The translations under genes were made by a program, and so were the position numbers. This document shows positions 1 to 41,550 of a DNA stretch of 41,550 bases, one piece after another. The stretch is taken from contig NZ_LKIR01000043.1 of NCBI RefSeq assembly GCF_001462205.1, positions 1 through 41,550 on the forward strand. The letters run 5' to 3'. This DNA comes from Haloparvum sedimenti (GTDB lineage Archaea > Halobacteriota > Halobacteria > Halobacteriales > Haloferacaceae). The notes under the pieces are model-generated. The model had not been told where the DNA came from, did not search any database, and worked only from the letters and a program-made list of their open reading frames with translations. Position 1 is the stretch's first letter. Every line of letters begins with the position of its first letter.

Positions 1-360
1 AGACCGTCGTTGGAGGCTGATCAACGAATGATTGATACACACGTTGGAGTCAGAAAGATAGCAGATGGCGGAGGGGTGAAGGCCTGCAGCGCCCATTCGT
101 TTTCCGAACGGATCACATTCGCAAGACGGTAGTACATCGTTTATAAACGAACCGTCGTGCGCGCGGCCGGGTCGCCGCATTTTCTGTTGATCGCCTTGCC
201 TCCGTGAAACACGTCTCGCGGTCGGACGAAGGTCGGTCTACTCTCGGCGGAAGAGAATACTCGTGAAGTAAAATCACATAAAGATTTAACCGGGTGCCGG
301 GGGACCGGGAGGTATCCCGCGAGCGCGCCACGCGTTGGCACGGCGCTCGCGTTCACAGCC
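1..360. promoter_or_regulatory. Non-coding region upstream of the amylase
   Basis: This stretch is more A+T-rich than the genes and holds no convincing ORF. A perfect 14-bp palindrome, TCGTTTATAAACGA, lies at 137-150 and contains a TATA-like TTTATAAA core, so it could be an operator overlapping a promoter that reads in either direction. A second A+T-rich stretch at about 276-290 (ACATAAAGATTTAAC) lies about 75 nt before the amylase start and is the better candidate for that gene's TATA box, which would leave a leader of roughly 45 nt. The gene to the left lies outside the window. Confidence 0.4.
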
Positions 361-3300
361 ATGAGCGAGCACCCATCCACAGACGACGCGACGCGACCGA
401 CCGACACAGCGCGAGGACGCAGCGACGGCGACGCGACCGCGGTCCGCCGACGGTCGATCCTGGGCGGCATCGCCGGACTCGGGGTGTTCGGCGCGGTGCC
501 CAGCGCGACCGCCGCGGCCGGGAACGACGACGCCCGCGGTCTCGATGCCGCCGATTCCGAGACCGCCGCGCGAACGCCGACCGGGACCGACTCCTTCCAT
601 CCCGGTCATCCGCGGTTCGTCACGGTCGGGGAGAAGCTCTGGAACAGCGCGTGGGTCGGTCCGGACCACATCACCGACCGCGACAACCTCGCGCCGGGGG
701 TCCCGTCCCCCTCCCGCGATCCCGACGGCTACGACGCCGGCGACTTCGAGTGGTCGGTGGTCGAGCGCCCCGACGCGAGCGATGCGGGCGCGGAGACGGG
801 CGGCGAGGCGGACGGTGGGGCGAAGGGAGACGCCGGTCTCACCTTCGCATCCTCGCTGTACGAGAACCGGCCGCGCTACGACGAGGGACGGGACAACGTC
901 GCGGAGTTCGAGGCCGACGCCCCGGGCACCTACGTCCTCGAACTCGACGCGCCGGACGGTACCCATCGGCTGACCGTCGAGGCGCTGCCGGCGCCCGGTT
1001 CCGACGCGGCCGGCGGCCCGCCCCGCGTCGAACTCGGTGCGACCTACGACGCCGCCGCGGGGACGTTCACGGTCGACTCGAACGCCGAGCTCGCGCCCGA
1101 TAGCGACGCGGCGCCCGACGACCTCTCGGCGCACTTCCTCGCGGACGACCGCGACGCGCTCGCCACGGCCGACGTCGAGGTCATCGCGGAGGGGGAGGGC
1201 GCGGGAACGACCGCGACCGTCGACACGAGCGCGCTCGGCGGCGAGTCCGCCCGCGTCCACGCGGTCGCGCACGACGGCGAGCGGACGAGCGTCGTGGACA
1301 CCGTCGAACTCCACCCGGACGGGAGCGTCGACCTGCCGAACCGCCCGCCCGAGTGGATCCGCGAGGGGGTCGTCTACCAGATCTTCACGCGCTCGTGGGC
1401 CGGCGTCCGGGACGGGACGACGTTCGATACGCTGGTCGACGGGAGCGTCGACCCGGACGCGGTCGGCGAGGGCGAGGAGCCCCCGCCCGCCCGCGGCGTC
1501 GACTACCTCGACGAGCTCGGCGTCGACGCGGTGTGGCTCACGCCGGTCCACCCCGCGGTCAGCGCCGAGCGCGAGCTGCCTGGGGGCGGCCCGCACGGCT
1601 ACGACATCACCGACTACTTCGGGGTTGCCGAGGACCTCGCGCCGGCGGGAACGGACCCCCTGGCGGCCTACAGGGAGTTCATCGACGCCTGCCACGAGCG
1701 CGACATTCGGGTGGTTCTCGATCTGGTGGTCAACCACTGCGGGCGCTCGATGCCCGAGTTTCAGGGGACCATCGCGAGCCGGTCGACGGAGCCGGAGTTC
1801 TGGCCGACCGTCGAGTCGTGGGCGACCGATGCCGACACGTTCGACTGGTTCGACCGCGTCGACGCGCCGCTGACGAGCGACGGCGAGACGGTCGCACCGG
1901 CGCCGCACCCGACCGGCTTCTGGAACCTGCGGCTCCACCCGAACTTCAACTTCGACAACGTCGCGCTCCGCGAGTACATGCTCGCGGTCGCGGACTTCTG
2001 GTCGGGCGAGGTGGGCGTCGACGGCTTCCGCTGTGACATCGCGTGGGGCGTCCCGCACTCCTTTTGGAAGGACGTGCGCGAGGTCTGTCGGGCCAACGAC
2101 GCGGAGTTCCTCCTGCTCGACGAGGCGATCCCCAACGACCCCGCCTTCGCCGAGAACGAGTTCGACATGCACTTCGACACCGGGCGGTTCACCACCGGCG
2201 CGCACGCGGTCGTCCGCGGCGAGGCCGACGGGGAGACCCTGCTGGACGCGGTCCGGGACCGACCGGCTCGCGGCTTCCCGGACCACACCCTGTTCCTGAA
2301 CTGCGTCGAGAACCACGACGAGTTCCGCGCGCTCAACGAGGCGCTCGACGGCTCGCGGGGCGATCCGAAGAAGGCCCAGCGCGCGACGTGGGCGGCGGGC
2401 GTGACGCTTCCGGGCGTACCACACGTCTACTACGGACAGGAACGCGCCATCTCGGAGTTCGGCGAGGGCCGCCACCGGGGCGAGGACGACCCCAGAAGCG
2501 GCGACGTGTCGCCGGAGGGGCGAAAGCGCGCCTTCATGAACTGGGACGAGTACGACGCCGACCACCTCGCCTTCTATCGGGACCTGATCGACGCGTATCA
2601 CGACCTCGACGCGCTCAAACCGGGCGCGGCGCTGTCGAGCGCGTGGCACAACGCGCGGGGTGACGTGCTGGCGTTCGGCCGCGACGCGAGCGACCGCGAC
2701 GACCGCGGCGACCGCGACCTCGACGGCCCGGAGCGCGTCGTCGTCCTGATCAACTTCGAGGACGGCCCCGCGACGGTCTACCTCAGACCCGAGGTCGACG
2801 GCACCGATCTCGTCACCGGCGCCGACGTGAGCGTCGAGACGCCCTCCGACGCCACCGCCGTCGAGGTCGACACGGTCGCGGTGCTGGAGACGCCGAGCCT
2901 GTTGGACCTCGGCGAGGCGGTCGCGGCCTTCGACGCACCCTCGGACACCGACTACGGCCCCGGCGGCTACACCTACCCGACCGACGAGGAGTACGCCGAC
3001 GGCGCGTTCGACCTCGTGGCCTTCGACGTGCGCGAGACCGCCGACGCCTACCAGTTCCGCGCGCAGGTGGACGGCGACCTGACGAACCCCCGCGACTACC
3101 CGGCGGGCTTCTCCCACCAACACCTCCAGGTGTACCTCCGCGACCCCGAGGCAGACGGCGGGACGACGGCCGCGCGAGAGGGCGTCAACGCGGCGCTCGC
3201 GGCCCCCTACCGGCGTCGCCTCGTCGTCGACGGTCGACAGGGGGCGCGGCTGGAGGACCCCGAGGGGAACGTCGTCACCGAGGGGGAGGTCACCACCAAC

Positions 3301-4584
3301 GACGCCACGGACGCGATCGTCGCCTCGGTGCCGAAGGCGGCCGTCGACGCTGCCGCGGCCGAGGAGCGGGGGGTCGGTGACCTCCACGTCGTCCCGCTCC
3401 TGCTCGGCTACGACCCCGACGCACCCGGAGGCGTCACGCCGGTGAACGCCGAGGCGGGCGCGCACGCGTTCGGCGGCGGCCGGGAGGACGACGCGAATCC
3501 GAACGTCTTGGACCTGCTGGTCGACATCGACGTGGACCGCGAGAGCGCGCTCGACTACGCGGAGGACGACCCCGCCGAAGTCGGCTATGTCCCGCTCGTG
3601 ACGCCGTTCGAGGAGGTGGCGACGTTCGACGCGCCGACCGGCACGCCGCCCGGGCCGGGGACCTACGAGACGCCGACCGGCGGCGACTACTACGAGGGCG
3701 CGTGGGACATCGCCGGCCTGACGGTCCGGCAGTCGCGCGACCGCGTCCGCTTCGAGTACGAGTTCGCCGAGCCCCTGCGGAACCCCTGGGGGTTCGACGT
3801 GGGGTTCAGCCACCAGCTCCCGCAGGTGTACATAAATGACCCCGAGACGGACGACCCGGCCACGACGCGGGGTCGAACCGGCACCAACGTCGCCTTCGAG
3901 GCGCCGTACAACTACCGGATCAACGTGAATCCGGAATCGGGCGCCACGGTCGAGAACGCCGCCGGCGACGGCGTCACCACGGACGTGACGGTGACATCTG
4001 GCGAGAAAACGATCACCGTTGGCGTCCCGCGGGACCCCATCGGCTGGGACACGGAGGGAACGGGCGTCGCGCTCGCCGCGGTCGTCTGCCCCTTCGACGG
4101 CTTCGGCGAGGGAGGTCTCCGCGCCGTCGCCGCCGAGGCGGGCGAACACACCATCGGCGGCGGCACGGGAGAAAACGACCCGCGCGTCATGGACGCCGTC
4201 ACGCCCGAGGGCGTCGACCGCACTTCGGTGCTCTCGGAGTACGCCCCGAACTCGCCGGCGATGCTCCCGTACGTCACCGTCGGCGACCTCTCGCGCGGGG
4301 ATGTATCGACGGACAACGCCGGCGAAAGTGCCGAGAGCGGGGAAGGCGGGACCGCAACGCCCGAGCCGACCGACACGGAGGAGACCGCGGCGTCCGCGAC
4401 CGGGAGCGAGGACGCGACGGAGAGCGGCGTGCCGGGCTTCGGTGCGGCGGCGGGCGCGGCCGGGATCGCGGGGGGAGCGGGCGCGGCGGCCGCGGTCGAT
4501 CGCCTCGCGGACCGGTCGGACAACGACGACAACAGCGACGACGGGACTGAGGAAGGCGCGACCGGCGCCGGCCCGGAGGAGTAG
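361..4584 (+). CDS. Secreted GH13 alpha-amylase-family glycosidase with tandem C-terminal glucodextranase-like domains
   Basis: Predicted extracellular glycoside hydrolase of family GH13, acting on alpha-glucans such as starch or maltodextrins. A twin-arginine signal (RRRS at residues 29-32, then a hydrophobic stretch ending in SATAAA) points to Tat export of a folded enzyme. Residues about 60-320 form an N-terminal beta-rich region. The catalytic domain begins near 331 (PEWIREGVVYQIFTRSW). All four GH13 regions are visible: DLVVNH (D454, H459), GFRCDIAW (nucleophile D559), LLLDEA (acid/base E588) and NCVENHDE (H652, D653). Two related modules follow at about 854-1055 and 1087-1284. They share YxxGxxDxxxxxVR, GFSHQ-LQVY or LPQVY, and APY motifs, and resemble the C-terminal domain of glucodextranases. 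A low-complexity Thr/Glu/Ala linker leads to PGF plus an Ala/Gly-rich segment near 1358. That resembles a PGF-CTERM anchor but is followed by an unusual acidic tail of about 30 residues. At 1407 aa it is more than twice the usual GH13 size. Substrate specificity cannot be read from the sequence. Confidence 0.93.
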   Translation: MSEHPSTDDATRPTDTARGRSDGDATAVRRRSILGGIAGLGVFGAVPSATAAAGNDDARGLDAADSETAARTPTGTDSFHPGHPRFVTVGEKLWNSAWVGPDHITDRDNLAPGVPSPSRDPDGYDAGDFEWSVVERPDASDAGAETGGEADGGAKGDAGLTFASSLYENRPRYDEGRDNVAEFEADAPGTYVLELDAPDGTHRLTVEALPAPGSDAAGGPPRVELGATYDAAAGTFTVDSNAELAPDSDAAPDDLSAHFLADDRDALATADVEVIAEGEGAGTTATVDTSALGGESARVHAVAHDGERTSVVDTVELHPDGSVDLPNRPPEWIREGVVYQIFTRSWAGVRDGTTFDTLVDGSVDPDAVGEGEEPPPARGVDYLDELGVDAVWLTPVHPAVSAERELPGGGPHGYDITDYFGVAEDLAPAGTDPLAAYREFIDACHERDIRVVLDLVVNHCGRSMPEFQGTIASRSTEPEFWPTVESWATDADTFDWFDRVDAPLTSDGETVAPAPHPTGFWNLRLHPNFNFDNVALREYMLAVADFWSGEVGVDGFRCDIAWGVPHSFWKDVREVCRANDAEFLLLDEAIPNDPAFAENEFDMHFDTGRFTTGAHAVVRGEADGETLLDAVRDRPARGFPDHTLFLNCVENHDEFRALNEALDGSRGDPKKAQRATWAAGVTLPGVPHVYYGQERAISEFGEGRHRGEDDPRSGDVSPEGRKRAFMNWDEYDADHLAFYRDLIDAYHDLDALKPGAALSSAWHNARGDVLAFGRDASDRDDRGDRDLDGPERVVVLINFEDGPATVYLRPEVDGTDLVTGADVSVETPSDATAVEVDTVAVLETPSLLDLGEAVAAFDAPSDTDYGPGGYTYPTDEEYADGAFDLVAFDVRETADAYQFRAQVDGDLTNPRDYPAGFSHQHLQVYLRDPEADGGTTAAREGVNAALAAPYRRRLVVDGRQGARLEDPEGNVVTEGEVTTNDATDAIVASVPKAAVDAAAAEERGVGDLHVVPLLLGYDPDAPGGVTPVNAEAGAHAFGGGREDDANPNVLDLLVDIDVDRESALDYAEDDPAEVGYVPLVTPFEEVATFDAPTGTPPGPGTYETPTGGDYYEGAWDIAGLTVRQSRDRVRFEYEFAEPLRNPWGFDVGFSHQLPQVYINDPETDDPATTRGRTGTNVAFEAPYNYRINVNPESGATVENAAGDGVTTDVTVTSGEKTITVGVPRDPIGWDTEGTGVALAAVVCPFDGFGEGGLRAVAAEAGEHTIGGGTGENDPRVMDAVTPEGVDRTSVLSEYAPNSPAMLPYVTVGDLSRGDVSTDNAGESAESGEGGTATPEPTDTEETAASATGSEDATESGVPGFGAAAGAAGIAGGAGAAAAVDRLADRSDNDDNSDDGTEEGATGAGPEE

Positions 4585-5256
4585 CTACCGGATCTCGGGC
4601 ACGATGCCCGGCAGGTCCCGGGCGGTCGCGGTGGCCGCCGGGCCGATCCGTTCGTGGGGGTCCCGATTCCTGTTCACCCAGCCGGTCCGCATGCCGGCGC
4701 TTCCGGCGCCCGCGGCGTCCCACGCGTTGCTGGTGACGAGCCAGCACTCCTCGAGGGGCTCGCCCAGCTCGTTCGCGGCGTTCTCGTACACCGCGGGCGC
4801 GGGCTTGAACGTCTCGACGGCGTCGGCGCTGATGATCTCGTCGAGGTGGGACGCGAGCCCCGCGTTCTCGGCGAGCGTCTCCAGCATCTCGGGGTTGCCG
4901 TTCGACAGCACCGCGACGGTGTGACCCGCCTCGCGCAGCGCCGACAGCGCGTCGGTCGCGCCCGGATACGGGGTCAGGTCCTCGTACGCCGAGAGCGCTC
5001 GCTCCCGCGTTTCCTGGTCGGGATCGAGGCCGTATCGGGCCAGCGCGTAGTCGAGCGCGTCCGCGGTCACCTCCCAGAAGGTGCGGTATTCGTCCATCAA
5101 CGAGAGCTGGAAGCTGTACTCCAGCTGCCGGCGTCGCCACGTCGCGTCGACCTCAGCGACGAGCGCGGCCGAGGCGTCGAGCTCCCGGCCGAGAGTTCCC
5201 GTGACGCTGCTCGTGTCACACAGCGTGCCGTACATGTCGAAACAGATCGCGGCCAT
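4585..5256 (-). CDS. HAD-superfamily hydrolase, haloacid dehalogenase type II-like
   Basis: Predicted 223-aa cytosolic HAD hydrolase resembling L-2-haloacid dehalogenases, which displace halide from 2-haloalkanoates through an aspartyl ester. Motif I is CFDMYGTL near the N-terminus; DxYGT instead of DxDGT is typical of the dehalogenase branch rather than of phosphatases. Motif II is VLSNGNP, the motif III lysine is in ETFKPAPAVY, and the last motif is VTSNAWDAAGA. The ATG at 5256 is preferred because it places motif I right at the N-terminus; a GTG at 5280 would add eight residues. The gene converges on the amylase and the two stop codons touch with no spacer. The true substrate is unknown; many homologues are generic HAD phosphatases or dehalogenases of uncertain role. 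Confidence 0.88.
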   Translation of the reverse strand: MAAICFDMYGTLCDTSSVTGTLGRELDASAALVAEVDATWRRRQLEYSFQLSLMDEYRTFWEVTADALDYALARYGLDPDQETRERALSAYEDLTPYPGATDALSALREAGHTVAVLSNGNPEMLETLAENAGLASHLDEIISADAVETFKPAPAVYENAANELGEPLEECWLVTSNAWDAAGAGSAGMRTGWVNRNRDPHERIGPAATATARDLPGIVPEIR

Positions 5257-5365
5257 ATCGTGTGGTGCGGTCCGCGCCACAAAAGCTGTCGCCCGGCTCG
5301 GGGCCGACGAGACCGCGCGGCGCGATGGGTACCGATTTATCCGTGGCGGTCGGCGGTTCGCACGA

Positions 5366-5947
5366 ATGCGCGAGGACGAGATGGCGACCGCGCTCGTCGA
5401 CCACTACGAGGCGCTTCCCGAGCCCGCCGAGGTCCGACTCGAGGAGCCGTACGACGCGGAGGGGGCCCACGGCGTGGCGGACGCCCACGTCCGGGCGCGG
5501 ACGCCGGAGCGCGTCGACTATCTCGTCGAGCTGAAGGCGGACGCCGCGGTCAGGCACGCGACCGGGGCCAACGAGGTGCTCCGGCAGTACCGCCGGATGG
5601 AGCGCTACTTCTACCGCGACGACGACCACGCGATCCGGCCGACGCTCGGCCGGACCTCGCCGGCCGTCCACCTGCTGTTGCTGTTCGCGCCGACGCCGGC
5701 CTGCGTCCACCACGTCGCCGAACACGCCTCGCTGTACGCCTCCGTCGAGCGCCGCGGTCGCGTCGCGGACGTGCCCGCGGCCCGAAAGGTGGCGTTTCTG
5801 ACCGGGATCGACGGCCCGCCGGAGGAGCTCGGCTTCCTCACGGTCAACGGCGGGGTCGCGTTCGGGACGGACGCCTTCCGCGAGGCGGTCCCGGAGGGCT
5901 CGCGGCTGGCCGAGACGCTGGCGCGGATGGCGTCGTTCGAGGAGTGA
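5366..5947 (+). CDS. Conserved small protein with a PD-(D/E)XK-like core
   Basis: 193-aa protein of unknown function. Residues 36-82 run GVADAHV, then YLVELKA, then VLRQYRRMERY. The order D39, E55-x-K57, Q74 matches the active-site pattern of PD-(D/E)XK nuclease-fold proteins, where a hydrophobic strand carries ExK and a following helix carries Gln. This is motif reading only; no wider homology is claimed. The rest has alternating hydrophobic strands (AVHLLLLFAPTP, KVAFLTGIDG) and no membrane segment. The ATG at 5366 is chosen because a TATA-like GATTTATCC lies about 29 nt upstream, which fits a leaderless haloarchaeal transcript; the frame is open much further upstream but that part is shadow. 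It stands divergent from the HAD gene (110 nt apart) and ends 9 nt before the convergent neighbour. Confidence 0.75.
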   Translation: MREDEMATALVDHYEALPEPAEVRLEEPYDAEGAHGVADAHVRARTPERVDYLVELKADAAVRHATGANEVLRQYRRMERYFYRDDDHAIRPTLGRTSPAVHLLLLFAPTPACVHHVAEHASLYASVERRGRVADVPAARKVAFLTGIDGPPEELGFLTVNGGVAFGTDAFREAVPEGSRLAETLARMASFEE

Positions 5948-5956
5948 CCGGGGCGG

Positions 5957-8014
5957 TCAGCGCCGCGCCTCGTCGTCGAGGCGATTGCGAGCGGACTCGC
6001 GGACGAACTCCGAGGTCGGCTCCGGCTCGCCGTGGTAGGGCTCCCCGTCGAGGCGGACGATGTAGTCGGGGTCGCGGAGGAGCTCGACGACCTTCTCCGC
6101 CGAGCAGGGAACGGGCTGTGTCACGTCGCTTCCGGTCAGCTGGAACGCGTCGGGCGTGACGTCGTCGTAGAGGGCGGTGACGGAGCCGATCCGGTTCTCC
6201 CGGACGAAGTGGGCCCACACCGAGACGCGGTAGCTGTCCGGCGCCTCCGACTCGACCGAGACCCGTATCGGGACCGACCCGCCCTCGCGCCGGAACACCG
6301 GCCGCGGCTGTGCGCCCACGATCCAGTGGTCGCCGATCTCCCGATCGCCGACGAACCGCGCGGCCTCGGCGAAGCCGTGTCCCCGGACCAGACAGCGGAG
6401 CAGCCGTCGCGCGATCGTCGGCGTCGGGCGGTCGGCCGTCGCGAGCGCCGTCACGACGCCCCGGTCACAGAGCGCCGCCGAGACGTCGGGTGCCCCCGGC
6501 CCCGCCAGCAGCAGTCCCCACGCGTCGACCGCGTCGACCTCGTCCGGTGAGAGAACGCCGTCGGCGCAGGCGACGCCGCCGTCGACCGCCGGAAGCAGAC
6601 AGCAGACGAAGTCGTACCCGTCGCCGAGGGCGGCTGCGAGCGCCTCGCGGGTCGGGTCCACCAGCAGGTCCCCGGTCGAGACCGGGGGATCCAGCTCCGC
6701 GGTCACCGCGTTGCGAACCCGGCGCCACTCCGCCGCGTGCTCCCCGTCCGCGACGAACAGCACCTCACCGTCCGGCACCTCCCGGGGCGACCGGTCGAGA
6801 CCCGCCTCGTAGGCACCGGGCACGAGGAGCGTCTCGCCGCTCGAAACCGGACGGTTGGTCCGCCCGACGGCGAGCGCGTCGCGGGCGGTCGATCCGCCGC
6901 CGGCCCCGGCCGCGGAGCGCTCGCCGCCCCGGTCGACCGAGACGGACGCGAGGTCGTTCAACAGGTGGGGAATCAGCTCGGCGTCGGCCGGGTCGTCTCG
7001 GAGCGTCGCCCGGAGCGGCCGCTCCGGGACGTGGGGGTCGAGCAGCGACGGCGAGACCTCCAGGTACTCCATCAGCTGTGCCGACAGCGACGCGTCGTAC
7101 AGCTCCGGTGGGTAAAACGGGAGATCCCCCGCGATATCGTCGTACACGTGGCGAACGTTCGAGAAGTACCCGCCCACGCGAACGAGCGAGTCCAGCAACA
7201 GCACGCGGCCCAACAGCGCGTCAGCCCGTTCCGCGAGGCGCTCGGTCGGCGTCTCCAGCGGCTCGACGTAGCCGTTCTCGAGACGCAGCTCCGGGCGCTC
7301 CCCGGTCTCGATGTCGGCACCGAGGTAGAACGCCAGCGGCGCCACCTCGTAGAGGGCCGCGTACGTCGCCGGGACCCGAACCGTCACCCCGTTTTGCGGC
7401 TTCGAGAGCGCGTCCGGAATCCGCAGCTCGTCCCCGCGACGGATCGCCGGCGGATAGCCGCGGAGGGTCGGCCAGGAGCGCTCGGGGGAGAACTCCTTGA
7501 TCGACGATCCGAGATAGGAGAACGCCTCCGCGAGCGCGGTCGGGTCGTCCGGCACAGTGATCCGTGCCTCCGGTCGCTCGTGGAGCGAGCGAGCGCCGAC
7601 GGTCACCGTCCGAGTTCCGTCGAAATCGAGGTGGAGCCTCCCCCCGGCGTGTTCGGTCGTCTCGTACCCGCCCGACAGTTCGGTGTCGGGGATTCGGACG
7701 TACAGCTTCACCGGCCCGCTGACGTCGACGACGTAGGTGCCGCGCGGATGGTCGACCCAGTCCTCGGAGAACCCCCCGATGTGTTCGCCGGCGCCGTCGC
7801 GGACGATCGCGCCCGTGTGCGCGCCGACCCGGAGACCGTCGGTTCGGAACGACACCGCGGCGTCGACGGGCGCGACGAACAGGTCCGTCAGCGCCGGCTG
7901 CGGATCCACGTCCCGCCCGGCGTGGAGCGTGAGCGCCTCCTCGTGTAGCGTATCGCGGACGCGGACGCTGGACCCGTCGACCTCGAACGCCACGAGTCCG
8001 CAGGAGTCCTCCAT
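5957..8014 (-). CDS. Large conserved protein with a degenerate CHAT-like C-terminal region
   Basis: 685-aa cytosolic protein that I do not recognise by name. No signal peptide or membrane segment is visible. The N-terminal 150 residues are beta-rich (VDVSGPVKLYVRIPD, RTVTVGARS). Residues 175-330 are more helical, with GYPPAIRRGDELRIPDAL. A Gly/Ser/Ala-rich stretch at 361-376 looks like a linker. Residues 466-575 read YDFVCCLLPAVDGGVACADGVLS, LLLAGP, CDRGVVTALATADRPTP, GHGFAEAARFVGD and HWIVGAQ. That order is reminiscent of CHAT (caspase-like) domains, whose C-terminal half has a Gly-Ala-rich aralxxGa strand, an ARxLLxxLxxGxxxxxA helix and a W-x-VG end. The usual catalytic His (strand before DGxL) and Cys (NACxS) are not present, so if this is CHAT it should be inactive. 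An ATG at 8014 starts the frame. It converges on the PD-(D/E)XK-like gene with 9 nt between stops. Confidence 0.75.
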   Translation of the reverse strand: MEDSCGLVAFEVDGSSVRVRDTLHEEALTLHAGRDVDPQPALTDLFVAPVDAAVSFRTDGLRVGAHTGAIVRDGAGEHIGGFSEDWVDHPRGTYVVDVSGPVKLYVRIPDTELSGGYETTEHAGGRLHLDFDGTRTVTVGARSLHERPEARITVPDDPTALAEAFSYLGSSIKEFSPERSWPTLRGYPPAIRRGDELRIPDALSKPQNGVTVRVPATYAALYEVAPLAFYLGADIETGERPELRLENGYVEPLETPTERLAERADALLGRVLLLDSLVRVGGYFSNVRHVYDDIAGDLPFYPPELYDASLSAQLMEYLEVSPSLLDPHVPERPLRATLRDDPADAELIPHLLNDLASVSVDRGGERSAAGAGGGSTARDALAVGRTNRPVSSGETLLVPGAYEAGLDRSPREVPDGEVLFVADGEHAAEWRRVRNAVTAELDPPVSTGDLLVDPTREALAAALGDGYDFVCCLLPAVDGGVACADGVLSPDEVDAVDAWGLLLAGPGAPDVSAALCDRGVVTALATADRPTPTIARRLLRCLVRGHGFAEAARFVGDREIGDHWIVGAQPRPVFRREGGSVPIRVSVESEAPDSYRVSVWAHFVRENRIGSVTALYDDVTPDAFQLTGSDVTQPVPCSAEKVVELLRDPDYIVRLDGEPYHGEPEPTSEFVRESARNRLDDEARR

Positions 8015-8336
8015 GAGCGTGTCACCTCGTCAAAACGTCCGAGCGACCATTACGCTGTTGCTCGCGGCGACGGTCAGGTGGACGGATCGCTCACCGGGGG
8101 ACCGGCTCGTCCTCCCGGGAGTCCGGGCGGTCCCGGCCGAACCTCTCGACGATCGCGGGCGCTTCCGGGGCGGTACGTGTCAACCGGTTAATTATTTTCA
8201 CACCAGCGAGTCCGCACATTTACATGGGTAGTTCATGTATCCCCCGCCAGGCACTCGACCGACGGGCTGGTGGGGGCACTCCCTGCGTCCCGGGTTCACC
8301 GGGGCACACGCCAGCCCGATCGGGGTGTCGGCAATC
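8015..8336. promoter_or_regulatory. Divergent promoter region with a long pilin leader
   Basis: This 322-nt gap separates the minus-strand CHAT-like gene from the plus-strand pilin. The clearest signal is an A+T-rich stretch with a BRE/TATA look, AACCGGTTAATTATTTT at about 8181-8197, which contrasts with the G+C-rich surroundings. If it is used, transcription would start near 8215-8222 and leave a leader of about 115 nt before the pilin ATG, which is long for a haloarchaeon and leaves room for post-transcriptional control. No ORF in the gap looks real. Confidence 0.45.
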
Positions 8337-8765
8337 ATGAATCTGAAGGAACTCATCACGGAGGACCGTGCCGTCTCGCCGGTCATCGGCGTCATACTAA
8401 TGGTCGCGATCACGGTGATCCTCGCGGCCGTCATCGGCACGTTCGTCCTCGGTCTCGGCGACAGCGTCCAACAGTCCAGTCCCAGCGCCAGCTTCGGCTT
8501 CGATTACGCGGAAAACGGCGGCAACTACACTACAACCGTCACCCACGAGGGCGGAGACTCGATTCCCAGCGATCAGGTAGCGATCAGCTACACCCACGGG
8601 AACGGTTCGACGGTGTCCGAACCGTGGAACGGCAGTAACGACATCACCGCCGGCGACTCCACCGAGGTCGACCCCGTCGAGGCGGACAGCGACGTCCGCG
8701 TCATCTGGACCTCGAACGACGGCTCCAGCTCGCAGACGATCGGCAGTTCGACCGCGCCCAACTGA
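8337..8765 (+). CDS. Type IV pilin
   Basis: 142-aa secreted pilin subunit. The N-terminus [18 protein letters not shown], followed by [16 protein letters not shown], is the nearly invariant haloarchaeal pilin signal and H-domain; a prepilin peptidase of the PibD type is expected to cut just before the hydrophobic segment. After about 45 residues the protein becomes a hydrophilic Ser/Thr/Asn/Asp-rich ectodomain with several N-x-S/T sequons (NYT, NGS), compatible with N-glycosylation. Such pilins assemble surface fibres used for adhesion. The ATG at 8337 places the signal correctly, whereas the upstream in-frame ATG at 8235 would add an unrelated 34-residue extension. No pilus assembly ATPase or membrane gene lies nearby, so the subunit would use machinery encoded elsewhere. 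Confidence 0.93.
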
Positions 8766-8948
8766 CCGCGGCGAATCGGCCGTTTTCCGACGGCGGTCGC
8801 GGACGCCGCGGCCGCACTTTTCGACCGTACCGGTGGCCTACTCCTGACAGGACGCACAGCGGAGCGTTTCGCCCTCGAGCCATTCGGCCACCAGCGGAAA
8901 CCGGAGCAGACAACTGAGTGGCCTTCCAACCGCGTACCGAGACGAGAA

Positions 8949-9815
8949 ATGGAGGTGCCATCCGGACAGGCGGTCGTCGAAGCGGTGACGACCGTCTTCG
9001 TCCTCTCGACGATGTTCTCGATGGGGGTGAAACTCTCCGTCGATCGGATCGTCGACGCGCTCCGGGATCGACGGCTGCTGACGAACGCCCTGGCGGTGAA
9101 CCTCGTCGCGGTCCCGCTGCTCGCCGCGCTCCTCGTTCGCGCGGTCCCCGTGGAGACCGGGTTCGCGGCCGGGATCGTGCTGCTCGCGGTGTCGCCCGGC
9201 GCTCCGTTCGGGCCGAAGCTCGCGGAGCTCTCCGACAGCGACGTGGCGTTCGCGAGCGGCCTCATGGCGATCCTCTGTCTGCTCTCGGTCGTGACGATCC
9301 CGGTCTCGCTGTGGCTGCTGCTTCCCGGCGACGCCGCCGTCGATCCCGTCGCGATCGGTCGGATGGTTCTGAACATCCAGCTGGTTCCGCTACTGCTCGG
9401 GCTCGGGATGTCGTTCGTCGTTCCGTCGCTCGCGGCCCGGCTCCATCCCCCCGTGCAGCGGCTCTCCGACTACACGTTCGCCGGACTGATCGTCCTGTTG
9501 GTCGTCGTCTACAGCGACAGTCTGGCGTCCCTCGTCGGCACGGGAACGCTCGGGCTCTCTACGGTCGCCGTCGGGGCATCGCTACTGTTCGGCTACGGCC
9601 TCGGCGGCCCGGCGCGAGCGACGCGGGAAGTGCTGGCGACGACGACCGCGGCCCGGAACGCGGCGATCGCGTTGTTCATCGCGACGACAGGGTTCTCGGA
9701 CCCGAACGTCCTCACGGCGGTCCTCGCGTTCTCCTTCATCGGCGTCGTCTGGTCAGCCCTGCTCGCTGGCGTGTGGCGACGCGGATCGGTCGAGGCGGCG
9801 CCGCTGCACGGCTAG
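8949..9815 (+). CDS. Bile acid:sodium symporter (BASS) family transporter
   Basis: 288-aa integral membrane protein with about nine hydrophobic segments. Family features include the N-terminal FVLSTMFSMGVKLS (the BASS-type short helix with MGV), LLAVSPGAPFGPKLAELSDSDVAFASG, and the later ATTTAARNAAIALFIATTGF crossover-helix region with small and polar residues. Family members carry organic anions, such as bile acids, pantothenate or keto acids, together with Na+. The substrate here is unknown; haloarchaea do not make bile acids, so an organic acid is more likely (inference). It stands alone downstream of the pilin with 183 nt between. Confidence 0.87.
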   Translation: MEVPSGQAVVEAVTTVFVLSTMFSMGVKLSVDRIVDALRDRRLLTNALAVNLVAVPLLAALLVRAVPVETGFAAGIVLLAVSPGAPFGPKLAELSDSDVAFASGLMAILCLLSVVTIPVSLWLLLPGDAAVDPVAIGRMVLNIQLVPLLLGLGMSFVVPSLAARLHPPVQRLSDYTFAGLIVLLVVVYSDSLASLVGTGTLGLSTVAVGASLLFGYGLGGPARATREVLATTTAARNAAIALFIATTGFSDPNVLTAVLAFSFIGVVWSALLAGVWRRGSVEAAPLHG

Positions 9816-9895
9816 CGGGTGCCGACCGCGTGCGACCACAGAACGAAAGCCGCCGTTCGGAGAGCCGCGAACGCGAACGGCGCCGGTCGGGACGG

Positions 9896-10180
9896 CTACG
9901 TGTCGTCGACCAGGAATTCGGGCTCGGCGATGCGCTCGGACTTGCACTCGGGGCATCGGGAGGGCTCGTTCACGGGGTCGTCGAAGCCGTCGAAGCCGCA
10001 GTCGCGGCACGCGGGCGGCGCGACGAGGAACTGCTCGCCCTCACCGACCGACTGCGCGACGTGCTCTACGTGCTCGTAGACGACCGGCGTCGGCAGCTCG
10101 AGCGCGCTCGCGAGGTCGCTCGCGGTCGCGGGCCCCTCGCGCAGCCGGTCCGCGATGCGCTGGCGGGTGGTCGGCTCCAT
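9896..10180 (-). CDS. HTH domain fused to a zinc ribbon, predicted transcriptional regulator
   Basis: 94-aa protein. Residues 1-50 (MEPTTRQRIADRLREGPATASDLASALELPTPVVYEHVEHVAQSV, read in pieces) form a winged helix-turn-helix of the ArsR/MarR kind. The second half has two CxxC knuckles, CRDCGF and CPECKSERI, spaced to bind one zinc. This HTH plus zinc-ribbon layout matches a known small archaeal family of predicted regulators (COG3357-like). The ATG at 10180 is preferred because upstream codons read as shadow. The target is unknown. It lies between the converging BASS gene and the divergent nucleotidyltransferase. Confidence 0.85.
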   Translation of the reverse strand: MEPTTRQRIADRLREGPATASDLASALELPTPVVYEHVEHVAQSVGEGEQFLVAPPACRDCGFDGFDDPVNEPSRCPECKSERIAEPEFLVDDT

Positions 10181-10364
10181 GGCCAGCGTTGGCCGGCCGG
10201 CGAGAAAAGCCCCGCGGCGTTGGGGTGCCGGACGCAGGCAGGTCTGCTCGCGTCCCCTATCGGCCGCCAAACGCCGCTCTCGGTCGTCTTCGACTCCCGT
10301 TCGGGACCGGATTTCGGTCGGCCTAAGTCACAAAAACCATAACCGCGGACCGGAAGATGCACTC

Positions 10365-11333
10365 ATGAAAGCGGTAGTGCTTGCGGGTGGGTACGCGACG
10401 CGCCTCTGGCCGATCACGAAGGACCGGCCGAAGATGTTCCTCCCCATCGGCGACGGGACGGTCATCGACGAGATCTTCGCCGACCTGGAGGCGGACGACC
10501 GGATCAGCGAGGTGTACGTCTCCACGAACGAGCGGTTCGCGGAGGACTTCGAGTCGTACCTCGCGGACAGCGAGTTCGAGAAGCCGCAGCTCTCCGTGGA
10601 GGAGACCGAGGCCGAAGACGAGAAGTTCGGCGTCGTCGGCGCGCTCGCCCAGCTCGTGGAACGGGAGGGGATCGAGGAGGACCTCGTCGTCGTGGCGGGC
10701 GACAACCTGATCAGCTTCGACGTGGCCGAGTTCGTCGACTTCTTCGAGACGAAAGGGACCGCCGCCATCGCGGCCTACGACGTGGGCTCACGGGAGAAGG
10801 CGAAGTCCTACGGGCTCGTCGAACTGGAGGGCGACCGCGTGGTCGACTTCCAGGAGAAGCCCGAGGACCCCAAGAGCACGCTCGTCTCCATCGCCTGCTA
10901 CGCGTTCCCCGCCGACACCCTGCCGGACCTGCGGACGTACCTCGACGACGGCAACAACCCCGACGAGCCGGGATGGTTCATCCAGTGGCTCCAGCGCCGC
11001 CAGCCGGTCCACGCGTTCACCTTCGACGGCGCGTGGTTCGACATCGGGACCCCCGAGAGCTACCTCGACGCGGTCGCGTGGACCCTCGACGGGGAGACGC
11101 GCGTCGCGGAGTCCGCGACCGTCGAGAACGCGACGCTCGGCGAGAACGTCCACGTCATGCCCGGCGCGACCGTCCGCGACGCCGCGGTCCACGACAGCGT
11201 CGTCTTCCCCGAGGTCACCATCGAGGAGGCCGAGGTCCGTCACACGATAATCGACCGCGGAACCCACCTCAAGGGGCTCGACCTCTCGGGCGCGCTCATC
11301 GGCGCGCACACGAAGATCACCAACGGCGAGTAG
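10365..11333 (+). CDS. Sugar-phosphate nucleotidyltransferase
   Basis: 322-aa enzyme with an N-terminal GT-A nucleotidyltransferase fold and a C-terminal left-handed beta-helix. The start VVLAGGYATRLWPIT followed by DRPKMFLPI is the nucleotide/Mg-binding signature (GGxxTRLxPxTxxxPKxxxP), and VVAGDN is the metal-binding Asp motif. From about residue 245 hexapeptide-like repeats appear (VAESATVENATLGENVHV, then MPGATVRDAAVHDSVVF). It likely makes an NDP-sugar (such as dTDP- or UDP-glucose, or GDP-mannose) for surface polysaccharide or protein glycosylation. The base and sugar cannot be read off with confidence. A TATA-like AAAAACCATAACC lies about 28 nt before the ATG, supporting a leaderless mRNA. 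Confidence 0.88.
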   Translation: MKAVVLAGGYATRLWPITKDRPKMFLPIGDGTVIDEIFADLEADDRISEVYVSTNERFAEDFESYLADSEFEKPQLSVEETEAEDEKFGVVGALAQLVEREGIEEDLVVVAGDNLISFDVAEFVDFFETKGTAAIAAYDVGSREKAKSYGLVELEGDRVVDFQEKPEDPKSTLVSIACYAFPADTLPDLRTYLDDGNNPDEPGWFIQWLQRRQPVHAFTFDGAWFDIGTPESYLDAVAWTLDGETRVAESATVENATLGENVHVMPGATVRDAAVHDSVVFPEVTIEEAEVRHTIIDRGTHLKGLDLSGALIGAHTKITNGE

Positions 11334-11378
11334 GCGTCGGAGGCCGTTCGCGCGGGCCGTCGCTCCACCGCGGTCCGG

Positions 11379-12101
11379 CTACTCCAGCCGCGCGTCCGTC
11401 ACCCGGACGTGCCCGCGGTCGCCCTCCCACACCGTCTCGTACTCCAGATCGACCCGGCGGTCCATGTGCGGGCCGTCGACGACGAACGTCTCGAACTCGC
11501 CGCCCTCCCCGAGCAGGTGGACGCCGTACTCCTCGTTGAGCCCGCGGAGGTCCGCGAGCGCCTCCCGGTCGAGCGGGCGCCCGAGCCACGACTCGTCGAG
11601 GCCGTACGCCGCCACCTGGACGATCAGGATCTCGAAGCCGGCGTCGAGCATCGCGGTCGCCAGCTCCTCGGGGTCCTCCTGCCACAGCGGCGCGAACAGG
11701 TCGACTCCGAGCCGGTCGCACATCGCCTCGATCCGGCTGGTCTGGAACTCGCTCTCGACGGCGCCCGCGGTGACGCCCGCGAGGTCCACGCCCTGCTCGG
11801 CCGCGATCTCCCGGAGCGCCGCCTCCATCGGTTCGAGCTCCGCGTCGCCGCGCTCGCCGGCGGCCGCGTCCCCGGCCGGCCCGGCGTCGAAGTCCTCCGG
11901 TTCGACGGAGACGAGGTCGATGCCGACGCTCTCGGCGACGAGTTCGGTGAGGTGCGTCGCGGGCGTGTGGTACATGTAGGAGTCGCCGGCGGGGTGGACG
12001 GTGAGCAGGCGCGTCACGTCCAGCCCCTCCGCGAGCGCGCGGTACAGCGCCCACGAGGAGTCCTTGCCGCCGGAGAAGAGGCAGACCCAGTCGTCGCTCA
12101 T
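11379..12101 (-). CDS. dph6: Dph6-like diphthine--ammonia ligase (adenine nucleotide alpha-hydrolase, PP-loop)
   Basis: 240-aa N-type ATP pyrophosphatase. The PP-loop SGGKDSSWALYRA is at residues 9-21, and later motifs VGIDLVSVEP, GVTAGAVESEFQTSRIE and LLGEGGEFETFVVDGP are typical of the archaeal/eukaryotic Dph6 family. Dph6 amidates diphthine on elongation factor 2, the last step of diphthamide synthesis, using ATP and ammonium. The assignment to that reaction comes from family knowledge; some archaeal members lack direct testing. A GC-rich Ala/Gly/Asp insert sits near residue 75. It converges on the nucleotidyltransferase with 45 nt between. A GATTTACCC about 33 nt upstream may be the TATA box. 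Confidence 0.85.
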   Translation of the reverse strand: MSDDWVCLFSGGKDSSWALYRALAEGLDVTRLLTVHPAGDSYMYHTPATHLTELVAESVGIDLVSVEPEDFDAGPAGDAAAGERGDAELEPMEAALREIAAEQGVDLAGVTAGAVESEFQTSRIEAMCDRLGVDLFAPLWQEDPEELATAMLDAGFEILIVQVAAYGLDESWLGRPLDREALADLRGLNEEYGVHLLGEGGEFETFVVDGPHMDRRVDLEYETVWEGDRGHVRVTDARLE

Positions 12102-12190
12102 GGAGAGTGAGAGCGGGGCTGCGGGTAAATCGGCAGCGGTCCGCGGCCGTCGCGGTGAGACGAGCAGCTACCTCGGGCGCGTCCGGCGCC

Positions 12191-12760
12191 TCAGTCGCTT
12201 ATGAACTTGTTGTCGCGCCAGTTGACGCCGCCCTCGCCGTCGCCGTTACCCTTCGGGCTCTCGACGACCTCGACGGTCGCGGGGCGCTCCTCGCCCTCGA
12301 CGATGCGGGTCGCCTGCAGCTCCTCGCCCTCCTCGGTGATGGCGGTGAGCGTGCCCTTCTCGGCCTGGAGCGCGATGTCGCGGAGGACGAGGAACATCGG
12401 GTACTGGAGCGCCGAGTTCTGGAGGACGGTCTCGCGGTCGCCCTTGAAGCAGGCGAACTCGACGAGCTCCGAAGGGATCTCCTCCTCCTCGTCGTCCATC
12501 CACTGGGGGCCGCCGGCGCGCGGCGGCTCCTCCTCGTAGACGCGCGTCTCGCTGACGGAGGCCTTCAGCTGAGCGGTCGGCGTGTACTTGCTGATGTTCT
12601 CGTCCGAGGAGACGGCCTTGATGATGAGGGTGTTGTTGCGACGCGTGATGTCCACGTCGTCGATCTCCGTCGGGAGATCGGGGTCGTTCTCGAAGTACTC
12701 TTCTACGTCTTCGAGGGGCAGTTCGAGCGTCGAGTGAAGTCGGAACACGCGGCCTGACAT
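12191..12760 (-). CDS. Conserved haloarchaeal protein of unknown function
   Basis: 189-aa acidic soluble protein that begins MSGRVFRLHSTLELPLEDVE. Residues 25-60 (PTEIDDVDITRRNNTLIIKAVS) look like a small alpha/beta module, a strongly acidic stretch DDEEEE is near 110, and the end of the protein is low-complexity. I recognise the look of a family restricted to haloarchaea but can assign no function. The ATG at 12760 is preferred over an upstream in-frame codon at 12805 because a good TATA box (CCCTATAAGGC on the minus strand, 12834-12844) gives a start of transcription between the two. It is well conserved in style (long stretches without low complexity), which suggests an expressed core gene. 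Confidence 0.72.
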   Translation of the reverse strand: MSGRVFRLHSTLELPLEDVEEYFENDPDLPTEIDDVDITRRNNTLIIKAVSSDENISKYTPTAQLKASVSETRVYEEEPPRAGGPQWMDDEEEEIPSELVEFACFKGDRETVLQNSALQYPMFLVLRDIALQAEKGTLTAITEEGEELQATRIVEGEERPATVEVVESPKGNGDGEGGVNWRDNKFISD

Positions 12761-12833
12761 GGTTGAGTGGGGTTCTGGTGGTTGGCGGACGCGGCGAGGG
12801 AGCAACCGTACCTACCGCATCTTGGGCACCGAG

Positions 12834-12844
12834 CCTTATAGGGG
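12834..12844 (-). promoter_or_regulatory. TATA box of the conserved haloarchaeal gene at 12191-12760
   Basis: On the minus strand CCCTATAAGGC stands out in G+C-rich DNA about 78 nt before the ATG at 12760. Transcription should start near 12810, giving a leader of about 50 nt, longer than for most genes in the window. Confidence 0.6.
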
Positions 12845-12964
12845 CTGCCCTTTCCGCGGGTCCGGTGTGGGGAGACGGAGCGTCTCACGCGCGCTGTCGG
12901 TCGGTCAAAGGGGTTTCGGGCGGTTCGCGGTCGGGGCCGGTTCGCGGTTGGAGCCGTGCCGGCG

Positions 12965-13309
12965 TTACTCGGCGTTCAGCGACGCCGCGAGCTCGCCGCG
13001 CTCGTCGAGTTCCGCGAGCACGTCGCTCCCGCCGACGAACTCGCCGTCGACGTACGTCTGCGGGATCGTCTCCCAGTCGCTGTGCTCGGCGAGGGCCTCG
13101 CGGTACTGGTCGAGCGCGGGGAGCACGTCGACCGTCTCGAACTCGGAGACGTGCTGGCCGATCAGCTCCAGCGCGCGCTTCGAGTAGCCGCACTGGGGCA
13201 TCAGCCGGTTGCCCTTCATGAACAGGACCACGTCGTTGTCCGCGATGGCCTCGTCGACGCGCTGTCGGATCTCCTCGACGTCGGACTCGGATTCGGGCGT
13301 GAACGTCAT
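12965..13309 (-). CDS. Monothiol glutaredoxin-like protein (CGYS)
   Basis: 114-aa thioredoxin-fold protein of the Grx4/GrxD type. Visible motifs are VVLFMKGNRLMPQCGYSKRA, with a single active-site Cys in CGYS, WETIPQTYVDGEFVGGSDVL with the cis-Pro, and the GG glutathione/dithiol-binding turn. Family members carry or sense 2Fe-2S clusters and help deliver them. The usual motif is CGFS; Tyr replaces Phe here. Haloarchaea use gamma-glutamylcysteine rather than glutathione, so the thiol ligand may differ (established for the group, not seen here). The ATG at 13309 is the only sensible start; the far longer open frame upstream runs through the non-coding element A and is shadow. Confidence 0.9.
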   Translation of the reverse strand: MTFTPESESDVEEIRQRVDEAIADNDVVLFMKGNRLMPQCGYSKRALELIGQHVSEFETVDVLPALDQYREALAEHSDWETIPQTYVDGEFVGGSDVLAELDERGELAASLNAE

Positions 13310-13387
13310 GTCCCCTCGTACGCGGCGCGGGGGAAAAGGGGTTGCGCTGTCGGCGACCGTCGGGTCGGTCGTCCGCGAGGCGATGGC

Positions 13388-13421
13388 GTGACCGTGGCGG
13401 TGGCGTGATCGTGGCGGTGGC
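13388..13421. repeat. Two tandem 17-bp repeats before element A
   Basis: The 17-mer GTGACCGTGGCGGTGGC (13388-13404) is followed directly by GTGATCGTGGCGGTGGC (13405-13421), one base different. It lies between the glutaredoxin start and element A and may mark the promoter side of that element. Another 17-bp repeat array of different sequence lies beyond the SRP RNA gene. Confidence 0.7.
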
Positions 13422-13900
13422 GCGCGCGAGAAACGCGCGCGAGGGAGGCCGCGGGGCGGGCGCGATGCGGTGCGGTCCCGCGCCCGCCCCGCGGCCGAGG
13501 CTGGGGAGGTGCGAGGCTGCTGTGCGGGGCGGTGCGGTCGCGGTGGGTGGGACTGAAAGGGGCAGCCGGCTCGATCCGGCCCCGACGACGCAAGCACTCG
13601 CGCTGGGCGGTGTCTCCAGCGCGCTACTGCACGCTGGAGGCTAGCGAGACGCGGTTTGTCTCGCCAAGCGGAGAAGCGTGAGCGCGCAGCGAGGCGCGGC
13701 CGGTCGAGCCGGCTGGGGCTTTCTGGGTGGTGCTGTCCAGATCGGCAGGATCGACAGCAGTTACAAAAACGTCGTCCGGAGAGCCGGCTGGGGCTTTCTG
13801 GGTGGTGCTGTCCAGATCGGCAGGATCGACAGCAGTTACAAAAACGTCGTCCGGAGAGCCGGCTGGGGCTTTCTGGGTTCCGAGAACTCCCGCGGAGCAG
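13421..13900 (+). ncRNA. Structured non-coding element A (candidate RNA, about 480 nt)
   Basis: Gene-free stretch with layered secondary structure, shown on the plus strand. In order: an 8-bp hairpin (13421-13428 with 13434-13441); the 14-mer CGCGCGAGGGAGGC (13436-13449); an 18-bp perfect hairpin (13447-13464 with 13479-13496, 14-nt loop); GCCGAGGCTGGGGAGG (13494-13509); the 12-mer GGACTGAAAGGG (13550-13561). A long-range stem then pairs 13563-13581 with 13698-13715 (18 bp, one bulged T), closed outside by GAAAG 13555-13559 with CTTTC 13719-13723 across a symmetric 3x3 loop. Two inner hairpins lie inside it (13614-13621 with 13632-13639; 13644-13650 with 13658-13664). Three copies of GGGCTTTCTGG follow in a 75-bp repeat. 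The same plan recurs in element B. Strand, ends and expression are inferred; DNA-level function is possible. The right end touches the gfcR stop at 13903. Confidence 0.6.
13706..13878 (+). repeat. 75-bp tandem repeat of element A (two identical copies and a 23-nt start of a third)
   Basis: Copies 13706-13780 and 13781-13855 are identical; 13856-13878 repeats only the first 23 nt before the sequence diverges. Each copy begins GAGCCGGCTGGGGCTTTCTG and holds its own hairpin: TGCTGTC 13731-13737 pairs with GACAGCA 13753-13759, with an inner GATC/GATC pairing. The repeated 5' part is the 3' strand of the long-range stem, so the one upstream strand (13563-13574) could pair with copy 1 (18 bp) or, less well, with copies 2 and 3 (10 bp plus CCGG). 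The period of 75 keeps the frame, but no gene runs through. Confidence 0.9.
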
Positions 13901-13902
13901 TA

Positions 13903-14550
13903 TCAGTCCTCGCGGTCGACGCGCACCACGTCCACCAGCGAGTAGATGGGGACGCCCTCGATCTCCTCGTTGCCCTGCTTGTCGGCCAGCACGCAGCAGC
14001 CGACCGGCTCGCCGCCCTGCTCGCGGATCGCCTCGATGGTCTCGGCCATCGTCGTCCCGGAGGTGACGATGTCGTCGACGACGTAGCACTCGCGGCCGCG
14101 GATCCCCGCGAAGTTGCGCGAGAAGCCGCCGCCGTGCTCGGCGATGTCGCCCTCCTCCCACTGGTGTTTGGCGGGCGCGTAGGTGCCCATATCCGTGTCG
14201 AGCGCGCGCGCGACGACCGTCGCCAGCGGGACGCCCGCCTTCTCGATGCCGATGGTGAGGTCGACCTCCTCGCCCTCCTTCGAGAGCAGGTCCGCCATCG
14301 CCTTGCCGGCGTAGCTGAGCCGGGCGGAGTCGCGGCCGATGGCACTCCAGTCGACGTGGATGTCGGAGCTCATGGTCGCGGCGGGCTCCTCCTGCGCGTC
14401 GGCTGCCGACTCCTCGCCCGCGCCGGCGCGCTCGACGAGCCAGCTCGCCGTCTCCCGCGAGACGTTCAGCTCGTCGGCGATCTCCCCCTTCGAGAGGCCG
14501 CGCTCGGCCAGCTCCGCGGCGCTGTCGATCAGGTCGTCAACGTTCTTCAT
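13903..14550 (-). CDS. gfcR: GfcR, PRT-type transcription regulator of sugar metabolism
   Basis: 215-aa regulator with an N-terminal HTH (residues about 5-45, SKGEIADELNVSRETASWLV) joined to an orotate phosphoribosyltransferase-like domain. The PRPP-binding loop YVVDDIVTSGTT is at 156-167. In Haloferax, GfcR controls glycolytic and gluconeogenic genes, with the PRT domain proposed to sense a sugar-phosphate rather than make nucleotides (established for the family). Many copies are annotated as orotate phosphoribosyltransferase-like proteins. The ATG at 14550 lies inside the last codons of glucose dehydrogenase (14-nt overlap), and a TATA-like CTATTAAAAC (14571-14580, minus strand) sits 25 nt upstream. 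It may therefore be both cotranscribed with gdh and separately started. Its stop abuts element A. Confidence 0.92.
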   Translation of the reverse strand: MKNVDDLIDSAAELAERGLSKGEIADELNVSRETASWLVERAGAGEESAADAQEEPAATMSSDIHVDWSAIGRDSARLSYAGKAMADLLSKEGEEVDLTIGIEKAGVPLATVVARALDTDMGTYAPAKHQWEEGDIAEHGGGFSRNFAGIRGRECYVVDDIVTSGTTMAETIEAIREQGGEPVGCCVLADKQGNEEIEGVPIYSLVDVVRVDRED

Positions 14551-15607
14551 AGCTGGCGAATTCGACGGCCGTTTTAATAGTCGTGTCGTCATCCGCGAAC
14601 GCTGGCGCGAAGTCGTCGAGCCCGTGGACGCCGGTGACCAGGTCGTCGAGGAACGACTCCTCCATGGCGGCCAGCGAGTCGGCCGCGGCCTCGAAGTGGC
14701 CCACGCCGGAGTTGACGCTCCCGACGAGCGCCTTGTTGTGGAGGACGAACTCGCGGTGGAGCGCGCCCCCGTCGACCTCGAACTCCCAGTCGCTCGGGAC
14801 GCCGAGCAGCGCGCCGACGCCGTTCGGCGCGAGCGCCTCGATGGTCTCGAAGGCGTGCGGCGCGTAGCCGGTCGCCTCGTAGACGAAGTCCGGCGCCTCG
14901 TGGACCTCGGGGACCTCCGGCACCGCCGTCTCCTCGGAGTTGACGTACGTCGCGCCCAGCGACTCGATGATGTCGATGGTCGGGTCCGGCCGGTACCGGC
15001 GTCCGAGACAGTAGAGCCGGTCGAACCGGTCGTCGAGCGCCGCGACCGTCAAAAGCCCGAGCGAGCCGTTGCCGAGCACCAGCGCGCTCTCGGGATCCCA
15101 CGCGAAGGCCGACCGCGAGGCGAACGCGTGCTCGACTGCCTTCTCGGTGATCGATATCGGCTCCACCAGAAAGCCCCACTCCGCGAGTTCGGGCGGGATC
15201 TCGACGAGGCACTCCGCGGGGCTGGTGAAGTACTCGGCCATGAAGCCGTGGTCGCCGACGATGCCCCGCTCGTGGTACTGCCCCTCGGGCGCCATGTCCG
15301 GTTCGCCGCGCGCGAAGAACTCGTTGCCCCCGTTCGGCGCCCGCCGGACGGTCGGGACGACCACGTCGCCCTCCTCGAGGTCGGTTCCGTTCGGCTCCAC
15401 TACGACCCCGACCGCTTCGTGGCCCAACACGAGGTGGTCCTCGCCGTCCGGGAACCCGCCGTGAGTCCCCGCGATGACCTCGTGGTCGGTCCCGTCGACG
15501 CCCACGCGGAGCGTCCGCACGAGCGCCTCCCCCGCGGCCGGCTCCGGCCGCGGCTTCTCGATCAGGACGGGATCGCCCCCGCCCTCGGTGACCGCGATTG
15601 CGTGCAT
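14537..15607 (-). CDS. gdh: Glucose 1-dehydrogenase (zinc-dependent, NAD(P)+)
   Basis: 356-aa medium-chain dehydrogenase that oxidises glucose to gluconolactone, the first step of the haloarchaeal semi-phosphorylative Entner-Doudoroff pathway. The residues that bind the catalytic zinc in the Haloferax mediterranei enzyme are present at the same positions: D38 (replacing the usual Cys), H63 and E64 in LGHEAVG. The nucleotide-binding GNGSLGLL follows near residue 180. The structural-zinc lobe is reduced, as in the haloarchaeal group. The length matches the known enzyme (357 aa). A TATA box (AATAAATCTT, minus strand, 15635-15644) lies about 30 nt before the ATG at 15607. Its 3' end overlaps the start of gfcR by 14 nt. 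Confidence 0.94.
   Translation of the reverse strand: MHAIAVTEGGGDPVLIEKPRPEPAAGEALVRTLRVGVDGTDHEVIAGTHGGFPDGEDHLVLGHEAVGVVVEPNGTDLEEGDVVVPTVRRAPNGGNEFFARGEPDMAPEGQYHERGIVGDHGFMAEYFTSPAECLVEIPPELAEWGFLVEPISITEKAVEHAFASRSAFAWDPESALVLGNGSLGLLTVAALDDRFDRLYCLGRRYRPDPTIDIIESLGATYVNSEETAVPEVPEVHEAPDFVYEATGYAPHAFETIEALAPNGVGALLGVPSDWEFEVDGGALHREFVLHNKALVGSVNSGVGHFEAAADSLAAMEESFLDDLVTGVHGLDDFAPAFADDDTTIKTAVEFASYEER
14571..14580 (-). promoter_or_regulatory. Candidate internal TATA box for gfcR
   Basis: CTATTAAAAC on the minus strand lies inside the gdh coding sequence and 25 nt before the gfcR ATG, exactly the spacing of a leaderless haloarchaeal promoter. It also encodes TIK of glucose dehydrogenase, so it may be chance, but the A+T run is rare in this genome. 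Confidence 0.5.
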
Positions 15608-15634
15608 ACGATGACCGAGGACCTGGGCCACCAA

Positions 15635-15644
15635 AAGATTTATT
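15635..15644 (-). promoter_or_regulatory. TATA box of glucose dehydrogenase
   Basis: An unusually A+T-rich block at about 15631-15662 contains AATAAATCTT on the minus strand about 30 nt before the gdh ATG, preceded by AGAAATTACTCAAAATAG. The A+T-rich extension upstream of the TATA may carry the regulator site (GfcR or TrmB-like), but no site can be named from sequence alone. The gap of 292 nt to the next gene holds nothing else I can support. Confidence 0.6.
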
Positions 15645-15899
15645 CTATTTTGAGTAATTTCTCTCCCCGTCGGCGGGCGCGGGTTCGGCAGGGGTCCAGT
15701 CCCCGTGCCGACAGCCATCACCGTCGCGACGCGCCGTCGAGACGTCCGACCCGCCTCCGCCGTCACGCCTGTTGTCGCACGACCGCTACCGCCGCGCAAG
15801 GAGCGGCGCTGCCGGTAAGCGCGGCGCCGCCGCGAGGAGCGCCGCCCGCGCTCGCCGAGCGACGGCGGATTTTTGTTCGGGCCGCGCCCACCAGAGCCC

Positions 15900-16775
15900 G
15901 TGTGTACGCTCGCGCTCGCATGGCGGGTCTTCGAGGGGACGCCGGTCGCCGCGGCCGCGAACCGCGACGAGGGGCTCGGTCGCCCCTCCGAACCGCCGTC
16001 GCTGTGGGGGGTCGACGAGGACGCCGGCGCGTCCGGTCCGGCCGACCCGAACGGCGCCGCGACCGACGCCGCCGCAACCGACGACGGTATCGCGACGTTC
16101 CTCGCACCGCGCGATGCGGAGGCCGGCGGGACGTGGGTCGGGCTCAACGAGTACGGCTGCTACGCCACCGTCACGAACCGGTGGCTGGACGAGGCGCCGC
16201 CCGCGGAGCGGTCGCGCGGGCTCCTCGTTCGCGACTGCCTGCGCGCCCCGACCGCGGAGGCGGCGGTCCGTCGCGTCGAGCGGGAAGTCCGCGAACGCTC
16301 CTACGACGGGTTCAACCTCGCGATCGCGGACGCCCGTGCGGCGTTCGTCGTCTCGTGGGACGGCCGGCTCTCCATCGAGCGGCTCGACCCCGGCGTCCAC
16401 GTGCTGACGAACGTCGGCGGACTGCTCAACGGCCGCGGCCGCTTCGCGGTCCCCGAGCGCCGCCGCGAGGCGGGCGACGAACAGATCGAACGCGTCGGCC
16501 GACTCGCCGACCGCCTCGGCGCCGAACCGGGCGACGGCGCGGACGCGTGGCTCGACCGCGCGGGCACGGCCATGGCCGACCACGAGGTGGGCGTCTGCGT
16601 CCACGGCGACGGCTACGGGACGCGGTCGAGCACGCTCGTCGGGACCGGATCGGCCCCGCGGTTCGCGTTCGCGGACGGGCCGCCCTGCGAGACGGAGTAC
16701 GTGGACGTTCCCCTGCCGGACGATTGGCCGCGGGCGGCGCCGGAGGGGGACGGTCACCCGGAAGGTCAGGTTTAA
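15900..16775 (+). CDS. NRDE family protein
   Basis: 291-aa protein of the NRDE (TANGO2-like) family. The conserved start MCTLALAWRVFEGTPVAAAANRDE carries the Cys2 that is a possible N-terminal nucleophile and the family-naming Asn-Arg-Asp-Glu. Later family landmarks are GGTWVGLNEYGCYATVTNR and HVLTNVG. The GTG at 15900 is chosen because it gives MC at the N-terminus; an ATG at 15873 would bury the Cys. A GGATTTTTG stretch about 30 nt upstream fits a leaderless start. The molecular role is unknown; eukaryotic members affect Golgi and mitochondrial metabolism. An Ala/Asp/Thr-rich insert at about 45-65 is unusual. Confidence 0.85.
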   Translation: MCTLALAWRVFEGTPVAAAANRDEGLGRPSEPPSLWGVDEDAGASGPADPNGAATDAAATDDGIATFLAPRDAEAGGTWVGLNEYGCYATVTNRWLDEAPPAERSRGLLVRDCLRAPTAEAAVRRVEREVRERSYDGFNLAIADARAAFVVSWDGRLSIERLDPGVHVLTNVGGLLNGRGRFAVPERRREAGDEQIERVGRLADRLGAEPGDGADAWLDRAGTAMADHEVGVCVHGDGYGTRSSTLVGTGSAPRFAFADGPPCETEYVDVPLPDDWPRAAPEGDGHPEGQV

Positions 16776-16800
16776 GCGAATCGCGGGCGCCAACACACAC

Positions 16801-17154
16801 ATGAGCGTGTCCGAACTGGAGGCCGACCTCTCGGAGGACGAGCAGGCGGGGCTCGAACTCATCCGCGAGACGGGCGGCATCCACCAGAGCGACTTCTGGA
16901 AGGAGCTGGACGTCTCCTCCCGGAAGGGGAGCCGCATCGCGGAAGCGCTGGAGGAGTCCGGCCTCATCAAGCGCGAGGATACCGTCTACGACGGTCACAA
17001 CACCTTCTACCTCGAACCGGCCGCCCGCGACCTGGACTTCTCGCTGCTGATGGCCGGCGACATGCTCTCGCCGTTCATCGGCGAGGAGGAGGTCGACGGC
17101 CAGTCGGACGCCTTCTCGCAGTGGCTGATGAACCTCGCCTACGAGGAGTACTGA
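16801..17154 (+). CDS. Small HTH protein, predicted transcription regulator
   Basis: 117-aa acidic protein. Residues 12-62 (EDEQAGLELIRETGGIHQSDFWKELDVSSRKGSRIAEALEESGLIKRE, read in pieces) form a winged helix-turn-helix, and YDGHNTFYLEP looks like the wing. A C-terminal helical tail of about 45 residues may mediate dimerisation. No ligand domain is present. A TATA-like GGTTTAAGCG at about 16769 lies roughly 30 nt before the ATG, overlapping the end of the NRDE gene. The target is unknown. Confidence 0.82.
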   Translation: MSVSELEADLSEDEQAGLELIRETGGIHQSDFWKELDVSSRKGSRIAEALEESGLIKREDTVYDGHNTFYLEPAARDLDFSLLMAGDMLSPFIGEEEVDGQSDAFSQWLMNLAYEEY

Positions 17155-17223
17155 GCCGCCGCGCCGCGAGCGAGGATTCGCGGCGTCGGACCGTTTTTCC
17201 GTTGGGGGTGCGACCGGACGCGC

Positions 17224-17574
17224 ATGTCGGGGATCGTCTTCTTCGCGACGCAGAACCACGACGCAGTCGTCGACTTCTACGTGGAGACAGTCGGCGCCGA
17301 CGTGTGGCTCGAACAGCCGGACTGTACCGTCCTCAAGCACGGCAACCTGCTCGTCGGGTTCTGCGCCCGCGACCGAACGGACGACGAGGGGATCGTGACG
17401 ATCCTCGCGGACGACCGCGCCGGCGTCGACGCCTATCACGAGCGCGTCGGCGCGGCCGCGACCGAGGACCCTCACGTCGAGAAGACGTACGACATCTACC
17501 GGTTCCTGGCGCGCGACCCGGACGGTCGCACGGTCGAGTTTCAGACCTTCCTGGACCCGGAACACTCCGTCTGA
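17224..17574 (+). CDS. VOC superfamily (glyoxalase/dioxygenase-like) protein
   Basis: 116-aa single-domain protein with the beta-alpha-beta-beta-beta repeat of the vicinal-oxygen-chelate fold: IVFFATQNHDAVVDFYVETVGADV at the start and YRFLARDPDGRTVEFQTFLDP at the end, where the last Glu is the usual metal ligand. Members include glyoxalase I, dioxygenases and resistance proteins; which applies here cannot be told. It follows the HTH gene by 69 nt on the same strand and may be its partner. Confidence 0.82.
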   Translation: MSGIVFFATQNHDAVVDFYVETVGADVWLEQPDCTVLKHGNLLVGFCARDRTDDEGIVTILADDRAGVDAYHERVGAAATEDPHVEKTYDIYRFLARDPDGRTVEFQTFLDPEHSV

Positions 17575-17655
17575 CCGGAGGTCCCCGGAGCCAGCGCGGG
17601 ACCGCCAACGAGGTGGCGCACCCGGCCGCGGGCACGTCGCTCGGCCCCGGTCGGG

Positions 17656-19296
17656 TCAGTCCCCGCCGCCGGCGTCCCCGGACGGCCACTCGAACCCGTC
17701 CCGGTCGGCGTCGGTCGGCTCGTCGGTCGGCCCGTCGGTCTCGGCCTCCGAGTCCGTCTCGCCGTCGACCGATCGTCCGGCCGCGGACCGGTCCCGTTCG
17801 CGGCGCTCGGCCAGCGCGCGACGGAGCCGGTCGGTCAGCCCCTCGCGGAGCGCGTCGGCCTCGTCCGCGGCCACGTCGGGCGCCACCGCGTCGCCGCCGG
17901 TGAACGAGCCGGTCCCGGCCGTGTCCGCGACGACGGTGGCGACCCCCCAGCGTCGCTGGAACAGGGTCCGGCTGTCGATGACGGTCTGGAGCCGGTAGTA
18001 GGGGACCACTCGCGTCTGCCGGCGCCAGAACCCGGACCGCGTCAGCAGGTGGTCCTCACCGAGCCAGTAGCCGCGGTGGACCCACTTGTAGTGGGCGGCG
18101 ACCGGAACGAGCGCGAGGAGCGCGAGCGGCGCGCCCCACGGCGCCGCGAGGTCGAGCGCCCGGTCGATGCCGTAGGCGATCCCCGTGAGAGCGAGGACGA
18201 CCGTCGCGTACCGAACGGCGTACCGCACCCGGATCCGGCCCGGCGGTCGCGTGAAGTCGGGCTCGCCGAACGCCTCGACCTCGCGTGCGAGCTCGTACAC
18301 GCGGCCGGTCTTCGCGAGCGGGACCGCCGCCTGGCTCCCGTAGTCGCCTCCCTGTCCCGGCGCGTAGCCGGCCGTCTCGATGGTGAGCGTTGCGTACCCG
18401 AACAGTCGCTTGAGGGGGTTGTCGGTCACGGCGATGCTCTGGACCTTCTCGGTCGGGATCGACCCGGAGTAGCGCCGGAACAGCCCGCGCTCGTAGCGCA
18501 GCTCGTCGCCCGACCGCGTCAGCCGGAAGCCGTAGTAGTTCGTCACGGCGATCGCGGCGCCGAGGAGCCACGAGGCGAAAAGCAGCGCGCCCGCGAGGAA
18601 CAGCCCGGTGACGGACAGAAGCACCGCGGACGTACTCGTGAAGATCCCGGACAGAACCGGCACCGACCCGGAGGCCAGAAACGCCACCAGCCCGAGCAGC
18701 CGGGGGTCGAACGAGAGCGCGCCCACGAGCGCAAGCTCCGACGGCGAGATGGCGAACAGCTCCGTCTCCGCGGGCGCACCGGACGCGGCGTCCGCCGCCT
18801 CCGCTCCCATCTCCGCGTCCGCCCCCGCGGCAGCCCTCGATCCCGCGGCCGGCTCGCCGGCCGCAGCACCTGCCTTCCGTCGCTGGATCTCCGTCCGCAG
18901 GCGCTCCGCCTCCGCGGGCGTGACGTAGCGGATCGACCCCTCGGTCGAGGAGCCGCCCGCCGTCTCGAGATCCACCGCCGCCAGCCCGAGCAGCCGCTGG
19001 ACGACGCCTCGGCTGATGTCGACGTTCTGGATCCGGCGGTAGGGGATCTCGCGGTCCCGTCGCGAGACGACGCCGGAGACCACGTCGAACGTGTCCTCGG
19101 TCAGTTCGTACTCGAACCGGCGGTAGTAGGCGATCTCGTACGCCAGCGCGAGGAGGACGGCCGCGACCGCCAGGAGCGGGGCGTAGTCGCTGAGCACCGT
19201 CCCCCCGCCTCCGGCGGAGATGAAAAACGCCGCAACGACCGCGCTCCCGGCCTTCTGGGCCGCGCGGTACGGGACCGACAGCGGCGCCAGCTTCAC
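17656..19296 (-). CDS. Membrane protein with bacterial PH-like domains (YdbT type)
   Basis: 546-aa membrane protein. Two or three bPH_2-type domains alternate with paired membrane helices: the motif RFEYELTEDTFDVVSGVVSRRDREIPYRRIQNVDIS recurs as FRLTRSGDELRYERGLFRRYSGSIPTEKVQSIAV and again as HLLTRSGFWRRQTRVVPYYRLQTVID. These are the conserved strand-turn-IPxxxIQ elements of the family. A long Ala/Gly/Glu-rich linker lies at about 135-180 and a hydrophilic tail rich in Asp/Glu/Thr ends the protein. The start is GTG at 19296, overlapping the stop of the upstream PH gene as GTGA, so the two are translationally coupled and probably form one complex. Bacillus homologues affect bacteriocin resistance; the role in archaea is unknown. 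Confidence 0.87.
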   Translation of the reverse strand: MKLAPLSVPYRAAQKAGSAVVAAFFISAGGGGTVLSDYAPLLAVAAVLLALAYEIAYYRRFEYELTEDTFDVVSGVVSRRDREIPYRRIQNVDISRGVVQRLLGLAAVDLETAGGSSTEGSIRYVTPAEAERLRTEIQRRKAGAAAGEPAAGSRAAAGADAEMGAEAADAASGAPAETELFAISPSELALVGALSFDPRLLGLVAFLASGSVPVLSGIFTSTSAVLLSVTGLFLAGALLFASWLLGAAIAVTNYYGFRLTRSGDELRYERGLFRRYSGSIPTEKVQSIAVTDNPLKRLFGYATLTIETAGYAPGQGGDYGSQAAVPLAKTGRVYELAREVEAFGEPDFTRPPGRIRVRYAVRYATVVLALTGIAYGIDRALDLAAPWGAPLALLALVPVAAHYKWVHRGYWLGEDHLLTRSGFWRRQTRVVPYYRLQTVIDSRTLFQRRWGVATVVADTAGTGSFTGGDAVAPDVAADEADALREGLTDRLRRALAERRERDRSAAGRSVDGETDSEAETDGPTDEPTDADRDGFEWPSGDAGGGD

Positions 19297-19934
19297 ACCC
19301 CGTCCTCCCCCTCGGCACCGATCGCGAGCCGCTTCAGGTCCTCACGGAGGTCGTCGGCGCCGTCAGGGGGCAGGCCGGGGATCCGCACGTCGGCGCCGCG
19401 CGAACCGGCGCTGTAGACGACGCAGGAGGCGAGCCCGACGACGCGCTCGAGCGGACCGCGCCGCGAGTCGACGTGCTGGATCCGGACGAACGGCACGACC
19501 GTCCGCACGCGCGTGAAGACGCCCCGCTCGAGGTAGATGGCGTCCTCTCGGAGCTCGAACCGCCAGTACCGATACCGCAGCAGGGCGTGTCCGCCCACGA
19601 TCAGAAAGACGACGCCGGCGACGAGCGCGGGCGCCCATCCGGGAACCGAGACCGGAAGCGGGAGCGCTCGGTCGACGCCGAAGACGATGCCGCCGGCGAC
19701 GGCGGCCAGCACCGCGGCCCGGAGGAGCCACACGATCCGGATCCGGGGGTGGAGCCGCCGCATCGTTCCGGTCGGAGTCGTCGTCTCGGCGCCGATCCGC
19801 GGCTCCGTCGGCTCTCCCGGGCCTCCCGCCCCACCACCGGAGGCGACGCCTGCGCTCGCGCCCGCGTCGGCCTCGGGAGCGTCCTCCTCGCCCGCGTCCT
19901 CGTCGGCCGCGTCCGGCCGGGTCCCGGAGTCCAT
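19293..19934 (-). CDS. Membrane protein with a bacterial PH-like domain (YdbS type)
   Basis: 213-aa partner of the downstream YdbT-like protein. An acidic low-complexity N-terminus (residues 1-50) precedes two membrane helices (IVWLLRAAVLAAVAGGIVFG and PGWAPALVAGVVFLIVGGHA). One PH-like domain follows: RYWRFELREDAIYLERGVFTRVRTVVPFVRIQHVDS. The ATG at 19934 is preferred because ACTTATGTCC lies 29 nt upstream, the spacing for a leaderless message; longer frames reach 20111. The TGA overlaps the GTG of the next gene. Confidence 0.85.
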   Translation of the reverse strand: MDSGTRPDAADEDAGEEDAPEADAGASAGVASGGGAGGPGEPTEPRIGAETTTPTGTMRRLHPRIRIVWLLRAAVLAAVAGGIVFGVDRALPLPVSVPGWAPALVAGVVFLIVGGHALLRYRYWRFELREDAIYLERGVFTRVRTVVPFVRIQHVDSRRGPLERVVGLASCVVYSAGSRGADVRIPGLPPDGADDLREDLKRLAIGAEGEDGV

Positions 19935-20155
19935 GTCTCGCGCTTGTGGCCCGCGGGACATAAGTGTCGTCGGACGCCCCCGTCGCGGACGCGTCGGTCG
20001 GTCGCGGACGTGCCGCCCTGTCGCGGACGGACTGGCGGACCGGCGGACCGGCGAGCCGTGAACCGACTGCGCGCGGTCGTTCACGATCGTGTGTGGCAGT
20101 GTCAATGGCAATTTCTGCCGAAAGGGACAATTAGGGGGACCACGCAGGGGCGGGT
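19935..20155. promoter_or_regulatory. Divergent promoter region of the PH pair and glutamate dehydrogenase
   Basis: Holds the minus-strand ACTTATGTCC near 19963 for the PH operon, a perfect 10-bp palindrome CACGATCGTG at 20082-20091, and GACAATTAGG at about 20126-20135, the likely TATA region for glutamate dehydrogenase 20-30 nt before its ATG. The palindrome sits upstream of that TATA, where an activator or repressor could bind; no regulator is named. Confidence 0.45.
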
Positions 20156-21445
20156 ATGGCGGACGACGACCCCTTCGAGAACATGCTCGCGCAGATGGAC
20201 CGCGCAGAGGAGTTCGCCGACGTGACCCACGGCGTCTTCGAGCGGCTCAAACACCCGGAGCGGACGCTGAAGGTGACGCTCCCGGTCGAACTCGACAGCG
20301 GCGACGTGGAGGTGTTCAAAGGGTACCGCTGCCAGTTCGACAGCGCGCGCGGGCCGTTCAAGGGCGGCGTCCGCTACCACCCGAGCGTCACCCAGGAGGA
20401 GGTCGAGGCGCTCGCGGGGTGGATGACCTGGAAGACGGCGCTCGTCGACCTGCCGTTCGGTGGCGCGAAGGGCGGCGTCATCTGCGAGCCGAAGGACCTC
20501 ACCGACAACGATCTGGAGAACCTCACGCGACGCTACACCGAGGGGATCCGCCGTCTCATCGGACCGGAGACGGACGTGCCGGCCCCGGACATGAACACGA
20601 ACCCGCAGACGATGGCGTGGATGATGGACACCTACTCCATGTACGAGGGGTACTCGGTCCCGAAGGTCGTCACCGGAAAGCCCCTCGAACTCGGTGGCAC
20701 GCCGGGGAGAATCGCCGCGACCGGCCGCGGCGTCTCCATCGTCACCGAGCGGCTCTTCGATTACCTCGAGAACGACCTCTCGGAGGCGAGCGTCGCGATC
20801 CAGGGCTTCGGGAACGTCGGCTCCCACGCTGCCCGCATGCTCGACGACGCGGGCGCGCGAGTCGTCGCCACCTCCGACGTGAGCGGCGCCGTCTACGACC
20901 CCGACGGTCTCGACGTGTCCACGCTGGGCGCACACGTCGACGCGGGCGGACTGATCGAGGAGTACACCCGAGGCGACCTCCGCGTCGAGGACCGCACCCG
21001 GTGGGACGAGGGGCAGGCCATCTCGAACGAGGAGCTCCTGACCCTCGACGTCGACGTGCTCATCCCCGCGGCCGTCGAGGGCGTGATCACGAACGACAAC
21101 GCGGACGATATCCGTGCGAACGCCATCGTCGAGGCCGCCAACGGACCGACCACGGTCGCCGCCGACGAGATCCTCTCCGAGCGCGACGTCCAGATCGTGC
21201 CGGACATCCTCGCGAACGCCGGCGGCGTCATCGTCTCCTACCTCGAGTGGGTCCAGAACTCCCAGGAGTTCTCGTGGCCGCTGGAGACCGTCAACGCCGA
21301 ACTGGAGCGCCGCATCGGCTCCGCGTTCGACGAGACGATCGAGCGCTACGACGAGGGGGCGATCCCCGACCTCCGAACCGCCGCGTACACCCTCGCGCTC
21401 GAGCGCACCGCACGCGCCCACGAGTACCGCGGGCTGTTCCCCTGA
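20156..21445 (+). CDS. gdhB: Glutamate dehydrogenase (Glu/Leu/Phe/Val dehydrogenase family)
   Basis: 429-aa cytosolic enzyme that interconverts glutamate and 2-oxoglutarate plus ammonia. The N-terminal domain shows KGYRCQFDSARGPFKGGVRYHP and KTALVDLPFGGAKGGV with the catalytic and substrate lysines, and PAPDMNTNPQTMAWMMD with the catalytic Asp. The Rossmann domain begins near 205, with IQGFGNVGSHAA around residue 217. The length fits the hexameric archaeal enzymes. Haloarchaea carry several paralogues; which coenzyme this one uses is not clear from the motifs, and the symbol follows common haloarchaeal usage. The ATG at 20156 gives the expected MADDDPFENML start. Confidence 0.93.
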   Translation: MADDDPFENMLAQMDRAEEFADVTHGVFERLKHPERTLKVTLPVELDSGDVEVFKGYRCQFDSARGPFKGGVRYHPSVTQEEVEALAGWMTWKTALVDLPFGGAKGGVICEPKDLTDNDLENLTRRYTEGIRRLIGPETDVPAPDMNTNPQTMAWMMDTYSMYEGYSVPKVVTGKPLELGGTPGRIAATGRGVSIVTERLFDYLENDLSEASVAIQGFGNVGSHAARMLDDAGARVVATSDVSGAVYDPDGLDVSTLGAHVDAGGLIEEYTRGDLRVEDRTRWDEGQAISNEELLTLDVDVLIPAAVEGVITNDNADDIRANAIVEAANGPTTVAADEILSERDVQIVPDILANAGGVIVSYLEWVQNSQEFSWPLETVNAELERRIGSAFDETIERYDEGAIPDLRTAAYTLALERTARAHEYRGLFP

Positions 21446-21534
21446 CTCTCCGAGGGACTGTCCTCGGACCGGGACGCTCGGCCAGTGTTTCGTCCTCGCG
21501 GTAGCTTTATCCTCGGCGATGCGGATGTCGAACT

Positions 21535-22521
21535 ATGGGGTCACGTAGCGCCAGATCCGCCGACGACGGGGCGGGCGCCGAGGACGCGCCGGGCGAGGCC
21601 GGGGGAGACTCCGGAGGGGACCGCCTCGACGTGCCGCGGGCCGACAGCCTCGCCCGGGCGGACGGCGCCGCGGCGACCGTCCCCATCGACGACCGCGGCG
21701 TGGTGTTTTCGAACTCCGGAGAGCCGCTCTCGGGCCCGCCGATCACGGTGCTCCACGTCGACGACGACGACGCGTTTCTGGACCTCACGAGGGAATTTCT
21801 CGGTCGACACGAGCGGATCCGCGTGGAGACGGCGACCGACACGGACGACGCGCTCGACCGCCTCGACGGCACCGACTGCGTCGTCTCCGACTTCGACATG
21901 CCCGGCCGCGACGGGCTGGCATTTCTGGACGCGGTCCGCTCCCGGCGTCCCGAGATGCCCTTCATCCTGTTCACCGGAAAGGGTAGCGAGGATATCGCCA
22001 GCGAGGCGATCTCCGCGGGCGTGACGGACTACCTGCGGAAGGGGCCCGGAACCGAGCGCTATGAAGTGCTGGCGAACCGGATCACGAACGCCGTCGAGCA
22101 GTTGCGGGCGCGAGAGGCGGTCATGGAGAACAGGCGACGGCTCTCGCGGCTGGTTTCGAACCTCCCCGGCGTCGCCTACCGGTGTGAGCCCGTGGAGCCG
22201 TGGCCGATGGTCTTCCTCGGCGGGGAGGTGGAGGCGGTGTTCGGCCACCATCCGGAGGCGCTCGTCGACGGTGACGTGAACCTCGGCGACCTGATCCTCG
22301 ACGGCGACGGTGCGCTCGTCGACGGGACGGTCACCACCGCGCTCGAACGCGACGAGGCCTTCGAGCTTACCTATCGGCTCCGGCGCGGGGACGGCGAGGT
22401 CGTCCGCGTCTACGAGCACGGGCAACCGGTGTACGAGAACGGCTCGGTCGTCGCGCTGGAGGGATTCATCATGGACGTGGGGCGCCACGGTCCCGCGGTC
22501 GCCGAGCGCGACGGGGAGTGA
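21535..22521 (+). CDS. Response regulator with receiver and PAS domains
   Basis: 328-aa signalling protein. A disordered acidic N-terminus (1-68) precedes a receiver domain at about 70-190: ITVLHVDDDDAFLDL, the phospho-acceptor Asp in CVVSDFDMPGRDGL, the Thr in FILFTGKGSE and the Lys in DYLRKGPG. A PAS domain follows (about 205-320: RRRLSRLVSNLPGVAYRCEP, FLGGEVEAVFGHHP, VRVYEHGQPVYENG). No HisKA or ATPase domain is present, so it may relay or scaffold, or depend on another kinase. No partner kinase lies nearby. A TATA-like GCTTTATCC lies about 30 nt before the ATG. Confidence 0.88.
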   Translation: MGSRSARSADDGAGAEDAPGEAGGDSGGDRLDVPRADSLARADGAAATVPIDDRGVVFSNSGEPLSGPPITVLHVDDDDAFLDLTREFLGRHERIRVETATDTDDALDRLDGTDCVVSDFDMPGRDGLAFLDAVRSRRPEMPFILFTGKGSEDIASEAISAGVTDYLRKGPGTERYEVLANRITNAVEQLRAREAVMENRRRLSRLVSNLPGVAYRCEPVEPWPMVFLGGEVEAVFGHHPEALVDGDVNLGDLILDGDGALVDGTVTTALERDEAFELTYRLRRGDGEVVRVYEHGQPVYENGSVVALEGFIMDVGRHGPAVAERDGE

Positions 22522-22531
22522 CCCGCGGGAC

Positions 22532-23248
22532 TCAGAACTCGACCCGCCGGATCCGTTCGGCGGTCACGTCGACCGCGGGGCTGTAGTGCGCGATCGGGGC
22601 ACCGCCGGGCGCGTCGAAGCCGTTGGCCTCGAAGAGGGTGTTGGTCCGAACCGTCGCGTCGGCCTCGTGGAGCGGCCACGGCCCGTGGTCGATCTCGCCG
22701 CAGTAGAGGCGCCGCCCCTCGGCGTAGAAGCGGTAGTTCTCCACGAGGAACGCCGCCAGCGACCCGGGTTCCGCCTCGAACGCCTCGCCCGCCGGGCCGT
22801 ACTCGAGGTCGACGTGGGCCGGGTCGGCGCCGCGGTGCGTGCGGTGGCTCGTGAACGTCACGCGGCGGTCGGTCGCGACCGGCCTCGCGCGGTCGCCCTC
22901 CGCGGTCACCGTCATCTCCGCACGGTAGTACGGCAGCGCGAACAGCCGGCGCGCGACGTGGACGCCGATCGGGTCGGCCGCATCGAGGTTGAAGAAGTAG
23001 ACGCCGCGGCCGCGCGGCCCGTCGACGTAGGTTCGGAGGTTCACCTCCGGGAACGAGAGCCCGAAGGGGATCCCTCGGGGGCTGATGTCGGCCATCACGA
23101 ACGGGACGACGCCGAGGTAGGCGTCGCCGCCGTGCGTCGCGACCGAGAGCCCCTCCGGGAGCCGGGCCGCGACCGTCTCCGGACTGACGGGCCAGTGGAG
23201 AAACAGCGCGTCGCGCCACTCCATCTCGAGCAGGTGGCGGCCGAGCAT
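22532..23248 (-). CDS. YqjF-like (DUF2071) protein
   Basis: 238-aa soluble protein. Family landmarks are WRDALFLHWPVSPETVAARLPEG near the start, FVMADISPRGIPFG, FPEVNLRTYVDGPRGRGVYFFNLDA and the C-terminal half with acetoacetate-decarboxylase-like strands. Function is unknown; a possible small-molecule enzyme. The ATG at 23248 is chosen because the longer frame to 23437 has no family sequence. It converges on the response regulator (10 nt between) and diverges from the lipoprotein gene. Confidence 0.85.
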   Translation of the reverse strand: MLGRHLLEMEWRDALFLHWPVSPETVAARLPEGLSVATHGGDAYLGVVPFVMADISPRGIPFGLSFPEVNLRTYVDGPRGRGVYFFNLDAADPIGVHVARRLFALPYYRAEMTVTAEGDRARPVATDRRVTFTSHRTHRGADPAHVDLEYGPAGEAFEAEPGSLAAFLVENYRFYAEGRRLYCGEIDHGPWPLHEADATVRTNTLFEANGFDAPGGAPIAHYSPAVDVTAERIRRVEF

Positions 23249-23435
23249 GGCCGACAGTAGGTCCTCTTCGGGCAAAGGTCCGGTGGGGGGAACCGACGGT
23301 CGGAGAGGGCGACCTGATCCGGCGCGGGCGACGGTCGACGCCGGCGAGACGGACGACCTGGTCCGGCGCCGCGAGACACAAACGCTCGTTTGTGCTTTGC
23401 GACGCTTTACCACGACGGGGCGCGTCCCCGTATCC

Positions 23436-24326
23436 ATGAGCCGACAACGTGCGGTGGTCGCGGTGGCGGTGGCGCTGCTGCTCGTGACCGCGGGCTGTGC
23501 CGGGGCCGGGAACGACGCTGCCCCCTCGGGCGGCGACGCCGGCGCGGAGATGGACGCTGGCGGAGACGCACCCCAGGAGGCAGGGAGCGACGGCGCACGG
23601 TCAGCGGAGGACGGGTCCGCGTACGCCGTCGCCGACAGGCAGTTGATCCGGACCGGCGAGGCAACGATACGCGTCGAGCACTTCGGCGACGCGAGCGACG
23701 AGGTCCGGTCGATCGCGGGGTCGTACGACGGCTACGTCAGCGACACTGAGCAGCGCTCGCGCGAGGTCGGGAACGAGACGTGGACCCGCGGCACGGTGCG
23801 GTTCCGCGTCCCCGCCGAGTCGTTCGACGACGCGTTCGCGGACGCCACCGCGGTCGGCGAGGTGGAGGACTCCTCGACGAACACCGAGGACGTGACCGAC
23901 CAGCTGGTCGACGTCGAGGCTCGGTTGACGAACCTGCGCGCCGAGCGCGACCGGCTCCGCGAGCTGTACGAGGAGGCCAACGAGACAGAGGACGTGCTCG
24001 CGGTGCAGTCGGAGCTCTCCGCGACACAGGAGGAGATCGAGCGCCTCGAGGCCCAGCAGCGTCAGCTGGAGGACCGTGTCGCGTACGCCACCATCACGGT
24101 CCACATCGTCGAGGAGCGCCCGGAGGGCGACTCGACCGAGCCGCAGGCGTGGTACGACACCGGCGTCGTCGCCGCGTTCCTCGCCTCCGTGGACGGCGTC
24201 GGAACCGCGTTGCGGGCGATCGCCGTCGGAGCCGCCTACGTCGCCCCGTACCTGCTCGCGTTCGGGACGCCCGTCGTCGTCGGCGTGGTCGCCGTCGCGA
24301 AGTTGGTCCAGCGACGCGGGGAGTGA
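23436..24326 (+). CDS. DUF4349-like membrane-anchored lipoprotein with a coiled coil
   Basis: 296-aa surface protein. A signal peptide with lipobox (VALLLVTAGCAGAG) is at residues 5-25, so the mature protein starts with a lipid-modified Cys. Residues 26-70 are low-complexity Gly/Asp/Ala. The conserved core (RQLIRTGEATIRVEHFGDA, GGYVSDTEQ-like SYDGYVSDTEQ, TVRFRVPAESFDDA, DQLVDVEARLTNL) matches the DUF4349 type. A coiled coil follows (about 155-205, LRAERDRLRELYEEANETED, RLEAQQRQLEDR). A C-terminal hydrophobic segment (AYVAPYLLAFGTPVVVGVV) anchors the other end. In bacteria such proteins are linked to envelope integrity; here the role is unknown. Confidence 0.85.
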   Translation: MSRQRAVVAVAVALLLVTAGCAGAGNDAAPSGGDAGAEMDAGGDAPQEAGSDGARSAEDGSAYAVADRQLIRTGEATIRVEHFGDASDEVRSIAGSYDGYVSDTEQRSREVGNETWTRGTVRFRVPAESFDDAFADATAVGEVEDSSTNTEDVTDQLVDVEARLTNLRAERDRLRELYEEANETEDVLAVQSELSATQEEIERLEAQQRQLEDRVAYATITVHIVEERPEGDSTEPQAWYDTGVVAAFLASVDGVGTALRAIAVGAAYVAPYLLAFGTPVVVGVVAVAKLVQRRGE

Positions 24327-24437
24327 CGGTCATGGGACGACTCCGCGTTCCGAGAAAAATTTCTATCGGCCGATCGGACGGCGGTTTTCTGTCGGCCGTG
24401 CCGGTAGCGTCCCTTCCGGATCGCTACTGCGCGATCG

Positions 24438-25262
24438 CTACTCCGCGATGGCGTCTCGGGCCACGGTTGTGAGGTGGTCGGCGGCCGTCTCGTCGGCCGC
24501 GGCCACGTACAGCCCCAGGTCGTCGTTCGCCCGGACCGCGGCACCGCTCTCCTCGGCCAGCAGCGAGCCGACGTACTGCTCGAAGGGATCGGGGTAGTAA
24601 CAGACGACCGCCTCGGAGCCGCCGCTCGCGAGCATCCCCCAGTCGACGCAGGGGGACCACGACTGGAGGACGCGCTTGCACTCGGCGTCGACCGCGTCCG
24701 CGATCGCGTCCGCGGACCGGCTGCGCTCGGGATCGCGGACGGCGGGCAGTCCGAGCACGAACGAGACCGTCCCGCTGTCGAGCGGTACGTCGCTGTCGGC
24801 GGAGAGGGGCGTCCCCGCTCCGGGCCGGTCCGGGTCGGTCGCGACCGCGGCGGGCGCGACGGTCCCGCCGCCGCCGCGGGTGACTCGGAACAGCGAGTCG
24901 GGGAGCGGCTCGTAGACGGCGCCGGCGACCGGTTCGTCGTCGCGCAGACAGCAGACCGCGGTCGCGAACGCGGGGAAGCCGGCCGCGAAGTTGTTGGTCC
25001 CGTCGAGGGGGTCGATAATCCAGACGTACTCGCCTTCGCCGCGGCGGCCCGACTCCTCGCCGTGCGTGGCGTGGGTGGGGTACGCGTCCTCGAGCACCGC
25101 GAGGACGCGCTCCTCGGCCGCCACGTCGGCGTCGGTCTTCACGTCGTCGGCCTTGTACTCGCCGGGGACCCGGCCGTCGCGAAAGCGGGACGCGAGCAGG
25201 TCGCCGCCGGCCCGCGCCGCGCGGGCCGCGACCGTCGCGAGGTCGTCGAGGGGGACGCTCAT
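24438..25262 (-). CDS. Inositol monophosphatase family protein
   Basis: 274-aa Mg-dependent phosphatase of the IMPase/archaeal FBPase superfamily. The metal-binding motifs are THGEESGRRGEGEYVWIIDP with GEE, then DPLDGTNNFAAGFP (DPxDGTxNF). The third motif is represented by CVDWGMLASGGSEAVV. Family members hydrolyse inositol phosphate, fructose-1,6-bisphosphate or PAP; the substrate is not clear here. An FBPase role would suit gluconeogenesis alongside the glucose genes, but that is inference. The ATG at 25262 starts MSVPLDDLATVAARAARAGG. Confidence 0.88.
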   Translation of the reverse strand: MSVPLDDLATVAARAARAGGDLLASRFRDGRVPGEYKADDVKTDADVAAEERVLAVLEDAYPTHATHGEESGRRGEGEYVWIIDPLDGTNNFAAGFPAFATAVCCLRDDEPVAGAVYEPLPDSLFRVTRGGGGTVAPAAVATDPDRPGAGTPLSADSDVPLDSGTVSFVLGLPAVRDPERSRSADAIADAVDAECKRVLQSWSPCVDWGMLASGGSEAVVCYYPDPFEQYVGSLLAEESGAAVRANDDLGLYVAAADETAADHLTTVARDAIAE

Positions 25263-25342
25263 GGACGCCGCGTCGGCGCCGGGCGTAAAACGCGGTTCGG
25301 TTCGCGCCGGCGGCGGGACGCCGACCCCCGACCGGGAAACGA

Positions 25343-25771
25343 TCAGCTCGTCGCGACGAGATAGACGCCGAGCGTCGCGAACAGGATACCGACGGCCTTC
25401 TTCGCGGTCAGGGACTCCCCGAGCGCGGCGATCCCGATGACGGAGCTGAACACGAGGAACGTGGCGAAGATGGGCGTGACGACGCTCACCGGACCGAGCG
25501 CGAGCGCCCGGTAGTACGCGAGAATGCCGACCGCCAGACAGAGCCCGGCCGCGAGGACGTACGGCGTCTTCGGCCCGGAGAGGTGGGGCGTCACCTGCTG
25601 TCCGGTCGCGGCGACGACGCCGAGCGCGGCCGCGACCAGCACGAGGTTCGATATCGCGGCGGCCACGTTGCTCGGGATCGCGTTCTGTCCGGAGGTCGCA
25701 AAGCGCATCAGCGGCGCGACGAGCGCGTACGCCCCGAGCGCCAAAAGCGAGTAGGGGAGATAGCTCTGCAT
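25343..25771 (-). CDS. Half-size EamA/DMT family transporter
   Basis: 142-aa membrane protein with about five hydrophobic helices, equal to one EamA unit; full DMT carriers have two. Typical elements are RALALGPVSVVTPIFATFLVFSSVIGIAALGES followed by KKAVGILFATLGVYLV. Like small EamA and SMR-type proteins it probably works as a dimer. No truncation signs are seen: it begins with MQSYLPYSLLALGAY and a TATA-like GCTTAACC stands about 30 nt upstream. The substrate is unknown. Confidence 0.87.
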   Translation of the reverse strand: MQSYLPYSLLALGAYALVAPLMRFATSGQNAIPSNVAAAISNLVLVAAALGVVAATGQQVTPHLSGPKTPYVLAAGLCLAVGILAYYRALALGPVSVVTPIFATFLVFSSVIGIAALGESLTAKKAVGILFATLGVYLVATS

Positions 25772-25899
25772 GGCGACCGCTTCGGCGCGGGTCGGTTAAG
25801 CCGCTTCGCCCGCGGCCCGTCCCGCCGGAGGTCCGCGGTCGTCGCCCGCACACCGCCGGCGACGGCGGGCGAACGCGCCGCGACGTTCCGGTTGGCCAA

Positions 25900-25909
25900 C
25901 GTATATCCG
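25900..25909 (+). promoter_or_regulatory. TATA box of the S9 peptidase gene
   Basis: CGTATATCCG lies 27 nt before the ATG at 25932, the typical leaderless spacing. It is one of the few TATA-like octamers in this G+C-rich stretch. Confidence 0.65.
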
Positions 25910-25931
25910 AACCCCCCGTTTCGGTCCGTGC

Positions 25932-28142
25932 ATGACGGAACTGCCGCTCGACGCCTACTACGACCTGACGCAGGTCGGCGAGGTCGCCGTCTCGCCGTCC
26001 GGCGACCGCGTCGCCTTCACCGCCACCGAGTACGACCAGACGGAGGACGAATCGGTCACGTCGCTGTTCGTCGTCCCGCGGGACGGCTCGCGGGAGCCGC
26101 ACCGACTCTCCCGTGTCTCGGACGCCGGCAGCCCGGCGTGGTCCCCCGACGGGGACCGCCTCGCGTTCACCGCCGCCCGCGAGGAGGACGACGCGCGACG
26201 CGTCGGCTGGCAGGACCGCGCGGGCGGAGAGGTGGAAGACGCCGGCGACGAGGAGGCCGGCGACGAGGAGGGCGACACGGCCGCCGACGCCGAGAACGGC
26301 GGCGACGAGCCGAAATCGCAGGTGTGGGTGTTCGACCTCGCGCTCGGGGGCGACGCGAAGCAGGTGACCGACCGCGAGGAGGGCGTCTCGGAGTTCGACT
26401 GGGGACCGAACGGCGACCGACTGGTCGTCGCCGCGCGCGACCCCACCGACGAGGAGTCCGAGTACCTCGACCAGGTGCGCGAGGGCGGTCCGGTCGAGAC
26501 CACCCGGATGCAGCACAAACTCGACGGGGTCGGCTGGACCGACGACGTGACGACGTACCTGTTCGTCGTCGACGCCGAGACGGGCGAGGAGACCAGACTG
26601 GAGGACGGCTACGGCGGCGGCGCCCAGCAGGACCTCTCCGGCATGAACCCGCACTGGGGCGAGGAGGGGCGAATCGCCTTCACCGCCTACCGCGGCGAGA
26701 ACCCCGACGACACGAGCGCGCGGGACGTGTACACGATCCGGCCCGAGGCCGACGCCGAGGCGGTCAGACAGACGGACGGAACGCTCGCGTGTGCCGGCCC
26801 GCGGTGGCGCGGCGACGGGACGCTCGGCTTCGTCGCCAGCGTCCCCGACAACTGGTGTGTCCCGACGCAGGTGTACGTCGGCGAACCGGGCGCGGAGCAG
26901 CCCGCCGGCGACCCCGGCGACGCGGACGCCGCGGGTGCGGGGTCGTTCGCCTCGGTCACGGAAGAGTTGGACCGCACCGTCGCACGCGGGGGCGGCGTCC
27001 AGTGGGCCGACGGCGCGGTCTACTCCCTGATCGCCGACCACTCGCGGACGCGGCTCGTGCGGGCGGACCCGGCCGAAAAGGAGGTCGACCGCGTCTTCGA
27101 GGCGCAGGGGAACCTGCGCGCGGTCTCCGCGCTCGACATCTCCGCGGACGGCTCGACGGCCGCGTTCGTCCTCTCGCACCCGGGCGAGGGCGCGGACGTG
27201 TACGCGGTCGACGTGGGGGACCTGGACGACGCGCCGGCGGCCGAGCCGCACCACCCCGCGGACGACCCTGAGGGCTTCCCCGAAGAGCCGGGCTCGATCA
27301 CGCGCCTCTCGGGGGTCAACGACGACCTGATCGCGGAGTTCTCCATGCCGGAGGTCGAGCGCGTCGAGTGGGAGTCGGACGGCTGGGACCTCGACGGCGT
27401 GCTGTATCACGACCCGGACGTGGACCCCGAGGCGGGCGACCACCCCCTCGTCGTCGCCATCCACGGCGGCCCCATCTCCTACGACGAGCCCGTCTTCTCG
27501 TTCGCGCACGCGGCGCTGACGAGCCGGGGCTACCTCGTCTTCCGACCGAACTACCGCGGCGGGAGTTCGCGGGGGCGGAAGTTCGCGGAGACGCTCCGCG
27601 GCCAGTGGGGCACGGTCGAGGTCGCGGACGTGGTCGCGGGCGCGCGCTCGCTCGTCGAGCGCGGGTGGGCCGACGGGGACCGGATCTTCGGCTACGGCTT
27701 CTCCTACGGCGGGATCACGCAGGGGTTCATCGTCACGCAGGAGCCGGACCTCTTCGCGGCCGCCGCGCCCGAGCACGGCATCTACGACCTGCGATCGGCG
27801 TTCGGGACCGACGACTCCCACAACTGGATGGAGGCGGAGTACGGCCTGCCGTGGGAGAACCCGGAGGCCATCGACGCCTCCTCGGCCATCCTCGACGCCG
27901 GCAACATCGACACGCCGGTCCTGATCACCGCCGGCGGGCAGGACTGGCGCTGCCCGCCCTCGCAGTCCGAGCAGTTCTACCTCGCCGCGCAGAAGGCGGG
28001 CGTCGACGCGAAGCTGATCGTCTACCCCGAGGAGCACCACAACGTCGGCGACCCCGACCGCGCGATCCACCGACTCGAGGCGGTTACGGAGTGGTACGAC
28101 ACCCACGACCCCGCGACCGAAACGGAGAGCGACGAGGAGTAA
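25932..28142 (+). CDS. S9 family peptidase (prolyl oligopeptidase/acylaminoacyl peptidase-like)
   Basis: 736-aa serine peptidase. The N-terminal two thirds form a beta-propeller with repeats of the VSPSGDRVAFTA, WSPDGDRLAFTA and FDWGPNGDRLVVAA type. The C-terminal alpha/beta hydrolase carries the catalytic triad: S591 in GYGFSYGGI, D671 in GGQDWRCPP and H702 in PEEHHNVG. HGGPISYDEP supplies the oxyanion-hole region. S9 enzymes cut short peptides after proline or remove acylated N-terminal residues; the subfamily here is most like the acylaminoacyl group, but specificity is not proven. An acidic insert (DAGDEEAGDEEGD-like) near residue 100 is a halophilic adaptation. No signal peptide is present, so it acts in the cytosol. 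Confidence 0.92.
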   Translation: MTELPLDAYYDLTQVGEVAVSPSGDRVAFTATEYDQTEDESVTSLFVVPRDGSREPHRLSRVSDAGSPAWSPDGDRLAFTAAREEDDARRVGWQDRAGGEVEDAGDEEAGDEEGDTAADAENGGDEPKSQVWVFDLALGGDAKQVTDREEGVSEFDWGPNGDRLVVAARDPTDEESEYLDQVREGGPVETTRMQHKLDGVGWTDDVTTYLFVVDAETGEETRLEDGYGGGAQQDLSGMNPHWGEEGRIAFTAYRGENPDDTSARDVYTIRPEADAEAVRQTDGTLACAGPRWRGDGTLGFVASVPDNWCVPTQVYVGEPGAEQPAGDPGDADAAGAGSFASVTEELDRTVARGGGVQWADGAVYSLIADHSRTRLVRADPAEKEVDRVFEAQGNLRAVSALDISADGSTAAFVLSHPGEGADVYAVDVGDLDDAPAAEPHHPADDPEGFPEEPGSITRLSGVNDDLIAEFSMPEVERVEWESDGWDLDGVLYHDPDVDPEAGDHPLVVAIHGGPISYDEPVFSFAHAALTSRGYLVFRPNYRGGSSRGRKFAETLRGQWGTVEVADVVAGARSLVERGWADGDRIFGYGFSYGGITQGFIVTQEPDLFAAAAPEHGIYDLRSAFGTDDSHNWMEAEYGLPWENPEAIDASSAILDAGNIDTPVLITAGGQDWRCPPSQSEQFYLAAQKAGVDAKLIVYPEEHHNVGDPDRAIHRLEAVTEWYDTHDPATETESDEE

Positions 28143-28210
28143 GGCGGGAACCACAAACGGAGTTCTCGACTCCCGACCGCCAAGCCGGCTGTCCCACGCC
28201 CGGCGCGCGC

Positions 28211-28700
28211 CGCGGCGACCGCGGAGCGCGTCGCCGCGACCGCGCGAGGGAGGCGGTGGCGCGGCCGCGCTGTGGTGCTGTGCGGTTCCGCGGCCGCGCC
28301 ACCGCCGAGGCTGGGGAGGCGAGAGGCCACGCTTGACTCGACAGCCGGACCAGAGACGCACCGAGCAACCGGCCGCGACAACCGACTCCGCAATCCACGC
28401 CCTGGCGGACTGAAAGGGCGAGGCCGGTCGCGGCCGCTCAGCCGACCCCTATCGGCGCCGGGTGTTGCGGAGAGGCGCCGGTATGTCGCTGAGCGGCCGC
28501 GAGCGGTCGAGGGCTTTCTGGATGTTCGCGGTGAACGCAGCAGAACGCTTGACTGAGACAGAACCACCGTACAGCGAGCGGTCGAGGGCTTTCTGGATGT
28601 TCGCGGTGAACGCAGCAGAACGCTTGACTGAGACAGAACCACCGTATAGCGAGCGGTCGAGGGCTTTCCGCACGTTCGCATCAGGCACAGCAGTACGCCC
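28211..28700 (+). ncRNA. Structured non-coding element B (second copy of the element A architecture)
   Basis: Gene-free stretch with the same order of parts as element A. An 8-bp hairpin (28211-28218 with 28231-28238); CGCGCGAGGGAGGC (28241-28254); an 18-bp perfect hairpin (28252-28269 with 28289-28306, 19-nt loop); GCCGAGGCTGGGGAGG (28304-28319); GGACTGAAAGGG (28407-28418). A long-range stem pairs 28422-28442 with 28488-28508 (one G-G mismatch and one G-U), with GAAAG 28412-28416 and CTTTC 28514-28518 closing it in the same register. Its loop holds a 7-bp hairpin (28453-28459 with 28474-28480). A 75-bp tandem repeat with GGGCTTTC follows. Apart from these motifs the sequence is unlike element A. 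It lies between the S9 peptidase and a membrane protein gene, both on the plus strand. Expression, strand and ends are inferred. Confidence 0.6.
28501..28700 (+). repeat. 75-bp tandem repeat of element B (two copies and a diverged third)
   Basis: Copies 28501-28575 and 28576-28650 differ at one base (28572 C, 28647 T). A third copy from 28651 keeps GAGCGGTCGAGGGCTTT, GTTCGC and CAGCAG at the same spacing but is otherwise diverged, and fades by about 28700. Each copy begins with the 3' strand of the long-range stem and carries CTTTC followed 24 nt later by CAGCAG. The unit length equals that of element A although the bodies are unrelated. Confidence 0.9.
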
Positions 28701-28787
28701 GCGTACCCGACCCGAGCCAGCGGCCTCCAGATCCCGATCTCGGTTCGGATCGCCCTTTTTAACGCACCCACGCCCCAACCCCCGTGC

Positions 28788-29204
28788 ATGAACCTCCGGA
28801 AGGTCGCGCCGCCGGTCGGCGCCGTCGCGTCGCTGTTGACGGTGTTGGTGCTCGCGCTGCCGTTCGTGCTCGTCGACGCGCGGGCGGAACTGCTGAACGC
28901 CTACTACGCGGCCGGGCCGACGGGCGCGGTCGGGATCGCGCTGTTCGGACTCGTGGGCGCCGTCGCGTTCGCCTCCGCGGAGCGGGGGAACGTCGACCGC
29001 GTGACGATGGCCGGCGGGCTGGTCGCGCTCGGCGTCGGCACCCTCGCGCTCGCGGCCGCGTGGTGGCTCGCCATCGACGACACCGTCCTCTTCAGCTTCC
29101 CGCAGCAGTACCGCTGGCTGGAGTGGCACGCCCCCCTGACCACCGCGCTCGCGGTCGTGCCGGCCGCGGCGGCCGCGGCGTACGCGAGCGCGGTCGTGGA
29201 GTAG
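28788..29204 (+). CDS. Small conserved membrane protein of unknown function
   Basis: 138-aa protein with four hydrophobic helices (VASLLTVLVLALPFVLV, AVGIALFGLVGAVAFA, AGGLVALGVGTLALAAAWWLA, LTTALAVVPAAAAAAYA). The loop FSFPQQYRWLEWHAP between helices 3 and 4 is aromatic-rich and probably lies at the membrane surface. No enzyme motif is visible. CCCTTTTTAACG at 28752-28764 is a TATA region about 27 nt before the ATG. The gene lies between element B and the SRP RNA. Confidence 0.75.
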   Translation: MNLRKVAPPVGAVASLLTVLVLALPFVLVDARAELLNAYYAAGPTGAVGIALFGLVGAVAFASAERGNVDRVTMAGGLVALGVGTLALAAAWWLAIDDTVLFSFPQQYRWLEWHAPLTTALAVVPAAAAAAYASAVVE

Positions 29205-29281
29205 CGGCTTTCTCGCCCGTCTTCCCCCCGCGAGCGTCGCCACCGATCCCCACGCACTCTCGCGACCCGCGGAGCGAAAGG

Positions 29282-29291
29282 CCCTTATGGG
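29282..29291 (+). promoter_or_regulatory. TATA region of the SRP RNA gene
   Basis: CCCTTATGGG is centred about 25 nt before the predicted 5' end of the SRP RNA and is flanked by the inverted repeat GGCCC/GGGCC. Confidence 0.55.
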
Positions 29292-29312
29292 CCACTCGTG
29301 TACGAGGGAGTG

Positions 29313-29622
29313 GACTAGGTCGGGCGGTTAGGCCCCGCCCCTCGCCCGTAAGGTAGTCTTTAGCGGGGACCGAACGCCGGGGGTGTCCGGTCAGACCGGC
29401 ACGGGCCCCGGGAGCCAACGTGGAAGCCTCGTCCGACGGGGACAGCGGTTCGCGGCGCCCGCTCGCAGGAGCGGTCCGTCGCGGTTCGCCGGAGGAAACG
29501 GGTCAGGCGCGGAAGCGAGCAGCCCCCCTCCGGACGCCAGTCGCTCGTCGGGTCGCGGGGTGGAGGAGGCAACCGGGATTCCCCGCGTCGGAACGCCGGG
29601 CTATCCCGGCCCGTCCAACCAT
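29313..29622 (+). ncRNA. ffs: 7S (signal recognition particle) RNA
   Basis: RNA part of the SRP, which guides ribosomes making membrane and secreted proteins. The helix 8 signature is clear at about 29500-29523: GGGTCAGGCGCGGAAG followed by CGAGCAGC, the asymmetric-loop and tetraloop region bound by SRP54. The 5' end GGTCGGGCGG pairs with the 3' end CCGTCCAACC (one mismatch, one G-U) to form archaeal helix 1. GTTAGGCCCC and GTAAGGTAG near the 5' end fit the helix 2-4 region. Length of about 310 nt fits archaeal 7S RNAs. Ends are set by helix 1 and are good to a few nucleotides. Confidence 0.9.
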
Positions 29623-29629
29623 TCATCTC

Positions 29630-29696
29630 GACCTTTTTAACCGGGAGCCTCGCCGCTGCGCGGAGCGCAGCGGCTCGACCCCCGGTCAAAAATGTC
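29630..29696 (+). terminator. T-tract and large inverted repeat after the SRP RNA
   Basis: CTTTTT at 29633-29638 follows the RNA by about 10 nt and is the likely terminator. It is also the left arm of an inverted repeat: GACCTTTTTAACCGGG (29630-29645) pairs with 29681-29696 with two mismatches, enclosing a 9-bp perfect hairpin (29652-29660 with 29666-29674). The whole could fold as a cruciform. Confidence 0.6.
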
Positions 29697-29772
29697 GATC
29701 AAAAAGGGGCCGCGGTCGGCGCTGCGGGCGCTGCGCGCCCTCGCGCCGCCGCGGTACCACAAACCTCAACAA

Positions 29773-29823
29773 CCGCATCAGCACCGCGACCGCATCAGCA
29801 CCGCGACCGCATCAGCACCGCAG
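29773..29823. repeat. Three tandem 17-bp repeats
   Basis: CCGCATCAGCACCGCGA occurs at 29773-29789 and 29790-29806, and a third time at 29807-29823 with the last two bases changed. It lies in the gap of about 300 nt between the SRP RNA and the next lipoprotein. No ORF or other structure is supported there, apart from GC-rich dyads near 29710-29750. Confidence 0.85.
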
Positions 29824-29925
29824 TCGCACCGTGACAGAAAACCGCGACGGAAACGGCTACGTCTGACCGCCTGACAGAAAAATCCACGCCGCCAGCCTTT
29901 CCGGCGTCGCGCCACACGCCCGAGT

Positions 29926-30453
29926 GTGAGACGACTCCTGACCGTACTCGCGCTCGTGTCGATAGTCGCGATGGCCGGCTGTGCGGGGCTGCCGGGTGCC
30001 GGCGACGCCGGCGAGGGCACCGCGGTCCCCGACGAGGAGGTCGCGGTCGCGAACGACGAGGCGAACGCGACCGGCGTGAACCAGACGCTCCGACTGTCGG
30101 TCAACGAGAGCGTCGCCGGCGACGAACTCACCTCGGTCGGCGCCACCTACCCCCGCGACCGGTTCAACGTCGACGAGGCGGCACACGACGCCATCCTGAT
30201 CGGCGTCGACACCGACGGCGACGGCGAGCTCGACCGCGAGTTCAACGAGACGCACGTCAGCGGCGTCAACACCAACGAGTACTCCTACGACGTGACGCTC
30301 GACACCGACTACACCCTCGAGGAGAGTGACGCCGTCGTGCTCGGCTACCCCGCCGTCGACAACCCCGAGGAACCGGGCGAGTACGCCGTCGAGCTCCACG
30401 TCAACGACGAGCAGCGCGCGAACGGCACCGTCGTCATCGAGGAGTCGGAGTAG
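29926..30453 (+). CDS. Predicted lipoprotein of unknown function
   Basis: 175-aa secreted protein. The N-terminus VRRLLTVLALVSIVAMAGCAG is a signal peptide with a lipobox Cys. The GTG at 29926 is the natural start for this signal. The mature part is acidic with beta strands, several NxT/S sequons (NAT, NQT, NES, NET, NGT), and a DTDGDGELDREF stretch that resembles a calcium-binding loop. Its second half (EPGEYAVELHVNDEQRANGTVVIEE) resembles a small immunoglobulin-like or carboxypeptidase-regulatory-like strand pair. No family is assigned. Confidence 0.75.
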   Translation: MRRLLTVLALVSIVAMAGCAGLPGAGDAGEGTAVPDEEVAVANDEANATGVNQTLRLSVNESVAGDELTSVGATYPRDRFNVDEAAHDAILIGVDTDGDGELDREFNETHVSGVNTNEYSYDVTLDTDYTLEESDAVVLGYPAVDNPEEPGEYAVELHVNDEQRANGTVVIEESE

Positions 30454-30533
30454 CTCGGCGACCGGTTGCCCCGCGGCCGGCCGACCGCGGACGACCCCTT
30501 TTTGTGCCCGGCCGCGCTTCGCTCCGGTAGCCG

Positions 30534-31475
30534 ATGGCGACGCCGATCCTCAAGTGGGCGGGCGGGAAGCGCCAGCTGCTCGACGAGCTGTACGCGCGAT
30601 TTCCGGCTGCCTACGACCCCGAGGAGCACGCCTACCACGAGCCGTTTCTCGGGAGCGGCGCGCTCTTCTTCGACCACGAGCCCCACCGAGGGACCGTCAA
30701 CGACCGCAACGTCCGGCTCCACAACTTCTACGTGCAGGTCCGCGACCGCCCCGAGGACCTGATCGAGCGCTGTCGCGCGTTCGACGACCCCGAGAGCGAC
30801 CCCGACCCCGGACTCGAGTTCGCGGAGACGGACCACTCCGGCAGGGCCGTCGAGGGCTACTACTACCAACAGCGCGCGCTGTTCAACCGCCGCCCGAACG
30901 GCGAGCCCTTCGATCCCCTCGACGAGGCCGCTCGACTGCTGTACCTCAACCGAACCTGCTTCAACGGACTCTATCGCGAGAACAGCGACGGCGAGTTCAA
31001 CGTCCCCGTCGGGCGCTACGCCAATCCCGATTGGGTACGCGCCGACGAGGTCCGCGCCGCGAGCCGCGTCCTCTCCCGCCTGCCGGAGGACGGACTCCGC
31101 GCCGGCGAGTACGACTACGTGCTCGACGCCGCGGAGACGGGGGATCTGGTCTACTTCGACCCCCCCTACGAGCCGATGAGCCCGACCGCTGACTTCGCCG
31201 AGTACAGCGCCGGCGGCTTCGACCGCGACGACCAGCGCGCGCTTCTCGAGACCGTCCTCGCCCTCCGCGACCGCGGCGTTCACGTGGTCCTCTCCAACAG
31301 CGGGGTCATGTACGACACCTACGACGACGCGGGGCTCCACGTCGACCGCGAGGGCGCCACGCGAGCGATAAACAGCGACGCCGAGAGCCGCGGCGAGGTC
31401 GACGAGGTGATCGCGACGACGGTCGCGCCCGAAGACCGGCAACAGCACGGCACCGCGACGCTGGACGAGTTCTAA
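30534..31475 (+). CDS. Orphan DNA adenine methylase (Dam/D12 class)
   Basis: 313-aa N6-adenine methyltransferase. The AdoMet pocket is formed by the N-terminal KWAGGKRQLLDEL and by EPFLGSGALFF; the catalytic motif is DLVYFDPPYEP near residue 210. LLYLNRTCFNGLYREN is the D12-class signature. Such enzymes usually methylate GATC or a related site, but specificity cannot be read here. No restriction endonuclease or specificity subunit is adjacent, so it appears to be a solitary methylase with a possible role in regulation, replication or defence against other systems. The ATG at 30534 follows a CCTTTTTGTG about 30 nt upstream. Confidence 0.9.
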   Translation: MATPILKWAGGKRQLLDELYARFPAAYDPEEHAYHEPFLGSGALFFDHEPHRGTVNDRNVRLHNFYVQVRDRPEDLIERCRAFDDPESDPDPGLEFAETDHSGRAVEGYYYQQRALFNRRPNGEPFDPLDEAARLLYLNRTCFNGLYRENSDGEFNVPVGRYANPDWVRADEVRAASRVLSRLPEDGLRAGEYDYVLDAAETGDLVYFDPPYEPMSPTADFAEYSAGGFDRDDQRALLETVLALRDRGVHVVLSNSGVMYDTYDDAGLHVDREGATRAINSDAESRGEVDEVIATTVAPEDRQQHGTATLDEF

Positions 31476-31549
31476 GACCGGACGACCTGGGCCCTCCACC
31501 GCCGGCCGAGACGGCAACCGGTAAGGCGAACCGGCTCGAACCGACGGCC

Positions 31550-31837
31550 GTGTCACGAGGCTCGACGGTCGTCTGTATCAACTGCGAGGAGGCGATCAGC
31601 GCGGACGCGCGGATCTGCCCGCACTGCGGCGAACTCCAGCCGTCGCCGCTGCTCGCGGCCCTGCTCGCGGTCATCGGCGTCTTCGCGATCCTCGTGGGGT
31701 TCCCGGTCGCGGCGTTCACCGTCGGGCTGGTCCGCTGGGCCGGCTTCGCCGGCGTCCTCGTCGGCATCGGCCTCGTCTTCGGCGGCTACACCTCCTACAT
31801 CGACGCGCAGGCACAGCGGTCGCGCCGAGCGCGGTAG
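31550..31837 (+). CDS. Zinc-ribbon membrane protein
   Basis: 95-aa protein. A zinc ribbon at residues 8-28 (CINC and CPHC knuckles) precedes two hydrophobic helices (LLAALLAVIGVFAILVGFPVAAFTV and GFAGVLVGIGLVFGGY). The start is GTG at 31550. Function is unknown; small ribbon-plus-helix proteins are common in haloarchaea. It follows the methylase by 74 nt on the same strand and ends 26 nt before the convergent MazG-like gene. Confidence 0.78.
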   Translation: MSRGSTVVCINCEEAISADARICPHCGELQPSPLLAALLAVIGVFAILVGFPVAAFTVGLVRWAGFAGVLVGIGLVFGGYTSYIDAQAQRSRRAR

Positions 31838-31863
31838 CGCGGCGCGCCCCCGAGTCCCCGCGG

Positions 31864-32226
31864 TCACGACCGCTCGCGCACGCGGTCCAGCACGATCCGG
31901 TCCGCGAATCCGCCCCGCGCCGCGGCCTTCTCCGCACGGAGGGCCTCGACTTGCTCGCGGGAGTACTCCGCGTTCGCGAGCACCGCATCGACCACGTCGA
32001 GCACGTCTCCGAGTTCGGCCGCGTCGCCCGACTCCGCGAACTCCTCGGCCTCCTCGACCAGCTTCTCGCGCAGTCGCCGCTCGTACTCCGCGTCGTCCGC
32101 GACGTGCGTTTCGGGCACATCCCCGTCCTCGCGGACGATTCGGGGGATCTCGTCGCGGACGAGCTTGTCGTACTCGGTGACGCTCCTCCAGTCGTCGCCC
32201 TCCGCAGGGCCGTCCCCGTCGGCCAT
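31864..32226 (-). CDS. MazG-like nucleotide pyrophosphohydrolase
   Basis: 120-aa all-alpha NTP pyrophosphohydrolase-like protein. The metal-binding motifs are KLVEEAEEFAES (ExxEE) and ELGDVLDVVDAVL (ExxD). VTEYDKLVRDEIPRIVRE at the start matches the archaeal phosphoribosyl-ATP-pyrophosphatase-like family of house-cleaning enzymes that hydrolyse non-canonical dNTPs; the substrate is not settled. The ATG at 32226 is favoured over one at 32253 because CTTATGTCC lies about 26 nt upstream. It diverges from the next plus-strand gene. Confidence 0.85.
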   Translation of the reverse strand: MADGDGPAEGDDWRSVTEYDKLVRDEIPRIVREDGDVPETHVADDAEYERRLREKLVEEAEEFAESGDAAELGDVLDVVDAVLANAEYSREQVEALRAEKAAARGGFADRIVLDRVRERS

Positions 32227-32317
32227 GTTCCCGACCGCGACCGGCGGGGACATAAGGGTGGTGCGCCGTGGCCACCGGGACCGACAGCTACGAAACCCCG
32301 ACGCCCGAACGGCGGGT

Positions 32318-32614
32318 ATGGCCGACAGCGAGAGCGACACCGATACCGCGACGGCGTCCGCGGAGGGGATCACCGCGCGCTACGAGGTGCGCGACGGGGA
32401 GCGCGTGCTCGCCTTCGAGCGCGACGGGCGGACCGCGGCGGTCGCACAGAACGTCGAGGGGTACGCGATGCTGAAGGTGCGCCCGACCGCGGACGGCGAC
32501 GAGCTGGAGCGCTACTACGGCTTCGACATGGCGCTGGACCACGCCGCGGAGCTGCTGGGCGTCGCGCCGGCCGACCTCCCGGTCCCCGACGCGGCCGCCG
32601 ACATGGGGATGTAG
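32318..32614 (+). CDS. Small conserved haloarchaeal protein of unknown function
   Basis: 98-aa acidic protein: a disordered Asp/Ser/Thr N-terminus, then a compact beta-rich core (ARYEVRDGERVLAFERDG, RTAAVAQNVEGYAMLKVRPT) and a short C-terminal helix (DMALDHAAELLGV). No catalytic motif is visible. The ATG at 32318 is used because upstream codons are shadow. It converges on KDPG aldolase with a shared terminator between. Confidence 0.68.
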   Translation: MADSESDTDTATASAEGITARYEVRDGERVLAFERDGRTAAVAQNVEGYAMLKVRPTADGDELERYYGFDMALDHAAELLGVAPADLPVPDAAADMGM

Positions 32615-32628
32615 CGGCTCTCGACCGA

Positions 32629-32645
32629 GGTTTTTCAGAAAAACC
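32629..32645. terminator. Bidirectional hairpin terminator
   Basis: GGTTTTTCAGAAAAACC is a 7-bp perfect inverted repeat with a 3-nt loop, lying between the convergent stops at 32614 and 32663. It gives a T5 run on both strands, as expected for archaeal termination from both sides. Confidence 0.75.
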
Positions 32646-32662
32646 GGTCCGCCAGCGCCCGC

Positions 32663-33304
32663 TCAGTCCCGGTGTTCAGCCACCGTCTCGGTGAACTGCC
32701 GGGCCGTCTCGGTGATCGACTCGAAGTCGCCGCGCTCGGCGGCGTCGTAGTCGACGAGCGCGGAGCCGGCGCCGACCGCGAACGCGCCCGCGTCGACGAA
32801 CTCGCCCGCGTTGTCCAGCCCGACGCCGCCGGTCGGCATGATGGGGATCTGCGAGAGCGGGCCCTTGATCGCGGAGACGTGGCCCGGTCCGACCGTCGCG
32901 GCGGGGAACACCTTCACGAAGTCCGCGCCCGCTTCGTAGGCCGTGATCGCCTCGGTCGGCGTCATGACGCCCGGCGCGACGACGGTGCCGTAGCGGTTGC
33001 ACGTCTCGATCACGTCCTCGTGGAGGCTCGGGGAGACGACGAACTCCGCGCCCGCGAGCTGGACGTTCCGGGCCGTCTCCGCGTCGATGACGGTCCCGGC
33101 CCCGATGGTCGTCTCGCCGTCCGCGAAGCTCGAGGACACCTCGTCGATCAGGTCCACGACGCCCGGCGTGTCCGCGGTCACCTCGATGGCGGTCACGCCG
33201 CCCTCGCGCAGCGCGTCCGCGATGTCGATGAGCTGGTCGGCGGGCACGCCGCGCAACACCGCGACGACGCCGGAGTCCTCGATCCGCTGGAGCGTCTCGT
33301 TCAT
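32663..33304 (-). CDS. kdgA: 2-keto-3-deoxy-6-phosphogluconate (KDPG) aldolase
   Basis: 213-aa class I aldolase that splits KDPG (or the galactonate form) into pyruvate and glyceraldehyde-3-phosphate, the last specific step of the Entner-Doudoroff route. The Schiff-base lysine is in ADFVKVFPA near residue 125. The substrate-binding Glu is in GGVTAIEVT, and GAGTVIDAETA, MPTGGVGLDN and AVGAGSALVD complete the Eda-type signature. The length matches bacterial Eda. A TATA box (GTTTTTAAGG on the minus strand, 33328-33337) stands 28 nt upstream, so the message is probably leaderless. The symbol follows haloarchaeal usage; eda is equivalent. Confidence 0.9.
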   Translation of the reverse strand: MNETLQRIEDSGVVAVLRGVPADQLIDIADALREGGVTAIEVTADTPGVVDLIDEVSSSFADGETTIGAGTVIDAETARNVQLAGAEFVVSPSLHEDVIETCNRYGTVVAPGVMTPTEAITAYEAGADFVKVFPAATVGPGHVSAIKGPLSQIPIMPTGGVGLDNAGEFVDAGAFAVGAGSALVDYDAAERGDFESITETARQFTETVAEHRD

Positions 33305-33327
33305 GAGTACGACGAAGGCGAGTGGGG

Positions 33328-33337
33328 CCTTAAAAAC
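33328..33337 (-). promoter_or_regulatory. TATA box of KDPG aldolase
   Basis: GTTTTTAAGG (minus strand) is centred 28 nt before the ATG at 33304. It is flanked by GGGG on one side and CCCC on the other, forming a small dyad over the promoter. Confidence 0.65.
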
Positions 33338-33375
33338 CCCGAGAACGGAGAGAACTGCGGGCGTCGGTGTCCGGG

Positions 33376-34131
33376 TCAGTCGGTCCGAGGGAGCGCCAGC
33401 GCGCCCGTGGCGAGCAGCGCGACCGCGAGCGCGGACAGCACCGCGAGGTCGCCGAGCCACGCCCCGCCGTCGTAGGTGATCGCCCGTACGCCCCGCGCGA
33501 AGTAGGTCAGCGGCGAGAGGTTCACCAGCGGCAGGAACCAGCCCGGCAGCATCGACGGCGCGACGAACGTCTCCGAGAGGAACAACAGCGGGAGCGCGAC
33601 CGTGTTGCTCGCGGCGATCACCCCGTCCTGTGAGTCCGCGATCGCGCCGAGCAGCGCGCCGAGGCCACAGAAGGTCGCCACGCCGACCGCGACGAACACC
33701 GGAAGGACCGCGAGCGCGGGCGTCACGCGGACCGTGGCGTCCGTCACCGCGAGCACCAGCCCGAAGATCAGGAGGCTCGCCGCGCCGATGATGGCGACGT
33801 TGACGACCGTGTGCGCGAGGAGCCACTCCGTCCGCGTCAGCGGGGTCGTCGCCAGCTTCTCGAACCGGTTGCCGTCTCGGTGGCGCGCGATCTCCGAGCC
33901 GACGCGCGACAGGGGCGTAAACAGCACCACGACCGCGAGGTACCCCGGCAGGTAGTAGCCGGCCGGCTCCGCGAACAGCCCGCCGCCGGTGGGCTGGGTC
34001 CGCACTAGCGCGCCGAAGATGACCACCAGGATCACCGGGAAGAAGAACGTGAAGAAGACGGCCGTCCGCCGGCGCAGGAACGACCGCGCGGCCGCGGTCG
34101 CCTCCGCCCGCACGCGCCCGAGGCGACTCAT
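33376..34131 (-). CDS. ABC-2 type transporter permease
   Basis: 251-aa membrane subunit of an ABC-2 exporter. Six hydrophobic helices are spread across it, starting with FLRRRTAVFFTFFFPVILVVIFGALV. The signature SRVGSEIARHRDGNRFEKLATTPLTRTEWLLAH is the cytosolic coupling region of this family, and LPLLFLSETFVAPSMLPGW with NLSPLTYFARGVRAI is its C-terminal half. The ATG at 34131 overlaps the stop of the ATPase gene as ATGA. The substrate is unknown; drug, lipid or heme export are options. Confidence 0.9.
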   Translation of the reverse strand: MSRLGRVRAEATAAARSFLRRRTAVFFTFFFPVILVVIFGALVRTQPTGGGLFAEPAGYYLPGYLAVVVLFTPLSRVGSEIARHRDGNRFEKLATTPLTRTEWLLAHTVVNVAIIGAASLLIFGLVLAVTDATVRVTPALAVLPVFVAVGVATFCGLGALLGAIADSQDGVIAASNTVALPLLFLSETFVAPSMLPGWFLPLVNLSPLTYFARGVRAITYDGGAWLGDLAVLSALAVALLATGALALPRTD

Positions 34132-35207
34132 CGGTCGCCCCCCTCGCGGTCGTCTTGGCCGTGGCTCGTCGGGCCGCCCCCGCGGTTCGGCGGTCGCGGT
34201 GTGTACGTCTCGCCGGTGAGCTCCAGATAGACGTCCTCCAGCGTCGGCTCCGCCCACGACAGCGACTCGAAGGGGACTCCCGCGTCCCCGAGCGCGTCGA
34301 TCACGGCTGCGATCCCCTCCGGCTCGACGCCGGAGAACCGGAGGCCGCGGTCGGTCGCCTCGACCGCCAGTCGCCGGTCGTCGCCGCTCCGATCGCGGAC
34401 GCGCTCGCGGGCGGCCTCCGAGTCGAGGGAACCGCTCGCCTCGCGGTCCCCGTCGACCGCGAGTTCCACGTCGAGGTGGGGCTCGCCACCGTGGTCGGCG
34501 ATCAGGCCGGCCGGCGTTCCGGTCGCGACGACCGCGCCGTCCCGGATCAGGGCGACGCGGTCCGCGAGCCGCTCCACCTCGTCCATCGCGTGGCTCGTCA
34601 GGAAGACGGTCGTGCCGTCGTCGGCGAGCGCCTCGATCAGCGCGTGGAGACTCCGGCGGCCCGCCGGGTCGATGCCGGTCGTCGGCTCGTCCAGAAAGAG
34701 GACCTCCGGGTCGTTGACGAGCGCGGTCGCGACGCAGGTCCGCCGCTTCTGGCCGCCCGAGAGCGTCTCGTACCACGCGTCGGCGTCGTCCGCGAGACCC
34801 ACGTCCGCGAGCACTTCCTCGGTGTCCCGCGGGTCGTCGTAGAGCCCGCCGTAGTAGTCCACCAGCTCGCGCGCGGTCAGCCGCTCTGGCGGGTCGAACG
34901 ACTGCGGGAGCAGTCCCACGCGTGCGGGGTCGACGCCGCCCGGCGCCGCGCCGAGCACGCGGACCTCACCCTCCGCGTCGGTCGTCCCCGTCAGCGCGCG
35001 CACGAGCGTCGTCTTGCCCGCCCCGTTCGGGCCGATCAGCCCGAACACCTCGCCGCGCTCGACCGACAGGTCGACGCCGTCGAGCGCGACCGTCTCGCCG
35101 TACGCCTTGCGGACGCCCCGCGCGGCGAGGGCCTCGTCCCCGCTCGCTGGCCCCGCCGCGCCACCGGACCCCGTCGCCCCCGACGCGTCGGCCGCCGTCT
35201 CGTTCAT
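34128..35207 (-). CDS. ABC transporter ATP-binding protein
   Basis: 359-aa ATPase subunit for the adjoining permease. Walker A GPNGAGKTT, Q-loop LLPQSFDPP, signature LSGGQKRR, Walker B VLFLDEPTTGIDP and switch His TSHAMDE are all present. About 90 residues beyond the core (VEPHLDVELAV-type strand to TLEDVYLELTGE) form the C-terminal domain seen in DrrA/NosF-like exporters. Residues 1-27 are a low-complexity Ala/Gly/Ser head, and the tail after LTGE is Gly/Arg-rich. Translation of the permease is coupled through ATGA. Confidence 0.9.
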   Translation of the reverse strand: MNETAADASGATGSGGAAGPASGDEALAARGVRKAYGETVALDGVDLSVERGEVFGLIGPNGAGKTTLVRALTGTTDAEGEVRVLGAAPGGVDPARVGLLPQSFDPPERLTARELVDYYGGLYDDPRDTEEVLADVGLADDADAWYETLSGGQKRRTCVATALVNDPEVLFLDEPTTGIDPAGRRSLHALIEALADDGTTVFLTSHAMDEVERLADRVALIRDGAVVATGTPAGLIADHGGEPHLDVELAVDGDREASGSLDSEAARERVRDRSGDDRRLAVEATDRGLRFSGVEPEGIAAVIDALGDAGVPFESLSWAEPTLEDVYLELTGETYTPRPPNRGGGPTSHGQDDREGGDR

Positions 35208-35312
35208 ACGCCGACTCGGCCCGCGGCGCGCCTAAGGGTTGCTCTTCGGCGCCGTGGAACCGACTCGCACGGAGGGACAAGAGCCTTGAGGGGACCGGCT
35301 GAACGCCCGGCC

Positions 35313-36011
35313 GTGAGCGACGACGGAGCCGATGGAACCGGCGGAGCGGACGGGGCAGCCGAAGCAGATAGGGAGACGGTCCGCGAGGGGTACGACGCGC
35401 TCGCTGACGCCTACGACGCGGCGCGCGAGCCGGACGCGGTCGAGCGCGCGGCCGTGAGCGACCTCCGAGAGCGGCTGGTCGAGGAGGCGGCGTCCCGCGA
35501 CGACGGCGCCGCGACGGAGCCGGTCAGCCTGCTCGACGCCGGCTGCGGCGCCGGCCGCGCGGTCCTGGAGGAGTTTTCGGACGAGGACCGGGTCGAGGCG
35601 GTCGGCGTGGACCTGTCCGCGGCGCAGCTCCGCCTCGCGCGCCGTCACGCCCCCGTCGCCGCGGGCGACCTGACGGCCCTCCCGGTCGCGGACGACGCCG
35701 TCGACGCCGTCACCGCGTTCCACTCGGTGATCCACGTTCCGACCGCGGACCACCCCGACATCTACCGGGAGTTCGCGCGCGTCCTCCGGCCCGGCGGCCG
35801 GCTGCTCGTCACCGCCGGCCGCGAGGCGTGGGCCGGCCGCAACGACGACTGGCTCGACGCCGGCGCCGCGATGGAGTGGAGCTTCCCGGCGCTGGACGCG
35901 ACCCGCGAGCACCTCCGCGACGCCGGGTTCTCGGTCCGCGAGGAGCGCACGACCGGCGACGAGCTCGGCGGCGGAGCGTGGGCGCTGCTGTCCTGTCGGC
36001 TCGACCGCTGA
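35313..36011 (+). CDS. Class I SAM-dependent methyltransferase
   Basis: 232-aa methyltransferase of unknown substrate. Motif I VSLLDAGCGAGRAVLEEF binds AdoMet, the acidic end of strand 2 is in VGVDLSAAQLRLARRH, and VDAVTAFHSVIHVPTADHPDIY with RVLRPGGRLLVTAG are motifs post-II and III of the UbiE/Methyltransf_11 type. The start is GTG at 35313. It diverges from the ABC genes and sits between them and the CtaB cluster on the opposite strand. Confidence 0.87.
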   Translation: MSDDGADGTGGADGAAEADRETVREGYDALADAYDAAREPDAVERAAVSDLRERLVEEAASRDDGAATEPVSLLDAGCGAGRAVLEEFSDEDRVEAVGVDLSAAQLRLARRHAPVAAGDLTALPVADDAVDAVTAFHSVIHVPTADHPDIYREFARVLRPGGRLLVTAGREAWAGRNDDWLDAGAAMEWSFPALDATREHLRDAGFSVREERTTGDELGGGAWALLSCRLDR

Positions 36012-36040
36012 AGAAAAATCCGGACGCCGGGCGTCGAAGC

Positions 36041-36283
36041 CTACGCCTCCGCGCCGACGTACGGCCGCACGCCGCGGACGATGGCGTCCACGTCGAACTC
36101 GTCCTCGGTCTTGTCGAAGACGACCTCGCCGTCCGCGCGGACGACGAACACGCCGTCGTCGCCGGTGACGAGCGAGACCTCCTCGACCTCCTCCCCGAAC
36201 TGCTGGAGGATGGCGCCCGCCACGTCCTGTGCTCGGTTCAGCATGCCGCACGGTACGCAGTACTCGACCTCGACTCGGGTCAT
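36041..36283 (-). CDS. Rdx/SelW-SelT-SelH-like thioredoxin-fold protein (CxxC)
   Basis: 80-aa protein with the family start VEVEYCVPCGMLNRAQDV, where CVPC is the redox motif; in animals one Cys is selenocysteine, here both are plain Cys codons. GVFVVRADGEVVFDK is the conserved beta hairpin. It probably works as a thiol oxidoreductase on unknown partners. GCTTATGCC lies about 26 nt before the ATG at 36283, supporting that start. It is followed downstream by an A-rich stretch that gives a T-run on the minus strand after the stop. Confidence 0.85.
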   Translation of the reverse strand: MTRVEVEYCVPCGMLNRAQDVAGAILQQFGEEVEEVSLVTGDDGVFVVRADGEVVFDKTEDEFDVDAIVRGVRPYVGAEA

Positions 36284-36377
36284 GGTCCCGCGTTGGGCCG
36301 CCAGCGGCATAAGCGTCCGCGAACCGGGCTGGCCGGCCGCGTTCTCCGCACGCTCGCGTCAGGCCATTCTGACCCTA

Positions 36378-36419
36378 TGCCGGACTATTTCTGTCCCTGT
36401 GCCGGGCTATTTCTGTCCC
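36378..36419. repeat. Two imperfect 20-mers with a 22-bp period
   Basis: TGCCGGACTATTTCTGTCCC (36378-36397) recurs at 36400-36419 with A changed to G in the seventh position. It lies in the 161-nt gap between the Rdx gene and the membrane protein; it is A+T-richer than its surroundings. The role is unknown. Confidence 0.7.
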
Positions 36420-36444
36420 GGCCGCGGTCGCCTTGTCTAGCCGA

Positions 36445-37137
36445 CTACCGGAAGCCCGGCCGCCAGTACAGCAGCGCGACCGTGACCAGGAACACCGCGG
36501 TCGAGGCGCCGTAGGAGGCGTCGAGCGCGGTCGCTGCGACGATCCCCGTCCCGCCGAGGAACGACGAGACCAGTGCGGCGACGATGGGAAGGGTACAGGA
36601 GACGCATGAGAACAGCCCAACCACGCCGGCGACGACCGACCCGGAGGCCTCCAGTGCCGTGATGTACAGCAGGTACGCGAGCGCGGTGTACCCCACGAGG
36701 TACGCCGGCATCACCACGATCGTCAGGTACTCCGTGGCCCACACCAGGGCCGGCCCCCATCCCGGCGGGAGCCACGCGATCCGGAGGTCGACGAAGTCGG
36801 GCGGGACGCCGATGCCCACCATCCCGCCGAAGAAGGCCAACAGCGCGAAGTAGCCCGCCGCGACCGCGAGCGCGCGCCGCCGCGTCTCGAAGTCGTAGCC
36901 CGCGGGCGGCCGCACCCGCCACAGCACCAGCGCGCCGACGTTCACCCACGTCAGCCCGTAGAGGATGTATCGCGGCGCGGTGATCGTCGCGTTCGAGAAG
37001 GCGGCGTACAGCACCACGAACAACAGCTCCGCGTTGAGCACGAGCGCGACTATCAGGAGCGTCCGGAGACCGACCGGACCGTCGTCGAGACGCGAGCGGA
37101 GCGACGCGAGCGGCGCCGCGGAGTCGCTTCCCGCCAC
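36445..37137 (-). CDS. Conserved polytopic membrane protein with a CxxC helix, coupled to ctaB
   Basis: 230-aa protein with about six helices. A notable motif is GVVGLFSCVSCTLPIVAALVSSFLGGTG: a CxxC within or next to a helix start, followed by a conserved-looking Gly-rich turn, which could bind a metal or do thiol chemistry. No known name is assigned. The start is GTG at 37137, one nucleotide beyond the ctaB stop (TGA, C, GTG), so the two are translationally coupled. A role in heme or copper handling for the terminal oxidase is inference from position. Confidence 0.78.
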   Translation of the reverse strand: MAGSDSAAPLASLRSRLDDGPVGLRTLLIVALVLNAELLFVVLYAAFSNATITAPRYILYGLTWVNVGALVLWRVRPPAGYDFETRRRALAVAAGYFALLAFFGGMVGIGVPPDFVDLRIAWLPPGWGPALVWATEYLTIVVMPAYLVGYTALAYLLYITALEASGSVVAGVVGLFSCVSCTLPIVAALVSSFLGGTGIVAATALDASYGASTAVFLVTVALLYWRPGFR

Positions 37138-37138
37138 G

Positions 37139-38566
37139 TCAGATCACCAGCGAGTCGAGGACCACGGCCAGAAGCAGCAGCCCGAGGTAGGCGTTCGAGG
37201 CGTGGAACGCGCGGAAGGCGGCCGTCTCGCTCCGCTCGTAGTGGAGGCGGACGACCGCCCAGAGGAACACCGCACCGAGCGCCACGCCCGTGCCGACGTA
37301 CAGGAGGCCGAGCGCGTCCGCGGTCGCGGCCAGCACCGCGGCCGCGACGTAGGTCGCGCCGAGGTACCAGAGGATGTGGCGGTGGGTCGCGGTCTCGCCG
37401 CGGACCACCGGCATCATCGGGAAACCGCCGGCCTCGTAGTCGTCGCGGTAGGCCAACGCGAGGTTGTAGAAGTGCGCCGGGGTCCACAGGAAGATGAGCG
37501 CCGCGAGCAGCAGGCCGCCGCCGCCCACCTCGCCGGTCACCGCCGCCCAGCCGATCAGCGCCGGGAGCGCGCCGGCCGCCCCGCCGATCACCGTGTTCTG
37601 GACCGTGTTCGGCTTCAACAGGAGCGTGTAGACGACGCTGTAGAACAGGATCGCCAGCAGGCCGAGCGCGGCCGCCAGCGGGTTGATCGACCAGAACAGG
37701 CCGACGGAGACGGCGGTCAGCGTCAGGCCGAACGCCACGGCGTTCCGGACCGGCACGAGGTCGACCGCAAGCGGGCGGTCCGAGGTGCGCTGCATCTTCC
37801 GGTCCACGTCGCGCTCGAGGACGTGGTTGAACGTCCCCGAGGCGCCGATGGCCAGCGAACCGGCGACGAGCGTCGTCGCCACCGTGCGGACGGTGAATCC
37901 GGGGCCGCCAGCCAGCGCCATCGCGGCCGCGGCGACCAGACAGAGCAGCCACATCAGCCGCGGCTTCATCAGGCGGAAGTACGCGGCCGCGGTCGCCTTC
38001 GCGCGCGGCCACGGCTCCGTCGGGACCGCGGCCGGCGTTCCGGGACCGTCGTCGCCCGCGTGGTCCTGTACGTCATCGAAGTCCGGTTCGAGGTCCGCTT
38101 CGGTCATCGCGGGATCGTCGTCGGGGTCGCCCGTCTCCGCCTCCAGCCACCACGCCAGCGCCGCGAGGAGGCCGCCGAAGATGACGACCCCCGCCAGCAG
38201 GTGGACCGCGGAGACGACCGCGGAGGCGCCCTCGACCGCGACGACCGCGCCGAGGGCAACCTGCGCGGGGTACAGCAGGACGGCGACCGCGAGGGCGGCG
38301 CGGACGCGGCGGCGCTCGTCGCCGAGCCAGGCGGCCGCGGCGGCCGCGACGACGAGCGCGCCGACGACCGCCGCGACGACGCGGTGGCCGAGCGCGACCC
38401 AGCCGGCGGACTCCGCGGGGAGCGCCCAGCCGGACCCGCAGGCCGGCCACGCGCCGCAGGCGGCGGCCGCGTCCGTGACGGCCGTCGTCGCCCCCACCAC
38501 GAGCAGCAGGTAGACGCCCATCGCGGCGGCGGCGAGGAGGCCGGGGAACCGATCGGGGACAGTCAC
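37139..38566 (-). CDS. ctaB: CtaA-like domain fused to protoheme IX farnesyltransferase (CtaB, heme O synthase)
   Basis: 475-aa membrane protein. The C-terminal part (about 190-475) is a UbiA-type prenyltransferase that adds a farnesyl-type chain to protoheme IX; the active motif is FNHVLERDVDRKMQRTSDRP (N247, D253, D255) and the second Asp-rich loop is in ALAYRDDYEAGGFPMMPV. The N-terminal part (1-142) has four helices and CtaA (heme A synthase) landmarks: C37 and C43 in CGAWPAC, H61 in LGHR and H122 in SAVHLL, matching one heme-binding half of CtaA. Both are joined by an acidic linker (145-185). GTG at 38566 starts it; CCTATATGG 27 nt upstream supports this. The fused form is known in haloarchaea. 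Confidence 0.93.
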   Translation of the reverse strand: MTVPDRFPGLLAAAAMGVYLLLVVGATTAVTDAAAACGAWPACGSGWALPAESAGWVALGHRVVAAVVGALVVAAAAAAWLGDERRRVRAALAVAVLLYPAQVALGAVVAVEGASAVVSAVHLLAGVVIFGGLLAALAWWLEAETGDPDDDPAMTEADLEPDFDDVQDHAGDDGPGTPAAVPTEPWPRAKATAAAYFRLMKPRLMWLLCLVAAAAMALAGGPGFTVRTVATTLVAGSLAIGASGTFNHVLERDVDRKMQRTSDRPLAVDLVPVRNAVAFGLTLTAVSVGLFWSINPLAAALGLLAILFYSVVYTLLLKPNTVQNTVIGGAAGALPALIGWAAVTGEVGGGGLLLAALIFLWTPAHFYNLALAYRDDYEAGGFPMMPVVRGETATHRHILWYLGATYVAAAVLAATADALGLLYVGTGVALGAVFLWAVVRLHYERSETAAFRAFHASNAYLGLLLLAVVLDSLVI

Positions 38567-38588
38567 TGTCGGGAGTTGGGAACCGCTC

Positions 38589-38597
38589 CATATAGGT
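38589..38597 (-). promoter_or_regulatory. TATA box of ctaB
   Basis: ACCTATATGG-type sequence on the minus strand, centred about 27 nt before the GTG start, fixes that start as a leaderless message and rules in the unusual initiation codon. Confidence 0.65.
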
Positions 38598-38667
38598 TCC
38601 GCGCTTCCTCCCGGCGCGCTGGAAAGCGAACGGCCGGAGCGACGCAGCGTGGACGACCGCCGGTCGG

Positions 38668-39102
38668 CTACTCCGCGCCGCGCCGCTCCAGAATCCGGTC
38701 GACGATCCGACCGGTCGAGAGGAGCTCACCTTCGTAGTCGGGGTCTCGCGGGCTCGCGCGCGCGACCTCGCAGTCGATCCCGCGGCCGTCGAGCGCGGCC
38801 GCGATGGCGTCCTCGTCGTGGTGCTGGTCGTAGCCGAGAACGATCACGTCGGGGTCGATCTCCGCGACCGGGACGAAGATGTCCGACTCGTGGCCGAGTC
38901 GGGCCTCGTCGACGACCTCGAGGGCGGCGACCATGTCGCGGCGCTGTCGGTCCGGCAGGACCGGCGGCTCCTTGTGCGTCACGTTGTCGCCACGAGCGAC
39001 GATGACGTACAGCTCGTCGCCGCGGTCGGCGGCGTCCGAGAGGTAGTGGACGTGGCCGGGGTGGAGGATGTCGAAGGTCCCCTGCGCGAGCACCCGCGTC
39101 AT
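38668..39102 (-). CDS. ribL: FAD synthase (RibL-type cytidylyltransferase family)
   Basis: 144-aa nucleotidyltransferase. The N-terminal [18 protein letters not shown] carries the HxGH motif that binds the nucleotide triphosphate, and the C-terminal STGRIVDRI matches the ISSTxxR-like second motif. [15 protein letters not shown] is typical of the archaeal RibL group, which transfers AMP to FMN to make FAD. Its ATG at 39102 overlaps the stop of the upstream JAMM gene as ATGA, so both are coupled. Related glycerol-3-phosphate cytidylyltransferases share the fold and are the main alternative. Confidence 0.88.
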
Positions 39103-39623
39103 CGGAACCACGAGAGGATGCCGCCGCGGTCGTCCTCACGCTCCTCGCGCAGCTCGGCGTCGATGTCCGCCTGCGTGAAGTCGAAGAAGGCGTCGTCGGG
39201 CAGTTCCACGTCGAGCACGTCCAGCGTCGTGGGGTCCCCCTCGTTGTCGAACGCCTTCCAGTCGCCCCAGCCGTAGGGCGCGCCGACGATGACGTGGACC
39301 TCGCCCTGCCCGAACGTCGCGAGGTCCGCGTCGCTCGGGTGGAGGGCGCCGTTGGGGTGGGAGTGGACCGACCCCACGGCGCGTGCGTCGTTCGGCTTCA
39401 TGTTCGTCCGCACGGTGGCGCTCACCGGACTCGACTCCGTGCCGGGGATGACGAGCACGTCGGTGATCACCTGTCCGTCCCGGTCGAGGCCGAGCGTGCG
39501 GGCGTCCTCGGCGCGGAGGAACCCCATGTACTCGTTCGGATGGGTGTCCTCGCACGCTTCGAGCACGAACTCCATCGTCTCCCGGGCGATCCCGAGGAGT
39601 TCGCTCGACCGGAACAGGCGCAT
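39099..39623 (-). CDS. JAMM/MPN+ metalloprotease (Mov34/PAD-1 family)
   Basis: 174-aa zinc peptidase domain. The JAMM signature is complete: [14 protein letters not shown] gives H-x-H, seven residues, Ser, two residues and Asp, and the upstream Glu is in [12 protein letters not shown]. Archaeal JAMM proteins (for example HvJAMM1 of Haloferax) remove ubiquitin-like SAMP proteins from targets; whether this one does so is inference. It continues past the core with an acidic helical tail ([19 protein letters not shown]). ATG at 39623, with ACCCTTGTAAGG about 25 nt upstream. The stop overlaps the ribL start. Confidence 0.87.
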
Positions 39624-39733
39624 GCGTGGACGTGGGTCGGCGCTCCTTACAAGGGTTCCGGAAGGGCCGACGGCGCCGCCCTCCGTCGGACTCCCCGACG
39701 AACCGCCCGCGTTCCGGACCGAGCCGCAAAAGC

Positions 39734-39743
39734 GATATAAAAA
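39734..39743 (+). promoter_or_regulatory. TATA box of the DHH protein gene
   Basis: GATATAAAAA is the strongest TATA match in the window. It is centred about 38 nt before the ATG at 39776 and leaves a leader of about 10 nt. The 152-nt gap also carries the promoter of the divergent JAMM gene. Confidence 0.75.
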
Positions 39744-39775
39744 GCTTAACACCGGCCGCCGACCTACCTCGTTCC

Positions 39776-41550
39776 ATGACCGACAACTCCGCCGGGTGTT
39801 CCGGCGTGCGGGACGATTCGAGTCCCGCGGTTCGAGCCGACGGCGGCGAGGCGACGACGGATGCGGCAGAGAACGAAGCGCCGGCGAACGGCGATCACGT
39901 CGTCCACGACCTCGCACCGGACTGCACGCTGACCGACGTGGAGACGGGCGCGTACTACCTCGCCGAGGTGAACGGCGTGGTCGACTACGGGATCTTCGTC
40001 GACGTCTCCGAGGCGGTCTCGGGGCTGGTCCACGAGTCCTCGCTCGACGGCGAGTACGCGGTCGGCGACGAACTGGTCGTCGAGCTGACCGAGGTGAAGG
40101 AGAACGGCGACGTGGCCTTCGACGACGTCGACCTCGACGACTACCGCACGGTCGCGGTCGCCCACGAGCCGACGATCACCCGCGTTCGCGGGCTCACCGC
40201 CGGCGACGAGGTCACCGTCGAGGGCGAGGTCGTCCAGGCCAAGCAGACCGGCGGCCCGACGATATTCGCGGTCGCGGACGGCACCGGGGTCGTCTCCTGT
40301 GCCGCCTTCGAGGAGGCGGGCGTCCGCGCGTACCCCGAGGTCGAGGTGGGCCAGATGGTCCACGTCGCGGGGCCCGTCGAGACGCGCGAGGACGCGATCC
40401 AGATCGAGGTCGACTCGCTGACTGCGCTGGAGGGCGACCGCCGCGAGGAGGCCCGCGAACGCTTCGAGGAGGCGCTCGACGAACGCGCCGAGCCGGCCGA
40501 CGTCGAGCCACTCGTGGAGTGGGAGGCGTTCGAGCCGATCCACGAGGAGCTCCGCGAGGTCGCGCGGCTGCTCCGCCGCACGGTGCTCTCGGGTCGCCCC
40601 ATCCGCGTGCGCCACCACGCGGACGGCGACGGCATGTGCGCCGCCATCCCGGTTCAGCTCGCGCTGGAGACGTTCGTCAGCGAGGTCCACGAGGACACCG
40701 ACGCGCCGCGGCACCTGTTCAAGCGCCTGCCGAGCAAGGCCCCCTTCTACGAGATGGAGGACGTGACTCGGGACCTCAACTTCGCGCTGGAGGGGCAGGC
40801 CCGCCACGGCCAGAAGCTCCCGTTCCTGCTGATGTTGGACAACGGCTCCACCGAGGAGGACGTGCCCGCCTACGAGAACCTCGCGCACTACGACATCCCC
40901 ATCGCCGTCGTCGACCACCACCACCCGGACCCGGAGGCGGTCGACCCCCTGCTTGACGCCCACGTCAACCCCTACACCCACGGCGAGGACTACCGCGTCA
41001 CGACGGGCATGATGTGCGTCGAACTCGCTCGCCTCATCGACCCGTCGCTCACCGAGGAGCTCGAACACGTCCCCGCGGTCGCCGGGCTCTCGGACCGCTC
41101 GAAGGCCGAGGCGATGGACGACTACGTCGACCTGGCCGCCGAGGCGGGCTACGACCGCGAGGACCTGCTGGACATCGGCGAGGCGCTCGACTACGCCGCC
41201 CACTGGCTCCGCTACTCCGAGGGCAAGACGCTCGTCAACGACGTGCTCAACGTCGGCTGCGACGACGAGGCCCGCCACGCGGAGCTGGTCGACTTCCTCG
41301 CGGAGCGCGCGGAGCGCGACGTCGAAGAACAGCTCGACGCGGTCGAGGAACACGTCGAACACGAGCGGCTCGCGTCGGGAGCGCACCTCTACCGCATCGA
41401 CCTCGACGAGTACGCCCACCGGTTCACCTACCCCGCGCCGGGCAAGACCACCGGCGAACTGCACGACACGAAGGTGCAGGAGACCGGCGACCCGGTCATC
41501 ACCATCGGCTACGGGCCGGACTTCTCCGTCCTCCGCTCGGACGGCGTCCG
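39776..41550 (+). CDS. S1/OB-fold plus DHH phosphoesterase (RecJ-like), 3' end outside the window
   Basis: At least 591 aa, open to the last base of the window. Residues 1-45 are a disordered acidic head. An S1 RNA/DNA-binding domain follows (about 57-120, LAEVNGVVDYGIFVDVSE), then an OB domain (about 135-215, VTVEGEVVQAKQTGGPTIFAVADGTG), then the DHH core: RHHADGDGMCAAI (motif I, DxD), LPFLLMLDNGS (motif II), VVDHHHPDP with D380-H381-H382 (motif III) and TTGMMCVELARL. RecJ-type enzymes are 5'-3' single-strand nucleases; archaeal relatives with S1 and OB domains act in DNA replication, repair or RNA decay (GAN-type). Which role applies is open. Confidence 0.9.
   Translation, partial: MTDNSAGCSGVRDDSSPAVRADGGEATTDAAENEAPANGDHVVHDLAPDCTLTDVETGAYYLAEVNGVVDYGIFVDVSEAVSGLVHESSLDGEYAVGDELVVELTEVKENGDVAFDDVDLDDYRTVAVAHEPTITRVRGLTAGDEVTVEGEVVQAKQTGGPTIFAVADGTGVVSCAAFEEAGVRAYPEVEVGQMVHVAGPVETREDAIQIEVDSLTALEGDRREEARERFEEALDERAEPADVEPLVEWEAFEPIHEELREVARLLRRTVLSGRPIRVRHHADGDGMCAAIPVQLALETFVSEVHEDTDAPRHLFKRLPSKAPFYEMEDVTRDLNFALEGQARHGQKLPFLLMLDNGSTEEDVPAYENLAHYDIPIAVVDHHHPDPEAVDPLLDAHVNPYTHGEDYRVTTGMMCVELARLIDPSLTEELEHVPAVAGLSDRSKAEAMDDYVDLAAEAGYDREDLLDIGEALDYAAHWLRYSEGKTLVNDVLNVGCDDEARHAELVDFLAERAERDVEEQLDAVEEHVEHERLASGAHLYRIDLDEYAHRFTYPAPGKTTGELHDTKVQETGDPVITIGYGPDFSVLRSDGV

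Follow-up and report, generated by a model that had tools for sequence, protein, structure and literature searches.

A multi-copy haloarchaeal repeat with a covarying single-strand fold and tandem 3′ units, probably a non-autonomous mobile element

Two intergenic elements, copies A and B, in a 41,550-nt stretch of Haloparvum sedimenti DNA (the window) are two of about 90–127 copies of one family in this genome, and we interpret that family as a probable mobile element of haloarchaea: small, non-autonomous, interspersed in large numbers and conserved in its single-strand fold. Many copies exist, lying between genes with no preferred orientation and differing in presence among relatives; compensatory changes maintain the three-hairpin fold of the written strand, and tandem repeats of the 3′ arm occur at single loci. 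An earlier note on this DNA had described a two-copy element, which proved wrong, as the 3.24-Mb genome holds 91 exact occurrences of GGACTGAAAGGG (0 for the reversed-pattern control) and 127 of GAGGYTGGGGAGG (2 for the reversed control). Among the 43 GGACTGAAAGGG copies read first, comprising copies A and B and 41 others, GCGAGGG lies upstream in every case and GAGGYTGGGGAGG also does so in 41.

The overall plan consists of three hairpins with variable stems (HP1, HP2 and HP3) and conserved unpaired motifs between them, followed by one to five copies of the 3′ arm, and the elements are about 250–550 bp long (Table 1). Two sequence subfamilies can be told apart, one resembling copy A and the other copy B. 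The ordered parts that the earlier note had placed in the glutaredoxin/gfcR gap, including GCGAGGGAGG, listed there between the 8-bp and 18-bp hairpins, are all found in copy A where it had put them, and the same order recurs in copy B, as it had held. At the base of HP3 in copy A, two helices flank a G/G internal loop (GAAAG-GGG-stem / stem-GGG-CTTTC). By minimum-energy folding, the RNA folds of both copies beat all shuffles (z −5.0 for copy A and −5.9 for copy B), with the main hairpins as described. In subfamily 2, an asymmetric HP3 loop, GAC-CCC-TATC / GATA-T-GTC, is kept across several families while the flanking stems change (window 28407–28518; loci L024, L048, L070, L073, L074, L078 and L088). 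An archaeal 7S (SRP) RNA gene lies at window positions 29308–29620, ~570 bp downstream of copy B.

Table 1. Parts of copies A and B, in positions of the window
Feature	Position	Strand	Remark
Copy A, element of subfamily 1	13421–13880	+	Antisense to both neighbours, glutaredoxin and gfcR
HP1 of copy A, 8-bp hairpin	13421–13441	+	CGCGCGCG-AGAAA-CGCGCGCG
Conserved motif GCGAGGGA of copy A	13439–13446	+	Mostly unpaired junction
HP2 of copy A, perfect 18-bp stem	13447–13496	+	Stem letters differ between copies, with covariation
CCGAGGCTGGGGAGG of copy A	13495–13509		
Conserved junction motif GAGGCTGGGGAGG-TGCGAGGC of copy A	13497–13517	+	
G-rich linker of copy A	13518–13549	+	Low complexity; length varies from copy to copy
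GGGACTGAAAGGG of copy A	13549–13561		
HP3 of copy A	13550–13723	+	GGACTGAAAG-GGG-CAGCCGGCTCGA ... TCGAGCCGGCTG-GGG-CTTTC
Long-range stem of copy A HP3	13563–13574 / 13704–13715		GAAAG/CTTTC outside GGG/GGG internal loop
Nested palindromic insert in apical part of copy A HP3	13610–13671	+	TCTCCAGCGCGCTACTGCACGCTGGAG...GCGAGACGCGGTTTGTCTCGC
75-bp 3′ unit of copy A, copy 1	13706–13780	+	3′ arm plus ~50 nt
75-bp 3′ unit of copy A, copy 2	13781–13855	+	Identical to copy 1
Third copy of 23-nt 3′ arm in copy A	13856–13878	+	
GGGGCTTTCTGG of copy A	At 13715, 13790, 13865		Period exactly 75 bp
Copy B, element of subfamily 2	28186–28735	+	Downstream end approximate
5′ domain of copy B	28186–28345	+	CGGCTGTC/GACAGCCG stem around HP1 and HP2
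Match of copy B to covariance model R1	28244–28327	+	56.7 bits
HP3 of copy B	28407–28518	+	Internal loop GAC-CCC-TATC / GGTA-T-GTC
GGGCTTTC of copy B, at 28511, 28586, 28661	28511–28668	+	75-bp period

The family is patchy across the class Halobacteria, and many related genomes have none. Of 242 genomes of the class sampled for GGACTGAAAGGG, 150 contain it, the sample ranging from 0 to 141 copies per genome. GAGGYTGGGGAGG was present in 108 of 234, and each sampled genome of a genus taken to be Halorubrum, as named Halorubrum loci carry the same sequence type, has between 12 and 194 copies of it; low counts (0–3) elsewhere among the genera overlap with those of the reversed-pattern control and are not evidence of presence. 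Outside the class, motif counts are at background level only. The covariance model R1, built on HP2 and its junctions, ranked copy B first and copy A second (48.9 bits) in a search of the window, where the next match scored 20.9, and under strict filters the 5′ module was found by covariance model in at least 15 of 97 genomes among the matches listed. The 3′ hairpin is more widespread than this module, and copies are present on haloarchaeal plasmids too. A phage origin was rejected, phage records having returned no match. The sole match in an Rfam search of the window was the 7S RNA; the element itself matched no family at the gathering score, in keeping with the earlier remark that it resembles no known archaeal RNA. 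No previous description of the family was found in a search, by motif and by topic, of papers mostly from outside the subscription journals.

One of 151 elements lies inside an open reading frame, as defined by our own codon-usage gene caller, which was checked on the window. The neighbouring genes are arranged ++ in 37 cases, −− in 31, +− in 42 and −+ in 24; convergent gaps are enriched (odds ratio 3.0, P = 7e-7), and the elements show no sense or antisense preference relative to genes. Orientation-neutral placement led us to reject a role as terminator or leader of a particular gene. No upstream promoter or TATA motif is common to the copies, and a shared TATA promoter upstream of HP1 was likewise rejected, being present in only a few Halorubrum copies. 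Separately, many Halorubrum units (L202–L221, L090) carry TTATAA 31–33 nt after the 3′ arm, which could be a TATA box.

Comparison of equivalent sites revealed that occupancy varies. In 57 haloarchaea with an adjacent gfcR–glutaredoxin pair, the gap is mostly 45–180 bp with no element, with other DNA in a few gaps; 55 relatives lack the element there, and it is present only in Halorubrum xinjiangense and H. distributum, in sense orientation, as opposed to the antisense orientation in the window. Comparison of sites across three related Halorubrum genomes showed roughly equal numbers of shared copies, in matching orientation, and unshared ones, which suggests that many copies are old or slow-moving. 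Halorubrum also provides presence/absence cases with well-matched flanks, a pattern that by itself fits insertion as well as loss. Alignments of empty sites defined neither exact ends nor a target-site duplication, the relatives' flanks being too diverged, and no terminal inverted repeats could be defined in the element. As in MITE- or BOX-like repeats, copies are numerous and scattered between genes, carry no transposase gene, and are present or absent among close relatives. Taken together, a copy number of ~100 or more, intergenic, orientation-neutral and convergent-enriched placement, polymorphism, and occupancy of the same gap in opposite orientations form the signature of an interspersed mobile repeat, and they leave the dedicated RNA gene implied by the earlier note unsupported.

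The fold itself is supported by covariation. Within the genome, all 12 outer positions of HP2 have changed on both sides (42 distinct arm pairs), and across genomes its 8 outer pairs comprise 95% standard pairs with a covariation score of 0.512, against 0.122 in shuffled and at most 0.074 in slid controls. The basal stem of HP3, in a test anchored without using its five letters, is fully paired in 75 of 78 cases and comes in four sequence variants: GAAAG/CTTTC, CGAAG/CTTCG, CAAAG/CTTTG and CGAAG/CTTTG, the last of which includes a G.U pair. Because the copies are related, these covariation counts are not independent events, and modular exchange within a genome could also spread matched arms. 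The earlier note had proposed one family conserved by fold rather than sequence and had named a lack of homologues or of covariation as evidence against it; many homologues exist in other haloarchaea and covariation lies far above both controls, which bears the proposal out.

Pairing also differs between the strands. When all mismatches are scored alike, the stems contain 51 G.T and 11 A.C mismatches (P = 3e-7), from which we infer that the written strand is the folding strand. The excess points the same way in each of the four gene contexts (10:3 for elements antisense to both neighbours), most contexts being non-significant singly; since the antisense context shows it too, read-through transcription was rejected as its cause. 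Selection on RNA or on single-stranded DNA (ssDNA) would explain the excess, as would a mutational bias from exposure of the written strand. Covariation above controls, and pairing in which G.U is tolerated and A.C is not, are features of a structured RNA, yet the G.U share is low and the strand-specific part could also arise from ssDNA or from a mutational strand bias. This share amounts to 1.5% of element stem pairs, somewhat lowered by a helix search that prefers perfect stems, versus 13% for the window's own 7S RNA when folded; the element stems are thus far cleaner than those of ordinary RNA.

These observations bear on two other readings. If the copies were a dispersed set of structured non-coding RNA genes, with transcription of every copy from the written strand and selection on the fold for some role in the cell, possibly the binding of a protein or pairing of the 5′ arm in trans with the repeated 3′ arms, one would expect the covariation with conserved loops and internal loops, the strand-specific tolerance of G.T, and the high copy number across one whole genus. 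We nevertheless consider such genes doubtful, because the stems are almost purely Watson–Crick, no upstream promoter motif is common to the copies, placement is orientation-neutral, convergent-enriched and polymorphic, and many related genomes have no copies. An RNA function of the element is possible. Alternatively, the elements could act as DNA, either as REP-like barriers where genes end or as cruciforms or G-rich structures to which a protein of the nucleoid, of replication or of recombination binds. The near-perfect palindromes and the enrichment between convergent genes would suit this role, as would the loops, which often contain GCGAAGC, a sequence that forms an unusually stable DNA mini-hairpin. 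A double-stranded site, however, explains neither the one-strand asymmetry of G.T over A.C nor conserved asymmetric internal loops such as CCC/U, and we regard a DNA-level role as unlikely.

The loops show further regularities. Which hairpin carries the apical loop GGGCGGTGCGGAGAG differs from genus to genus, which hints at shared loop modules (HP2 of the odd-numbered loci L093–L117, HP3 apices in the window's genome, and L070–L074), and recurrence of the internal loop AGCACCGCAG / GAGGAGCGCAG suggests the same. Palindromic inserts occur at fixed sites of the element, namely the HP3 apical loop (GGGCGGTG^CGGAGAG) and the GAGG^GA junction, with examples in copy A and at L012, L019, L021, L033 and L048. 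At G162:C3:123163-123255, GAGGCTGGGGAGG is present in six tandem copies with a 16-bp period.

Most elements of the genome carry the 3′ arm one to five times, mostly 75 bp apart. Fifteen of 60 pairs of adjacent units are 96–100% identical, the rest forming a diverged class, whereas between loci the median identity of first units is 59%; near-identity of neighbours against this background points to duplication in place. CRISPR arrays combine repeats with unique spacers, whereas adjacent units here are often identical throughout. Among about 70 elements, the distance from one 3′ arm to the next is divisible by three in all 60 instances (75, 78, 69, 72, 81 and 84 bp), as it would be if the units encoded a repeated peptide. 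Yet in-frame stops recur, 19 of 39 units having one at a common position, their number is near expectation for independent columns, and there is no clear codon-like phase signal. Protein-coding units were rejected on the stops and the missing codon signal, and we give a repeated peptide almost no credence.

To place the probable mobile repeat among known systems, we compared it with several classes. REP/BIME and REPIN sequences are high-copy intergenic palindromes associated with RAYT transposases. The present elements likewise are high-copy intergenic palindromes, and head-to-head GGACTGAAAGGG pairs 41–46 bp apart in two genera (G003, G115, G016, G084, G154; L082) form a BIME-like arrangement; unlike REP and REPIN, they are much larger and multi-domain, and no Y1 transposase locus is flanked by copies, one IS605 element with a copy beside its TnpB gene being the exception. 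Among the transposase loci of the genome (9 TnpB and 4 Y1), none has element ends on both sides, that IS605 element is the only one to adjoin a copy, and no mobilising enzyme was found among the IS605-type and Y1 transposases.

The same loci weigh on the view that the copies are PATEs, remnants of IS605-type transposons with near-terminal palindromes. Like PATEs, the elements are haloarchaeal, contain palindromes and have no transposase gene inside; PATEs themselves are an abundant kind of transposase-free repeat in one haloarchaeon (PMC3119063), and the one adjoining TnpB gene would fit. With none of these loci bracketed by element ends, a single IS605 element beside a copy and no IS605-type element of the genome having the family's ends, this origin is weakened and was rejected for the window's genome; in other genomes it might apply, and overall we judge it very unlikely.

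By analogy, the family would fit best as functioning like BOX elements and small mobile repeats (SMRs), while belonging to neither. Pneumococcal BOX elements are modular, intergenic, present in about a hundred copies and significantly enriched between convergent genes; they have a central tandem module (boxB) of variable number, a predicted stable RNA fold and known target-site duplications, and are considered mobile and non-autonomous (PMC3049150). The haloarchaeal family shares the modularity, intergenic location, copy number of about a hundred, variable tandem module, prediction of a stable RNA fold and convergent enrichment, and is probably mobile and non-autonomous as well. It differs in having no sequence relation to BOX, in being GC-rich, in repeating the 3′ arm with downstream sequence, and in stems that covary between copies; target-site duplications were not found here, the empty-site relatives being too diverged. 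SMRs of Haloquadratum walsbyi are about 80–110 bp long, with inverted terminal repeats, transposase-free and of unexplained mobilisation, and SMR-A elements insert into palindromes of other elements (PMC3119063). Our family is also haloarchaeal and transposase-free, and its nested palindromic inserts, which resemble a further repeat family lodged in hairpins, appear similar to SMR-A insertions; its 250–550 bp with three hairpins and tandem 3′ units set it apart from the short SMRs.

We envision that an enzyme of the host or of a transposon, acting in trans, would recognise the folded single strand by its hairpins and G-rich junctions (GCGAGGGA, GAGGCTGGGGAGG and GGGACTGAAAGGGGC), and that the element would be copied or moved via a single-stranded intermediate, either RNA or ssDNA. 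Between moves, recombination or slippage across the direct 3′-arm copies would grow and shrink the number of 75-bp units, much as the boxB number varies in pneumococcal BOX elements, and inside a transcript the hairpins would probably form stable RNA structure. More tentatively, and with low expectation, the family might be a kind of archaeal mobile element not described before, one spreading as a folded single strand (RNA or ssDNA), recognised by shape and conserved junctions rather than stem sequence, and carrying tandem alternative 3′ arms able to switch pairing with one 5′ arm.

In the host of the window and in all Halorubrum genomes sampled, this covarying structured repeat is present in roughly a dozen to almost two hundred copies per genome. 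This would matter for the annotation of haloarchaeal genomes and for the interpretation of RNA-seq data, given strong hairpins at gene ends, and it would bear on how transposase-free haloarchaeal repeats are mobilised.
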